A DNA stretch of 64,000 bases from Sclerodactyla briareus (lineage: Eukaryota; Echinodermata; Holothuroidea; Dendrochirotida; Sclerodactylidae): positions 1 to 64,000 of the forward strand of contig JAODTK010001444.1 in the NCBI GenBank assembly GCA_026419785.1, given 5' to 3'. The position numbers and the translations under genes are program-made. The notes below the pieces were generated by a model. It was given only the letters and a program-made list of their open reading frames with translations. It was not told the DNA's origin and made no database searches. The stretch's first letter is position 1, and every line of letters starts with the position of its first letter. Below, piece after piece: positions 1 through 64,000 of this stretch.

Positions 1-3000
1 AAAAACAAAATATCACATATTCCCCAATATCTAGTCTGATTAAATGGATACGTACATTCAAACAATGTGTAGTGTGAAAAAAATAAGGTAGAATGAAATG
101 AAATGATTGATATCACTTGACCTTTTCCCCCTGCTGTTCTGTTGAGGCCGCCCTCGTCATACATTTCCAGTGAGCATGGCCTGTTGGGGTGAATTTTGGG
201 TGCATCGGGTTTCTCCCATCTGGTCTGTGGTACTGGAAGCCTTCGATGTGTCCTTCTGATTGAGTAAATGAGTGCGATGGAAAATAAAACTTGGGCGAGA
301 AAGAGTTTTCTACATGGAATGTAGATATCTTCAAATTATGTTTCACAAACGTAGTCCTGGATGTGCTGTTGTGCTCATTCACCTTCCATCTGGTACAGCA
401 AGCCCAGCAATATCTTCTTCTGACAGACAGTACAACAACCCTGCAATTGAGAAAAAAAAAACTTGGGAAGAGAGGATGTTTTGCATAATTCCACACAAAA
501 TTCTTTATGTAAGTGTTTGCAAAATGACCTATCCCCCCCAGGTCTTCATGAACCCGTGAGGCCAGTTTAAAACGTCATGCCCCGGCCAATATCAGCTTCA
601 CAAGGCAACCCATTTGAAAAGTAGGAGAAGAAATAGGATTTTTTTTTCAAAAGTGGGTACGAAAGTATAAAGTAGGAGTTTAAGATGAACAGCATGATAA
701 AAGTAGGACATGCGCAGGCTTTCACAAATCAGATCAATCTCAGTTGTTCAATGTTTCTATTTAATACCGATTTCCATTCCTCTTCTCTGCACAAGCAGAA
801 AACGGACAAATCTCTTATAGTAGAGCCATTCCTATGAAAGAACGGGGTACTTTTTGCATCAAGAAAGATTGAATCATCCTAGTTACATACTATTTTATGT
901 TGTGTTCGATAGTGGTCCCCCAACAGTAGGGCGTTTGAAGGATACAACCTGCTCAAGAACTATCCGAATGCCTATGGTTAACCACTGGGAACGTTTTCTC
1001 AGGTCAAGAAGAAATCAGTACAGTGAAAAATGATACTCCCAATATATGGCCCCTCCACCCCTACAAGCCTCCGATCCACCCACTCCATTATCAAACCATA
1101 ATTTCACCAAGAATTTGGAGGAGTTGTCAAGAGTTTGCATGCATTTCTCATTAGTACAATCCTCTGGCCGGCTCACCTTCTAGACACAAAACAACGACTT
1201 TAGAGAAGAGAGGGAATTTTGTAAACAAAGTATCAGAATGAAAATGACAAATGCGAGTTGATCAGAAGTTTACCTCAGAGTGCATGAACTAATACTATAC
1301 AGTGGTTCAATGCAAAAATTACTTCATGTTGTTGACTTTTTATCAATCCCATGCAAGCCTAAGCTCTTCAAGCACAATATCACATAATTTCCCTTTCCCA
1401 ATATTCTATTTCTGAATTAAATTTAACGTACATTCACCCAATGTGTAATTGTGAGAAACAAATAAGTGGAGGAATGGAATGAAATGATTTATATTACTAC
1501 TGATGACCTTTTCCCTCTGCTGTTCTGTTGAGGCCACCCTCATCATACATCCATTGAGCAATAACTTTGGGGGGTGAAATTTTGGTGCATCGGGATTCTC
1601 CCATCTGGTCTGTGGTACTGGAAGCCTTCGATGTGTCCTTCTGATGGAGTATAGAGCTTCGATGGAAATAAACTTGGGTGAAAAGAAGTTTTATAATAAC
1701 ATTGGAATGGAGAAGATCTTCATATAGTGTTCACAAACGTATCCCTGGATGTGCTGTTGTGTCTGATTCACCTGTCCATCTGGTAACAAGGCACCCATCA
1801 ATATCTCCTTCTGACAGAAATATAACCTGCCATGAGAAAGAAAAAAAAACTTGGGAAGGTCGGGAGAGCGAGAGGTTTGTGGAAGAGTTTAGGGGACTTT
1901 TTCTATTGGGGCTTATTTATGATTTTGTTTCATATGTTCCCTCCAAATGTCTTTATTGTAATTGTTTGCAATATGACCATCTCACCCAAGGGCTTTCATG
2001 GACACCCAGTGGAGGCAGTTTCCCGTCATGCCCTGGACAATATCAGGCTTTCAGCAGACCCAGTTGAAAAGTAGGAGAGAATAGGATAATTTTCCAAAGT
2101 GGGACGAAAGTATGAAAGTAGGAAGTTTGAAGATGAACGCATGAAAAGCAGGAAATGCGCAGGCTTTCACAAATAGTTTTAAGTATGCAATCACAGTTGT
2201 TCATGTTTCTATTTACAGATTTCCATTCCCCTGCACGAGCAAAAACAGACAAATATCTTTTAGGAGAGCCATTCCTAATGAAAGAACTGGTATCTCTTTG
2301 CATCACGAGAGAATCGAATCCATTCCAAGTCCATATGTTTATGTTGTGTCGATGGGTCCCCAAAAGTAGGCCTTTTTGAAGAATACAAAAAAACTGCTCT
2401 AATGAAACTATCGAATGCCTATGGTGACCAACTGGAACGTTTCTAACAGGTCGAGAAAGAAATCAGTAACCGCGGAAAAATGATACTCAACACTGGCCTC
2501 CTCCACCCCTTACGGCCATCTGATCCACCCACTCCCTTTCAAAACCCCGAATTCAACAATTTGGAGGAGTGTCAAGAGTTTGCATGCACTTTTCTCAGAA
2601 AGTACATCCTCTGGCCGGCTCACTCTAGACACAAAACAATGACTTTAGAGAAAAGAGAGAAAATTATTAGTGAGACGAGTTCCATAATGAAAATGACAAA
2701 AAATAGGTGTCAGAAGTTACCTCAAGATGCATGCAACTAATACTAATACAGTGGTTTCACTGCAAACTTACTTTCATTTTGTTGACTTTTTATCAATCCC
2801 ATGCAAGGCCTAAGCCTCTTCGGCACAAATATCACAATATTTCCCAATATCTTTCTGAATTAACTGTATAACGTACATTCAAACAATGGGGTATTGTGAA
2901 GCAACACCTAATGGAGGAATGAATGAAATGATTTGTACTTGACCTTTTCCCACTGATGTTCTGTTGAGGCCACCCCATCATACTCCAGTGAGCATGCCCT

Positions 3001-6000
3001 GTTGGTGTGGAAATTTTGTTTGGTGTCTCAGGTTTCCTCCCCCTCTGGTCTGTGGTACTGCCTTCGATGTGTCCTTTCTTGATGGAGTATATGGAGCTTG
3101 CATGGAAAATAAAACATGGGTGAGAAAGAAGTTTTTATACTGGAATGGAGAATAATCTTCATATAGTGTCACAAACGTATTCCTGATGTGCTGTTTGTCT
3201 GAGTCCACCTTCCATCTGTATCAGCAGCCCACAATATCTTCTTCTTCTGACAGAAATTATAAACCTTCAATTGAGCAAGAAAAAAACAACTTAGGAATAA
3301 AGATGTTTGCATCCTATTTCCACTCAGAATGTCCTTTATGTAAGAAGTTTGCAAAAATGACCATAGCACCAAGGGCTTCATGAACCCAGTGCAGCCGCAG
3401 TTCAACGTCAGCCCCAGGACAATTATAGGCTTCCAAGAAAACCAGTTGAAGAGTAGGAGAAAAAAGGTTAATTTTTTTCCAAAGTGGGACGAAAGTATTG
3501 AAATATGAGTTTTGAACCTATGAAACATGAGTATAGGGGAGTAGAGTAGTAGGCATCACAGTTGTTTCTTGTTTTCTATTTACAGATTTCCTTCCCTCTG
3601 CACAACCGAACAGACAATATACTACGGGAGAGCCATTCCTATGAATGAACTGGTATTCTGCTCAAGAGAGAATAGAATCATTCCTAGTTTACATCTTTTT
3701 ATTTGTGTCGATAGTGTCGCCAACATCGGTCTTTTTTGAAGGATCCATAAATGTACCTGCCTCTAAAATGAACTATCTGAATGCCTCTGGTGACCAACTG
3801 GTAACGGTTTTCTATTCTACAGTCAAGAAAAATCATACAGGCGAAAATGATCCTCAACAATATGGTCCTCCTCCACCCCCTTACAACCATATCCGATCCA
3901 CCACTTTCATTATCAAGCACACCATAATTTCATTCCAACAGAATTTGGGAGTGAAAAGTTTGCATGCATTTCTCATGAAGTACATCCTCTGGCGGCTCCC
4001 ACCTCCACCACCAACAAACCATGACTTTAGAGAGATAGAGAATTATTATTACGAGGCAAAGTACAGATGAAAAACAAACAACGAGGTGATTCAGAGGTTG
4101 TACCTCAGAGATGCATGACACTATACTAATACAGTGTTTCAATTCAAAAATAACTTCTCATTTTTGCCGACTTTTATAAATCCCATTGCAGCCCTCTTCA
4201 GGGCGATATCACATAATTTTCCCAATATCTATTCGAATTAAATGAACGTACATTCAAACACTGTATATTGTGAAGAACAATAAGTGGAGGAATAAATGAA
4301 ATGATTTTATATTACTTGACCTTTCTTTTCCCACGGCTGTTCTGTTTGAGGCCACCTCGTCATACATCCCGTGAGCAATGCTGTTGGGGGGAACTTTTGG
4401 TGGCATCGGTTTTCTCTCTTCCTCCCATCTGGTCTGTGGTACTGGCGCTTTCCGATGTGTCCTTCTGAGTGAGTATATGAGCTCATGGAAGATGAAACTT
4501 AGGTGAGAAAGAAGTTTTTAAATACAGGGAATGGAAAATCTTCATATTAGTGTTCATCACAAAGCAAACGTAGTCCTGGATGTCTGTTGTGTCTGAGTCC
4601 CCTTCCATCTGTACAACATCAGCCCATCAATATCTCTTCTGACATGCACGTATTATTCACGCTGCCACATTGATAAGCAAAAATAAATAGGAAATCAAAG
4701 GTGTTTGCATATATTCCCTCGAAATGTCTTTGTATGTGTTTGCACCAATAACCATATCACCCAAGGGCTTTATGAAACCCAGTGAGGCAGTTTAACGTCT
4801 CATGTCCCATACAATATCTTAGCTTCCATAAGACCCGTTGAAGAGTATGAGAAAAATAGGATAATTTTTTTCCAAAGTGGGACGAAAGTAGAAGTATGAT
4901 TTTGAAGATGAAAAGCATGATAAAAGTAGGAGTAGTAATTCAATCACACGTTTGGTTCATGTTTCTATTTACAGATTTTCCCTTCCTCTGGCACACCGAA
5001 AACAGACAAATATACGTATAGGGGAGCCATTCCTATGAAAGAACTGGTATTCCTGCATCAAGAGAGAATAAATACGATCCTATTATAATATTTTATGTTG
5101 TGTCGATAGTGTCTGCACAAAGTAGGCCTCTTGAAGAATACAACCTGCTCTAATGACCTATCTGAATGCCTATGGTGACCAACTGGGAATGTTTTCTACA
5201 GGTCAAGAAGAACTCAATACAGCGAAAAATGATACCTAATAAAATATGGCCTCCTCCCACCATCCCTTACAGCCATCCGATCCACCCACTTTCATTATCA
5301 AACCATATTTCACAATAATTAGGAGGAGTGTCAAGAGTTTGCATGCATTTCTCATGAAATACATCTTCTGGTCCGGCTCCCTCTAAACACAAACAAACAA
5401 TGACTTTAGAGAAAAGAGAGAAAATTATAAGCAAAGTACAAGAATGAAAATGACAAACAAAGAGGTGATCAGAAAGGTGTACCTCAGAGATTCATGAAAC
5501 TCATACTATACAGTGGTTTCAATGCAAAATATACTTCATTTTGCCCGACTTTTTATAAATCCCAGCCAAGCCTCTTGCATGAGCGAATATCCCATAAATT
5601 TTCCAATATCTAAAAAAATTTTTTTTTTTTTCTGAATTAATGATACTGTATACGTACATCAAAAATGTATAGTGTGAAGAAACTGAACTAAGTGGAGGGA
5701 ATGAAATGTAATGATTTTATTTACTTGACCTTTCCCACTTTGCTGTTCTTTTGTAGTCCACCTCGTCCTACATTTCCAGTGGAGCAATTGCTGTTTGAGG
5801 GTGGGAAATTTTTGTGGCACATCGGTTTTTTCCCATCTGGTCGTGTACTGGCAAGTTTCGATGTGTCCCTTCTGATGGAGTAATGAAGCCTTCGATGGAA
5901 AACTAAAACTTGGGTAGAAGAAGTTTATCCTGGTGGAAATGGAGAACTATCTCTTCAGATAGCTGGTTCCCAAACGTATTTTCCTGTTGCATTTGCTGTT

Positions 6001-8907
6001 GTGTCGATCCACCTCCCCATCGGTACACTCCGAGCCCATCACTATCTTCTTTCTGACAGAAAGTATACTGCACTTGAGTGAAAAAAAAAAAAAAATTTGA
6101 AAGATAAGTTGTTGCATTAGTTCCACTCAGAAGGCTTTATTTAAGTTTTGCAAATGACCATATCACACCCCAGGGCTTCATGAAACCCAGTGCGGCAGTT
6201 TAAAACTCATGCCTCAGTGACCATATCAGGCTTTCAAGCATACCCCTTTGAAAAAGTAGAAGAATAGGATAATTTTTCCAAAGTGGACTGAAAGTATGAT
6301 CAAGTTAGGAGTTGAAGATGAAAATCATGATAAAAGTAGACATGCGCAGTGGCTTTCACAAATAGTATGCAATCACAGTTGTTCAATGTTTTCTATTTAC
6401 AGATTTCGCATTCCCCTGCACGAAGAGAGTTACATAGTCCAACAAAGCAAAAAGACAAATAACTTTTATGATCCCATTCTAGTGAAAGAACTGGGTACCT
6501 AACTTTGCATCAAGAGAGAATCATTCCAAGTTACATAATATTTTATGTTGTGGCTCGATAGGTTCCCCCAGAAGGTATGCTTTTGAAGATACAACCTGGC
6601 TCTAATGAACTATCCGAATGCCTATGGTGACCAACTGGGAACGTTTTCTACAGTCCAAGCCGAATCAGTGACAGAGCGAAAACGACTCCTCAACACAGTC
6701 CTCCTCCACCCCTACACAAGCCATCCTATCCACCCACTCCCATTATCAACAAACCATATTTCAACCAGACCTTTTGGGGAGGAGTGTCAAGAGTTTTGCA
6801 TCATTTCTCATGAGTACATCCTCTGGGCCGGCTCCACCTCTAGACACAAAACAATGACTTTAGAGAAGAGAGAGAATTATTAGTGAGACGAATACAGAAT
6901 GAACATGACAAGAACGATGTGATCAGAATTGTACCTCAGAGATTGATGAAACTAATACTAATACAGTTGTTTCAATTCAAAAATATACTTTCTTTTGTTA
7001 CTTTTATCAACCCCATGCAAGGCCTAAGCCTCTTCAGCACAAATCTCACATAATTTCCCCAATATCTCTTCTGATTAAATGTATACTACCTTCAAACATG
7101 TGTAATTGTGAAGAAAATAATCAGTGGAGAATGAATGAATGATTTTTTTACCTGACCTTTCCCCCTGCAGTTCTGTTGAGGCCACCCTCATCATACTCCA
7201 GTGTGCAATGCCTGTTGGGGTGGGAAATTTTGGTGCATCGGGATTCTCCCATCTGGTCTGTGGTACTGGCGCTTCGATGTGTGCTTCTGATGGAGTATAT
7301 GAGCTGCGATGGAAAAATAAAACTTGTGTGAGAGAAAGTTTTTATACATGGGAATGGAGAATATCTCCATATTAGTGTACACTCATCACAAACGAGTCCT
7401 GAGTGCTGTTGTGTCTGAGAACTCCCTTCCAGCGTACAGCACCCATCAATATTCTGCTTCTGACCAGAAAGTATACCTGCAATTGAGAAAGAAAAAAACT
7501 GGGAAAGAAAAAAAAAGATTGTGCATATATTCCACTCAGAAATGTCTTTATGTAAGTGTTTGCAAATGACCATATCACCAAGGGCTTCATGAAACCCATG
7601 AGGCAGTTTTAACGTCTTGGCCCAGGACATATCAGGCTTTTAAGAAGACCCCAGTTGAAGAAGTGGAGAAAAATAGGATATTTTTTTTCCAAAAAGTGGC
7701 ACGAAGTATGAAGTAGGAGTTTGAGATGAAAGCATGATCAAAGTAGGAGAGAATGCAATCACAGTTGTTCATGTTTCTCTTTACAGATTTCCCTTCCTCC
7801 TGGCACACCGAAAACAGACAAATATACTTATTGGAGAGCCATTTCTATGAAAGAACTGGGTATTCTGCCGCAAGAGAGAATAGAATCATTCCTAGTTACA
7901 TAATTTTTATGTTGTGTCGATGTGTCGCCCAAACATTAGGCTTTTGAAGGATCACCCTGTTCTAATGAACTAATCTTGAAATGCCTATGGTGCTCAACTG
8001 GGAACGTTTTCCTTTCCTACAGGTCAAGAAGAAATCAGTATAGCGAAAATGATACTAAACCACATATGGCTCCTCCCACCCCTTACAGCCTCCGAGCCAC
8101 CTACTTTATTATTAAACCATAATTTCAACAAAATTTGGAGGAGTTTAAGAGTTTTGCATGCCTTTCTCATGAAGTACATCCTCTGGCCGCCAGCCTTCCA
8201 AACACAAAACAACATGACTTTTAGAAGAGAGAGAATTATTAGTAAGGCCAAAGTACAATGAAAATGACAAAAGAGAGGTGATCAGAAGTTGTACCGCAGA
8301 TATGCATGAAACGATCCAATAGCAAGTGGTTTCATGCAAAAAAATATACTTCATTTTGCCGACTTTTTATATCCCATGCAGCCTCTTCAGCGCATATCAC
8401 ACAATTTCCAAATATCTATCTGAATTGAATGTATACTACATTCAAACAATGTTTATTGTGAAGAAACAAATAAGTGGAAGGAATGAATGCAATGATTTAT
8501 TTACTTTTCACCTTTTCCCACGTCAGTTCTGTTTGAGGCCACTCTCATCAATCATCCAGTGAGCAAGCTGGTGGGGTGGAAATTTTGGTGCTCACGTTTC
8601 CTCCCATCTGTGTTCTTGGTGTATCTCTGCCTGGCAGAGCCTTTCGCATGTGTCCTTCTGATGGGTATTGAGTCTGCTCTATGGCAATACACTTAAACTT
8701 GGTGAGAAAGAAGTGTTTATACATGTATGGAGAATATCTCCATATTAGTGTTCACAAACGTAGTCCTGGATGTGCTGTTTGTGTCTTGAGTCACCTCCAT
8801 CCTGGTACAGCCGCCCATCAATATCTTCTTCTGACAGAAGGTATAACCGTGGCACTTGAAAACAAAAACTTGGGAAGAAGATGTTTTGCAGGTATGCCCT
8901 AGACCGG

Positions 8908-10155
8908 TCAATAATATAAATCATTTCATATCATTCCTCCACTTATTTGTTTCTTCACAATACACTTGTTTGAATGTTACGTATACATTTAATTCAGATA
9001 GATATTGGGAAATTATGTGATATTTGTGCTGAAAGGCCTTAGGATTGCATGGGATTGTAAAAGTCAAGAAAAAAAAACAACCTGAAGAAGATTTTTGCAT
9101 TGAACCACTGTATTAGTATTAGTTTCATGCATCTCTGAGTTACAACTTCTGATCACCTCTTATTTTGTCATTTTCATTCTGTACTTTTTAACTGAAATCC
9201 TCTCTTCTCTAAGTCATTGTTTGTGTCTAAGGTGAGCCAGCATAGTATGTCTTCATGGAATTCTGAGAATGCATGCAACTCTTTCCACTCCTCCAAATTC
9301 TTGTTGACATTATGTTTGATTAATGGAATGGGTGGATCGGATGGCGTAGGGGTGATGAGGCCACATTCGTTGAGGTATCATATTTTTTTTCGCTGTACTG
9401 ATCTCTTCTTGACCTTAGAAAACGTTCCCAGTTGGTCACCATAGGCATTCGGATAGTTCATTAGAGCAGGTTGTATCCTTCAAAAGCTACTTTTTGGGGA
9501 CCCTATCGACACAACATAAAATGATAGTAACTGGACTGATTCTAGTCTGCTCTTTTGATGCAGAAAAGTACCCAGTTCTTTCATTAGAATGTCTCCTATA
9601 AGTATATTGTCTGTTTTGCTTGGAAGGTGGAATGAAATCTGTAATAGAAACCTGACAACTGTGATTGCATACTAAAATAATTTGTGAAAGCCTGCGCATG
9701 TCCTACTTTTATCGTGCTTTTCACTTCAAACTCCTACTTTTCACACCTCGTTGCCACTTTGGAAAAAATTATCCTATTCTTCCCCTACTTCTTTGAATGC
9801 GGTCGCTTGAAAGCATGATATTGTCCGGGCATGACGTTAAAAATGCATAACTAGGTTTCATAAAAGCCCTTGGGTGATATGGTATTCTGCAAACACTTAC
9901 ATAAAGACATTTTGAGTGGAAATATATGCCAAACATCTTTTTTTCCCAAGTTTTTTTTTTTCAATTGCAGGTTATACTTTCTGTCAGAAAAGATATTGAT
10001 GGGGGGGCTGTTGTACCAGATGGAAGGTGACTCAGACACAACAGCACATCCAGAATACGTTTGTGAACACTAATTCTCCATTCCCATGTATGAAAACTTC
10101 TTTCTCACCCATGTTTTATTTTTCCATCGCAGATTCATTATACTCAATCAGAAGG
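8908..10155 (-). repeat. Inverted copy of the 1.4-kb unit
   Basis: From about 8908 the array reads as its own reverse complement. It starts with the complement of the AAATGATTTATATTA block and passes the complements of the ACCAACTGGGAACG, TTTCTATTTACAG and ATGTCTTTATGTAAGTG blocks. It ends in the complement of the GATGTGTCCTTCTGA block near 10,150. Forward orientation resumes at about 10,156 with TTAATTTTCCCAAGGTGGGACG, the middle of a unit. About 130 bases of a full unit are missing from the inverted copy. The left junction holds a short stretch (about 8893-8907) I could not assign to the unit. Confidence 0.9.
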
Positions 10156-11000
10156 ATTAATTTTCCCAAGGTGGGACGAAAGTACGAAGTAGGAGTTTGA
10201 AGATGAAAAGCAGGATAGAAGTAGATGCGCAGGCTTTCACAAATAGTTTTTAGTATGCAATACAGTTGTTCATGTTTATATTACAGATTTCCATTCCTCT
10301 GCACAACCGACAACAGACAACTAAACTTATAGGAGAGCCATTCCTATGAATGAAAATGGGTACTTTGCATCAAGAGAGGATAGAATAATTCCTAGTACAT
10401 AATATTTTTGTTGTTGGTCAATGTGTCCCAAAAAAGAGCTTTGAAGGATACAAACTGCTCTAATGAACTATCTGAATGCCTACCGTGACCAACTGGGGAA
10501 CGTTTTTCTACAGGTCAGCGGAATCATACAGCAAAAATGAATACTCAACAGTATGGCTTCCCCACCCTTACGCCTCCGATCCACTCATTTTCCTTATCAA
10601 ACCTAATTTCAACAAGAATTTTGAGGACTGTCAAGGAGTTTGCATGCATTCCTCATGAAGTACATCTCTGGCCTGGTCACCTCTAGACCCCAAAATAACA
10701 ATGGCTTAAGAGAAGAGAGAATATTAGTAAGACAAAGTACGAGAATGAAAATGACCAACAAGAGGTGTCAGAAGTTGTCCCTAAGAGATCATGAAACATA
10801 CAGTGGTTTTCGATGGCAAAATATACTTCGTTTCGCCAACTTTTATAAATCCTATGCAAGCCTCCCCGGCAATATCACATAATTTCGCAATATCTAGCTA
10901 ATTAAAACTGTATACGTACATTCAAACAATTTATATTGTGAAGAACAAAAAAAGTGGGAGAATGAATTAAATGATTTATATTACTTGACCTTTTCCACTG

Positions 11001-12028
11001 TTCTGTTGAGGCCACCCTCGTCCTACATCCCAGTGAGCAATGCCTGTTGGGTGAAGATTTTGTGGCATCGGGTCCCCCTTCTGGTCCTGTGTCAGTGGCA
11101 GCCTTCGATTGTCCTTCTAGGGATATATGGGCTGCGTGGAAAAATAAGACTTGGATGAGAAATAAGTTTTTATACAGGGGATGGAGAATATCTTCTATAG
11201 TGTTCACAATGTAGTTCGTGGATTTGCTGTTGTGTCTCAGTCCACCTTCCATCTGGCCCAGCAGCCATCAATTCTCTTCTGACAGAAAGTATGACCTGCA
11301 ATTGAGAAAGAAAGATGTTTGCATATATTCCCCATAGAAAATTCTCTATGTAAGTTTTGCAATAGACCAGATCACCCAAGGGCTTCATGACCCAGTGAGG
11401 CAGTTTAACTCATGCCCATGGAAAGAAACAAATATAAGGCTTTCAAGCAGACCAGTTGAAAAAGTAGGCCGACAATAGGATAAATTTTTCCTCCAAAGTG
11501 GGACGAAGTATGAAAGTAGGAGTTTGAATATGAAAAGCAGGATAAAAGTAAGAGATGCGCAGGCTTTCATAAATAGTTTTAGTATGAAACACAGTTGTTT
11601 CATGTTTCTATTATTTACAGATTTCCATTCCTCTGCACACCAAAAACAACAAATATACTTAATGGAGAGCCATTTCTATAAAGACTGGGTACTTTCATCA
11701 AGAGGGAATGGAATCCTTCCATAGTTAAAACAATATATTTTATGTTGTGTCGATAGTGTCCCCAAAAATTGTAGGCCTTTTTGAAGGATACAACCTGCTC
11801 TAATGACCTATCTGAATGCCTACGGTGACCAACTGGGAACGTTTTTTACAGGTCAAGCGAAATTCAGTACAGCGAAAACTGATACCAACAATATGGCAGC
11901 CCATCAATTCTTCTTCTGACAGAAATATAACCGCACTTGAGAAAAAACCTTGGAACCGAAAAAAGAGTTTGCAAAATTCCACATAGAAATGTCTCATGTA
12001 AGTTTTTGCATATGACCATATCACCCAA
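11001..12028 (+). repeat. Rearranged last unit of the array
   Basis: The final unit runs normally from its TTCTGTTGAGG landmark at 11,001 to about 11,897. There it jumps from the ATATGGC block back to an earlier point of the unit (CAGCCCATCAAT, a block normally about 250 bases after the landmark). It then repeats the following stretch (TTCTTCTGACAG ... ATGTAAGT ... CATATCACCCAA) and ends at about 12,028 in non-array sequence. This is either a hybrid unit formed by unequal recombination or an assembly collapse. Confidence 0.8.
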
Positions 12029-12929
12029 CTTTTTCAGACCTGGGTGATCGGAATATTATGTTTCTATGAATACTTGTAGGTTGCAGGCACTTGAGCAAGG
12101 GAAGAGTGTTTATTTTTGTTATTATTTTTCTCAGATTAGAACAAAACCTATATTATGATGAAATTTAAGAATAAACTGGGGGCATTGTGATACACTAAAA
12201 CTTGACAGTTGTGTTTGGTGCCGTGCGTATAACTGATCAGTTTGTACATAATTGCTACACTTTCCGATGCTCTGAGGCCGACAGATCGAAGGCAGCAGCT
12301 ATGTTGGGGGAGTATTGGTGAGGTGTGCCAGGGGAATTAATTATCCAATTTTATTGACTGAGACCCTCACACGGGCTGTTACTGTGCAGCACACACGCAG
12401 CCTCAAATTTGCCCAGTGTGTCTGTTTCGTGACGTTCAGAAATTCAACCAGTTATAGGGCAAAGAAAATTTATATTTCTAGGAGAGAACAGCTTGGGCTT
12501 CAGGTAAATCAACATGAAAACTTTATAAAACGTGGCTGGCGGTTAAAACTAAAGGGAAAATTTCTTTAGCCACAATCACTCCTACGAACTCCAGTGTAAA
12601 TTAGGCACATCTCCACATTGCCAATACATGGTCACAATACCTGTGCAGTACTAAAGTACAAGAAGGGCTGCCAGCAGCAAAGTCTCCGCATTTGCGACAC
12701 CAATAATTTCATGGAAAAACATGTTTGCAAGCATCAATATACACAGATCAAATGTTTAAGGACCCATTGCTGAAATCTTGTTTGTCTGCAGTCTACTCGG
12801 GTATAATCAATTATAGGAAATGCATCACACCAGATTATCAATCAAAAACCCCAAAATTGAGGAGCGTGGGGGGGGGGGAATTTTCTACGTGGAAAATAGC
12901 CTCCAAAAATTACAAAATTAACAACACTA

Positions 12930-12990
12930 TCCCTAACATTAACTAACCCCTATCTCACCCCAAATCCCTAACCCTAATCTAATACATGTG
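12930..12990. repeat. Degenerate telomere-like C-rich stretch
   Basis: About 60 bases contain several imperfect copies of CCCTAA (CCCTAAC, AACCCCTATC, CCCTAACCCTAATC). This resembles a short, decayed interstitial (CCCTAA)n tract. It is about 900 bases beyond the end of the macrosatellite. Chance in C-rich sequence is possible. Confidence 0.4.
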
Positions 12991-14919
12991 CAGGGGAAGC
13001 TGGGGCACAGTGGATCACAGAGCATAGTGAATTACCTGAGATAACATTAGAAATTTGGAAAACCTATTTATGCATATCACCACCAATTTAACAATAGTCC
13101 TTCGTGCCTACAAGCCATGGAATGTTAATATGGCGTGCCAGCTTCTCAATCATTGCCAAGCATTCTCAATTTGCTCTTCAATCTAAAATTTTAATGTCAT
13201 CATCTAGGTCTCCTAAAAATAGAGAAGTTGACTCGAGCATCATTAAATTGAAGCATTTTGCACAGATGGTCATGTTTGGTCCGATATTATAGATTAGCAA
13301 TTATTGTGCAAAACCGAATTGGGCACAGTGGATTGGGGCACATGCGGACAATACATGTGAAAAATGTCACTTCCTTGCGAAAATTGTCTTTAACAGGACA
13401 TTCCAATACCTGGTTACTCTAGTTGTGGTATACTCAATTGAAAGAGTCAGGCACATATATATAGGCCTATATATTGACAATAAACCTAATTGACATAAAG
13501 AGATTCATTGTTAGTGATCCTGTGCCTGTGATCACTCATCCAACCCCCACCCCCCCCCTTGTTATTCTAATATGTCACTTGAGGCAAAACATTGAAATTT
13601 TCAACTTTATTGCCCAAATCAAGCAATCATTTTGTTTTTGGGCTCATATGCATTCCATGCATGAGGCCGCCATCTCTATTTTATCATGGTAGGCTAGCTG
13701 TGTCTCTAGATCGAAAACGGCCTCCTTGCTTGTCAGCTGAGGTACTACTGTATTACACTCAAAAAAAAAGTAGGCTAACGTAGCTTAGGCCTAGCTTTTT
13801 TGCCCTAGCGCCAAGAGCATCAGACTGACTGTCCGGTACATTTTCTGCGAAATACGGTCACCGTAGCACCCTTGGTAACATGGAATTGAAAGGCGCCGAA
13901 ATGAAACTTCCAGTTAGAACTTATTAGTAGACTACTAATAGTGACCAGTAATGTTACGCCCGGCACTATCTTGCTGACGTAATGAAAGAGTGAACACAGC
14001 CTACTACCGCGGTATGGTGGTGGTCACTGATTGCCATGGTGAATAGAACCCTCAAAAAAGCGAAGCGTTAGCCCGTGTTGAGCGTGATATGATCGCCAAC
14101 TTAAAAGATCCACATTACGAAGCGCATTAAAATGCTACCGAAGTCCGAAATTACACAAGCGAAGGGATCAACCGAAGCCTAACAATCCCGAGCACTGTGA
14201 TTATAATCCACAGGGCTGAGATTGTTCAGGAGGAAGCCCACCGACGATGCTTCTTCGTCAAACTCTACTCACACACTGACTGCTCACGTACTACCAAGCG
14301 TAGTGGAATGGCGAGTAGAAATCAGCACCGACCATAGACACATGATATATACGAATGCTTGCGAAAATTAGTGTCTGCAACGTACAATTTGTGTCCCCTA
14401 ACTTGCATGAAAAAGTCCGAATTTTAGTGAGCATCACATTCCAGCACCACGTTATTACGTTGATTAATGTAACCAACAATTCTCGAAAAAAAAAAAAAAC
14501 AAAATAGAATGTGGTGCTGTGGGTATGGAAGAGGGGTCAACAGGTCCTTTTAGGCTATAGGTGTGTGGCCTGATGCTAAAAAAGAAAGTCGGTTGTAGCT
14601 CGCATAAACTGGTTTATATCCGTTTTTCTGGTTTCCGGCTATATCATTGCATGTTTGAATTGAATTGATGACCCCACAGCGTCAATCCAGTATAGGACGC
14701 TAGCGCTGGATTGCCGGGGCTAGATCAGAGCATATCAGCTGCAGATGCCACTCAACCACACATTTTTTTTCTTCAATGACACAGGTGGTAGATGGTCATG
14801 TCAAAAGTTGGAGAGAAGTAGGCATAATTCCCTAATAATGATCATTTTTTTTTTCCTTCATCAATGTTCACCAATTCTAGTTTGGTATCCCCACAGTCGG
14901 ATTGAAGGCGGGGCAGCAC

Positions 14920-15115
14920 AGGGAACCTAGAGAGGTGCGCCCTCAGTTAAGCCTCACCCTCCCTATTGGCAAATATGTTCACTTTACGGCCTCCTATACA
15001 CCTCTGCTGCAATATTTGCTGAATACAGCTGCCAACTCGTATTTTTCGTGTTAAAAATGTATTGCTCACTGTGGGTCAGTTGGGTGGGAGGGGGGGGGGG
15101 TCTGTTTGCCCGGAG
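14920..15115 (+). repeat. Dispersed repeat family C, copy 1
   Basis: Matches the stretch at about 18,935-19,155. Shared landmarks are GTGCGC near the start, CTCCCTA-TTGGCAAAT, a CAATATTTGCT-like block and a closing long G-run. Non-coding and degenerate. Confidence 0.65.
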
Positions 15116-17189
15116 TGTTAGGACAAACGACATGTTTGTAAAATCTTCCCGTATAACCTATATGCATACTTTGAAATAAACTGTTTACGTTTACGACCAC
15201 ACCACAAAATAATGGCACTGTAATATTTTTTCTTCCTTTCAGTTGTGCCTATTCGATATCACACCCGGTCGTGCGTAACTAACAGAACTGTGGCGTACTG
15301 TCCAGAAAATGATATCATAGGTGGGCTTTGCATGACGTGAAAATTGGCCGAGAATGTGATTCGTTGGGGTTTCCTCTGGTATGTATGAGATGATGAGTCA
15401 CTTACGGCTGGCTTGTGTGACATCGCCCCGCATCATTCCACGTCGAATGACACTAGGCTATCTCCAGGTTTGGCTCCTATGGCGAAGGCTGAAGACGCCT
15501 CATTGCAGTCACTATCATTACTCGTTCTTTTGCGTGACTAGAAATGGACACGGGCCAACTCCAGTAGTACTACAACACACCCAGAAGAAACAATATTTAC
15601 TCGTTTCTAGCACTGGTTGTAGATGAGCCATTACAGCAGCTTTGTTGAATGAGGCTATCCGCAATCCTGGTATATTGCTCGTAGTCTCTGTAGATTTAGG
15701 CAATTCACCAATACTATAGTGCGTTCTTCACACGACCAAATCCCATACTGACCAGAATGACCCGAGGTTCATGAATTCCCGCGAAAAGATTGACCTGAGT
15801 AGCTGACCCTGGCTGTGACGTCACTGCCGTAGGGCCAATTCTCAACCACTGATAACAAAGCTCCTGGTGTTGGGTCTGAGAAACGCCACTCTAGTCGTTT
15901 TCCATGGCTGGGAGCTAGTAGTTTCTCAACTCTGTACCACAAGATCGCTTTTACATGACTAGAAAACAGTAGCAGCGCCAACATGCGAAACAAAATTTAT
16001 TTTACTAGCACACAACCTAAGAGGAAACTGAAGAGATATAACAAACCCCTTCTACATGACGAGTTACTTGTCCCTCATACCGTATCTATGTAATACTCCT
16101 GTCACCAGGCAGTAAACAGGTAGATATGACGCGAAATCGATTAATGGCGAAATTTGTTTACGGCGCTATGAGCGTATCCAATGGCAATTGCGGCTATACC
16201 TAGGCAGATACGGCGCCAACGACGCGCAATAGAATGGAACTGTCCAGCTGAAACTGACAAAGGATTGCTGGTTTTTTTTTTTTTTTTGACACTCTAGCAA
16301 CTGCCAAATCCGATTAGTCCTCTATACAGGCAATTCATCTTTTCCCACTTGGGTGACCTGGATATTACGGACATATCCAGTTTATCCAAAAATCTGACTC
16401 CGCTCTTTCACCCATTAACCTTCTCATAGGGCTATATATAATGAAAATTCGGTGATTGAATCGACAAGAGATTACAATTGTACCGGATGTGTCATGTGTA
16501 GGTAGCCATCTACACAAAATGTCTACTACCCAAGTGCAAAGTCCTGCTGGGGGGTATTTACCGCGATGGCTACTCGGAGGGGAGGGGTTGGGGTTAGGGG
16601 GTGGGGATCATAGTGGTCTTGTGGTTCGTGCTGCATAGCATCTTTCCTCCTAGGTTGTTATGTAATCTTTTAGGTCGTGTTTATTGCATGTATCCCCTGC
16701 AAAATAATTTTTCCTGTTAAGGGAACGGTCAAGAAAAGGATGACGAAGAAAATCCTTCCGATATTTCCCGGACATCAAATATCAAGCCCTAGTCCCATAG
16801 CCGTACTGCCAAGGGCGAATCATTGGAGTCAGTGCCCTCCCACTTTCGCGAGTCCCTCACACATACCGTTCTTCCGCCCCACATTGATCGTTACTGCTCT
16901 GGCCTCCACTCAGTGGGTAGGAGACTGGGGATTGGGGCCACTTTACGCCAAAGTAGCGAAAATGCCCCTTTTGCGAATAAAATGTGCTTCTTCGATGAGG
17001 GCTGGGTTTGCATGTATTGATTTTTTTTGAGCCCTATAACCTTACGATCACCAGCCCGTCACCGCTGTCCGCTGGGCACTGACATGTGCAATCATTTACG
17101 CAAACTCGTTGCCTTCCGTGGCCAATGGTTTCCCCACCCCTCCAGTCTGGTGACGGGCCGCTATAAGGGTGCTTTCAATTAGAGCTCAG

Positions 17190-17345
17190 AGGGGGCCCCT
17201 ACTGAAGCCTCAGTAGTTTCGTACCCTCCTTAATACATCGAAATTTATGAGAAGTCCAATGGAGCCCAGATAGGGCCCCTACTGAGCCTCCAGTAGTTTT
17301 GTACCTTCCTAAATACATCGAATTTACTGAGGCCCTCCAACTATG
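17190..17345 (+). repeat. 80-base tandem duplication
   Basis: Two adjacent copies of a sequence containing GGGCCCCTACTGA, CAGTAGTTT, GTACC and AATACATCGAA. The GCCCCTACTGA landmark is at about 17,195 and 17,275. No coding signal. Confidence 0.8.
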
Positions 17346-18024
17346 TATCATTTTTTGCCGTATTTTTTTTCTTTCGATAAGCAATGCTCTTCAAATACAG
17401 GCTCGTAACCATGGCTGTTGTGGGTGCTGGGGCCCGGATCCTTGTTTGCCCATGGTTTGTCCTCTGCAGTATGCATTAACCTCTTTGGCAGTAACCTAAA
17501 TCCGGTGCTCTTGTGAGCTTGGCCATGCCCCCCTCGATTTTCATCCAGCAATAAAATTGAAATATGTTTAAATGGCTTTTATATGTTACTTTAGCTCGTT
17601 TAGGGTAAACAAGCAACTAGAGCAAATTATGTTTGATCGGAATGGCTAGAATGGTTTCTGGGTACCATACACAGTACTCTGTACCCCTGGTTATAAAGGT
17701 CCATACCTCGGTAACCCAAACCCCTCCTTCATATGGACTCTACATCTCTGTACCGATGTCATATTTTTTACCGAAGTTTACTAGCACCTCTAAAAATTTT
17801 GGTACACATCCACCTGGGCATTTTGTTTTACCCATTCTTCTTTTTTTGCCCATTTTGAGTAAGTGTTTACCCAGGCTGGGGAAACAATTGCACAGGTGGT
17901 GTTAGCAACCAACAATTTTAGATGTAATAGTTTTTGATTATTGCAATAGACAGAATGGAACATGAAATATTCGAAAACAGCTGGTCCCCCCCCCCCCCAA
18001 AAAAAAATCATCTCATAGAAATTT

Positions 18025-18605
18025 AGGAAAATGTTAGCATAAATGCTGGAACCCATTCGTTTCGATACCTTGTCCTCAAATTGAGGCCGTTCAGTCCTTC
18101 TGACCTTTCAATATCCGAGAAAATAACTGATTTCCAAATACTCTCCCAAAAGTCGTTTCTTCCCTAAAATCCACTTTATTTTTGCTATTGAATAGGATTG
18201 ATAGTTTTTGTGATTTGGACTTTTCACATTGCTTACAAAATGTTGGATCTTGATTCATTGGAATCAGCAAATATCTAGAAAATCGTGAACATTTTGTAAA
18301 ATGTGTTTTTCCCCTCTAAGTTCCACAAAAAAAAAAAAAAAAAAAAAAAAAAAGATTTTTGATAGTTTCCCGCCTGATCTTGAGATAGAATATTTGTTTT
18401 TGTGACTATCCAGGCGTGTGCAAACTTTTACTATGTTCAGCCACTTCAAAGTGGAATATTTGGCGAGAAACCTTAAAAAAAATCTGTCGGACCCCACAAA
18501 ACCACACTCTAACACGCACACCTCACTAACGGTCGTAACGGCCACTTTCGCGAGTGCACCCCCATGCTTGGACACCCGGCAGCAATCAGGCCCCCCATCA
18601 TAGGT
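18025..18605 (+). repeat. Dispersed repeat family B, copy 1
   Basis: Same order of blocks as 23,825-24,420: AAATGCTGG, a GATACCTTGTCCT-like block, ATTCAGTCC, an A-rich block, ATATTCAGGCGT, TTTACTTTGGTCA-like sequence, a run of CACACGCA-type sequence, CACTTTCGC-AGTG and a CACC-CCCC end. It contains a 27-base A run at 18,327-18,353. Probably a non-autonomous transposable element; the class is unknown. Confidence 0.75.
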
Positions 18606-18934
18606 ATTGGGAGAGCGCTAACGCATTGGTTGCATTTTTTTTTGCAGTTAAAGGAACATTCAAAAATAGAAGAAAAAGACAAAGAGATAAACTTTTCACG
18701 TGGGGTGAGTCGCAATAGACGAGAGAGGCTCTTTTCAAACTGTCACACTCTTCGAAACTAAACTAATTTATTCCATCATGTTTCGCTATGTTATTGTTGA
18801 CAAGTCTGGGATACATTTAGTTTTAACATTAAGTTTTGTGCTGGTAGGTGTGTAGTTCCGTCGGGGTTTTGTTTCGAAAGATTGTTTGCACACCGAGAGA
18901 TTTGTCTTGTGGTGGGGGGAGGGTGGGGGTGGAG

Positions 18935-19155
18935 GTTGAGGTCCGGACCCAAAGGAAGTGCGCTCTCATGATGGCCTCACTCTCCCTAATTGGCAAATGA
19001 GTACAATTGATGGGCCCCAAGACACATGCCTACACATATTTGCTAAATAACCGCTGCAAAACCTCTACTGACTGAAAAAAGGGTTTGCGTAAAAAATTAT
19101 TAATCCCTCGGGTCATGGGGGGGGGGGGGGATTCTGACCCCCCCCCCCCCGTGTT
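18935..19155 (+). repeat. Dispersed repeat family C, copy 2
   Basis: Partner of the copy at about 14,920. It ends in 14 G (19,117-19,130), a 7-base spacer ATTCTGA and 13 C (19,138-19,150), which together form a perfect G/C inverted repeat. Confidence 0.65.
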
Positions 19156-19399
19156 ACGCCACTGTGCTGTTGACCTATGCCACACAATTTTATCAAGCAA
19201 ACGTGTTTTGTATCTAAATAGGTTAAGTGGCCAGTTTTAGTGATCTAAGGCTATCAATCAAAAAATATATATTGAACGCTCCACGCATAGAATCACTCCG
19301 CTTACGTTCCATGTTGAACACGCGGTGCGTGATTGCATAACGTTTCCATGTTTCCCACTCGTATCGGTGACCATGTTAAACTTGCATATTCAGTTACTG

Positions 19400-19475
19400 A
19401 GCAAGGCAATGGCGGCCCCATTGGGGTGGGGGAGGGGGTAAGGGTGGAAGTTGGGGGGGGGGGGCTCCCACCTTT
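19400..19475 (+). other. G-rich tract, potential G-quadruplex
   Basis: Seven or so G-runs of 3-12 bases lie within about 55 bases (GGGGTGGGGGAGGGGG, AAGGG, then a 12-base G run). The spacing is short enough for a G-quadruplex on the plus strand. Confidence 0.6.
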
Positions 19476-20179
19476 TTCATTGTGGTGAGGCAATGAATTC
19501 GACTAATTTTCCAGTTGAGTAATCCTTTCCTGTAGGGCGGGATGAGGTAAAGCTTTCACTGCACATTCAGTCTACATGTACGATATGTCACATCAATCCA
19601 AAAATTTGAAGAAAATTAATTCTGCCTGTTGGAACTGATATTGATGACTGTATTTCGTTCTCCTATCCGTTGCTTAGCTGTTTGGTCACGCTTCTGATAT
19701 TGCGTGCTGGTACCAATGACGTATTTGTGTAGGAAGTTATTAACGCAAAAACCGTCTCGTAGGTACAGCGCCGCCCTAGACAGACATTTGCAATAACTGT
19801 TACGGATTTCAAAATTCTGAATGTTACCCGGGATTCCAACTAGCTACCGGTAAAGCTCTTACTGTGAATGGCAACTCTGGTTCTCCTCTAGGTCCAGCTG
19901 TTTGTTGTTCATTTTTATGCCTTTAGTATGGCATTATCGTTCGCTCCAGATCAGAAGGGTTGGTTACGGTGAGAAAATTCAGTTTAGTTTTAGTGAGAAA
20001 GGGTAAGGAAGGACAAAAAAATCCTCATGACAGACCTCAAAAGAGAAGAATAACCCGAACGGACTAAAAATTCGTCACAATTATTTCAAAAATAAATCGC
20101 GGCTGTTCTTGAACGATTCGCCATCTTGGACAGAACAACCATCTCTTATTAACTCTCGGCAAGGATGACAAAATTATGA

Positions 20180-20461
20180 ATGTCCGATCAAATCATCTCG
20201 AATTCGCTCGGCTTCATCGAAGTTAGACAGATACGCCAACAATCATCGTTCGAAGAAACCTCCCGATACAACTTGGTTTTGTCCGCAAACTTTTTAAACT
20301 CCGCTGCACCGAGTATTAAAAGTCGTACAATATTATGCAGGGAAAAAGTAATAGCTAAAGAAACCCGATCTGAGGACGCTCTGAAGAAACATTGTCAGAG
20401 ATTGGAAGATGATTATAAAGCACTGCTTTTGTCAAAACTGTCTAGTAAACATTTTCCATAA
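20180..20461 (+). CDS. Possible small ORF, unknown
   Basis: A 93-residue open frame with ATG start and TAA stop. Composition is fairly balanced and soluble, with a charged, possibly helical C-terminal part (EDALKKHCQRLEDDYKALL). No signal peptide, membrane segment or family motif was recognised. It sits alone in repeat-rich DNA with no splice borders or neighbours to support it. It may be a real small gene, a terminal exon or chance. Confidence 0.2.
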   Translation: MSDQIISNSLGFIEVRQIRQQSSFEETSRYNLVLSANFLNSAAPSIKSRTILCREKVIAKETRSEDALKKHCQRLEDDYKALLLSKLSSKHFP

Positions 20462-20984
20462 ATTCTCGGAGTGAGGAGATTAGTCAAACACAAACGTTTT
20501 TTCCTAAACCCATGCTGAGAATCATATGACTTTGACCTTCACAGAGTCAAAGATGTCCATGATGAGTAGACTCAAGGAATGGGTTGTATCAGATTAGGCA
20601 AATCCATCAAAAGAAGGGACTGCTTGGGGGGGCCTAGAATAACTTCACTTACTAGCATATTACGACGTGCAGAAAAAAATCTGATGAACAAGTTATAGTC
20701 GCACAACCCAAGGAACATAATGACAAGATTTCAGGAGAATCTAAGGCACTTGGTTCGGAGGAAGATACATTTTGCACATAAGAGCCATTTTGCCCCTCTA
20801 ATGACTTCCATTTACATTGACCTTCTTTCCTTGAGGTCAATGATGTCCGTCGCTGATGAACATTTGTGTCCAAGTTTGGTCAACATCCATTCAAGACCGA
20901 AGCGAATACGGGCAAAGTTGACGGAATGGATAGATGGACGAATGAAATGTAGAGTCAACTAGCTCAATTCAGCCAGCTGGTTTG

Positions 20985-21215
20985 ATCTAAAAACAATAGG
21001 GTTTCTGCTTCTCCATAAGGAAGCCCCAACATCAAAATTTCAACTGATCAGGACGAAACATTCTGGATATACCGTGTTCACAACAATTTAGCCTTCGAGT
21101 CTCTCGTGAACCCTGTGACATGACCTGAAAATAATGGGAACATGCACTCGTTATGGGGAACCAAAGTACGAGCTTCATCAACTCAAACCTGATCAGTTGT
21201 TTTCAAGTCATGTTC
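20985..21215 (+). repeat. Dispersed repeat family D, copy 1
   Basis: Shares with 51,290-51,540 and 62,590-62,815 a fixed order of blocks: AACAATAGGGTT-like, CC-ATAAGGAA-like, TTTCAACTGAT, ACATTCTGGA, a GACCTGA-rich middle and AAGTACGAGCTTCATCA near the end. Non-coding. Confidence 0.65.
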
Positions 21216-21519
21216 ACAGCCCACCCATATTACGCAGAATGACTGAATGCCTAGATTTGTCTGACACGGAATAACAAGGCGCAGTGTCTGGACTGGTTGT
21301 GCCTCAGTGGTTTCTTTTATACATCAGTCACCATGCAACAATTGTATCATCCATGTGTTTTGCTTCATATTTGGTATTAGCTTACAAAAACATCTTCTAA
21401 TCAGTAACCAATTTCGAAATATCACAATTACTAATTGTTTGATCATGTCGACCAAGGAGTATGAGTTTTGTGGAAATGGTACTAAAATTTCCTAAATTAG
21501 CAAATAGACACATACTACT

Positions 21520-23640
21520 CCAATGACCCATTTTCTCTTAGTATTTAAAACAAAATTCTCAGGACCAATGGTGGACCACACTTGATACGTTTCATGGATG
21601 CAACAAACTTGGACATTTGCATAAATGGAGCAAATTATACCATAGAATAATTCCCATGACTCGAGTCAATGTTAAAATTTGGGGGACTAAAGGAGACCAT
21701 AGTTCCTCATGAAGCCCCATGAAAATCCAACAACTTTGAAATTTGGGAAAAAACTATCACGATAGACACCTGAATGATTCCAGTCTATGTTTGAAGTTGG
21801 AGAGGGAAGGTAAAGCCATAACCCACCAGTTGTCATGAATATCCAGCAACTTAAATTTAAACCAATTGGCTGACATCCAGTTACCCCAAATCTTGTTAAA
21901 AGTTTTGTGACGAAGTAGACCCCATATTCACCGAGTTTTTCCTGAAATCTTGACCGACTGAAACTGTGGCATACCATTAATGCAAGTTAGATGACTTGAT
22001 TTGCGTAATGGTCGCTTAGAATCTGATCAGTTAATCTACCTCATACCCTGTATCTATGTGCCAAACCAAATCACCTTGGTTCATCCCATTTCTTGCTAAA
22101 TGCCTAACATAAATAACACGATGCGATCGCCAAAAAGTGTCTCGCTGGTTGTGCGCTTCGTTGGTTTTATTATTCACACCAACAACCAAATAGTTCATGC
22201 AAACCCTCGTCATGTCAAACGAACATCACCTATTTCCACATCTAACACATAAAAATTCTAAAATAACTGACCATACGTTTACCCCCTCCCTTAAAAATAC
22301 AAAAGGGTTTCCCCTAATTGCTAAAGTTTTTATCCTCATTCACTCACTTCTTTGACAAAATCCAACTCGAAATTTTCTAAATCCCCCCCTTAGCAGCTCA
22401 GGCTTCTTGCCCTCTAAAATAAATTTCCTTCATTTTCTCATTGCCAGTAAGAGAGATGTCTTATACAGGAATTATGGCTTGTATACACAACTAAGTGGAA
22501 ATGCTGCAATCCAGGCACATATCCGTTGAGGAGGAGGGGGTGGGGGGGGGGTTTGGGCACGCATCAAAAGTAAGAAGAGAGGAAAGATAAATGTTTACAG
22601 TATTTTGTAGGTCTAATCACCTATCAAATTGGTTGGGTAAGAGAGGTTCGATTGTGGGCATCGCTTATAACGCAGTAAATTGTCACAGGAGCAATGGTTT
22701 ACTCATTCCTCGGTACTTTATTCTAACAGAAACTTTTATATGATGGAATTCAATCAAAATTCATGATCACAACACATCAGATCCAGAAATGTATAACAGA
22801 CCACACCTACTGATTTGGCGAATTCTTACCAAGTTGGAAATTGGAATGATCAGGATCAAAGGTGGATCATATCTACAAGTTCTGTGGAAATTCAAAAAAC
22901 TTTCCAAAATTGCATAAATTATGCAAATATAGACACATTAAATGACCTCCAGTGACCCCAACTTCACTTCTAAATTTCTCGGGAACCATGGTAGACCACA
23001 CCCACCAAGTTTCGGGGAAATCTGAAAAACTGAAAAATTGCATAAATCATGCAAATTAGACCACTTAATTAGCATCATATTCATGCTGATGTGAAAATCT
23101 AATCAGTTCAGTACCTGGCATCCAGGTCCTACCCTAAACTGCCAAAATTACAGCAATGTAGAATATACGTTCGTGGTAATTTGCTCACGAGGCTTAAACA
23201 TGAATTACATAAACAATGAGCTAATTACCCAAGTTTATACATAACTTTGCTGCCCAAAATCTAATCAGATCGTGTACACCCATCCCAGGTGCCACACACA
23301 AAATTTTGTCATAATTGGCCTCAGGGTTTGTGATAATCCGCTGACACGAAGGGGGGACATAAACACAACACATAAACATGCACAAGTGACCACTAATCCT
23401 TCCTGAATTTCATTCAGGCGAGACATAAAAGGGGCAATTACTAATTAGTGAATTTTGTTCCCAAAACCTAACAAGATATGTGTTCACCCAACCTCGATAC
23501 TACATACACAATTTCATCAAAACCGTTCTTACCCTTTTGGGGGAGCGAGTGTCCTGCTAACGAGAAAGCAGGACACACACACAGACGGACCAAGTGATCG
23601 CTAATTCTCTTCCTGAACTTTGTTCAGACGGACGAAGAGG
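21520..23640. repeat. AT-rich region built of degenerate short repeats
   Basis: Recurring phrases include GCATAAAT-ATGCAAAT, GACCACA, GTTTC-GGAAATC and CTAATCAG-TCGTGT. They appear several times across about 2 kb without a clean period (21,560-21,700; 22,820-23,100; 23,100-23,560). Near 23,430 and 23,615 there are imperfect palindromes of the type CCTGAA-TT-ATTCAGG. A similar palindrome occurs near 51,150. No gene recognised. Confidence 0.55.
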
Positions 23641-23824
23641 AACAAGAAGGCAATCCCCGGAGTTTTGCAGGATAGGATATTCATCGGCAAATTGTGAGAA
23701 CATTCAGTTTCTTCTACTTGCTACCTTTTCGCGAGTTTGCAAAATAGACAAATTATCGAAATTAAGTCTAGAAACCGCTGTTTTCCCCTAAAAATATTAA
23801 TATTCATGGAAAATACAGTAAAAA

Positions 23825-24420
23825 TTTACAGCGTAAATGCTGGGAAACCCTTTGTTTTGAAGCCTTGTACCTTGTTCTGAGTTTGGAATCATTCAGTCCC
23901 ACCACTCTATTTCCTTCCCAATTTCTCCAATATATTGAAAACAGAATGATGCCAAACAAATTCCCAAATTTGGCCAAAAATCCAATTTGCCCCCTAAAAT
24001 CCACATTTTTGTAAATTTCGGTTTGGACTGCATGGGAAAAAGTTGTAATTTGTGCCTTTTTCAACATGTCAAAAATTTCAAAAAGTATTCAGCCATCGGA
24101 ATCATTGAAATATCTTGAGAAATGGTGAAAAAATCGTAATGAATGAGAAAATTGCCCCAAAATTCCTTTTTTGGCCCCGTAAAATCCCAATGTTGGTTAG
24201 TTCCGCCTTAATTCTGAGAGCAGAATATGTGTTTGTGAATATTCAGGCGTCTGTTGGTGCAAAAATTTTACTTTGGTCAAACATTCCAAAATGGGAGAGA
24301 TATGTGAAAAAACCATAAACAAAATCGAGGAACATGCAAACGCACACACGCGCAAACAGACACTTTCGCCAGTGGCATCTCATTGTTGATCACCGGGGCA
24401 CCCCAGGGTACCCCACAATG
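23825..24420 (+). repeat. Dispersed repeat family B, copy 2
   Basis: Second copy of the element at 18,025-18,605, in the same orientation and about 5.8 kb away. It is better preserved in the middle (TTCCGCCTTAATTCTGAGAG, ATATTCAGGCGT) and lacks the long A run of copy 1. Confidence 0.75.
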
Positions 24421-24703
24421 GAAAACCCCCTATCAGTGGAATAGTTTCTACTACCACTGTGGTTACCATAGCAAACCATGATATGGCAACTAGAACAGCA
24501 ACAGCAACAATAGGTGTGTGAAATGGCTACAATATCTCATCCGGCCTTCCGGGACCAATGAGATAATAAAAGAGAAGGACAGCAAGCAAAATACTATATC
24601 ACTGCACTATTATTTACCGATTCAGAAGATTATACAAGGAGGCAGGAGTTTAATGAAGGCATCTGAGTAGCAAGTCATAATAAAAATAAACCCTCCTCGT
24701 GAA

Positions 24704-25072
24704 ATGCATTGTGAACTTTCAACAGCACAAGTAAAAGCCTGTAAACTGTGTCAAGAGGACAATTCCCCTAACTTGAATATAAATTGTCAAGGATGCCAAA
24801 TGGTTTTCAAGGCCAATATCAGTCATGCAGACGGGAATATTCGCTGCATAACTAGTGATTTCATAGGACCCTTTAAGACCAACATTCTCAGGAAATATTC
24901 TAGTGAACATCATGGTGGCATGCATGACGTTTCTTTTCCGGGAGACAATCTGATGTATTATCATCAACGGGTAACATGTGCAATCATTTCTTTGGGCCGT
25001 GAAATGGTCTCTTTAACAACTTTGAAGATGTGGAATAAATGTACGAGTATAAAGCATCCCCCATTTTGCTGA
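24704..25072 (+). CDS. Possible ORF, unknown
   Basis: A 122-residue open frame starting at ATG. It has Cys pairs near the N-terminus (KLCQEDNS, NCQGCQM) that are suggestive of, but do not match, a zinc-binding motif. No domain was recognised and no splice borders are obvious. Probably chance or a remnant of a mobile element. Confidence 0.15.
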   Translation: MHCELSTAQVKACKLCQEDNSPNLNINCQGCQMVFKANISHADGNIRCITSDFIGPFKTNILRKYSSEHHGGMHDVSFPGDNLMYYHQRVTCAIISLGREMVSLTTLKMWNKCTSIKHPPFC

Positions 25073-25079
25073 ACAAATG

Positions 25080-28000
25080 TTCAGTTGACCCTTATTCAAA
25101 GGGGGGAAAGTCTTATCTTATGTTTTCAGGGTTTATTTCGAAGTCCTTAAAGGCACATCTATAGGGTTTACTTGCTGAGAAGATGATATCAAAACAAGGG
25201 TGATTACCTAGATTTTGTGTTGTATTACAGATGGTCAGCTGCTAATATTCACTTGAACAGGCAATTCACCATGGAGGCTGGGGTAATTTAATGAGGTGGG
25301 GGTAATAACACACCAAATGGCAAAATGCCAAAATGCTACACTCCATTCCTTTCTGGCAAGTTTCTTTTGTGCTATAATTGCCCAGCAAGAGGGCTACAGA
25401 TACCATTTTCAAAGTCTTTGGTAGGACTCGAGAGGGATTTGGACTCAATGCCCGTTAGGTAAACCAGTCCTATAAGCTGGGCAAACCACTTGGTCAATCT
25501 GAATTTGTCACAGCCATGTAGCAAAAAAAAAGGGTTGTTATGAACGTAACAGATACATCATACAACTAGAGTTTGAAGATGCCTTCAACTGTTTCATAAC
25601 TAAATATCAGTCATTACTTTCTTTATACAACTTGGTGGAAATGATCTAAAATGGAAATCGACCGAAAACAGAAAAAAAGCACAGACGATATGGACGTGGT
25701 CAGATACCAAAATGGCATGACTGTCATGCAATTACTGTAACTACTGTTCTATACAGTTTCAGAGATGAAAAATAAGAACGACTATAGGATCCTGCTAATA
25801 ATTAAAAATATCATCGACTGCCGAGACATATTGAACATAACATACGTAATACACTATTTATTATTTTTTTCAAATTCTGAGAGTTCATTATCCAATGGTA
25901 ACAGACCACCATACAATCATGAATTAGTGTGAATGGTACAACATTATGTGGTTCTAATTCTAATCATATGTGTGGGATACGATTGAAGGTTGCCAAATTA
26001 AACCAACTCGCTTGTTGAAGTTGCTTGCTCCGTCTTCGACGATGGAAAACTGGGAGTAAGCGTTTGGAGTTTCTTGAACCCCATACCCCAAACAGTCCCA
26101 CTACCTGGGCCATTTCCACCCCAATCGTTTCGGGGCGGTTAACTTGCCTCTGGAGTAGTACACAAAATGAACTTGACACCACCACCAACAAACCATGCTA
26201 GCACCCCATAGGATATACTAACAAAGAGAAACAGCTAAAGCATATTTATAAATTTCTATATATAATCGATGATAATTTTTTTATTATTACAGCTCAAGTA
26301 TAAATGAACAATACAAACAGGCAAAATGCAAGATATCTATTCAATAGGAGTTTCGACTGATTTTGGTGAACCGCTGTAGTAAAGCTTGTCGTTAGTATAT
26401 AGAAAGAGAACGAAAAAAAAATTGCATCTAAAGAAGCAAAAAAATTAAACGTGAAAAGAACGGCAATGAATGGATCATATTCTCTACCACCTCTGAACAA
26501 ACCCCACCCCCTCCCTACAAAGTGGATTCACCCCCCCCCCACACTACTGCAACAAATAATAATTATTGCAATTAACCTCTTATTGCATCAAAATATACAG
26601 TTATTCTGTCTTCACTGATGATGCCAGGAACAATGGAATCAACTATCATGTACGTAAATTTGCTATCACAAGGTGGGATTGGGTTAGAAAGAGGGAAGGA
26701 GAGGGGGCCCCTACCTGGAGCAGGGGCCCATACCAACTCACTGTGTGGTAGAGTACCGCACTGGAATTACACTTCATGTATGAGTCGAATGAGAGGAAGT
26801 AGAGTAAAGCTGTTAGGATCAAACATGCTAGATATTCTGGTTTACTTTTCTCAAATGTCTAGACTTTTGAATTATTTTGTAGTGCTGTTCGAAGGTCCTG
26901 TACTGTTGTTACTTAGGTGCACAAGTGTAGTAGGTTACTTCAATATTAAGATGTGACCTGCAATTATTTCCTTATTCTAGTTAGATATCGTCTCAAAAAT
27001 GATTTAACTTATTAAAAAGCTCCCATTTAATGAACTACATCATTAAGGCCCTTATGACGGTCCTGTTCGCCAACCACCACTGGCAACGCATTGTGTCAGC
27101 ACAACTAATCACCATTGTTGTTGCTAGCATTCACCATGATCGTTGTTCCTCATACAGTCGATCAGCAGTGTGGAAGTAAAACAAAGAAATTAATAGATTC
27201 TCACATTTATGACTTTCATTTTCAGTAAAACTAGAATAATATACCATCAAGTCTGTAATAGCCGTGGAATGATTCTGATCAATGGCATTAGCTAAAAAAG
27301 GAAACTCAAAATAACTATTGCAACAGTTTATGGAATACACTATCCTAATCAATACATACATCAGCATATCTGCCATACCCAAAAGGAATGGGAAATCGTC
27401 CCCCTAAAATTGAGTTCACAGGTTGATTAATTGGTATCTGGAATTTTTTTTAGGTCTTTATTTGTAGTTTAAATTCCAGATGAGATTATAGAGAAGGAAA
27501 TATTGTATATATTTCATTTGCCTGGTTGGGAAAACGTTGGCCAACTTCTATCTAATGACAGAATCGACTTTTACCAGTTTGGTCAATTTAAACTTCATGA
27601 CATGGAAATGAGCCTTGGGGAAGTTTGATACGCCAGAGGGCCGACAAAGGAAAAAAATATGATTGATTGGTTCTTGCATGAATGGTTCACTGAAAATCAC
27701 ACTATGCAAGATATCGGATGAATTTCCACACATGCATTTATATTCCATATTTGAGTGGATTCTTTACATATTGTAGGCCCTTTCATAAACATCAACAAGT
27801 TTCATCAAAATCAATTGAAATTTAGTTATCAGACAAGGTGATAGTGCATAATCCCTGGTATCGGCTACATAAGGTCGTTTCTTTGATAGGCCAAACAGGC
27901 TTTATACAAAGCAATTACAACTAATGAAAAGTGACATACAAACACAGTGGCTACTGAAAACTATGTTTGTTGTTGAAATGAAACGTTTTAGATGAGGAGG

Positions 28001-29170
28001 ATGAAGAATGGACACAAACTCCTATGACAGTTTCATGAACTACTAGGATACAAAGTTAGTCCAACAATCAGCACTTGGCACTCCGGGTGTGAGACAACCC
28101 TCGCTATCCCTGAACAAGAGCGTCAATTGTAGTCTCTGTCCAATAGAAAGGTGACTCACACGTGGGTCACCGTAATAGTTTTGTCATACGCAATAATGAA
28201 TGGAGGCGAGTCATGGTCGTCAGTGTTTTATTCTGCCACAGCAGAGTATAGTCTGTGGTTTCTTGAATGTGACGGTGGGGCATGTCACTTTTCGCATTTG
28301 TCAGTCACGTCCTGAACTAGGATGAGGCAGGCGCCTGCCGCGTGATTTTGGGGGCATGTATTGAAAAAATAGGCCGGCTAGTATCAAAATGCTAGAAATC
28401 ATCCAACAAAGGTGCCTCAAATTTACATTCCCAACTTACATCGTAGAATATTTTCATGGTACTACTTTAACAAATATTCAAGAATAAAAAGAAAAAATGT
28501 AGTAGCCTCACACACATTGTAATAGATCTTCTACAATCTGTTATGATTATTCATAACAGTGATCCGGACTGATATTGGGCACTGGAGTTTGTTGTAATTA
28601 GAAATCTTACACGAACGGACCAGTGCCCCTAATGAAAATCACCACTTCTGCAACCTGCTGTAGGATCTCAGCTAGAATTTGTTGTACAATCACAGTCATT
28701 AATCCCATAATCCGATAAGCCAAGCATTTTATTCTGGTGGCAGTCTTTGGATCTGCCAAGTCACACAAACCCATTACTTTATTTATTTAATACATGATTG
28801 CTAGCTATAGATTCTGGATTTTCGCAATATCAGACAGCTGTCCATGTAGTGGATCAATGCTGCCGAGTTCGTTGTTTGTTCAACAGGTCTTCATACTGAA
28901 CAAAGTCCGGTGGTCATTCATCTACATAGTGGATAGTTCCTCTAATCATCAGGTATGGTAGCCTGGTTAAGCGACATGATCCTCGTCTTCTATCGACCAT
29001 CACCTTCCATGTGAAGAGACACTGCAACGTTCTAAATTCGGTTACCCATGATTCCCCCACGAGGGTGACACCCTTCCTGGAGACAGATTGTATAATGGGG
29101 TCTAACACTTGGTTTGATCCAAACCTGCTCTATACATATGCAGGCCAAAAAATTTTTTTATTTCATCAAT
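25080..29170. other. Interval without recognisable genes
   Basis: AT-rich sequence with scattered short ORFs and no repeat copy that I could match elsewhere. A minus-strand ORF at 28,914-29,108 (64 residues) has a plausible composition but no motif. The interval lies 3' of the rabphilin-like gene and could hold its 3' UTR or downstream intergenic DNA. Confidence 0.5.
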
Positions 29171-29179
29171 TGCTTGACC

Positions 29180-29760
29180 CACCAACCAGTGTTGAAGTAG
29201 TATTCAGGCAAGCCACATGAGGGCGAGGTTATATACCATCATCCGTGTTTAACGTACCATCATGCCCCTTTGGAAAGGAAGATGCCCCCCTTACCACATG
29301 CAAGGTGAATCATTCCAAGGGTATGTCCAATACAAACATGACCAACAGGTGGGTCATTGCATCTATTTGGTAGTCACAACCCTCAATCAGTCACCCTCAC
29401 CATCACTAATTTTACGTTACGCCTTAAAATGGTAGATGTGTACCCAGTACCACAGGCAAGGTGAATCATTCCAGGGTTACTCTCTCTGATAACAAAGGGG
29501 CTAAGATGTGGATCATTGCCCTTGTAGCAGTTGCAGCCCATCAGGTACTGATACAATCACTGATGTTTAACATTAGGCCCTTCACATAGTAAGACGTGCA
29601 TTTGTTGCACCCAGTACACAGACAAGGTGAATCATTCCAGGGTTATTGTCCAATCCAAAGGGGTTGGGGGGTTGGGGGAAACAACATGTGGGTCGTTGCA
29701 CTTTATTCTGGCAGTCACAACCAATCAGGTACCCTCAATATGCATACCTAATTTACAGGA
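29180..29760 (+). repeat. Three-copy tandem repeat, period about 156-166
   Basis: CAAGGTGAATCATTCCA occurs at about 29,301, 29,457 and 29,623. Each copy is followed by GGGT-A, a GTGGGTCATTGC-like block and CAGTCACAACC-AATCAG. Copies differ by substitutions and indels. No conserved reading frame was found. Confidence 0.85.
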
Positions 29761-30429
29761 TGGAATACTGTCAATGGTGTTATACTACAGAAGCAGTGCT
29801 TGATTCAATGAATACCCACACAATGGCCCACTCGTGCAAGGCAAATGTTGGCAGGATGAAGTTGCCTTCACATGTTCAAAGGACAACTCCAGATATATTA
29901 AGAAGATGCTAATATAATAGCCAGATAAAAACTGAATGCGCTAGTCAAAACGTGACGTTTCATAACATCCTCTGTTACAAGTTAGAGGCTTGCACAGTTT
30001 GCTCATGTGCAAGATCCAGAAGGAATTGTTCAGTTTTTCAATCAAAACCTTATTTAGCTTACTTGTTTGACTCATCTGCAACACGAATTTCCCCGTCTTT
30101 GAACAACATTTGTTTGAAACTTGCACTAGACCATTTGCTGTGGCTGCACCAACCTTTTGGATGAAACCTTCCTTTTGAAATTCATGCATGCCCAATTTTG
30201 CACATCTTCAATCTATTTTCACATCTTTAAAATCCAGTTATCAACATCTTCAAATCTTCAAAACAAGGCCAGTTTCTTGTTATGAGTACTTGGTCTATTT
30301 CTGTGGTGGATATGAAATAAATTATGCCAACGGTTGATAATGTCAAATACTCAGAATAATTGCAATTAGCAAGTGCAACATGGTGATACATGAAGGTGTT
30401 ATGCACGGAGGTCTGTACCTGCATCAACA

Positions 30430-30554
30430 TCAGCAAACTGTTCTCTGATAAAAGATGCCATCATCTCTCGTCAAATTTTTGGTCGGGGTCTCTATGGCGT
30501 CGGTCCAGTGCTTTTTCCTGTCTCCGCGCCTGGTTGAACCTAGCTGAACACCAC
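30430..30554 (-). CDS. Rph3a: C2B domain, last exon
   Basis: The acceptor TTTGTTTCCACCAG is followed by two bases completing the Gly codon of the previous exon. It then reads GVQLGSTRRGDRKKHWTDAI, ETPTKNLTR. This is the conserved end of C2B (rabphilin: GVxLG...GERLKHW...ERWH). In the present frame it ends at TGA at 30,430. If a five-base insertion near 30,455 is ignored, the frame gives WHLLSEN, matching the family's terminal RWHxLxNE, and stays open to about 30,227. The true stop is therefore uncertain. Confidence 0.75.
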
Positions 30555-33500
30555 CTGGTGGAAACAAAATGAACTCTCTAATATTCAGATTGGACATATC
30601 CCGTTTCGCGGGGGGGGGGGAAAGAAGATATCTAACAGGCTTCCCAAATTCCACTGCATTCAATTACAAACCAAATGAGGCACACAGAGAATGGCACACC
30701 CCTCCGGCCTTGGGCAGATTCAGAATGATTGGTAATTTGAGGTTTTTGTATTCATTGTATAATCTTCCTGGGGGGGGGGGGGGAGGGGCATAGTGGACAA
30801 TTGTTCCTTACAATTCTCTCGCTTTCTAATTTCCTTTTCATATGACTACAGGCCATGTCAGGGAGGCTACGTACAGGCATTATTTTTACACAAATAATTA
30901 TTGATCCCTAGTTTGGCAAGGAAAATCAGTAGGCATACTATAACTCCTTATGAATACTCCTACCATACCAAATAAGGTGGGCTGGTGGGCAAGATTACAT
31001 AATCATCATCAAATATATTCACCATTCAGTTTATAGTAGGCTATTTCGTGGGATACAAATTGTACCAGGGTGCTCTCATGGAATTTGCCAGAACCAATCA
31101 GCCTCCTCCCAATCCCCTTAGATCCAGACCTGGGTTAAGGTTGTATTCGGCCACTATACCAGAACACCTCTGAAAAGATACCACTCCAGCAATCTGTTAC
31201 ACATTCTGATCCCAACCCACTATGTTGAGTCAATATCCTAAAACCTTTATAGACCAGATAAAGAACAGCTCTCTAAAAAAAAACAAAAAGTGCAAAATTT
31301 GAATACTAAGACACTGTAGGTACCTTCATACACTGATCCCACTATGACAAATGAGCAGCACAGACCAGCATGGGGCAAACTCAAAAGCTGCCACTAACCA
31401 AAGTATCATCGCCTACAATCTTATTGCTACTAAATGTTGATTGGAGCCAAACGTAGTGTGACAGCCTATCGAGGGGGAAGCAAGGACCCCTCAGCACTTT
31501 CCTCAAGGACTACAGAAGGAATCATTACCAATGTAGTCATTGCTGCCACATCCTTGTTCCCACACGGGTCACTTCCAGGCGTCTGTGGGACGTTTCTGGG
31601 GGAAGTTGTACATGAATGTCTATGAGAAGAGGATAATGTGATATGTTTAACAATGAAAACAAAGTTCACTAAGTGTGTAGAAAGATTAGTAGAATAAAAT
31701 TCTCTGAGGCCTTATGCGAAAGCTGTTTGCCTTATGTGATTGCGACTTGACAAGGAATCCTGATTATGATCAACCTGCAAGCCCATGTACCTTAGGGGAC
31801 CTGACTACAAAGAGCAATAGGATTTTACTAACAACTTCTTTCTGCAACAGTTACATGGTTAGAGGTTTCTAGACTTCGACCTATTGACTTCAGAATCATC
31901 TCAAAAGTAGAATCTCTCTACGTTTTACCATTGCCACAATATTGTCACCTTGGACCTGACCAAAGAAATAGAAATAGGATCATCCACTCCAGAGACCAAC
32001 CCACTATGGAAGTATAAGCCATCGACATCTTTTTAATTTCCATTCAACAAATTTACCATATTCACAGGGTTTTGAGACGGTGACCTAAGATGACTTTGAA
32101 AAAGACCCAAAATCACAAGAGGAATCAATCTTCCCTTATATGGCCGACCTAAATACCAAGTATAAGCATCTCCATCTTCCAATTCACTTTTTCGTGTTTA
32201 CAAGGCTTTCAAACCATTGACTCAAAGGTGACCTTGGACCTGACCCAAGAAAAAAAACCTACATGCTAAGGATAGCCTTCCACATCTTTGCCCTGAACAG
32301 ATATCATGCTTACAAAGAACATAATAGACACACACACACATACAACACATGTCAGCATGATCGCATAGATTCCTTGTGCCTCTGGCAAGGAATACAAAAG
32401 TACCTCCAACAGGTCATAGTGGAATGTTATTTGAGAGACATGTGGCTTAAATAATCACTAACCAAATGTATTGTGAAGGACTTCTATTAGGATTCAAGAC
32501 ATCACAATGGGAATTTGATGTGAATACCTACACCACTGACTTGAAGTTTGGAAGTGGGTTTGCAAAGATTCACATTTCAAAGCAGTTGACAATCTTGAAA
32601 CATTAATGTACCCACCAAGAAAACAATCATATTATGAGTATAAACCCTGAAGAATGACATTGTGAGTTTTTATTGTTTGTTTTTCACTTGATTAGGCTGG
32701 TTGATACGTAATTTTAACAACCCATCAACACATGCATATTATATGTCTTTCAAATTCTTCCATTTTAGTCACCTTTCCTGTGAGTAAATATAATATCATG
32801 GTTTTTATACAGTGCAAAATCACCAAAATTGAGTCCGAAACTGCCTATTACCAGTGATCAATCATTAGTGACTTGTCTACCATACAATACAGTACATGTT
32901 GCCCTTACTGTTCACTTCTGAAGTACTATGTGTGTAACTTTGCAACAACTAATACGTCTCCCTGGAAGTACCCAAATACAGAAATACCCTTGGTATATTC
33001 TGCAACCCCCAGCTCAAAGAATGAACTTTATTAGTAGTAGTAGTTACCCACCCACCTCCATATATTCAGGGTTTAGTGTCTTCTTCGTTGTAGCTTCTTC
33101 TGCTTAGTCTTCTTCTTGGGGTCTGGTTGTAGGTAACTTAAGTGTAAAAAGATCTTTGTGAGTCAGAAAATAATGATCACAATAATTCTCTTTCATGTAA
33201 TATGAAATTAGTTTAGTCTTCCGTAAATATAGCTTTCAGAAGTTTGGAGGATCACAGTTCAATTTGGTTTGATATCTATGGGTTCAGAGAGCCAATAGGG
33301 CTCATCAAGGAACCGTTTTGTTCGTGAATGAGCATCAGTGATACATTTCTCTTTCTCTTGTCTAGTGGCTCCGAGGCTGTCAAGGCAGGGTTTAACCAAT
33401 GCCACATTTTATGTCCTCATCCGAAGGGACAAGCAGTGAAATCACAGGATCTGACCACTATTCTGAGAATTTGGAGGAGTGGAAAATTCATGTCCCACAT

Positions 33501-36500
33501 GACTGTGACTGCTCACAGCCGACCTCTGACTAATGAGATTTACCCAGAGACCTGTGTAGGAACACGCAAATAATACAGCAACTGTGGGAGGGTAAAAGTC
33601 TTTAATGATGGGGTTAGTGGTTACCGCACTTAACAATCATGTAAGGAACCGTGAGTGGGGATGTGAATACCTATTTATCAATATCATAGTGTCAGCTGTG
33701 TGTACCAGTCTGATTCACCAGTCTGCAAGGTAGGCCTAGGCTGTTGAATTAGCTATTAATTACACAGGGCTCTGCTCAGCCTACGAACATCTCGAAACAT
33801 CTCCGAATAATGTGCTCCTAATTTTGGTGGATAGTTCAAATGAAAAGCTATTTACATGTCTGTTCCATGATTCAGTGTCTTTTGTAAGAATTCAGAGTTC
33901 TGTGAGATATAAATGAATTGACCTGTTGAAATTACCTGATGTTGGGCGAAGTTCAATGCCCGAGTCACACAGTAGACCTAACATAACGTATTCATGTATC
34001 ACGCTATGGCATGATGTAGGCCATACATGTGCATACACATCCAGCGTGATGGGGCCATATCGAGGAAATCAATGTTACTTTTTTTGCAGCATCTACCGCT
34101 AGTCCGCCTTTTTCGCTACAGGGGTTGTTTCATCTTTCATGTTTCAACTAACCTGATATTAGACATCAAAATGGAGCAAATTGCCAGCCCCTAAGTGTGC
34201 TACCTATAAATAGCACTGATCAGTGAACTAATTTCAAATTCATTGGACTGATTTCAAATTAATGGGGACTGAATATTGAACATGTCTACCAAAGAAACAT
34301 TTTTGTGGCAGTGGGACTACAGTTGCCTAAGGACGTTTAAATTGTCTTGATATTCAATAGAATCAATTTGCCGTGATGCCGCTTCTGCTGCAATCCGTAA
34401 CAATTGTGATTTTGCCTACTCAATGGTCGTTCCATGTTATTTGGATTATATTTTAACTTCCCCGTGACTGCACAGTTTTAAATAGTTGTTTGAACTCGCA
34501 TGAATCCGCTATTCACATGGTCATGCCGCATCGCCACATCCGCAATGTATGGAATACCAGCCGAAGTCTCTCTCTGAACTTTGTTTGGGCGAGATAATTC
34601 CAGCACAGTATTTATTTCCTTGCAGGGTTCCGACTGTTTCCTGCAAGAATTGTACAATCCCACACGTTAACGCTATCACTGACCCATTCCTAGTATTTGG
34701 TATGACTGTTCAGGAAGATGACCTGGCCCCCCCAGTTACAAAACAGATGCCCTTATCACTCACAGCTTGACGTATGGGTCTGAGTAGCCATTGCTGTCCA
34801 TGCGTAGAGGCCAGCACATCTGATTATCTTGAGCTGATTTGGTTATGTTTTCTTGTATTACTGTAGGCCCCGGATATCTTCCACGCTCAGACTCAGATCT
34901 CTCATCAGCCTCCTCAGACTGAAACAAATCACATGGATTGAGAGCTGCCTGGTGCACGGGATTGTTAGTGACTCAATGTCATGTAACGTTACTAAACTTC
35001 TGGTATTTCCTACATTATATTGAATACTTGATATCCGATACATCTGATCAAGTGTGTTAAATCAGGTACTATCCACATTACAGAAATTCCCCTGCGACAT
35101 TACGAGGGATCTGTGGGTACCACTGAATACAACATTATACAAGAACACTCACTTCCCAGAACCATGTACCAAGAACACTATATGCTACTGAGTAAATTCC
35201 TTCTCACAAAACTGGAAGCAATTAGCTTCGTTGCAGAGCTCCAGCTTGTGAGCCGAGGATCATGAGTTCGAATCCCACAAAGCCTACAGGCTTCTGCTGT
35301 AGTGCCCTTAGACAAGCATGTCTCCTCAACTGTCTCACATTCCCCAGTGGTAAAACTGGGGAACCTGTGATTAGTAGGCTGCGTCGTATAAAGCTGCATC
35401 CATATTGGTTTTTTTGGGGGGGATTCCCCCCGGTTACGATGATTGGTGCCTGAAATGGGTGTTGTCGGAGGACAAGTAGAGATGCGACTAATTTATATCA
35501 ATATAGTACAGGTGGCAAGTCACTAATGATCAGGGGTAATTATCTGTGAAGCGCTTTGATCATGTCGAAAGAGCGCTTATAACACCTAATATTATTAAAC
35601 GTTCACATGATTGCAAGAGAATTTATTCATTCTGTGTAGACACTTCCAGTCCTTTTTGGGTGGGTGGGGTTGGGTACTTGGTTTTCCAATATGGTCTCTT
35701 TCTACCCATAGTTGAAGGGAATCAGTCAATACTACTGGTTTTTGAGAAACTTCTTCTTACAGATGGTAACAACCAATTGACGACTTGACAATCCTAGACA
35801 AATCACATTTCAAGACTTCTAAATTATATATGTGACCCATGTCATGTTATTGACTCTTACTCCTTACTAGGTAAATTTTTTGCAACGTACACAATGCCTC
35901 TAAGTGCATGCTACTTAAGACTGTGTTTTTGTTTCCTGTGGTTCTCACTTGACAAGGAAGACTTCCCTTTTTTTACTGTGTTGCAGTGTCCTCGATCAAT
36001 GATAGCCAACTACCTTTTCTTGGAGGAACATGGAGTACGACTTAGTTTCGTTGAGCGGAAGCCTTCTTCAGAGGAAGAGGTATTCCCCGATGAAGTCTTG
36101 TGGCCCATAGCTGTCTTCATCCAAAAAGACAGCCTGCAAATTGAACATGTAACATGATTTCATTCACTGTAGGCTTACTTCTTGTCTGAAAACCATACTT
36201 TGTAGAAAGCTCATGCCGACAATACAGCAATTAATGTTAGAATTCTATAGGACTCATGTTTTGAGAGAAGCTCACACATCTTGCCAACTTTTGTTATTCT
36301 AGTCAGGAAACTGTAATTGCCGTGCCTGTTCATCAGAAGTATTGCCGTGGGAACTCGTCCAGATATCCCCATATCAACAGAGCATACACAAGAGGAGCCT
36401 GTAGTGTCTCTATGTATCCATTAGCCCACCGAAAATTGACCTAACATACTCATGATAAACTTGCACACTTTGGTGAGGTATCCCTGGTGAAACCACCAGC

Positions 36501-39500
36501 CAACCTTGCCTGGTCCACAGGGGCTTTAGTGAAACATCATCACTGACATGATGAGGCGGGTAGGGGGGGGGGAGGGGGGGAGGGGACTCGAGTGTTACAA
36601 TCACATAGACTTTTAATGTTATGGTGGCACACACGTATTAGCTGGAAGATTTATCCGCCGAAAAGGTGATCCTTCAAAAATGAGTCAGAATATTATATGG
36701 GGGTACATTGCTGCTCTGTGGTGTGAATGCAGATTTCTTTTGAATTTGTCTGAGAGAGGATATTTCAAAGTACAAATGCACTGAAAGTTTCATTGGAAAA
36801 TTGGGTCCACTTTGGTGTTTTTTTGACAAATTCAAGGACCTAAATAGGCCACTGGTCGAGGGTTCCTCGAACTGGGTCAGAAATACCATGCTAAAATAGA
36901 TCCCCTACTAGCTCCCTCAAAATCTTACACGTTCATTGGTGGACAGCGAATTGCACACGTTGGAATGGGCGGGACTCTATGCTTCACCGTGGTGTTATGG
37001 CGAATTCGAGGGTAAAAACTTCTGGAAGGTGCCAGGATGGCATGAGAACGGACGCAATTTAGTGTGTAAGTCAATAGGGAAATTAATGGGGCGTGTGCCC
37101 CCTACAAGGCTCAAATGGAAATTTTTGAATTGGAGAGCAGTCAAATCGACCAAATTTGGGTTTAAAACAATCGAATAGGCAGCTGGTGATTGAAAGCCTG
37201 TGGACTCCCGCCCTTCTCGATTTCGGGTTGATTCGGGTATAAAAACATGATTTTTACATTTGTGCATTTTCCGGCTAGTTTACACACTCACAGTCGGCCT
37301 GAATACTCAGAACCATAGTAAAACAAGTGACGAGGAGACTGCGCATGAAAGCTCAACATAGGTACCAAATTGCGCGATATCGGAAGAGATTTTGGCCTAG
37401 GGCATAGGCCGGACCATGAGGACGGTTTCGATGTGCGGCCCAGACTCTACTATAGGCCTACATGTATTACCGTTATTTAAAGGAGTTATTCAATCTTTTT
37501 CCAGGACGAAGAGAGCAGCGTGGGCCAGTGGGTGTGGCCTGTGCCCTCCAATGTTTGTCCAAGTGGGATAAATTCTAAGGTTCCATTGGCCTGAGCTATT
37601 TTGGCGGAGTAGAAGGCCTTGCGGTCACGAATCAAGAATCACGAGGAAAATAACGCTGGAGTGAGAGTTGATCCCTCCGAAGAGGCTGGTTGAGTACTCG
37701 GCTCTGGGTGGACATGGATTGTAGAGAATGGAGTGGATGATCAGGGGACCTTGTGAGGGTAGCTAAAGACTGGGTTCACTATAACAGAAGAACCTCATGC
37801 CTTGGAGCAATCAGTGGCAAGGAAGGCTGACAGAGGCAGTAAGGCATATTTGCCTTACCTTGCCTACGCCCCCCCATTTTTACCCTCCCACCCGAAATTT
37901 TCGATCTGGAGAGAGGGTAGCTGTACAGCCGAGATGGCCAGGGAAGGGAGAGCTTACATATTCAGGCACAAAGGTGGGCGGCTGTCAGGAGGGTGGGTGG
38001 TCAGACAATAGGTGTCTGCGCTCATGTAAACAACAACATGGGTTGCAGAGGCAGGCAGTGCCATCCTTCAATTTATGCCTCCAGTGTTTGGATTTGCCAC
38101 GTGTGCAGGCTCGCTGGAACGGCATGGAAGAACCAGGCACTTTTGGTAACCATCAAAGTACATATTGGTCAACCGGTGTCTTCTAACTGGAATGCACTTA
38201 GTTTAAAAATTGTGAGCCAACTCGTAGGTTTTTGTGCCTAGGTATAGTGTACTTTGTCAACTTTGTTGACAGCCTCAACCATATACCAGGCCCAATGTTT
38301 GAGCCTTCGTACCCACCCAAACCTGCACTGAAATCAATTGATGTGTATTTCTGGATGTATGGAAGTAAAAGCATGTTCGGGCAAATTTTCCATGTCCTGC
38401 TGCCGAACTCCACCTTCCATGAATGGGCACACATTTTAGCTTGTAGGTCATACCGCCAAAAAGGTTATCCTTCAAACATGAGTCCATAATATTATTTTGG
38501 CGTACATCTGCTGCTCTGTGGTTAGAGTGAATGCGAAATTTACCTTTTGACTTTGCTGAAAGAAGGATATTTCAAAGTACAAATGCTGAAATGTTTCATG
38601 GAAATTGGTCCACTTTTGGGCTGTTGTTTGAAACTTCAAGGACAAAATAGGCCCTGGTTGCGGGTCCGTCGGAAACCTGGTCGGAAAAACCATGCTAAAA
38701 AAGATCCCTACTAGCTCAAAATCTACACGTCATGGTAACAACAATCACATTTGCACATCGTTGGAATGGGCAGACTCTCTGCTCACGGTGGTGTATGGCG
38801 ATATTCGAGGTAAAACTTCTGGAGGTGCCTTGATGGCTGAGAACGGACCACCATCTAGTGTGTAAGGTCAATAGGGAAATTCTTGGGCGTGTGTGCCCCC
38901 TACCAGACATCTAAACGATTACATTGCTTCTCTTCTGTACCTCATACACCCAATCCAGCCTGTTGGAGAGATGCGAAAAAGTGTGAGGTCAGAATCTGGT
39001 GGGAACCTCAGACGATTGCCTACAACATATTACCTACATGAACATGCATAGTGCAGGTATGCGCACCTTTTTCCTTAGACCCAATCGAGCAATCCCAAGC
39101 CAGAAAAACCAGCCCTGTAGGCATGATTTGTCCCGTAGGAAATAGATTGCTGATTCCTATTATAGTGTCTTCATGTGAGATGGGTAACCACTCCACCCCA
39201 TTTGGTGGTCCCGAGTGTAGGAACACTGAATCACCCACACCATGCGCCCATAGTATTCTTTTTTAGGCGTCTTGTGACCTCGTTCTTGAGCCGCTGCAGG
39301 CTAGGAGTTTAACAGAGATAAAGTTAAGTATGGGTTAGTATTCTGTTTTTGGCTCTAATCAAATCAGTGCCGGAATGACGTACCTTTCAACCTCATTGTT
39401 ACATTCTAGAACAGTGACAGGTTATCACAAGGTTAGGGTCCGTGGACTCCTTGTACTTCCGTGCACGGATTCTAAATTTGTACCCTGTTTTTTCATGGGG

Positions 39501-42500
39501 GACTGACTTGGGAACCTGTTTTTGAGCCACTGCAGAACTAGGGTTTAATAGGCATTATTAAGAATGGGCCTGCCAACGTTACATGTATGGTGGGTGTGTA
39601 TCCATCAGAGAGCAGGAATCCAAGCAGCAGGGCAGATGGGGAATGGATGGAGAGAGTCACTGGTGAACAGACAAAAGATAAAATACAAGCAGTTCAGAGA
39701 TATATACTGATTGCATCCTGCAGCCCTGACTGTTTCTCATTCTCCTCATTCGTTGTCAGAACCTCTCCCCCTTGTAATGCCTTGCCATCTGTCTGCTTCC
39801 CTCTTCCTACAGTCTTCAGCTTTGCGGATCTCGAATCAACAAGCTGTCTCCCACTAATTCTTCCATCGCTCTTTCAATCCTTTCTCAGCGGCCTCGTCAA
39901 TAGTTGTTAAGCCCGCCCGTCCGTGCCCACCAACAAGAATCTCGAAGCAACAACCAATACCTCAATGTTTTCGTATGAAGGTCATCGGCTTATTATGGCC
40001 CGGTACGTCAAGCTTCCTGCCATGTACTCGGGATCGAGGGTCCTGAATTGGTCTTAGACCGCAGCTTGGTTGACTGTGAAGAGCACAATAAAGATGGTCA
40101 CCAGGTGTTCCCCATATGGTGGAATTTTTCCTTGGTCAAGAAGTTAGATTTTTTTTTGCCAAAATCTCGAAGAATTGGTAAAGATAATACTCAATCACCC
40201 CATTCCCTTACCCATAACTATTCAATGCATATCGCCTTCGCATCCGAACTAGATTTTGAACCTACAAAGACTGACATAAAATGTCATAATTCGCTGGTTG
40301 ATCTGGTGATTTTTGCAAAAGCCTTCCAATAATTCTGATATCATAGCATTTGATCTATGTAGACAACTAATTGGTATGAATGGTTCATTGGATATTGTTT
40401 CGAACAACACACTGTGTTGCATAGTTTTATGTAGTTCATGGCTAGAGGGAGGGAGGTTGGGGGTGGTAGAGAGATGCAGAAGCCTTGTGATACCACTCTA
40501 CAGTCCATGGGAATAATGAGGGGGCCCGACTGCACAAGTAGGTGACCGAGTGCAAGTTGGGAGAGAAGAAGTCACATGACGGGCAGGAAAGAAGCCAGAG
40601 AGCAGCGACACAGCTCATTCACATAACAATGCATGGCAAGAGAGGCCAGAACAAAAGACGTGCTTGTAAAACGTTTTAGAGTGGTAATGATACTCTGGTT
40701 TTCTCATATCATTTCTAGTTATAGGTGTGGCCTATACTATCAAATATGTAACTGTTCAAATTGTAAACCTTCTACACAAGTCCCTTGAAATTTGAATACC
40801 AATTATTATAGGTGGAGTTAGACTGATTATTACTTAAGAAGCACCAACATATATAGCAATTCCCTAGACCCAAACATTCATTGTCAGACGGTTTTGTATC
40901 CAGAATATCTTTCCTGTTTCCAAATGTACCCAACTGAAACTGGTTATTCAATGCCCAACCATAAGCTTTAGACATCTCCAGAACAATGAGCGTTCCATTC
41001 TCAGTTTTAAGCAGGTAGACTAGAGACTTGGGGAAATCTATGAGAGTGACAGACTGACAAACAGAATAATTGTAGGAAACAGACATGCAAACTTGTCCAC
41101 AGCACAGCAAATTACTCCAACATAGATGTGCTTTGAGACAGCACCAAGATAGGGTGAAGATCAAGTGAATGCTTGGCTCGCTCCATGCATAAACCATTGC
41201 AATACATGCCTGGTATGACTTCACTTTATGATGACACAGATACTACTTTCAGTTTTTTCAATGTTATAAGGACAAACTATTTCATGATTCGGTTAAATCA
41301 AATGCTCTTCGGCCCCCACGTTCCCCATTGCTCATGAAGTCTTAGTGATATATATTACATTCAAGGCATGAACGATTTCTCTCTTCTAAACAGAATCATG
41401 GATCACTGATGTCCAATATTATACACTATTGAATGTTGCCTTATTGTGAGTGTAATAATACCATGTACTTTCTCGAACAAGTTGTCCAAATAAGTTCTTG
41501 TCCATCTTCATTCTACCTGTTTATTACATATCATTATTCTAATTTTTGACTTTTTGAATTGTCTCCTGCATCTGCTTTTCTTTCTTTTGTTGTATGTAAT
41601 TTGGGCTAAATAAATTTGAATCTAGTCAAACTCCATGTGACTTAGTACAGTGCTGGGCCTAGATGTGGGACTTTCTTGGCCATCTTTCTCTTTTTGATAC
41701 TCACTAATGGCTGATGATTATGTTATATAAAACCAAGTATTGCTATCTTTAATCATTTAATAGTTTAAATAACATATTTTATTTGTTTTGAATGTGTTGA
41801 AACAGTGAACTTAATTGTTCTAATTAACTTGACTGTGCCAGGTAGAAATACAATATTCAATCTCTCAAGTCATGTATATTCTGAACTATCGAACTTAAGA
41901 ATACCACTAATGGCTGATGATTATGTTATATAAAACCAAGTATTGTTATATTTAATCATTTAATAGTTTAAATAACATATTTTATTCGTTTGAAATGAAA
42001 ACAGTGAAATTAATTGTTCTAATTAACTTGACTGTGCCAGGTAGAAATACAATATTCAATCTCTCAAGTCATGTATATTCTGAACTATCGAACTTAAGAA
42101 TACCCAGTATTAAACACAAAAACTGTTTATTGTTTCATAACATTACAGTGCAGTGTAACACAGCATTAACTTGTGGGAATTACGATGACAAACAAATCAT
42201 GCACCAAAATCACAGACAGCTACTACATTTTCCATTTGCCTCGCTGAGATGAAATACCACACCTCAAAGAATAGTTCAAAGGATTATTTACTAAATTATT
42301 CGAGAATAAAATTCTTACATGTGGACACCATCACCAACAAACAGCATTAGAAATAGTGTCGAACACTAAAATTGTGTATCAATTTTGGAAGTTATTGAGA
42401 AAACCAGTTTGCAATCTATAGTCTCCCATACGAACTGACCACTACAAATATTCAATTGATGAGGATTTCATGCTGCGACACCAGCCTATTCCAAATGCCG

Positions 42501-45500
42501 AAATCACCAGCATTCAAGACAAGACAGGTGGTTTTAAAATGCAACAGTGTGAACGAAAAAACAATGGGGCAGTTAGGACAGTAGGAGGAAAGGAACCATG
42601 GGCCACAGTTAATGACAATACCAACAGAAATGAAAATTGATAGAAAAAATTACTCGACTACTTTTAATGCAGAGGCCATCTCTAGCTAGAAAGAGAGTGA
42701 CAAGAAAGACAAAGAAGATTATAGAGAGGAGGAAAAGAGGGGGAAAGAGAAGACATGGAATGAATCATGTGTTTAACGTGTGGTAGTATGAATAGCCAAT
42801 TTACAGCAGCCCCCAAAAGGCAAAATGAAGGAATCATATCAACACAAAAGTGGTGATATAGTAGAGACCAGGAAACTGTAAATCCATCAGCTCAAACTAA
42901 ACCTGCATATGTTGTTCCCCTGCAGTTTTAAGTACAATAGTCATGGACAAGCACAGATGGATACATGTTGCAATCCCTCAACCGAAACTTGGTTACACCT
43001 ACAATGTTACACATTGAAGTATAATTCAGGCTTTCTTGGGTACAAAAAAAAAAAACAGAGCAAACAGTTTGTTGTAGGATTTTTTACTGTTTCTTCACCG
43101 AACAACTGAATATCTGCCCCTAGTACCTTACGGATGTTACTTTCACAGCCCTTTCTCTAATTATATCCCACTTCGGGGTTATTATGGTTTTGGCTTCGCC
43201 GTCTCTGCCGCTGCTGCGTCCGCACCCGCGTCCGCCACTTTTCTTGTTAGCGCCACACTCTCCAACACTTTGTCCGCCGTTTGAGCCGAAACTTGGCACA
43301 CAGTCATGTCCGCTTAGGTGAAATCTTGGTTGAGTTCAAAAGTGTGGGGCGTTCACCAACATGAACGGGGGAGGTTCGGCTTAATTTGCATAATTTGCAC
43401 ACATTCTCAAAAGTTGTTGAGATTGCACGAAAACTTGGTAGAGTGGATTATGTATTGGTCCCAAAAAAAGTGGAAGGTCATGTAGTGCAAGGTTCGGTTC
43501 AGAGGTCATAAAAATTACGCGGATGTTAAAAAAGTTTTGCCGGGATTTAAATTGAATGTGAAACTTAGTAGGGATGGACGAATGTTTTGGTCCGAAAAAA
43601 AGGGAGGACATTTTCAGGCGGTATTTTGAAGGTCACCAGAGGTCAAATTGGGGCTTATTATTCGAAAGGTTGTCAGATTCAACGAAAAACTTGGAAAGGT
43701 TTGTGGACGATGTTTGGTCCCGAAAAAAGTGGAGGACACTTCGGGGTCACAGAGGTCAAAGTCACGCTAAATTGCCCAATTTGCGCATTTCTCGGAAGTT
43801 GGTCTGATTTCCACGAACTGGGTAGGTGGAGGGACTATAATTGGTCCCGAAAGAATTGAAGATGTTATTTCAAGGTCACCAAAGGGTAAAATCACGCGAT
43901 TATCAAAAGTTTGTCGTCAGATTAAACGAAACTGGTAGGGACATGAAAGCCGCTTTTGAGTCTACATTCTCGGGTGAAAAATTGCACTATAAAAAGCTAT
44001 CAATTATCGTTATATCCCATAATTGCCATCCACATGGCAACTTATATACAGCCATCTTCACCAACTGATCGCGAGGTGGGGGATATACACGTTGGCGGTT
44101 TTTTACCCTCAGCATGGTCTAGTTTCATATTAGTAGTATTTTTTAATGTTTGAAAAACAAACTGCCCATATTGTATGGTGGGGATCATTTATGCCCAACT
44201 CGCATTTAATTCACATGGATTTTGTTTTTGGCCATAAACACCATGGAAATCATGTCCAATGTTCATGTTAACCAGATATCTTTGAACATTGGGAGGTGGA
44301 AAGAGGACATATAATAACACCATAAATCAGAAGGTTCTACTAGTTGCATTGTTGAGTTTACTCAATTTACTTTTCAAGGAATTTGAGAAATTGATGTGAC
44401 CCGTGGGACGAGTTATCAGGTTGAACAGTTTTGTATGACTATCAGTTGCCAATAATTGTTCTTTTTCAACAGGATTTTGAAAAGTAATTGTTTTGCATGC
44501 CCATTCCCACTGATGACACTTTGAGGGGCAATGTGTCACTTCAGATTGTGCTCGGCATGAAAAATGTGTTGTTTCACTAAACTAAACAATACAGTCTATG
44601 TGTTGGATTCTCTTAACATAATTGATGGAACGTACCACATGTCAGGTGAACAAACAGGACATTAGAGTTTACCATAGCTCATAGAACCTAACCTTGCTGC
44701 TGCCATATATGTGATAAATAATTGGAATAACCATTTACCTCTGTTAAAAATATATTTGGTAATACTGCCCTTTATCCTGTGGAACTGTCTCTGCTCAGAA
44801 CTCTCTTCAAAGGTGGAATGAAAGCATGGGAAAACCTTTGTAGCAGATGAGCAAACACTCTGGCCTTAACCCCCCCATTCCATTCATGTATTGATAGTAT
44901 GACACCTGTGGTAGATACAGTAAGTGATAATGTAAGTGACTGCAATGAATTGCACTGAAAATAGAAAAAAAATGCTTCACTAATGAATGCGTATGATCAA
45001 ACAACGAAATAAGGAAGATACATTGACAAATTTTGGCTATTTACCAAAACACCACGGGCTCTCGCTTGGTTAGTTTAGAGAGGCAAACATAGGCAGCTCC
45101 ATTGTCAGTCTGAAAATGATATTAATAGTGAAAAATGCCCAAAAGACCAAACACCAAAAAACCCTGAGTGATAAGACTGCAACTAAAGTTATTACTCACT
45201 CTGTCCTGTAGTTTGTAGGGGGGAAAGGGAATCAAGGCAGTTGTTTGGAAGGAGAATAATAAAATAGTAGTGTCAGCTTTCCATTATACAGTTAACATCA
45301 ATAGTAATAAATAAGAACTGTAGTCCTTCAAACAACGATACCCTAGGTTAATGAGTTTAACAACACAGCGATGCATCAGTCTTGAAACGTGTCAGTACAC
45401 AGAGAATAAGATACTGGAGATGACTGAAACAGGTTTTTGTGGTGATGCCTTGCCTTCACAAAAATACCTTGGAACTGGAAAGGTATCCCATGTGGCGCTG

Positions 45501-48500
45501 TGTGCACACTTATGGAGGTGACATCATGTTATGCTCCACTGATCGTGTTAGGTGGAGCTCAATGACGTTATGCTCCATTGAGCTCTACCTAACACCGGAC
45601 AGTGTTTTCCCTCAGTTGGTGCTTACCAGATGAATGGCAGTAGGTCATCTTGTTCCAGTCTTCCTATGAGACCGGAGCCTGGGACCATCCTGCTTGTCTA
45701 TCAATAGGTAATAGGAGGGGAGGGGGAAGACTTTGTTCCCCCCTTACCACCAAGTGTTTTGACTAGACTGAAATCAGGCTCCTTTGTGAGTTGTGGGCAA
45801 ATCCCCTTTCCTCCATAATCTGTCTCTAGGTCTAATAATCAGCACCACCTGACCTCCTGATGTAATGTACACCTGGTTCAAGCAGAGATCTCCCTACAAA
45901 GGCACTAGATACTCATTGATAGTTTTGATTAACACATAACAATCTTCTCTGTCTTAGAGATTAACCTTACGAGGAAAGATTGAACGGTCTTGGTCTAACT
46001 TCGATGGAACTGACACGAGGTGAATTGATTCAGGTGTTCAAATGTTCATGGGCTTCGAGGTCCTTTCCTCCCACTATTCATTTGTTTAAAAAAAATACCA
46101 CAATACCAAAAAATTGCCTCAAGCTTTGTGGGAAATGACTTAGATAGGGCATCGGAATCTTTCTTCTCGGCAAGAGTTATTAAGGAGTGGAATAGTCTTT
46201 CCTAAGATGTTGTTTTTGTCTACTATTGTGAATGCCTTCAAGAACAGTCTTGATTCATTCAGAATTGTGGGCGATTCTTTAGGCATCTGGGTTGTTTTTC
46301 TTCTCTTTTGGGCTTTTGTATCACGTATAGAAGAATTTACTGTAGCACACATTTCGCATTGAAGGTGACGAAATCCGCATCACCTCATGGCTCCAACGTC
46401 TCCCTCCGATTACACAGCCCTCTATAACTTTCAAAAAATCATTCAAGAATATTCCATCCACTGCAATGTTAAATTTTCATTAGTATAAATTTGATACTTA
46501 CAAGCTTTAACTTTTTTTATCGTAATAATGGGGAAATCCCTACCACCTTTTTTTCAGCCTGTCTTGTTTTGAAACATAGTTTTGTAAACAGAAGTGTTGC
46601 CATTCATGGCTCATTTTTGGCGATCCTATCATTCAGTGGGCACATGCAGACATTACTATAAATCTGCATGATTATTTATAGTTTGGAGTGGCAACGGTTG
46701 CCATTCAGTGCTCATTTGGCGATCCTATCATTCAGTTGTATTGTGTGGCGACGATTCAGGACATTACCATCGAAAAAATCTGCTGATTATTATTGTGATT
46801 ATTCATGATTATTATGATTGCATTGGCACTTGTAACCAGACACATAGTGAAGTTGGTTGACGGTGTGTATGATGATCCTGACCGTTTCGGGTAAATATTG
46901 GTTATTCTCCCTGTCAAGACCATATGGGGAAGAATAAGTTCTGAAACTTTTTAACTACCATTAATTGTCTTTTGGGTATATTAGTTGAGATGCACGCTTG
47001 TCAGAAACTGAAGTTGAAACAGAAAGGTGCCACTTAGCGCTAGCCTGAAAAACAGCCTAGGCCTCGGTTTGTGAACGCAGGCTTTATACAGGTACTAAAG
47101 CCGGTGAGCGCAGGCTAGGCTGTGTAGTTGCTTTCGGAGTCTCATGCTATCCATGAGGACTTGTCCTTCTGACCCTTTCTCACTAAACTAATAAATTAAA
47201 CTACACTAAACTAAATCGTGTGAAATGTTTACAAACTAAAGAGTATTACCACTGTAAACGAATTGATTACCTAGGTGCCTGTAAACAGTAAACAGTCTCA
47301 TCCATGCCCTCATATATCTACTTACCCTTACCCGACTAAGCCCTTGGAAGGATGTGAAGTTGACGTAGGATCAGAGCCAGCCATTAGGGTCCATGGCCTT
47401 GAGGCCAGGGGCCCGGTGGATCATGCACTGGAGCTCTTGTTTTTGTCGTTGTAGACTACAACTTGACTTCCAAGTTTTCCAAGGCTTACTGATGAGTAAG
47501 ACCATGAGAGATCTTAGGGGAATTTGGTTTAGTAAGTTTTTAGATGAATTGATCTGCTGCCAAATCAATCCGCGTGATGCCTCAATTTAATGTCCTCTTA
47601 GTGCTGACTAAAAGGTTTTGAGTCTCAGCTCTGGATTGGGAATAATGCCTTCATTTTCTAACTTTCCCCTAAAGGCCCCATCGTCATCTAACAGATTTGC
47701 CTTTAAAAACACAGGTAAAAAGAGGACATATTGAACCCCCCCCCCCACCACAGCCCCAAATTTGGGGGTTTTAAAAACATTTTCCCTTGTCAAGTTATCC
47801 ATTTAGAGACGTTTTGAAAACAGAAGTTGAAGGAATCTACTGACATCATGAGGGGGAATGCTGCAAAGGCTGCCCATAGAAGCGACCCTAAACAGTGAAT
47901 TTTATAACAGAAATACAAAAAATAGGTATTTATTAGAAATTGATGAGATTTTGATATCTTGTGAATGATGTTGTAAGATCTCACCCATAGTTTGTTTGCT
48001 ACAGCAATTTCGAAAGTGCATATTTTACTTAGCATTATGGGGGGATTCCACGATTACCCCGTGATGTCACAAGGCATATTTTACGATAGATGGGTTTGGC
48101 TGGCCATAATGTCATAAGTGAAACTCCAATGCTCATGTAGAGCACCACACACTATTGGTATCCGGTCACATTTGAAAGCCTGTCTGTCTCATATTAGGAA
48201 TAATGCCACATTTTCTAACTATTTTACCTCACTAGCTATTCCTATGGGCTTTTTCCTAACACCGAGTTGCTCCCTTTACTCCATGCCAATGTGGAGCACC
48301 ACACACTTATCGCATCCAGACACATTTCAAGCCTTTGCAAGAAAGGTAAAAAATTTGGAATCCCACACCCAACCCAACCACTCGGATGCTCTCTAAAACT
48401 CAAGTTTCCATCACCTCATTGAAGGAAAAGATCCTGCAAGATCTGTTTGCCAAGGAGCACTCTTTGGTCTTTTTTGCTTCTCGGTGCCTCGTGCTGGCAT

Positions 48501-51500
48501 TTGCCACCCGCTAGTCAGTCTTGACTTGGGGGAACATTTTGTCTACTCTTGAGATGAGACTCAAAATCAAAGCTCATACTAGCCAACTACCCCTTGATGA
48601 CATAAAAAATTAGCATTTGAATAGACACAAGAATCCGGTGGTTTCGGACTCACGATCAACGTTATCCTCATCCTTTTCCATTCGTCATCAACGGTCCAGC
48701 ATTTGCACCCTGCTAGTTCAGTCTTGACTTGGGGGAACATTTTGTCTACTCTTGAGATGAGACCTCAAAGCTCAAATACTAGCCAAATACCCCTTGATGA
48801 CATAAAAAATTAGCATTTGAATAGACACAAGAATCCGGTGGTTTCGGACTCACGATCAACGTTATCCTCATCCTTTTCAAGTCCGTCATCAACGTGTCCC
48901 ATTTCGCCGTCTCTTCCGCTGGTGCGTCGTCTTGACCTGGTTCTTCTGCAGCTTCCTCATCCTGTTTCTTGCCTGCAATAAGTAAAGGACGCGTGGGTGG
49001 TGCATCACCACCCTCCCCACCACTCGGCTGGGGGCCGACCACTGCCGTGATCTGGATACCTCATCCTTGGGGGCGAGTTCTGGTCTATCTCCAGGGTCTT
49101 GCTCTTGTGTCCCGATGACACTGTGATGGTGAGCTTCTTGGGGCCCGTTGATTCCTTCTTCTCGACCGGGCATAGCCATGGAACTGTGACGGTGGGGGGC
49201 TTTCCTGGGTGGGCTGTGTGATGGGGGCTGTGGGGGGCTCTGCAGAGAGAACAATGGTGCTACGTGCTACTGAAGCTGGCAGGAAATGACAAGCAGCAAA
49301 GCTATGGTGGAAGCAGGGAAGGGGAGGGGGGTCAACATGAACAAGGGATGGAAGCAAGTAGGAGGAAGTCTTTAAAAAAGCAAGTCATCAGTGACAATGC
49401 AGTTATGTCATGTTCAATGTCACATCCTGTAACAGATAGTTCTCAAGTGGCAGTCCAAGATGTGCATTCCACAACCATTCAAATGATAGTAGAGCTCCAC
49501 TTATGCTCATGTTTTTTAGCATCCCACCAAAAATCTTGGAACGTTTTCCTCATAAACAACCAATTGCTTTCTTTTCTACCCTGCCTTTTTTCAGTTGCGG
49601 GCACTAGATTCATTACTCCCCCATACCCTATACACTGCTATGCAATATGTATGAACAATGGGAACATGCTATTTTTCACATTTTAAATACTTCATCATGA
49701 CACCTGTGATGCAATATAATCCGAAGCAAGTGTTGGTTCATCTTCATTTTCTGGGAGATTCTGCTGTTCTGCTTATATGTTATCATTCCACCAAAAAGAC
49801 TTGAGAACCCTGGTCTTATAAACATCTAATTGACTTGCTGCCAAATACTGGCTTTTCTACCCTGCCCTTTTTTTTTCAGTTGTGGCCATTTAGAATCATT
49901 ACTATACAGTATACACTGCTGTGCATGAACAATGGAACATGCTATTTTTCACATTTTAAATACTTCATCATGACACCTGTGATGCAATCTAATTTTGAAA
50001 CAAGCGTGCTTTCATTATTTCATGTTCACACGAGATTCTCTGCTTCTTAAAGAAGCTCTTCTCCTTGTCCAGCCACTAGGTGTTTCGATATTGATTTTTT
50101 TATTTTATGACTCAGCTGTGAGGATTTTTAATATGAAGTCTATGAAATTATTTTGTCATGAGAATCTCATTTGGTCCTGCAGGCCGCCACAGTAATTGTG
50201 TGAAATGGAAAACTGCCTGCTTATCATTGGAAGCACCTGATTGCTCAGAATGTACATTTCAAATTTGATCCGAAGCCTCCTCGTGGCCATGTAGGTCAAC
50301 CAAGCAACATAAGGGCTTGACATGGTTCAGGTATGATAAGGCATATGTGTCGTATCTTCAGAGGGGGTTCATCTCCTCCAGGTTTCTACTCATATCTATC
50401 TATACAATAGACTCTGGGTTTTGTTAAACAACCTAACTAATCTGGACAGAAAATAGGCTTCAGCAAATGGCAAGCTAATGACCTGAAACTATACTCTGGG
50501 TTTGATTCTTACTGATTCAAATGGACATGATAGACAGGTGGGAATGTGTATGTGCTCTCGTGGTATGAGGAAAAGGATCAGAACTACAGGTTCAACAAGT
50601 CATCAAACATTCATTATTTATGAATCCAAGGTGTATGAAAGCGATAAATTACACAGACAGCAAGCACATAGAGTAGCTGTACATATTGAAGTGATTGGAA
50701 AATAAGGGTTCAACTATTGATGACTGGTTTTAATTGATGGCACCCACGATCAGTGGGAATAAGAAACAAAAATGACGGGGTAGGGGGAAGGCTTATAAGG
50801 AAATCTTCACCTGACAGTTTTTCATGAACATGCCAAACAAAACATTTTCAAGTGATTAAAAAATAAGGGGTTCAACCATTGGTGACTGATTTTACTTACA
50901 TTGATGGCAGTAATCAGTTGGGCATAAGTAACAAAACTGCGAGAGATAGTTTGACTGATTTGTTCAAAATGCTAATGGCACTGAGGGATGGCTTCCACAA
51001 AAAGGTCCCAGCATGAGCTTTCACGGTTCAGAGATCGGACACGACCTACGGACAGGCGGACAGACAGACCGACAAGGCGGACAGAAATACAGAAGACAGA
51101 CCACACACACAACAAAGTGCCCCTATGTCTCTCCTGGAACAAAGTTCAGGAGAGGACAAAAAAGGATATGTACTCCATAATGGGGACCACCTACAAGTAT
51201 GAGCTTCATCACTCCCGGTGGGTTGAGGTTATTGGGTTAACGAGCTGAAATGGCCATATATCAATTTTTTACAATTTTCCCATTCTTCCCAACCTGACCC
51301 TGTGTGTCTACACCAGAAACAATCGGGTTCTTAACTCCCAATAAGAAAGCTACACACCAAATTTCAACTTGATTGGACCAAGCATTTCTGGACTTATCCT
51401 CTCCACAGATTTCAACTTTGACCTTTAATGACCTCAGATGACGACCCCAAAAACAAAAGAAGAGTTGTGTACACATATGGGAAACCCAAACATACCAGTG

Positions 51501-54500
51501 TGAGCTTCATGCATCAGGGTGGGGTCGAGTTATGCTCTGGGGGGGGGGGGGAGGACAATATGACTCACTCTGTTTGGGGTATATGGGGTGATCATCAATT
51601 AACAAGTGCATTAGGGCAAGCAAGGAATATCTTAGGTATACTCTGAAAGAACTGTGACTGCTACACACACATCAAAGGTATTCTTCTAAGGAATTAAACA
51701 AACAGGGATGTCACCCTGAAGACTTGGGAAGAACACTAAATATCAAATTGAATGTATTACTCAGTCTGGAGAGATCTGCTGGACCTATCAAAAAATATCA
51801 GCTGTCTGCAATACCAAAGAGGCCACAACCATAACATAAATCCTTGTTAGAAACAAACAGATAGGGAAAGAGTAAGAGTGAGAACTTCATTTCTGTCTGT
51901 AAGGGTTAAAAGGTTGACTAACCAGAGTTACAAGCATACAGTTCATTTATTGCAATAGTCACTCTGATTAATGGGCCCGTATCAGCCTGATATGGTAAAT
52001 ATAGAAAATTTGACTACATCTATATTCGGAAATTATACTGAAAAGTCTTCTCATTTGAAAGGGGAGAGGATAAGCTTTCATTTCACGTATGGTTCTGAGT
52101 GGGAGAAGTTGGGTCCCACTGATGGTTTTACATAGCATTTGACTTCATTAGCCGCTTGCTTTCGTCTTCCCTACGTGACACAACGAATTCATCTGTAGAA
52201 GCAATGACATTGAGACCGCCATCATATATTTCCTGCATCTCCAATGGGTTCATTTCCCTGCATGCAAGCTCCCAGGGCTATACTTCAAAATTCCTGTTTT
52301 TTGGACCCCACTGATCATGTTTTGGAGGAAACATCAAAAGCCCTGCTGTGGAATTTGTGGTCTCTCAAAAGCTCACAACATTCTTTTACTCATTTATGGG
52401 ACTGTAATGCAATAGCCTCATCATTTTGGCCCTACCGCTCTGTTTGTTGGTTGTCATGGAAATGGGGAAACCCCATTAACCTTGCGGAATATACTTTGAC
52501 CAGCCAAGATGATTCTTTTCCTTCTATTACAAGTAGATTGCTCTCCATTTCTTTTTCAATCAAAAGGTAAATATGAATGTTTAGAATATTTATCATCCTA
52601 TATGCGCCTCAGGAATACTTGATAATGAATTAGGTCCAATTTAGTGATGCAACACAGGTATAGGCTTTAGGCCTAGGCTAGGCTTCCATTGACTTTGCAA
52701 ACGACTCTGTACTTAAAGTACCCATTTTTTAATTTCAATTTTTATTTTGGAGAGGGGGGGGGGACTCAAAATCATTAAAACATGTCTCCTGCATCAAACA
52801 AGGGAATATATCAAAGGTTGGATTATTTTGGATCAATCTAGTAGTATTTTTTCATGTCTAGGGACTTCTTGCGGTTTAGCTGTGATAACAGTTTTAAAAA
52901 CAACAAGTCCGCCCCATTGGCAGCCTACGTGTACAGGAACACGCACTCCCATAATAAGAATTAATATTAGATCACATGTATTATATACAAACCATATTCA
53001 ATGCAATAGAAGAGCACTTCATTAATGCAAACACAGAGGCATAGACGATTTACCGAAAACTCATTCAAAGCACACCCAGGTTATTACTGCTCATCACATG
53101 GCCAAAATATCGATTAACCTTAATTTATACACCGGCGTGCTTCTACTAGAGCATGAGTTTCTATCGGAATGATTACGGTATACAACATTATAAACTGATA
53201 TAAACTTATCCTGTTATTGCAGTAGTGATTTTTTTGGTTTTGAGTTTCAATTATCACTAATTTCAAAGCAAGATACAGGGGAACACGATTCAGTTCTGGC
53301 CAAGAAAGCCACCGTACCTGCTATGGCAATACCAGCTTTGCTGTGGAACATCTTGGTACGTCGTTCTGATTCTCATCTTTCTCGTCTGTGGAAGGAGAAG
53401 AAGAAAGGGACTCATTGGCCAAACGAAGGCCAGATTGTAATTGTATCGGAACATGAGGAAGCGGCTCTCTGTGAATTAAACTAGTAAGTACATGTCAGAT
53501 AGTGAAGCAACGTTCAACACGTGTTATATAATGTTTTCTTTTTTATATAGTCAGCTCTCAGGGGGTGCAACTTGCATGGAACATTTATATGCTATAGCCA
53601 ACTCATCTCATATATTCTAGAAAGTATCATGTAAGCCAGTTCATGGGTGTGAGTATGCACGCTTACAACCAAGTCTGGGCTTGCAGGCCAAGGTACAGGG
53701 AACATTTCTCCATCGTGTTATCAGTATGGCACCACATCATAACTGTCATTTTTCTTTGTAAACAAACCAACTTCATTCCATATTTTACTATGTCAATGAT
53801 GATGAGTATGAAGGGAATTTGCCAAGTTTCGGGTTGGTAGGTCATGTAATTTTTGTCAGGTGAGTTCCAAAAGGTCGTTCAGCTGATCCTGCTATTAACA
53901 GGTTCCCCTAAGATCAGGAATGTCTCAACTCTGTTTTTTAACTGAGAAAACAGAATGTTTTTTTTTTTCATATTCCTGGGTTGTCGAGTAATCCAGCCAA
54001 TGCATGAAGCTTGTTATTATGGCAAAGAAGGTTGGTACTCAATCATTTTTTTATGGGACTGATTCACCAGACAGTGAGTCAGTATGTGCCTTTCAGATAT
54101 CCTTTCTTATTGGGGTAAATTTTTCACCATAATTTTTATTCATCAATAGAAATGAAATTTAAAATTTTTCCAATCATATAAACACCCTTAGCAACTCATC
54201 TGAGCCTACTTACTGCTTTTCCTTCTCACTTACCCCACATTTTCTAGATTCAGGCACCAGGTTCAGTTTTGTTCATTAATTTCTGATTCCTTCACTCTAT
54301 ATTGTTCAGTTATGCAGTGGCAAGAGTTGTAGTAGTTCTTGCCTTCATCATTTTCACATCAGCAACACATTTCTTCTGAGAATTGATTGCATCAGATTGT
54401 GTAATTCTGAGGGCTGCATAAAACAGCTTTTGTCATTGGTCAGTAGCCTCATTAGTATGCTGTGTATACAACAGCAATTTTGATTGGTCGGAAGTATCTG

Positions 54501-57500
54501 TTCGAAGTTATTTTCATCAATCGATCTGCCATGCTTGCTCTCTGCGCTTTGGTCTACAATGAGAGAAGACCTATTTTCCTTGAAGTTGTGGTGGGTTCTT
54601 ACTTTCGCTAACAGGATTTCTCAGATTTTCCATCTGTGTGTCGTTTGCCACAAGTAACCGAGAGCAACTGCGAACATTGGAGTTTACCGACATCAGTTTT
54701 ACGGCTTCCTTGTTTATTTATTTTCGTGTCCTGCCTATACTATGGAGGATACTTTTCGACAGACTGTCCGCTGTTAACATTGACTCGGTAGTATCAACCC
54801 TAGTTTAGGTAGCCTATTCTGCAGTTGGCTGCGTAGATATCTAGGCCAGTGTGTTGTGTGTTTCGCTAGCTTGTTGGTTCTATACTGTTGTGCTACTGAG
54901 TAGCCTAGTGTTGTATTATTTATCCAAGCAGCGGCTAGCAGTAATATATCATTACAACTGTTGACCTGTGCAATGTTAAGTTAATTACACTACTCACATG
55001 TTATCTTGATTGTAAGTTCATGATAGGTGTCAACTCATGGAAAAGTGGAAAAGACCCCTCAAAACCCCCCCCCCCCCAAAAAAAAAAAAAAAAACAAAAA
55101 AAAAAAAAAAAAAAAAAAAAACACAAACCCTCAAGCGCCAACTACTTAACACAGTTAGCACATTAGTACCAAGAATAATTTGAATGCCAGTTAGTATTAC
55201 ATAAAACTACAGTATCACTACTATAAATTAGCATTGTTAGTATACACCAGTACCATGTTATTGTTAACCCAACACAACATGTAAATGGTAATATTTATAC
55301 ATTCCGGTACAACAGAATATTATCATGCACACAATACTAATACAGACTGATGAATGATGTTCCTGGTAAATGAACTCACAAGCAGGACATAAGTATAGAG
55401 GACGACATGGCATAATTAACACAAAAAATTGCCAGCATGACATTTCAGATATCGTATGAAAATCCACATGCATATGAGGTTCACTTTGGCCATTTGTGAA
55501 TATACTGTATTTATCCTAACAAACACCCCTCCTCTATTCCCCCTATGTCCACAGGGGATGTTCACTGGGATAAATACACTATAAACTAGACATCGCCTGG
55601 CGGGTAAACCGCCAACGTGTATATCCCCAATTTGAGCAATCAGAGACAATGTCCATTTGATAACGACTGAAATCGGGTGGGGTCCCGATGAGGCTAAAAT
55701 GAAAGTTGTCCCAATGATGACCATGTTCCAACTGTGCAAATCTGTGAGAAAAAGTAAAAAAAAAAAATAGCAGCTGGGTGAGGTCCATGCGGAAGAAAAC
55801 CAAAGTTGGGGAGAAAACCAAAGTTGGTCCCAAACGTTCGCCAAGGTTCGAAACATGCAAATCAGCATCAGTGTCGTCCAAAAAAAAAAAAAAATCGAAA
55901 TGGCGCAGGGTGGGGTCCCATGGGACGAAAATGGAAGTTGGTCCCAAATCAATCGCTATGTTCCAAATTGCGCAAATCAGTGATAAAAATGTTTTGCAGA
56001 AAAATCCAAGACGGCTGCCGGGTGGGTCCCAAGAAGCGAAAATGAAAGTTGGTCTCAAAACGATCGCCATGTTCCGAAATGCGCAAATCAGCGATAAAAA
56101 CGTTCAGCAAAAAAATCCAAGATGGCCGACCACGTGGCGTGGTGACGCCCACTTTCAAACTCATCTGAGATTTTCATCCGACAAACCTGTGTGCAAAGTT
56201 TCAAGTCGATTCGACAATGCGTGGAGAGTTATTGTGGTAACACAAAAAAAAATCTCCGGCGGCGGCAGTGGCGCTGTTATTACACCAGAACATGTGTCCT
56301 TATCTTTATATGGTCACTCAGTCTCTAAATTAACTCTGGGATGTGTCATTTCATTCAGACTATGTAGAAAACTAAGGGGAAGCGGGCCCTACCAGTAAGT
56401 CATTTCCAAGTAATCAAAGTGACTGGGGAGTGTTGTCCATGTATACAATTGTAGACCACCCCACCTATGTACTGGGGTAGTAGGGGTGCATTAGGTAGTA
56501 CGCACGATAAGGGGTCTCAAGGTAAGAGACACGTTCTCATGAGCAAAAATTTTTGTTTTTTAACTACGCAATTCCATCCGTATCCCATAAAGAGGAAAAT
56601 ATGACACATTTCCCAAAAATGACAATGTTTTAGGTGCTAACTGGGTTGCATGATACAACTGACAGGTTCTCGACATGAACGAGATGAACGAGGTGGGCTC
56701 TTCACTTGCTCCAATTCTATGTTCAGTAATAATCAGTCTGAGATGTAGGATCCTGCCTCGGTCCAGCAACAAAAGGCTATAATAGGGAATTTGAAGACCA
56801 GCAATTGACCATATTTCACTTATACGTGTTGTCAGAATCAAGGCTCTCTCTGAGTGCCGCTCATAAAGGCAAGAGGAGATCTATACCAAGACGTATTACC
56901 ACTATTAAAGGATCACACAGAGTGAAGAGTGTGCAGCTAGAAAACTAGACCATATGGTGAAAAATTGAATGAATGATGCCCAAGAGGAAGGAAGTGAGAT
57001 GGAAATGGTCCCTATTTGAATTACTTGCCCAGGTAGTCGTGGCACCATGCAATTGACAAATCCAGGACATGGATTCTTCCGAGGTGTGCCACACTCAAGT
57101 GGTCCCCAACCTCGATGAATAAATAATTGGCAAAAGTGACTGAAGGAAACCAAAACTTCTGAGCTAACCTGATAGGACGGAATGGTTCGAGAAACAATGA
57201 ATGTGAGGACAACACTGGTGGTCGACTGTTACAAGTAGCAGGACAAGTAGAGGTAGTGACAGGCACCAAAATGCAGAATCAGCATTTCAAATAGAGCACA
57301 GTTCTTGAGTGAAAATATAACAGAATAATTTTGGACAACATTGATGGTCGGTGTAACCTTATGAGTAGGTGGAGGCTACAGCTACAGCCTCTTCCAGTGG
57401 TTTGACACTGATTGTGTCCTAATCCATGGTTCATCGGCAAACTGTCATGCAGGTTATTTTGCTACACCACCTAATTGAATGCTGAATTTGAATGATGAAA

Positions 57501-60500
57501 TGCACGGCAGTGTGGGAAGCAGCTTGCTGGCAGACAATGTGCCACTGAACTCGGATATTCTCTAAGCAGGTCGGACCTCCTTACAATGTCCTCTGGTTGA
57601 CTGTCGTTGCTCTCTGCTTGACTTCTCCTCCACCTGACCTTTACCCTCATCCGGGCTCTGGATGTCTTCTTCTGGAAGACCGCTGTTGTCTTCAACCTGA
57701 TCATCATCATCATCATCATCATCTGCAACTTCCTCTTTGTCGTCTCCATCTCCCAGGCCACTCTGGTCCTCCAATTTCAGGGGACTTGACCGTTTCGTCC
57801 ATCATGCTCTCCACGAGAGTGTTGGAATCCTCGTCCCTGCCCCGTGGTTCGTTCCCCGCCCTTGCCCCCATCAAGTCGGCCAGACCCCCTGTGTCCACCG
57901 CGGGCACCCCCGTATTCCATCCTCTGGGTCCAGGAAGCTCCCAGTGGCAGTACAGTTAGGTTTACTGGAGTCATCTCCACGGGGCGTGGATATCGGAGGC
58001 ATTGGCGTGCTAGGTGTCCTCGCATCGCCACATCGTCCTTATGAAAGGGTGTTAACCTCACCTGGAATTAGGTTGAATGTTGATGGAATATATACTTATT
58101 ACTGTCATGCGGTGGAGGTATATCAATAGGGAGTGCACAATAGTGGGTGGAATGGTGGTCTCAACCGCCCCAACCCCACAATTTTTCCATTACTGAGAAT
58201 GACCTAGATCTATATTGTGGCTCATACTTCACAATCACTACACCACTTCATGGTAAAGTTGTTTCATCCACACTGTACAGTACACATTCCTTGCCTATGC
58301 TGTCCATTCCAGGACATTTCATCAAGGACTACTCCAAGGAGAAGAGCCTGCTGAGTGGGCCAATCTTGGTCATCAGTGACTTGTCACCACTACTACTAGA
58401 CAGCCTCCTGACACACTGGGTGTCTTTTAGTTGACTGTTAGTGTTTGGTAGATACTATGTAATTGCCTCAATTATGAGACCTGATCGGCTAACAAGTTAC
58501 ATGCAGCCATACTCATTAACAGACTAACAGTCCCAGGCGACTGATAGTTAGGCACGCTCACTGCTTGCCACTGATTTTGTATACAAAAATTCAACTTCCT
58601 AGATGCAAACACGGCTGATCATGCTTGTGATCATTTGTGTTCGAAGGGGCGTGCAAAATTATCTATCACTAACATGTACAACAGAACGCCCTCACAATTT
58701 CAGACATACTCTCGTGACCATCAGGGGATCTCCCAATGGGGCGGACCATACATGCTTACTACTCGTCACAAGTCACCGACAAGGTTCCCACAGTTGGGTG
58801 GACGTGGACAAATTCAGGAGGACGGCCTTGTCCAACAGCACTGCAAAGAAGTCCTTGGCTCCAAATGGGATTTCAAACTAGCAATCATTGGTTCTGCAGT
58901 CCAGAGCTCTACCGAACCGAGCTGATCAGTACCATGCATGTGGGTCCCATAGACAACTAATCCACCCCTTTAAAAACATTGCCTCCCCAATGGGCTATGC
59001 AAGTAGTGGCTCTCCCAATACTCGTATCGGACTTTAATGCGGGCCGGGAACTTAAGTTGTTTTATAGCCCTCCAACTTTGTCTGATGTGACACACATGTC
59101 CTTCATAGAAATCATTTGGCATAATGTCACACTTTTGTCACATTTCGAAAGGAACAATGGAAGTAGACACCATCTTGTTCTGACTAATTGTAGGTCATTT
59201 CAGTCAGCAGAGGTCAAATTTGTGCATGTTTCTGTTCCCAAACTCCTGTTGATATCAAACGAAACTTTGTGAGAGTAGGCTACATTTTAGTCCCAACAAA
59301 AGTGGAGATCAAATTTTGCATACACTATGCAGTTTTTTTAAACATTTGTCAGATTTAATGAACTTGTGCATGTGGATAAACCTTGGGTCATTTTGAGGTT
59401 ATCAGAGGTCCTTCGATGTGATTGTCACTTGCTGCGTTGAATTGATTTTAACTGCTCCAAAACGAGTTTGATGTCTCGCACTACCTCCACCACTCGGTAC
59501 AGCCTATCAGTGCTGCCCTGAAGTATTACATTTTGCATGCTTCCAAAAATATGTTATCTTGTTTACACTTCATATAGCATTATTCACGCCCAGAAGACTA
59601 ACAAACGTATAGACTCGATGATGAGTAAGTTGCAGGTTCTGGTTCTTGAAAATCAATGCTTTAGGCATTATTTTTTTTTTAGAACTGTATATGTGATTTG
59701 TCACCACAGGGTCAAACCATTGCGGCTATTAGGGCTCAACCCTAATTTGTGCTATCTGGCTTGTTATTGCACTGTAGAAGCTTGCACCTCTGTTCATACA
59801 GTTATGGGTGCCTGTGTGGTGACTTAGTCATGCCGTTTAGTGCAAAACATTGGTAAATTCAGTGGTTCTTCTGCTTGATTCGATGTTGAGCCAGTAGCGC
59901 TAATATCTGCCTGATTCGATGTTTCCGTCCGATTATCGTAGAGCCCTAACATGAATCCTCCATCTAAGAATTTTTTTCCTTGCATTGGGCAACAGCAGCC
60001 GGGGACCCTCACAGGCAGAATTATGAAGCTCTGGAGAAAATACAACTTTGTTTTATCATCTATAACCTACGGGAAAAATACTAGCAATCTACTTGAATCT
60101 TGCTTGACTCGCCACCCCGTCATGATATGTCACGGAGCTGCTATAGCAAGTTGAGAAACATCCATGGCCAATATGAGAATCATTCAGGCAACTATACCAC
60201 TAAAAAGCTAGTTCCCATAACCAGGACGAGACACAGCAACCAAACAAATGTTTAAAACCAACACCAAATATATGCACACTAAAACCCACTGTCATGGATT
60301 GCAATAAACTTCCCCAAGCTATAATAAATCAATCCAAGATTCAACAAGTTGCTGAGAGTTGAACTGTAAACGGATATTGCTTCCATAACAACCTTCAAAT
60401 CTGTGTCAAGAAATCTTGGAATATATCCTTGGTTTTGATTCTGACTCCTGTTCAGAGCACAGCCCACATCATAAACTTCATCAGATCATGCTGACAGGGT

Positions 60501-63317
60501 TTGTTCATGACCACCCAATAACCAGGCTACAAGCCCAAAACAAAACACAGCCTGGACAATGTTTTGTATGTAAGAACCAAATTTCCTTCAGAGGGAATCA
60601 AGTTACTTCTCAGGGTTTCTGCTCATTCTTTGACATTGCTAAAGCCACGCAGTGAAGAATTGTTTTGCCCAACAGACATTGGAAAGCTACTAACAAAAAG
60701 CAAACTGCACATACACACACATACCCACATGATGTGGCTACCCTGATGTGGCCTAAATAGAATTATTTTTCACTGTATAAAAGCCTTGGATAAAAGTTCC
60801 AGTTAGGGCATGCTAAACACTTGAGTCCGCCAGGTGGAGTATATATAGGAATGACATATAAATAATAAGCAACCACCAACACAGGAATACATTAGGCTCC
60901 AAAGCGGGTAATATAATAATTAATAACATGTCCCATGATTTGTTGCAGATACAAGGGAATAGTTCAATCGGTCATTCGCATGCACATGCATATTGTAGAA
61001 AATATCAGGTTGCCAAATGTTAGAACCATGTTATCAGTCAAATGGAGATAGCAAACGGTCACCTTGGAACTGACATCGGCAATACAGCACATCAACTGAC
61101 ATCACATTTGACGACCTGACTTTTGGAACCTGGAAATTACAGCTCGAAAACCTGAAGGTGCCGGACAACCCTAATTGATTACATGATATATTGAGTGGCT
61201 ATATAGCATTTTCACATCAGAGTACTTTTGTGAAGCACCCTAACTGATATCACCCCATCATAGAAACCAGTATACACTCTCTGTACTAGCGACATATTCC
61301 TTCCATTCTTGGTGTAGAGTTGCCAACCTAATGGGAATCTGTCATAACTCCCCCCCCCCTTTTGTAGATGGAGCAATCCTCTCTACTGCCGAGGTTCCAA
61401 ATTCCTCCTCTCATCCTCAAACTGAGGTGGGGACTCTGGAGAGCTGCTGAGACTCCGGGGTGACTGTGATCTCCTCCGACCACCACCTCCTGTGTCTGGG
61501 GAAGGTCGATGGCCCGGCGGTCGGACTCCCGGGGGCGATGCGGGCTTGGAGGGCGTCCAGAGGAGTCAAAGTCGGCCTGGTTCAGCGGGTCCTTGTAGGT
61601 GTTCAGGGGTGGGACCAGATCATAGACATCCTTAGGGTGGGGCGGTATCTTTCATCCAAACCAGCAGAATTCATCGTCTCAAAACCTGTGCAAGACGACA
61701 TAAACATGTCAATTCTGATCTGGCCAGGTATGCATACTTAGTTGCATGCTAAGATGTACAGATCCATGACTCCTGCTGGCTTTTATCGGGCAAAATGCAC
61801 CCAACCATTTCGCAGTGCCCCCACCCTTTTGCCCAGTCACAGTCAGTTTTACTACGGTATCAACATTTTATTAGGTATCAACATTTTATTCAAGTTGTAA
61901 TTTTGCTGCCCATATTGGAAGCAGACAATCACGGCACACTGATGGAAGAGCCCCCCCCTGAAATATCCAGATTTGGTTGATGAACGATTAGAATTTTCTG
62001 AGTTCAAGCACCCCTCAGCCGACATTGAAACAACGAAGAAAATCTGTCCCATGTTCGTCTGAATGTCCTCTATACCCTCACAGCCCTCAACAATAGCGAA
62101 GCATCATGTAGCAAACAATATACCACTACAAATGCGTATTGGGACTACACTGGTACACACAGAGGGGAAAAAACAATTACTGATTGCTTTTCAATTTTGT
62201 CCTAACTTTGGTTTTTGTTTCTGGTGTTGGTCCATCAACCTAGGCTGTTATACCGGTTTTTGAAACATGGAAATCTGAAGTACAAAACCAGTGCACTTTT
62301 GTATTCGACAAGACATTTCTTTAAACTTAGGGAACAATTCAAATCAGATGGGTATCAGAAAGTACTTATCACTGGCTACAAATGAGGATTGTTTGGCCAT
62401 ATACTCATTTCCACTCATCGAGGGAAAAGAAAGACAATGATTAGTGTTTCATGTACTCAAAAAAAAAAAAACACAAGGTAACACAGACAAAAGTGGGGTG
62501 AAGTTAACATGTGACAAACTAAAATTACCAAAAATCTCCCTTTTTCTCACGAATGTTTTTTTATATTTTTTAATGTGGTTCGAACAAAAATGATACTGAT
62601 CTACACCCAAAACAAACGGGTTCCTATACTCCCAATTAGGAACATATCAAGCTCCAACTCTATCCAGGACCAAACATTCTGGACTCCACAGACTGACCTC
62701 TGGTAACCTTAGATGAACTCTGACCTGACTCACAATGGGGTTTATTAATTCATCATGGGATACACATACCAAGTATAAGCCTTGTCCATTCAGGTGGCGT
62801 CCCGTTATCATGTTTACTTTAAAATTCAATATTTTATTATTTGATTAATTAGTAAAAGCCAGGTCCACCGTCATACATATGCACATACAACATGACTACA
62901 AAGGTTTCCTGAATGACCGGACGCGGGTGTGGAATTTTCCAACACGCATCACTTCCCTGCTGTAAAAAATTACGTTGTGACTGACCATCTCTTAAATAAG
63001 CTAGACTCAAACCGTGGACCTCTAGTGTGTGTGTGTAAGTCATGCTACTGCCACTTCATATTGCAACCATACCTGGACATCATACTCCCCAGTCGTCATC
63101 ATTGTTTTTTTTTCTGCTCAAATTTCTAAAGTCCTAGCACACTTTCTGTTATGAATAAATGTACTTACCATCGTCCGCATATATTCATAGCCAGGTTTGG
63201 TTGTCCAGCTGGTATCTGCTTCGCACGTACCATCTTCTTGAGTACTTCCTCTCAACTCATTTGGGATAGGGGGATCTCCCCACCGTCGAGATCTCCAACA
63301 AGATGACTCCATATGAC
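30430..63317 (-). CDS. Rph3a: Rabphilin/Doc2-like tandem-C2 protein, split gene
   Basis: The gene is read from right to left. Exons at 47.4, 36.1, 34.8, 31.6 and 30.5 kb encode most of two successive C2 domains whose motifs match rabphilin and Doc2: GLKAMDPNG then LHILPGAS in C2A, LDEDSYG with FIGE, AMDSNGYSDPYVKL in C2B, SNDYIG then GVQLG and KHW. Family members are soluble Ca2+/phospholipid-binding proteins of secretory and synaptic vesicles; rabphilin also binds Rab3/Rab27 through an N-terminal zinc finger. Upstream minus-strand exon candidates (48.9-63.3 kb) are Pro/Ser/acidic and resemble a long linker, which favours rabphilin over the shorter Doc2. The zinc finger is not in the window. 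One central exon of each C2 domain was not located. Several exons contain small frameshifts. Assigning all exons to one gene is inference from strand, order and partly matching splice phases. Confidence 0.75.
31529..31619 (-). CDS. Rph3a: C2B domain, penultimate exon
   Basis: A strong acceptor (TTATCCTCTTCTCATAG) and a GTAATG donor bound 91 bases. It reads IHVQLPPETSHRRLEVT, then with a two-base shift VWEQGCGSNDYIG, ending one base into a Gly codon. This aligns with the LEVTVWD...SNDYIG segment (strand 6 and loop 3) of rabphilin-type C2B. The shift lies exactly at loop 3, so the loop Asp residues cannot be judged. Splice phase to the next exon matches. Confidence 0.75.
34764..34918 (-). CDS. 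Rph3a: C2B domain, first exon
   Basis: Acceptor GATTTGTTTCAG, donor GTGAGT. The exon opens in phase with the C2A exon at 36 kb. It encodes an acidic linker (SEEADERSESERGR), a strand resembling GAYSNTRKHNQLKIIRCAGL in a shifted frame, and AMDSNGYSDPYVKL just before the donor. The last motif is the diagnostic calcium loop 1 of the rabphilin/Doc2/Slp C2B domain, with both Asp ligands present. Two one-base indels are implied, one just before the AMD motif. This was the anchor that identified the gene. Confidence 0.85.
35213..35600 (+). repeat. tRNA-derived SINE
   Basis: The 5' part (35,220-35,280) resembles a tRNA: an A-box-like region AATTAGCTTCGTTGCAGAGC and a good B box, GAGTTCGAATCCC. A tRNA-unrelated body follows. 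The tail contains AAGCGCTTTGATCATGTCG...AGCGCTTATAACACC and then TAATATTATTA, typical of invertebrate SINE tails. It lies in the intron between the C2A and C2B exons. There is no intact cloverleaf, so it is not a tRNA gene. Confidence 0.75.
36014..36133 (-). CDS. Rph3a: C2A domain, last exon
   Basis: Acceptor TTCAATTTGCAG, donor GTAGTT, 120 bases, complete codons at the 3' end. It reads AVFLDEDSYGPQDFIGEYLF, then after a TGA in the present frame RRLPLNETKSYSMFLQEK. In rabphilin and Doc2 this is strand 6, loop 3 (DEDKFG) and the FIGE/FLGE motif, followed by a F-L-KKL segment. Here DED keeps the two Asp that bind calcium in the family. The TGA disappears if one C is restored and one G removed within 15 bases, so it is more likely a compensated pair of consensus errors than a real stop. 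The plus-strand ORF over the same bases is a shadow. Confidence 0.8.
36655..37110 (+). repeat. Duplicated about 450-base segment, copy 1
   Basis: The same order of blocks as at 38,455-38,905: CCGCC-AAAAGGTGATCCTTCAAA, GCTGCTCTGTGGT, GGATATTTCAAAGTACAAATG, CATGCTAAAA-AGATCCC, TGGAATGGGC, GTGTAAGTCAATAGGGAAATT and GCGTGTG. Copies differ by many small indels. An 80-residue plus-strand ORF is open only in this copy. Confidence 0.85.
38455..38905 (+). repeat. Duplicated about 450-base segment, copy 2
   Basis: Second copy of the 36,655-37,110 segment, in the same orientation and about 1.8 kb downstream, inside the large C2A intron. It is more eroded and has no shared open reading frame, so the segment looks like a transposable element or segmental duplication and not an exon. 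Confidence 0.85.
41703..42107 (+). repeat. 203-base tandem duplication
   Basis: Two adjacent near-identical copies. CTGATGATTATGTTATATAA is at 41,711 and 41,914, and each copy ends in CGAACTTAAGAATACC. Only a few substitutions and indels separate them, which implies a recent event. AT-rich and non-coding. Confidence 0.95.
43154..44122 (+). mobile_element. Helitron-like non-autonomous element (repeat family E), copy 1
   Basis: A repeat with internal phrases such as AGGTCACCAGAGGTCAAA and GAAACTTGG-AGGG. It ends in GATATACACGTTGGCGG...CTAG, with T next to the CTAG. The related inverted copy at 55.6 kb ends identically in CTAG|T and has a six-base-stem hairpin eight bases before CTAG, a layout known for Helitron 3' ends. 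The proposed 5' end, TCTCTAATTATA, also fits the Helitron 5' TC. Here the hairpin is eroded. No Rep/helicase coding is present. The classification is inference. Confidence 0.45.
45546..45594. repeat. Near-perfect 19-base inverted repeat
   Basis: TGTTAGGTGGAGCTCAATG (45,546-45,564) is followed by an 11-base loop and CATTGAGCTCTACCTAACA (45,576-45,594). One C-to-T difference becomes a G-U pair in RNA. It lies in the large intron between C2A exons. It may be a terminal repeat of a small element or a transcript hairpin. Confidence 0.9.
45965..46263 (+). pseudogene. CR1/L2-like non-LTR retrotransposon ORF2, 3' fragment
   Basis: Plus-strand frames encode the conserved C-terminal end that follows the reverse transcriptase in CR1/L2-type elements: YEERLNGLGLTSMELTRGEL then IQVFK, later SFFSARVIKEWNSL, then TIVNAFKNSLDSF. 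These occur in the expected order and spacing but in different frames with stops, so the copy is inactive and 5'-truncated, as is usual for such elements. It sits in the large intron, antisense to the rabphilin-like gene. Confidence 0.8.
46596..46795 (+). repeat. About 98-base tandem duplication
   Basis: GTTGCCATTCA-G-GCTCATTT-GGCGATCCTATCATTCAGT occurs at about 46,597 and 46,695. Each copy is followed by a GACATTAC and CTGATTATT block. Non-coding. Confidence 0.8.
47332..47488 (-). CDS. Rph3a: C2A domain, first exon
   Basis: Between CTTACTCATCAG and a GTAAGG donor (a GTAAGT lies six bases further). It encodes the first strands and calcium loop 1 of a C2 domain: LENLEVKL, VYNDKNK, LQCMIHRAPGLKAMDPNG, a Gly-Leu-Ala-Asp-Pro-Tyr-Val equivalent that is disturbed by indels, and LHILPGAS just before the donor. 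The order and spacing match rabphilin/Doc2 C2A, where the same exon ends in LHLLPGASK. At least four small indels are needed, and an in-frame TGA falls in the disturbed part. The Asp of AMDPNG, a calcium ligand in this family, is present. Confidence 0.75.
48493..48898 (+). repeat. 203-base tandem duplication that copies an exon end
   Basis: Two copies of a unit starting at CATTTGCCACCC and ending at the GTCATCAACG-GTCC block; the CTTGACTTGGGGGAACATT landmark lies 203 bases apart. The right-hand copy includes the 3' end of the 48.9-kb exon with its GTGAGT donor. The left-hand copy carries the same exon end and donor again (about 48,640-48,700) but no acceptor. Confidence 0.9.
48854..49239 (-). 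CDS. Candidate exon(s) upstream of C2A
   Basis: Starts after a very good acceptor (TTCTCTCTGCAG) and ends at a GTGAGT donor. The first part reads KPPTVTVPWLCPVEKKESTG then PKKLTITVSSGHKSKTLEID. The last part reads KKQDEEAAEEPGQDDAPAEE or, in the adjoining frame, DGEMGHVDDGLEKDEDNVD. A second good acceptor (CTTTACTTATTGCAG) lies inside at about 48,973, so there may be two exons with a very short intron instead of one exon with a frameshift. Its 3' end and donor are duplicated about 203 bases downstream. No domain recognised; it lies directly before the first C2 exon. Confidence 0.5.
49522..50015 (+). repeat. About 270-base tandem duplication
   Basis: Two copies share CCACCAAAAA-CTTG, TTCTACCCTGCC, TTTTCAGTTG-GG, ATACACTGCT and CACATTTTAAATACTTCATC, spaced about 265-271 bases. 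The sequence lies just upstream (on the minus strand) of the 49.2-kb exon. Open frames here are not shared by the copies. Confidence 0.85.
51290..51540 (+). repeat. Dispersed repeat family D, copy 2
   Basis: Blocks match the copies at 20,985 and 62,590: AACAATCGGGTTCTTAACTCCC-AATAAG, CAAATTTCAACTTGATTGGA, GCATTTCTGGACTTATCC, TTCAACTTTGACCTTTAATG and CCAGTGTGAGCTTCATGCATC. A partial copy of its end also lies at about 51,175-51,235. Confidence 0.65.
52132..52258 (-). CDS. Candidate linker exon
   Basis: An uninterrupted minus-strand frame reads EMNPLEMQEIYDGGLNVIAS, TDEFVVSRREDESKRLMKSN. It ends either at a TAA stop right after Ala-Met or, more likely, at a GTAAAA donor that splits the Met codon. 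That donor leaves two bases of a codon, and the next exon downstream (49.2 kb) begins with one base in its best frame, so the two join cleanly. The acceptor is probably GCATGCAG. Mixed charged sequence, no domain recognised. If the stop is real it would instead be the last exon of a separate gene. Confidence 0.5.
53318..53468 (-). CDS. Candidate linker exon, Ser/Asp-rich
   Basis: The 5' border is TTTAATTCACAG and the 3' border is GCAG followed by GTACGG. One frame reads EPLPHVPIQLQSGLRLANES then LSSSPSTDEKDENQND. After a one-base shift it continues TKMFHSKAGIAIAG up to the donor. The location between the acidic exon and the 52.2-kb exon, on the same strand, supports membership in the rabphilin-like gene. 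No domain recognised. Confidence 0.45.
55061..55123. repeat. Homopolymer tract C13/A-rich
   Basis: A C run followed by almost 45 A interrupted by single C. Low-complexity sequence prone to length error. Confidence 0.9.
55586..56275 (-). mobile_element. Helitron-like element (family E), inverted copy
   Basis: Read on the minus strand, this ends in GATATACACG, TGGCGG-TTTAC-CCGCCA (perfect six-base stem), eight more bases and CTAG followed by T, as at 44,122. It contains about four tandem sub-repeats of roughly 113-120 bases with GAAAGTTGGTCCCAA and ATTTGCGCATTTCGGAACAT-type blocks. A 206-residue plus-strand ORF follows these sub-repeats because the period is near a multiple of three. I treat that ORF as a by-product. 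Confidence 0.5.
57585..58037 (-). CDS. Candidate long acidic linker exon
   Basis: A 453-base exon between CCTTTCATAAG and the donor GTAAGG. Three frames must be joined to keep a sensible protein: DARTPSTPMPPISTPRGDD with SFLDPEDG; then PAVDTGGLADLMG, EDSNTLVESMMDETVKSP; then DQSGLGDGDDKEEVA, eight Asp in a row encoded by an (ATC)8 run on the plus strand (57,700-57,723), NSGLPEEDIQSPDEGKGQ, and SNDSQPEDI before the donor. The frame changes need about three one-base indels. Strongly acidic, no domain recognised. The plus-strand ORFs over the same bases are shadows. Confidence 0.55.
58333..58423 (-). CDS. Possible short linker exon
   Basis: On the minus strand this stretch encodes CVRRLSSSSGDKSLMTKIGP then LSRLFSLE, followed at once by a GTAGTC donor. 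The 5' border (ACTAAAAG) has a poor pyrimidine tract, and the splice phase does not match the flanking candidates without an indel. It is included because the Ser-rich basic sequence fits the neighbouring linker exons. On the plus strand the same bases are also open, so the assignment is weak. Confidence 0.3.
59205..59420 (+). repeat. Partial copy of repeat family E
   Basis: Contains AGAGGTCAAATTTG, CAAACGAAACTTTG-GAGAG, TTTTAGTCCC-AA-AAAGTGGAGA and TCAGATTTAATGAACTTG. These match phrases in 43,390-43,930, in the same order. No CTAG end was found. Confidence 0.55.
61387..61685 (-). CDS. Candidate linker exon, Pro/Ser/Arg-rich
   Basis: The acceptor TCGTCTTGCACAG precedes the exon and a GTAGAG donor may end it. 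The translation changes frame at least twice. It reads ETMNSAGLDERYRP, then PKDVYDLVPPLNTYKDPLNQ with Pro/Arg-rich sequence, and finally GGGGRRRSQSPRSLSSSPES followed by PPQFEDERR. Each piece is clearly more protein-like than the alternatives over its own stretch, which argues for small indels within a real exon. Low-complexity Ser-Pro-Arg sequence of this type is common in Rab-effector linkers and is a likely phosphorylation region. No catalytic motif is present. Confidence 0.5.
62590..62815 (+). repeat. Dispersed repeat family D, copy 3
   Basis: Shares AAACAAACGGGTTCCTATACTC, CCAATTAGGAA, CTCCAACTCTATCCAGGACC, CATTCTGGACT and ACCAAGTATAAGCCTTGTCC with the copies at 20,985 and 51,290. Non-coding, in an intron between the first two exon candidates. 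Confidence 0.65.
63169..63317 (-). CDS. Candidate 5'-most exon in the window
   Basis: Bounded by CTTATCCTGTAG on its 5' side and a consensus donor GTAAGT after ACGATG. One frame is open throughout and encodes about 49 residues: a basic start (WRSRRWGDPPIPNELRG), then an acidic and Cys-containing stretch (TQEDGTCEADTSW) and GYEYMRTM. No domain was recognised. By order it would lie between the zinc finger and the Pro-rich linker of the rabphilin-like protein. There is no visible frameshift. Confidence 0.5.
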
Positions 63318-64000
63318 CTACAGGATAAGGACATACAATAATAGGGTGTAGGGGTCATCCAACTATTGATTAGACCACTTCTACTGCCTCTGATCAGGCA
63401 AAAATCCTCATGAGTGAAATCTTAGAGACTGGATTGTGACTGAGGAGAATCCTTGCAACAACCAGAAGTCAAAAGAATGAGTATTCTGGCATTGCAGTCA
63501 GTTTATTCCAATAAGTCCATTCACATTCCTTAACTCAGAGAAGGGAGAATGACCACAATATGATTTGCAAGGAACTTTGCTTGATGACCAGCCGAAAGTG
63601 CCCCTCCCTGCTGCCGTTGAGACCCCAGAGGACGCAAAGAGTCATTCTCTGTGTGGCATGTTACAGTAGGACTGCAGAATGTAATAGTGTTTATGAGTCA
63701 TTGAAGAGTGGTTGGGGCGAGCAGGATAGCAATGTGGAGGGACCACCGCGAACAGCAAACAGAGGAACAGAGGTTTATATGTAGTTTACCCATGGAAACG
63801 AGGTGGGGATGGACAGAAGGTGTGTGAGATAAAAAACTGTGATGCAGCATTCATGCAGTTACATGAATAGCTTGTCAAGTTGAGAGATGTAAGGGATTAC
63901 TGGCATGGGCGATAGGGGTGGGGCATTCCCGCCCCAGTCAGGGAAAAACTGGTGCAAAATGATATACTTCAATTTAGGGGAATAATAACAGATCGGAGGG

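Follow-up and report, generated by a model that had tools for sequence, protein, structure and literature searches.

A frame-broken rabphilin/Doc2-type tandem-C2 locus in Sclerodactyla briareus, probably a second, diverged rabphilin-type gene

Can a gene be recognized, and its family named, on a strand where no long open reading frame marks it, and if so, is that gene still working? The question is raised by the minus strand of a stretch of Sclerodactyla briareus DNA (the window, 64,000 nucleotides at the start of contig C1435, in an assembly of 319 Mb and 3171 contigs), where an original prediction, made from the letters alone, had placed a rabphilin/Doc2-like tandem-C2 gene of five exons among short ORFs. 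That prediction found a true locus of the family it named; the integrity of the gene is unproven. Overall, we believe, with a probability of a little under 60%, that the locus is a second, diverged rabphilin-type tandem C2A-C2B gene, a paralog of a better preserved rabphilin on another contig (C2890), that most of its frame breaks are assembly errors, and that it would make a soluble protein. The rabphilin/Doc2 kind of gene is already known; what is new is this added member.

Seven exons of rabphilin/Doc2 tandem-C2 type lie in consecutive order on the minus strand from 47.47 to 30.44 kb (Table 1). The five places first proposed, and their order, are confirmed, and two further exons that had been overlooked (exons 2 and 5) complete the series; the proposed extension of the locus to 49.2 kb finds no support, the frame at 48892-49266 matching no Pfam family. 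Read on the minus strand, the motifs run from C2A to C2B: GLKAMDPNG (47380-47406), LDEDSYG (36104-36124) followed by FIGE, SDPYVK (34766-34783), SNDYIG (31527-31544) and GVQLG (30538-30552). The motif announced at 34.8 kb is present but does not read AMDSNG..., one letter having been misread, and LEVT and SNDYIG, which had been joined in the exon at 31.5 kb, both occur there but in different frames. As had also been noticed, no long ORF lies over the gene, because every one of its exons is frame-broken.

Table 1. The seven exons of the tandem-C2 locus, with positions in the window
Exon	Position	Strand	Part and motif	Frame breaks and stops
1	47332..47474	-	C2A start, query residues 1-50	4 frame breaks
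2	39963..40073	-	C2A, query residues 51-86	4 frame breaks
3	36011..36133	-	C2A end, LDEDSYG...FIGE	2 frame breaks, 1 stop (rat rabphilin alignment)
4	34764..34918	-	C2B start, with RMDSNGYSDPYVKL	3-4 frame breaks
5	33056..33136	-	C2B, ...KKTLNPEYME	1 frame break
6	31529..31619	-	C2B, LEVT in one frame and SNDYI in another	2 frame breaks
7	30437..30554	-	C2B end, GVQLG...KHW; WHLLSEN follows in a different frame	1 frame break, 1 stop

The controls exclude chance as the source of these motifs. With a custom aligner of protein to DNA that allows for introns and frame breaks, rat rabphilin reached a spliced score of 450 on the minus strand of 29.0-50.5 kb under strict settings, whereas none of 14 controls, which used the opposite strand, different stretches of the contig or a reversed query, exceeded 241; under looser settings, which yielded spurious small exons and gave way to the strict ones, the score was 565.5 and the highest of 16 controls was 435. 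In a splice-free test, seven exon segments each from rat rabphilin, Doc2b and the C2890 gene were compared with both strands of 124 kb, and the predicted place was the best in 20 of 21 cases, the best places falling in order at about 47332, 39960, 36011, 34763, 33056, 31527 and 30443. The sole miss was exon 1 with the C2890 sequence (as a spliced query, the C2890 read-through likewise put this exon at 48.7-48.8 kb instead), and with rabphilin and Doc2b exon 1 again took the top place. Exons 2 and 6 came top with all three references and are weak when taken alone (65 vs 60 and 58 vs 57, respectively, with rabphilin). A translated search, the check that the original prediction had proposed, gave a more partial picture: tblastn with rat rabphilin C2A-C2B returned four of its five places as top hits (E 0.0006 to 0.008), but the fifth, at 31.5 kb, only at a chance-level E of 4.3, as it did the exons at 33.1 and 40.0 kb (0.51 and 0.82).

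The splice borders are not independent evidence, because the aligner favours GT/AG. At the junction 31528/30555, phase 1 and GT...AG borders are agreed by all three references, and here the matching phases that had been predicted hold. The other predicted junction, near 36.0/34.9 kb, is less sure: Doc2b alone gives it as 36010/34919, in phase 0 with GT...AG, while rat rabphilin leads to a non-AG acceptor at 34955 and the C2890 sequence to 35953/34892. The 5' edge of exon 4 is accordingly placed at 34918, 34954 or 34891 by Doc2b, rat rabphilin and the C2890 sequence, respectively.

To which family does the locus belong? The joined read-through matches the Pfam C2 profile in two stretches (E = 2e-31), so the lack of any C2 profile hit, named beforehand as a refutation, did not occur; a Pfam search of 20 of the 55 window ORFs with at least 95 residues gave 0 families, and tRNA and Rfam scans of the window gave no hits. 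When the queries are scored on the DNA itself, rabphilin (450) and Doc2b (442) stand well apart from synaptotagmin-1 (252), the plus-strand controls being 226, 207.5 and 193.5. Synaptotagmin-1, which has tandem C2 domains in common with the window gene, scores so far below rabphilin that this identity is rejected. Rabphilin-3A and Doc2b chains also lead the PDB matches, with an Slp4 chain near the bottom of the best 60 (43 bits), in a comparison that is biased toward rabphilin, as is the profile match, since rat rabphilin served as the guide for the read-through. Residue for residue, the window gene is identical to rat rabphilin-3A (RPH3A; C2A and C2B, PDB 4lt7 and 2cm5) at 144 of 270 positions. 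Judged by its sequence, then, the locus falls in the rabphilin/Doc2 branch of the tandem-C2 family, as had been proposed, and its C2 part cannot choose between the two.

The assembly itself provides the closest relative. A rabphilin search located a better preserved copy on C2890, at 301.9-314.5 kb, with the end of the Rab-binding domain encoded by an exon at 283 kb. The window gene and the C2890 rabphilin have five intron sites in common, each with identical phase (following query residues 50, 86, 199, 227 and 259); the stretch of low conservation that separates the C2 domains also holds an intron, which is unmatched between the two. A tree of five sequences joins the window gene to C2890 with support of 96/97, on a branch of 0.91 vs 0.2 for C2890, and because this branch is long the place of the window gene is unsure. 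Between C2890:275-335 kb and the window there are 12 DNA matches, none of them on an exon, so we are dealing with old paralogs and not with one gene that was assembled twice; in the linker, their best matches are spread over several frames and resemble repeat DNA. Our best reading of the window gene is that it is a fast-diverging rabphilin duplicate, possibly Doc2-like.

That last qualification concerns the N-terminus. Genome-wide, the Rab-binding domain has its sole hit on C2890; between 47.5 and 124 kb on the window's own contig it scored 126.5 against controls of 124.5 and 120.5, a result in which errors or distance could hide an exon, and short probes from the domain stayed at background level in the upstream DNA. 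The PF02318 profile matched nothing, even though C2890 carries an exon of this family, and since control genomes were also silent this result is uninformative. The missing Rab-binding exon is suggestive at most, because even on C2890 the remaining zinc-finger exons are difficult to detect. The window gene differs from rabphilin in the lack of a detected Rab-binding exon in 76 kb upstream, in its longer branch and in its more numerous frame breaks. It resembles Doc2 beta in a C2A-C2B fit almost equal to that of rabphilin and in its apparent lack of a Rab-binding domain, but differs from it in that a probe for the Doc2 N-terminal Munc13-interacting motif found nothing above background in 124 kb, and in that the tree places it with C2890 and not with mouse Doc2b.

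Is the gene, then, a working one? In the rat rabphilin alignment its open frame is not kept, with 18 frame breaks (4, 4, 2, 4, 1, 2 and 1 in exons 1 to 7) and 2 stops in 270 aligned codons. At the same time, the C2890 rabphilin is also broken, by 11 breaks and 2 stops in 281 codons, and so are housekeeping genes of the same assembly: three actin copies hold 5 breaks (in a copy 352/375 identical to human actin), 3 breaks, and 9 breaks with 2 stops; one HSP70 exon holds 6 breaks in 68 codons, and one tubulin 19 in 412 conserved residues. Frame breaks alone are therefore no proof of a pseudogene, and with actin and tubulin frames broken alongside it, the window gene may be an additional copy that still works and not a dead one. 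Counted over residues with conserved neighbourhoods, ten actin, HSP70 and tubulin copies hold 68 breaks in 3003 residues, or 0.6-4.6 per 100 (loci on C2088, C11 and C1979, on C2792 at 288 kb, and on C2424 at 19, 46 and 48 kb stand outside this baseline). On this measure the window gene reaches 6.4 per 100, more than any of the ten controls, on 3 breaks in only 47 residues, and C2890 reaches 3.1, on 4 breaks in 131. In the tubulin and actin copies breaks rise together with substitutions, an association that could reflect noisy stretches or decaying copies, and some real decay at the window gene is possible.

The substitutions themselves tell a similarly guarded story. Over 248 codons common to the window gene and C2890, there are differences at 95 first, 83 second and 149 third positions, a third-position excess of 0.60 vs 0.38 and 0.34, where chance alignments give about 0.70-0.73 vs 0.51-0.60 and 0.46-0.49; since the excess lies only somewhat above that of chance alignments, it lends weak support to past selection on the gene. 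Of the residues common to rat rabphilin, Doc2b and C2890, the window gene keeps 92 of 133. At the acid sites of the C2A calcium loops it has D at all five, and at those of C2B at three of five, the remaining two, E and G, lying in loop 3 at a frame break; a comparative survey states that invertebrate rabphilins do not conserve all ten calcium-coordinating acids (PMC2823689).

The explanation that competes most directly with a working paralog is that we are looking at a duplicate of the C2890 rabphilin in decay, either as an unprocessed pseudogene or as a copy limited to the C-terminal half, which has kept its introns and exon order and whose breaks are partly real and partly assembly errors. 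We regard this as a distinct possibility, though the less likely of the two. The excess of breaks over all ten control copies, the long branch and the Rab-binding exon that was not found are all as such decay would have it, and the tracking of breaks with substitutions in tubulin and actin suggests that much-broken copies may include decaying ones. Against it, all seven exons and the five common intron sites are kept, as are the C2A calcium-loop acids, while the local break rate in the HSP70 exon is higher still and the C2890 gene, the better rabphilin, is itself broken.

Other readings fare worse. Membership in another tandem-C2 family resembling rabphilin, for example Dblc2 or the synaptotagmin-like (Slp) proteins, seems to us quite improbable: the intron sites are those of the C2890 rabphilin, with which the tree also groups the gene, and the rabphilin-guided query ranked rabphilin and Doc2b far ahead of Slp4. 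Nonetheless, Dblc2 genes, as described in PMC2823689, are anchor-less tandem-C2 genes of marine invertebrates; the queries scored on the DNA were rabphilin, Doc2b and synaptotagmin-1, and Slp was covered by the Slp4 chain among the PDB matches. In an assembly so rich in errors one might also suppose that the C2890 gene was assembled a second time, as a haplotype copy, or that there is an accidental run of motifs; we give this hardly any credence, the haplotype copy being rejected by the absence of exonic DNA matches and the accidental run by the chance controls.

If the locus is indeed a working rabphilin-type paralog, its function can be sketched by analogy. Rabphilin and Doc2 bind acidic membranes and SNARE proteins in a calcium-dependent manner, aiding vesicle docking or priming. 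The product of the window gene would likewise be a soluble tandem-C2 protein and a calcium-regulated effector: once loaded with calcium, its C2 loops would attach to acidic membranes and SNARE proteins, and this binding would in turn help vesicles to dock or to be primed. As no Rab-binding zinc finger was detected upstream, we propose a Doc2-like action that would proceed without recruitment by Rab3 or Rab27, unless a Rab-binding exon lies further out or is masked by errors.

In this context, the origin of Doc2 is of some relevance. A survey of 46 metazoan genomes (PMC2823689) reported a single Rph and no Doc2 genes in invertebrates, and derived Doc2 from the duplication and fission of an Rph3a gene. 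One might imagine that an invertebrate has evolved its own Doc2, as a rabphilin duplicate that retains only the tandem-C2 half and arose independently of the vertebrate duplication and fission; we consider this doubtful. Among the titles listed in the literature searches, none concerned an invertebrate rabphilin duplicate. Were the window gene real and expressed, it would represent a lineage-specific duplicate of rabphilin, and a natural comparison for the origin of Doc2 from rabphilin. More generally, missing long ORFs in this assembly mean broken frames, not absent genes, and gene callers would drop such genes or label them pseudogenes.

Some minor observations remain. A weak C2 match lies at C2509:194112-194237. 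A search for COX1, meant to help place the organism, gave 0 matches. The actin introns, in a pattern that fits an invertebrate such as an echinoderm, fall at codons 41/42, 121/122 and 204, with none later; the last two occur in two of the three copies, and all three in one.

Across ten copies of actin, HSP70 and tubulin genes in the Sclerodactyla briareus assembly, we counted 68 frame breaks in 3003 conserved residues in total; frame errors are abundant in the assembly itself, not only in the window's rabphilin/Doc2-type gene. Four stretches of the window (21.3-23.6, 46.1-46.3, 51.1-51.5 and 62.7-62.8 kb) are 70-78% alike to parts of contig C2890, which carries the better conserved rabphilin paralog, at 276-300 and 328 kb. 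These stretches are probably repeats common to the two contigs, and they indicate that one kind of genome is the source of both.

Two head-to-tail repeat pairs of near-equal period lie in the window, and the stretch of C2890 examined contains another such pair, with a period of 182. Small indels, grouped in clusters, distinguish the copies within these pairs, which may have arisen from assembly overlaps that were left unmerged, among other possible causes.

Features located in the window and elsewhere in the assembly
Feature	Location	Details
Head-to-tail pair	window 41697-42104	period 199 bases, 2.0 copies, 94% matches
Head-to-tail pair	window 48497-48899	period 200 bases, 2.0 copies, 92% matches
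Frame-broken actin, HSP70 and tubulin genes	C1260:163456-170820, C2792, C2424, C2306, C894	
Further C2 locus	C330:302181-307252	

Within the 36.0-34.9 kb intron, between exons 3 and 4 of the window gene, positions 35180-35490 contain a tRNA-like GGGATTCGAACTC box. By eye, this interval is a candidate short interspersed element; an ARAGORN scan of the window, this interval included, found no tRNA.

The further C2 locus appears, on inspection by eye, nearer to synaptotagmin-like proteins (Slp) than to rabphilin. An additional weak C2 match to the C2890 sequence lies at C2509:194112-194237 (E 0.003, 50% identity).
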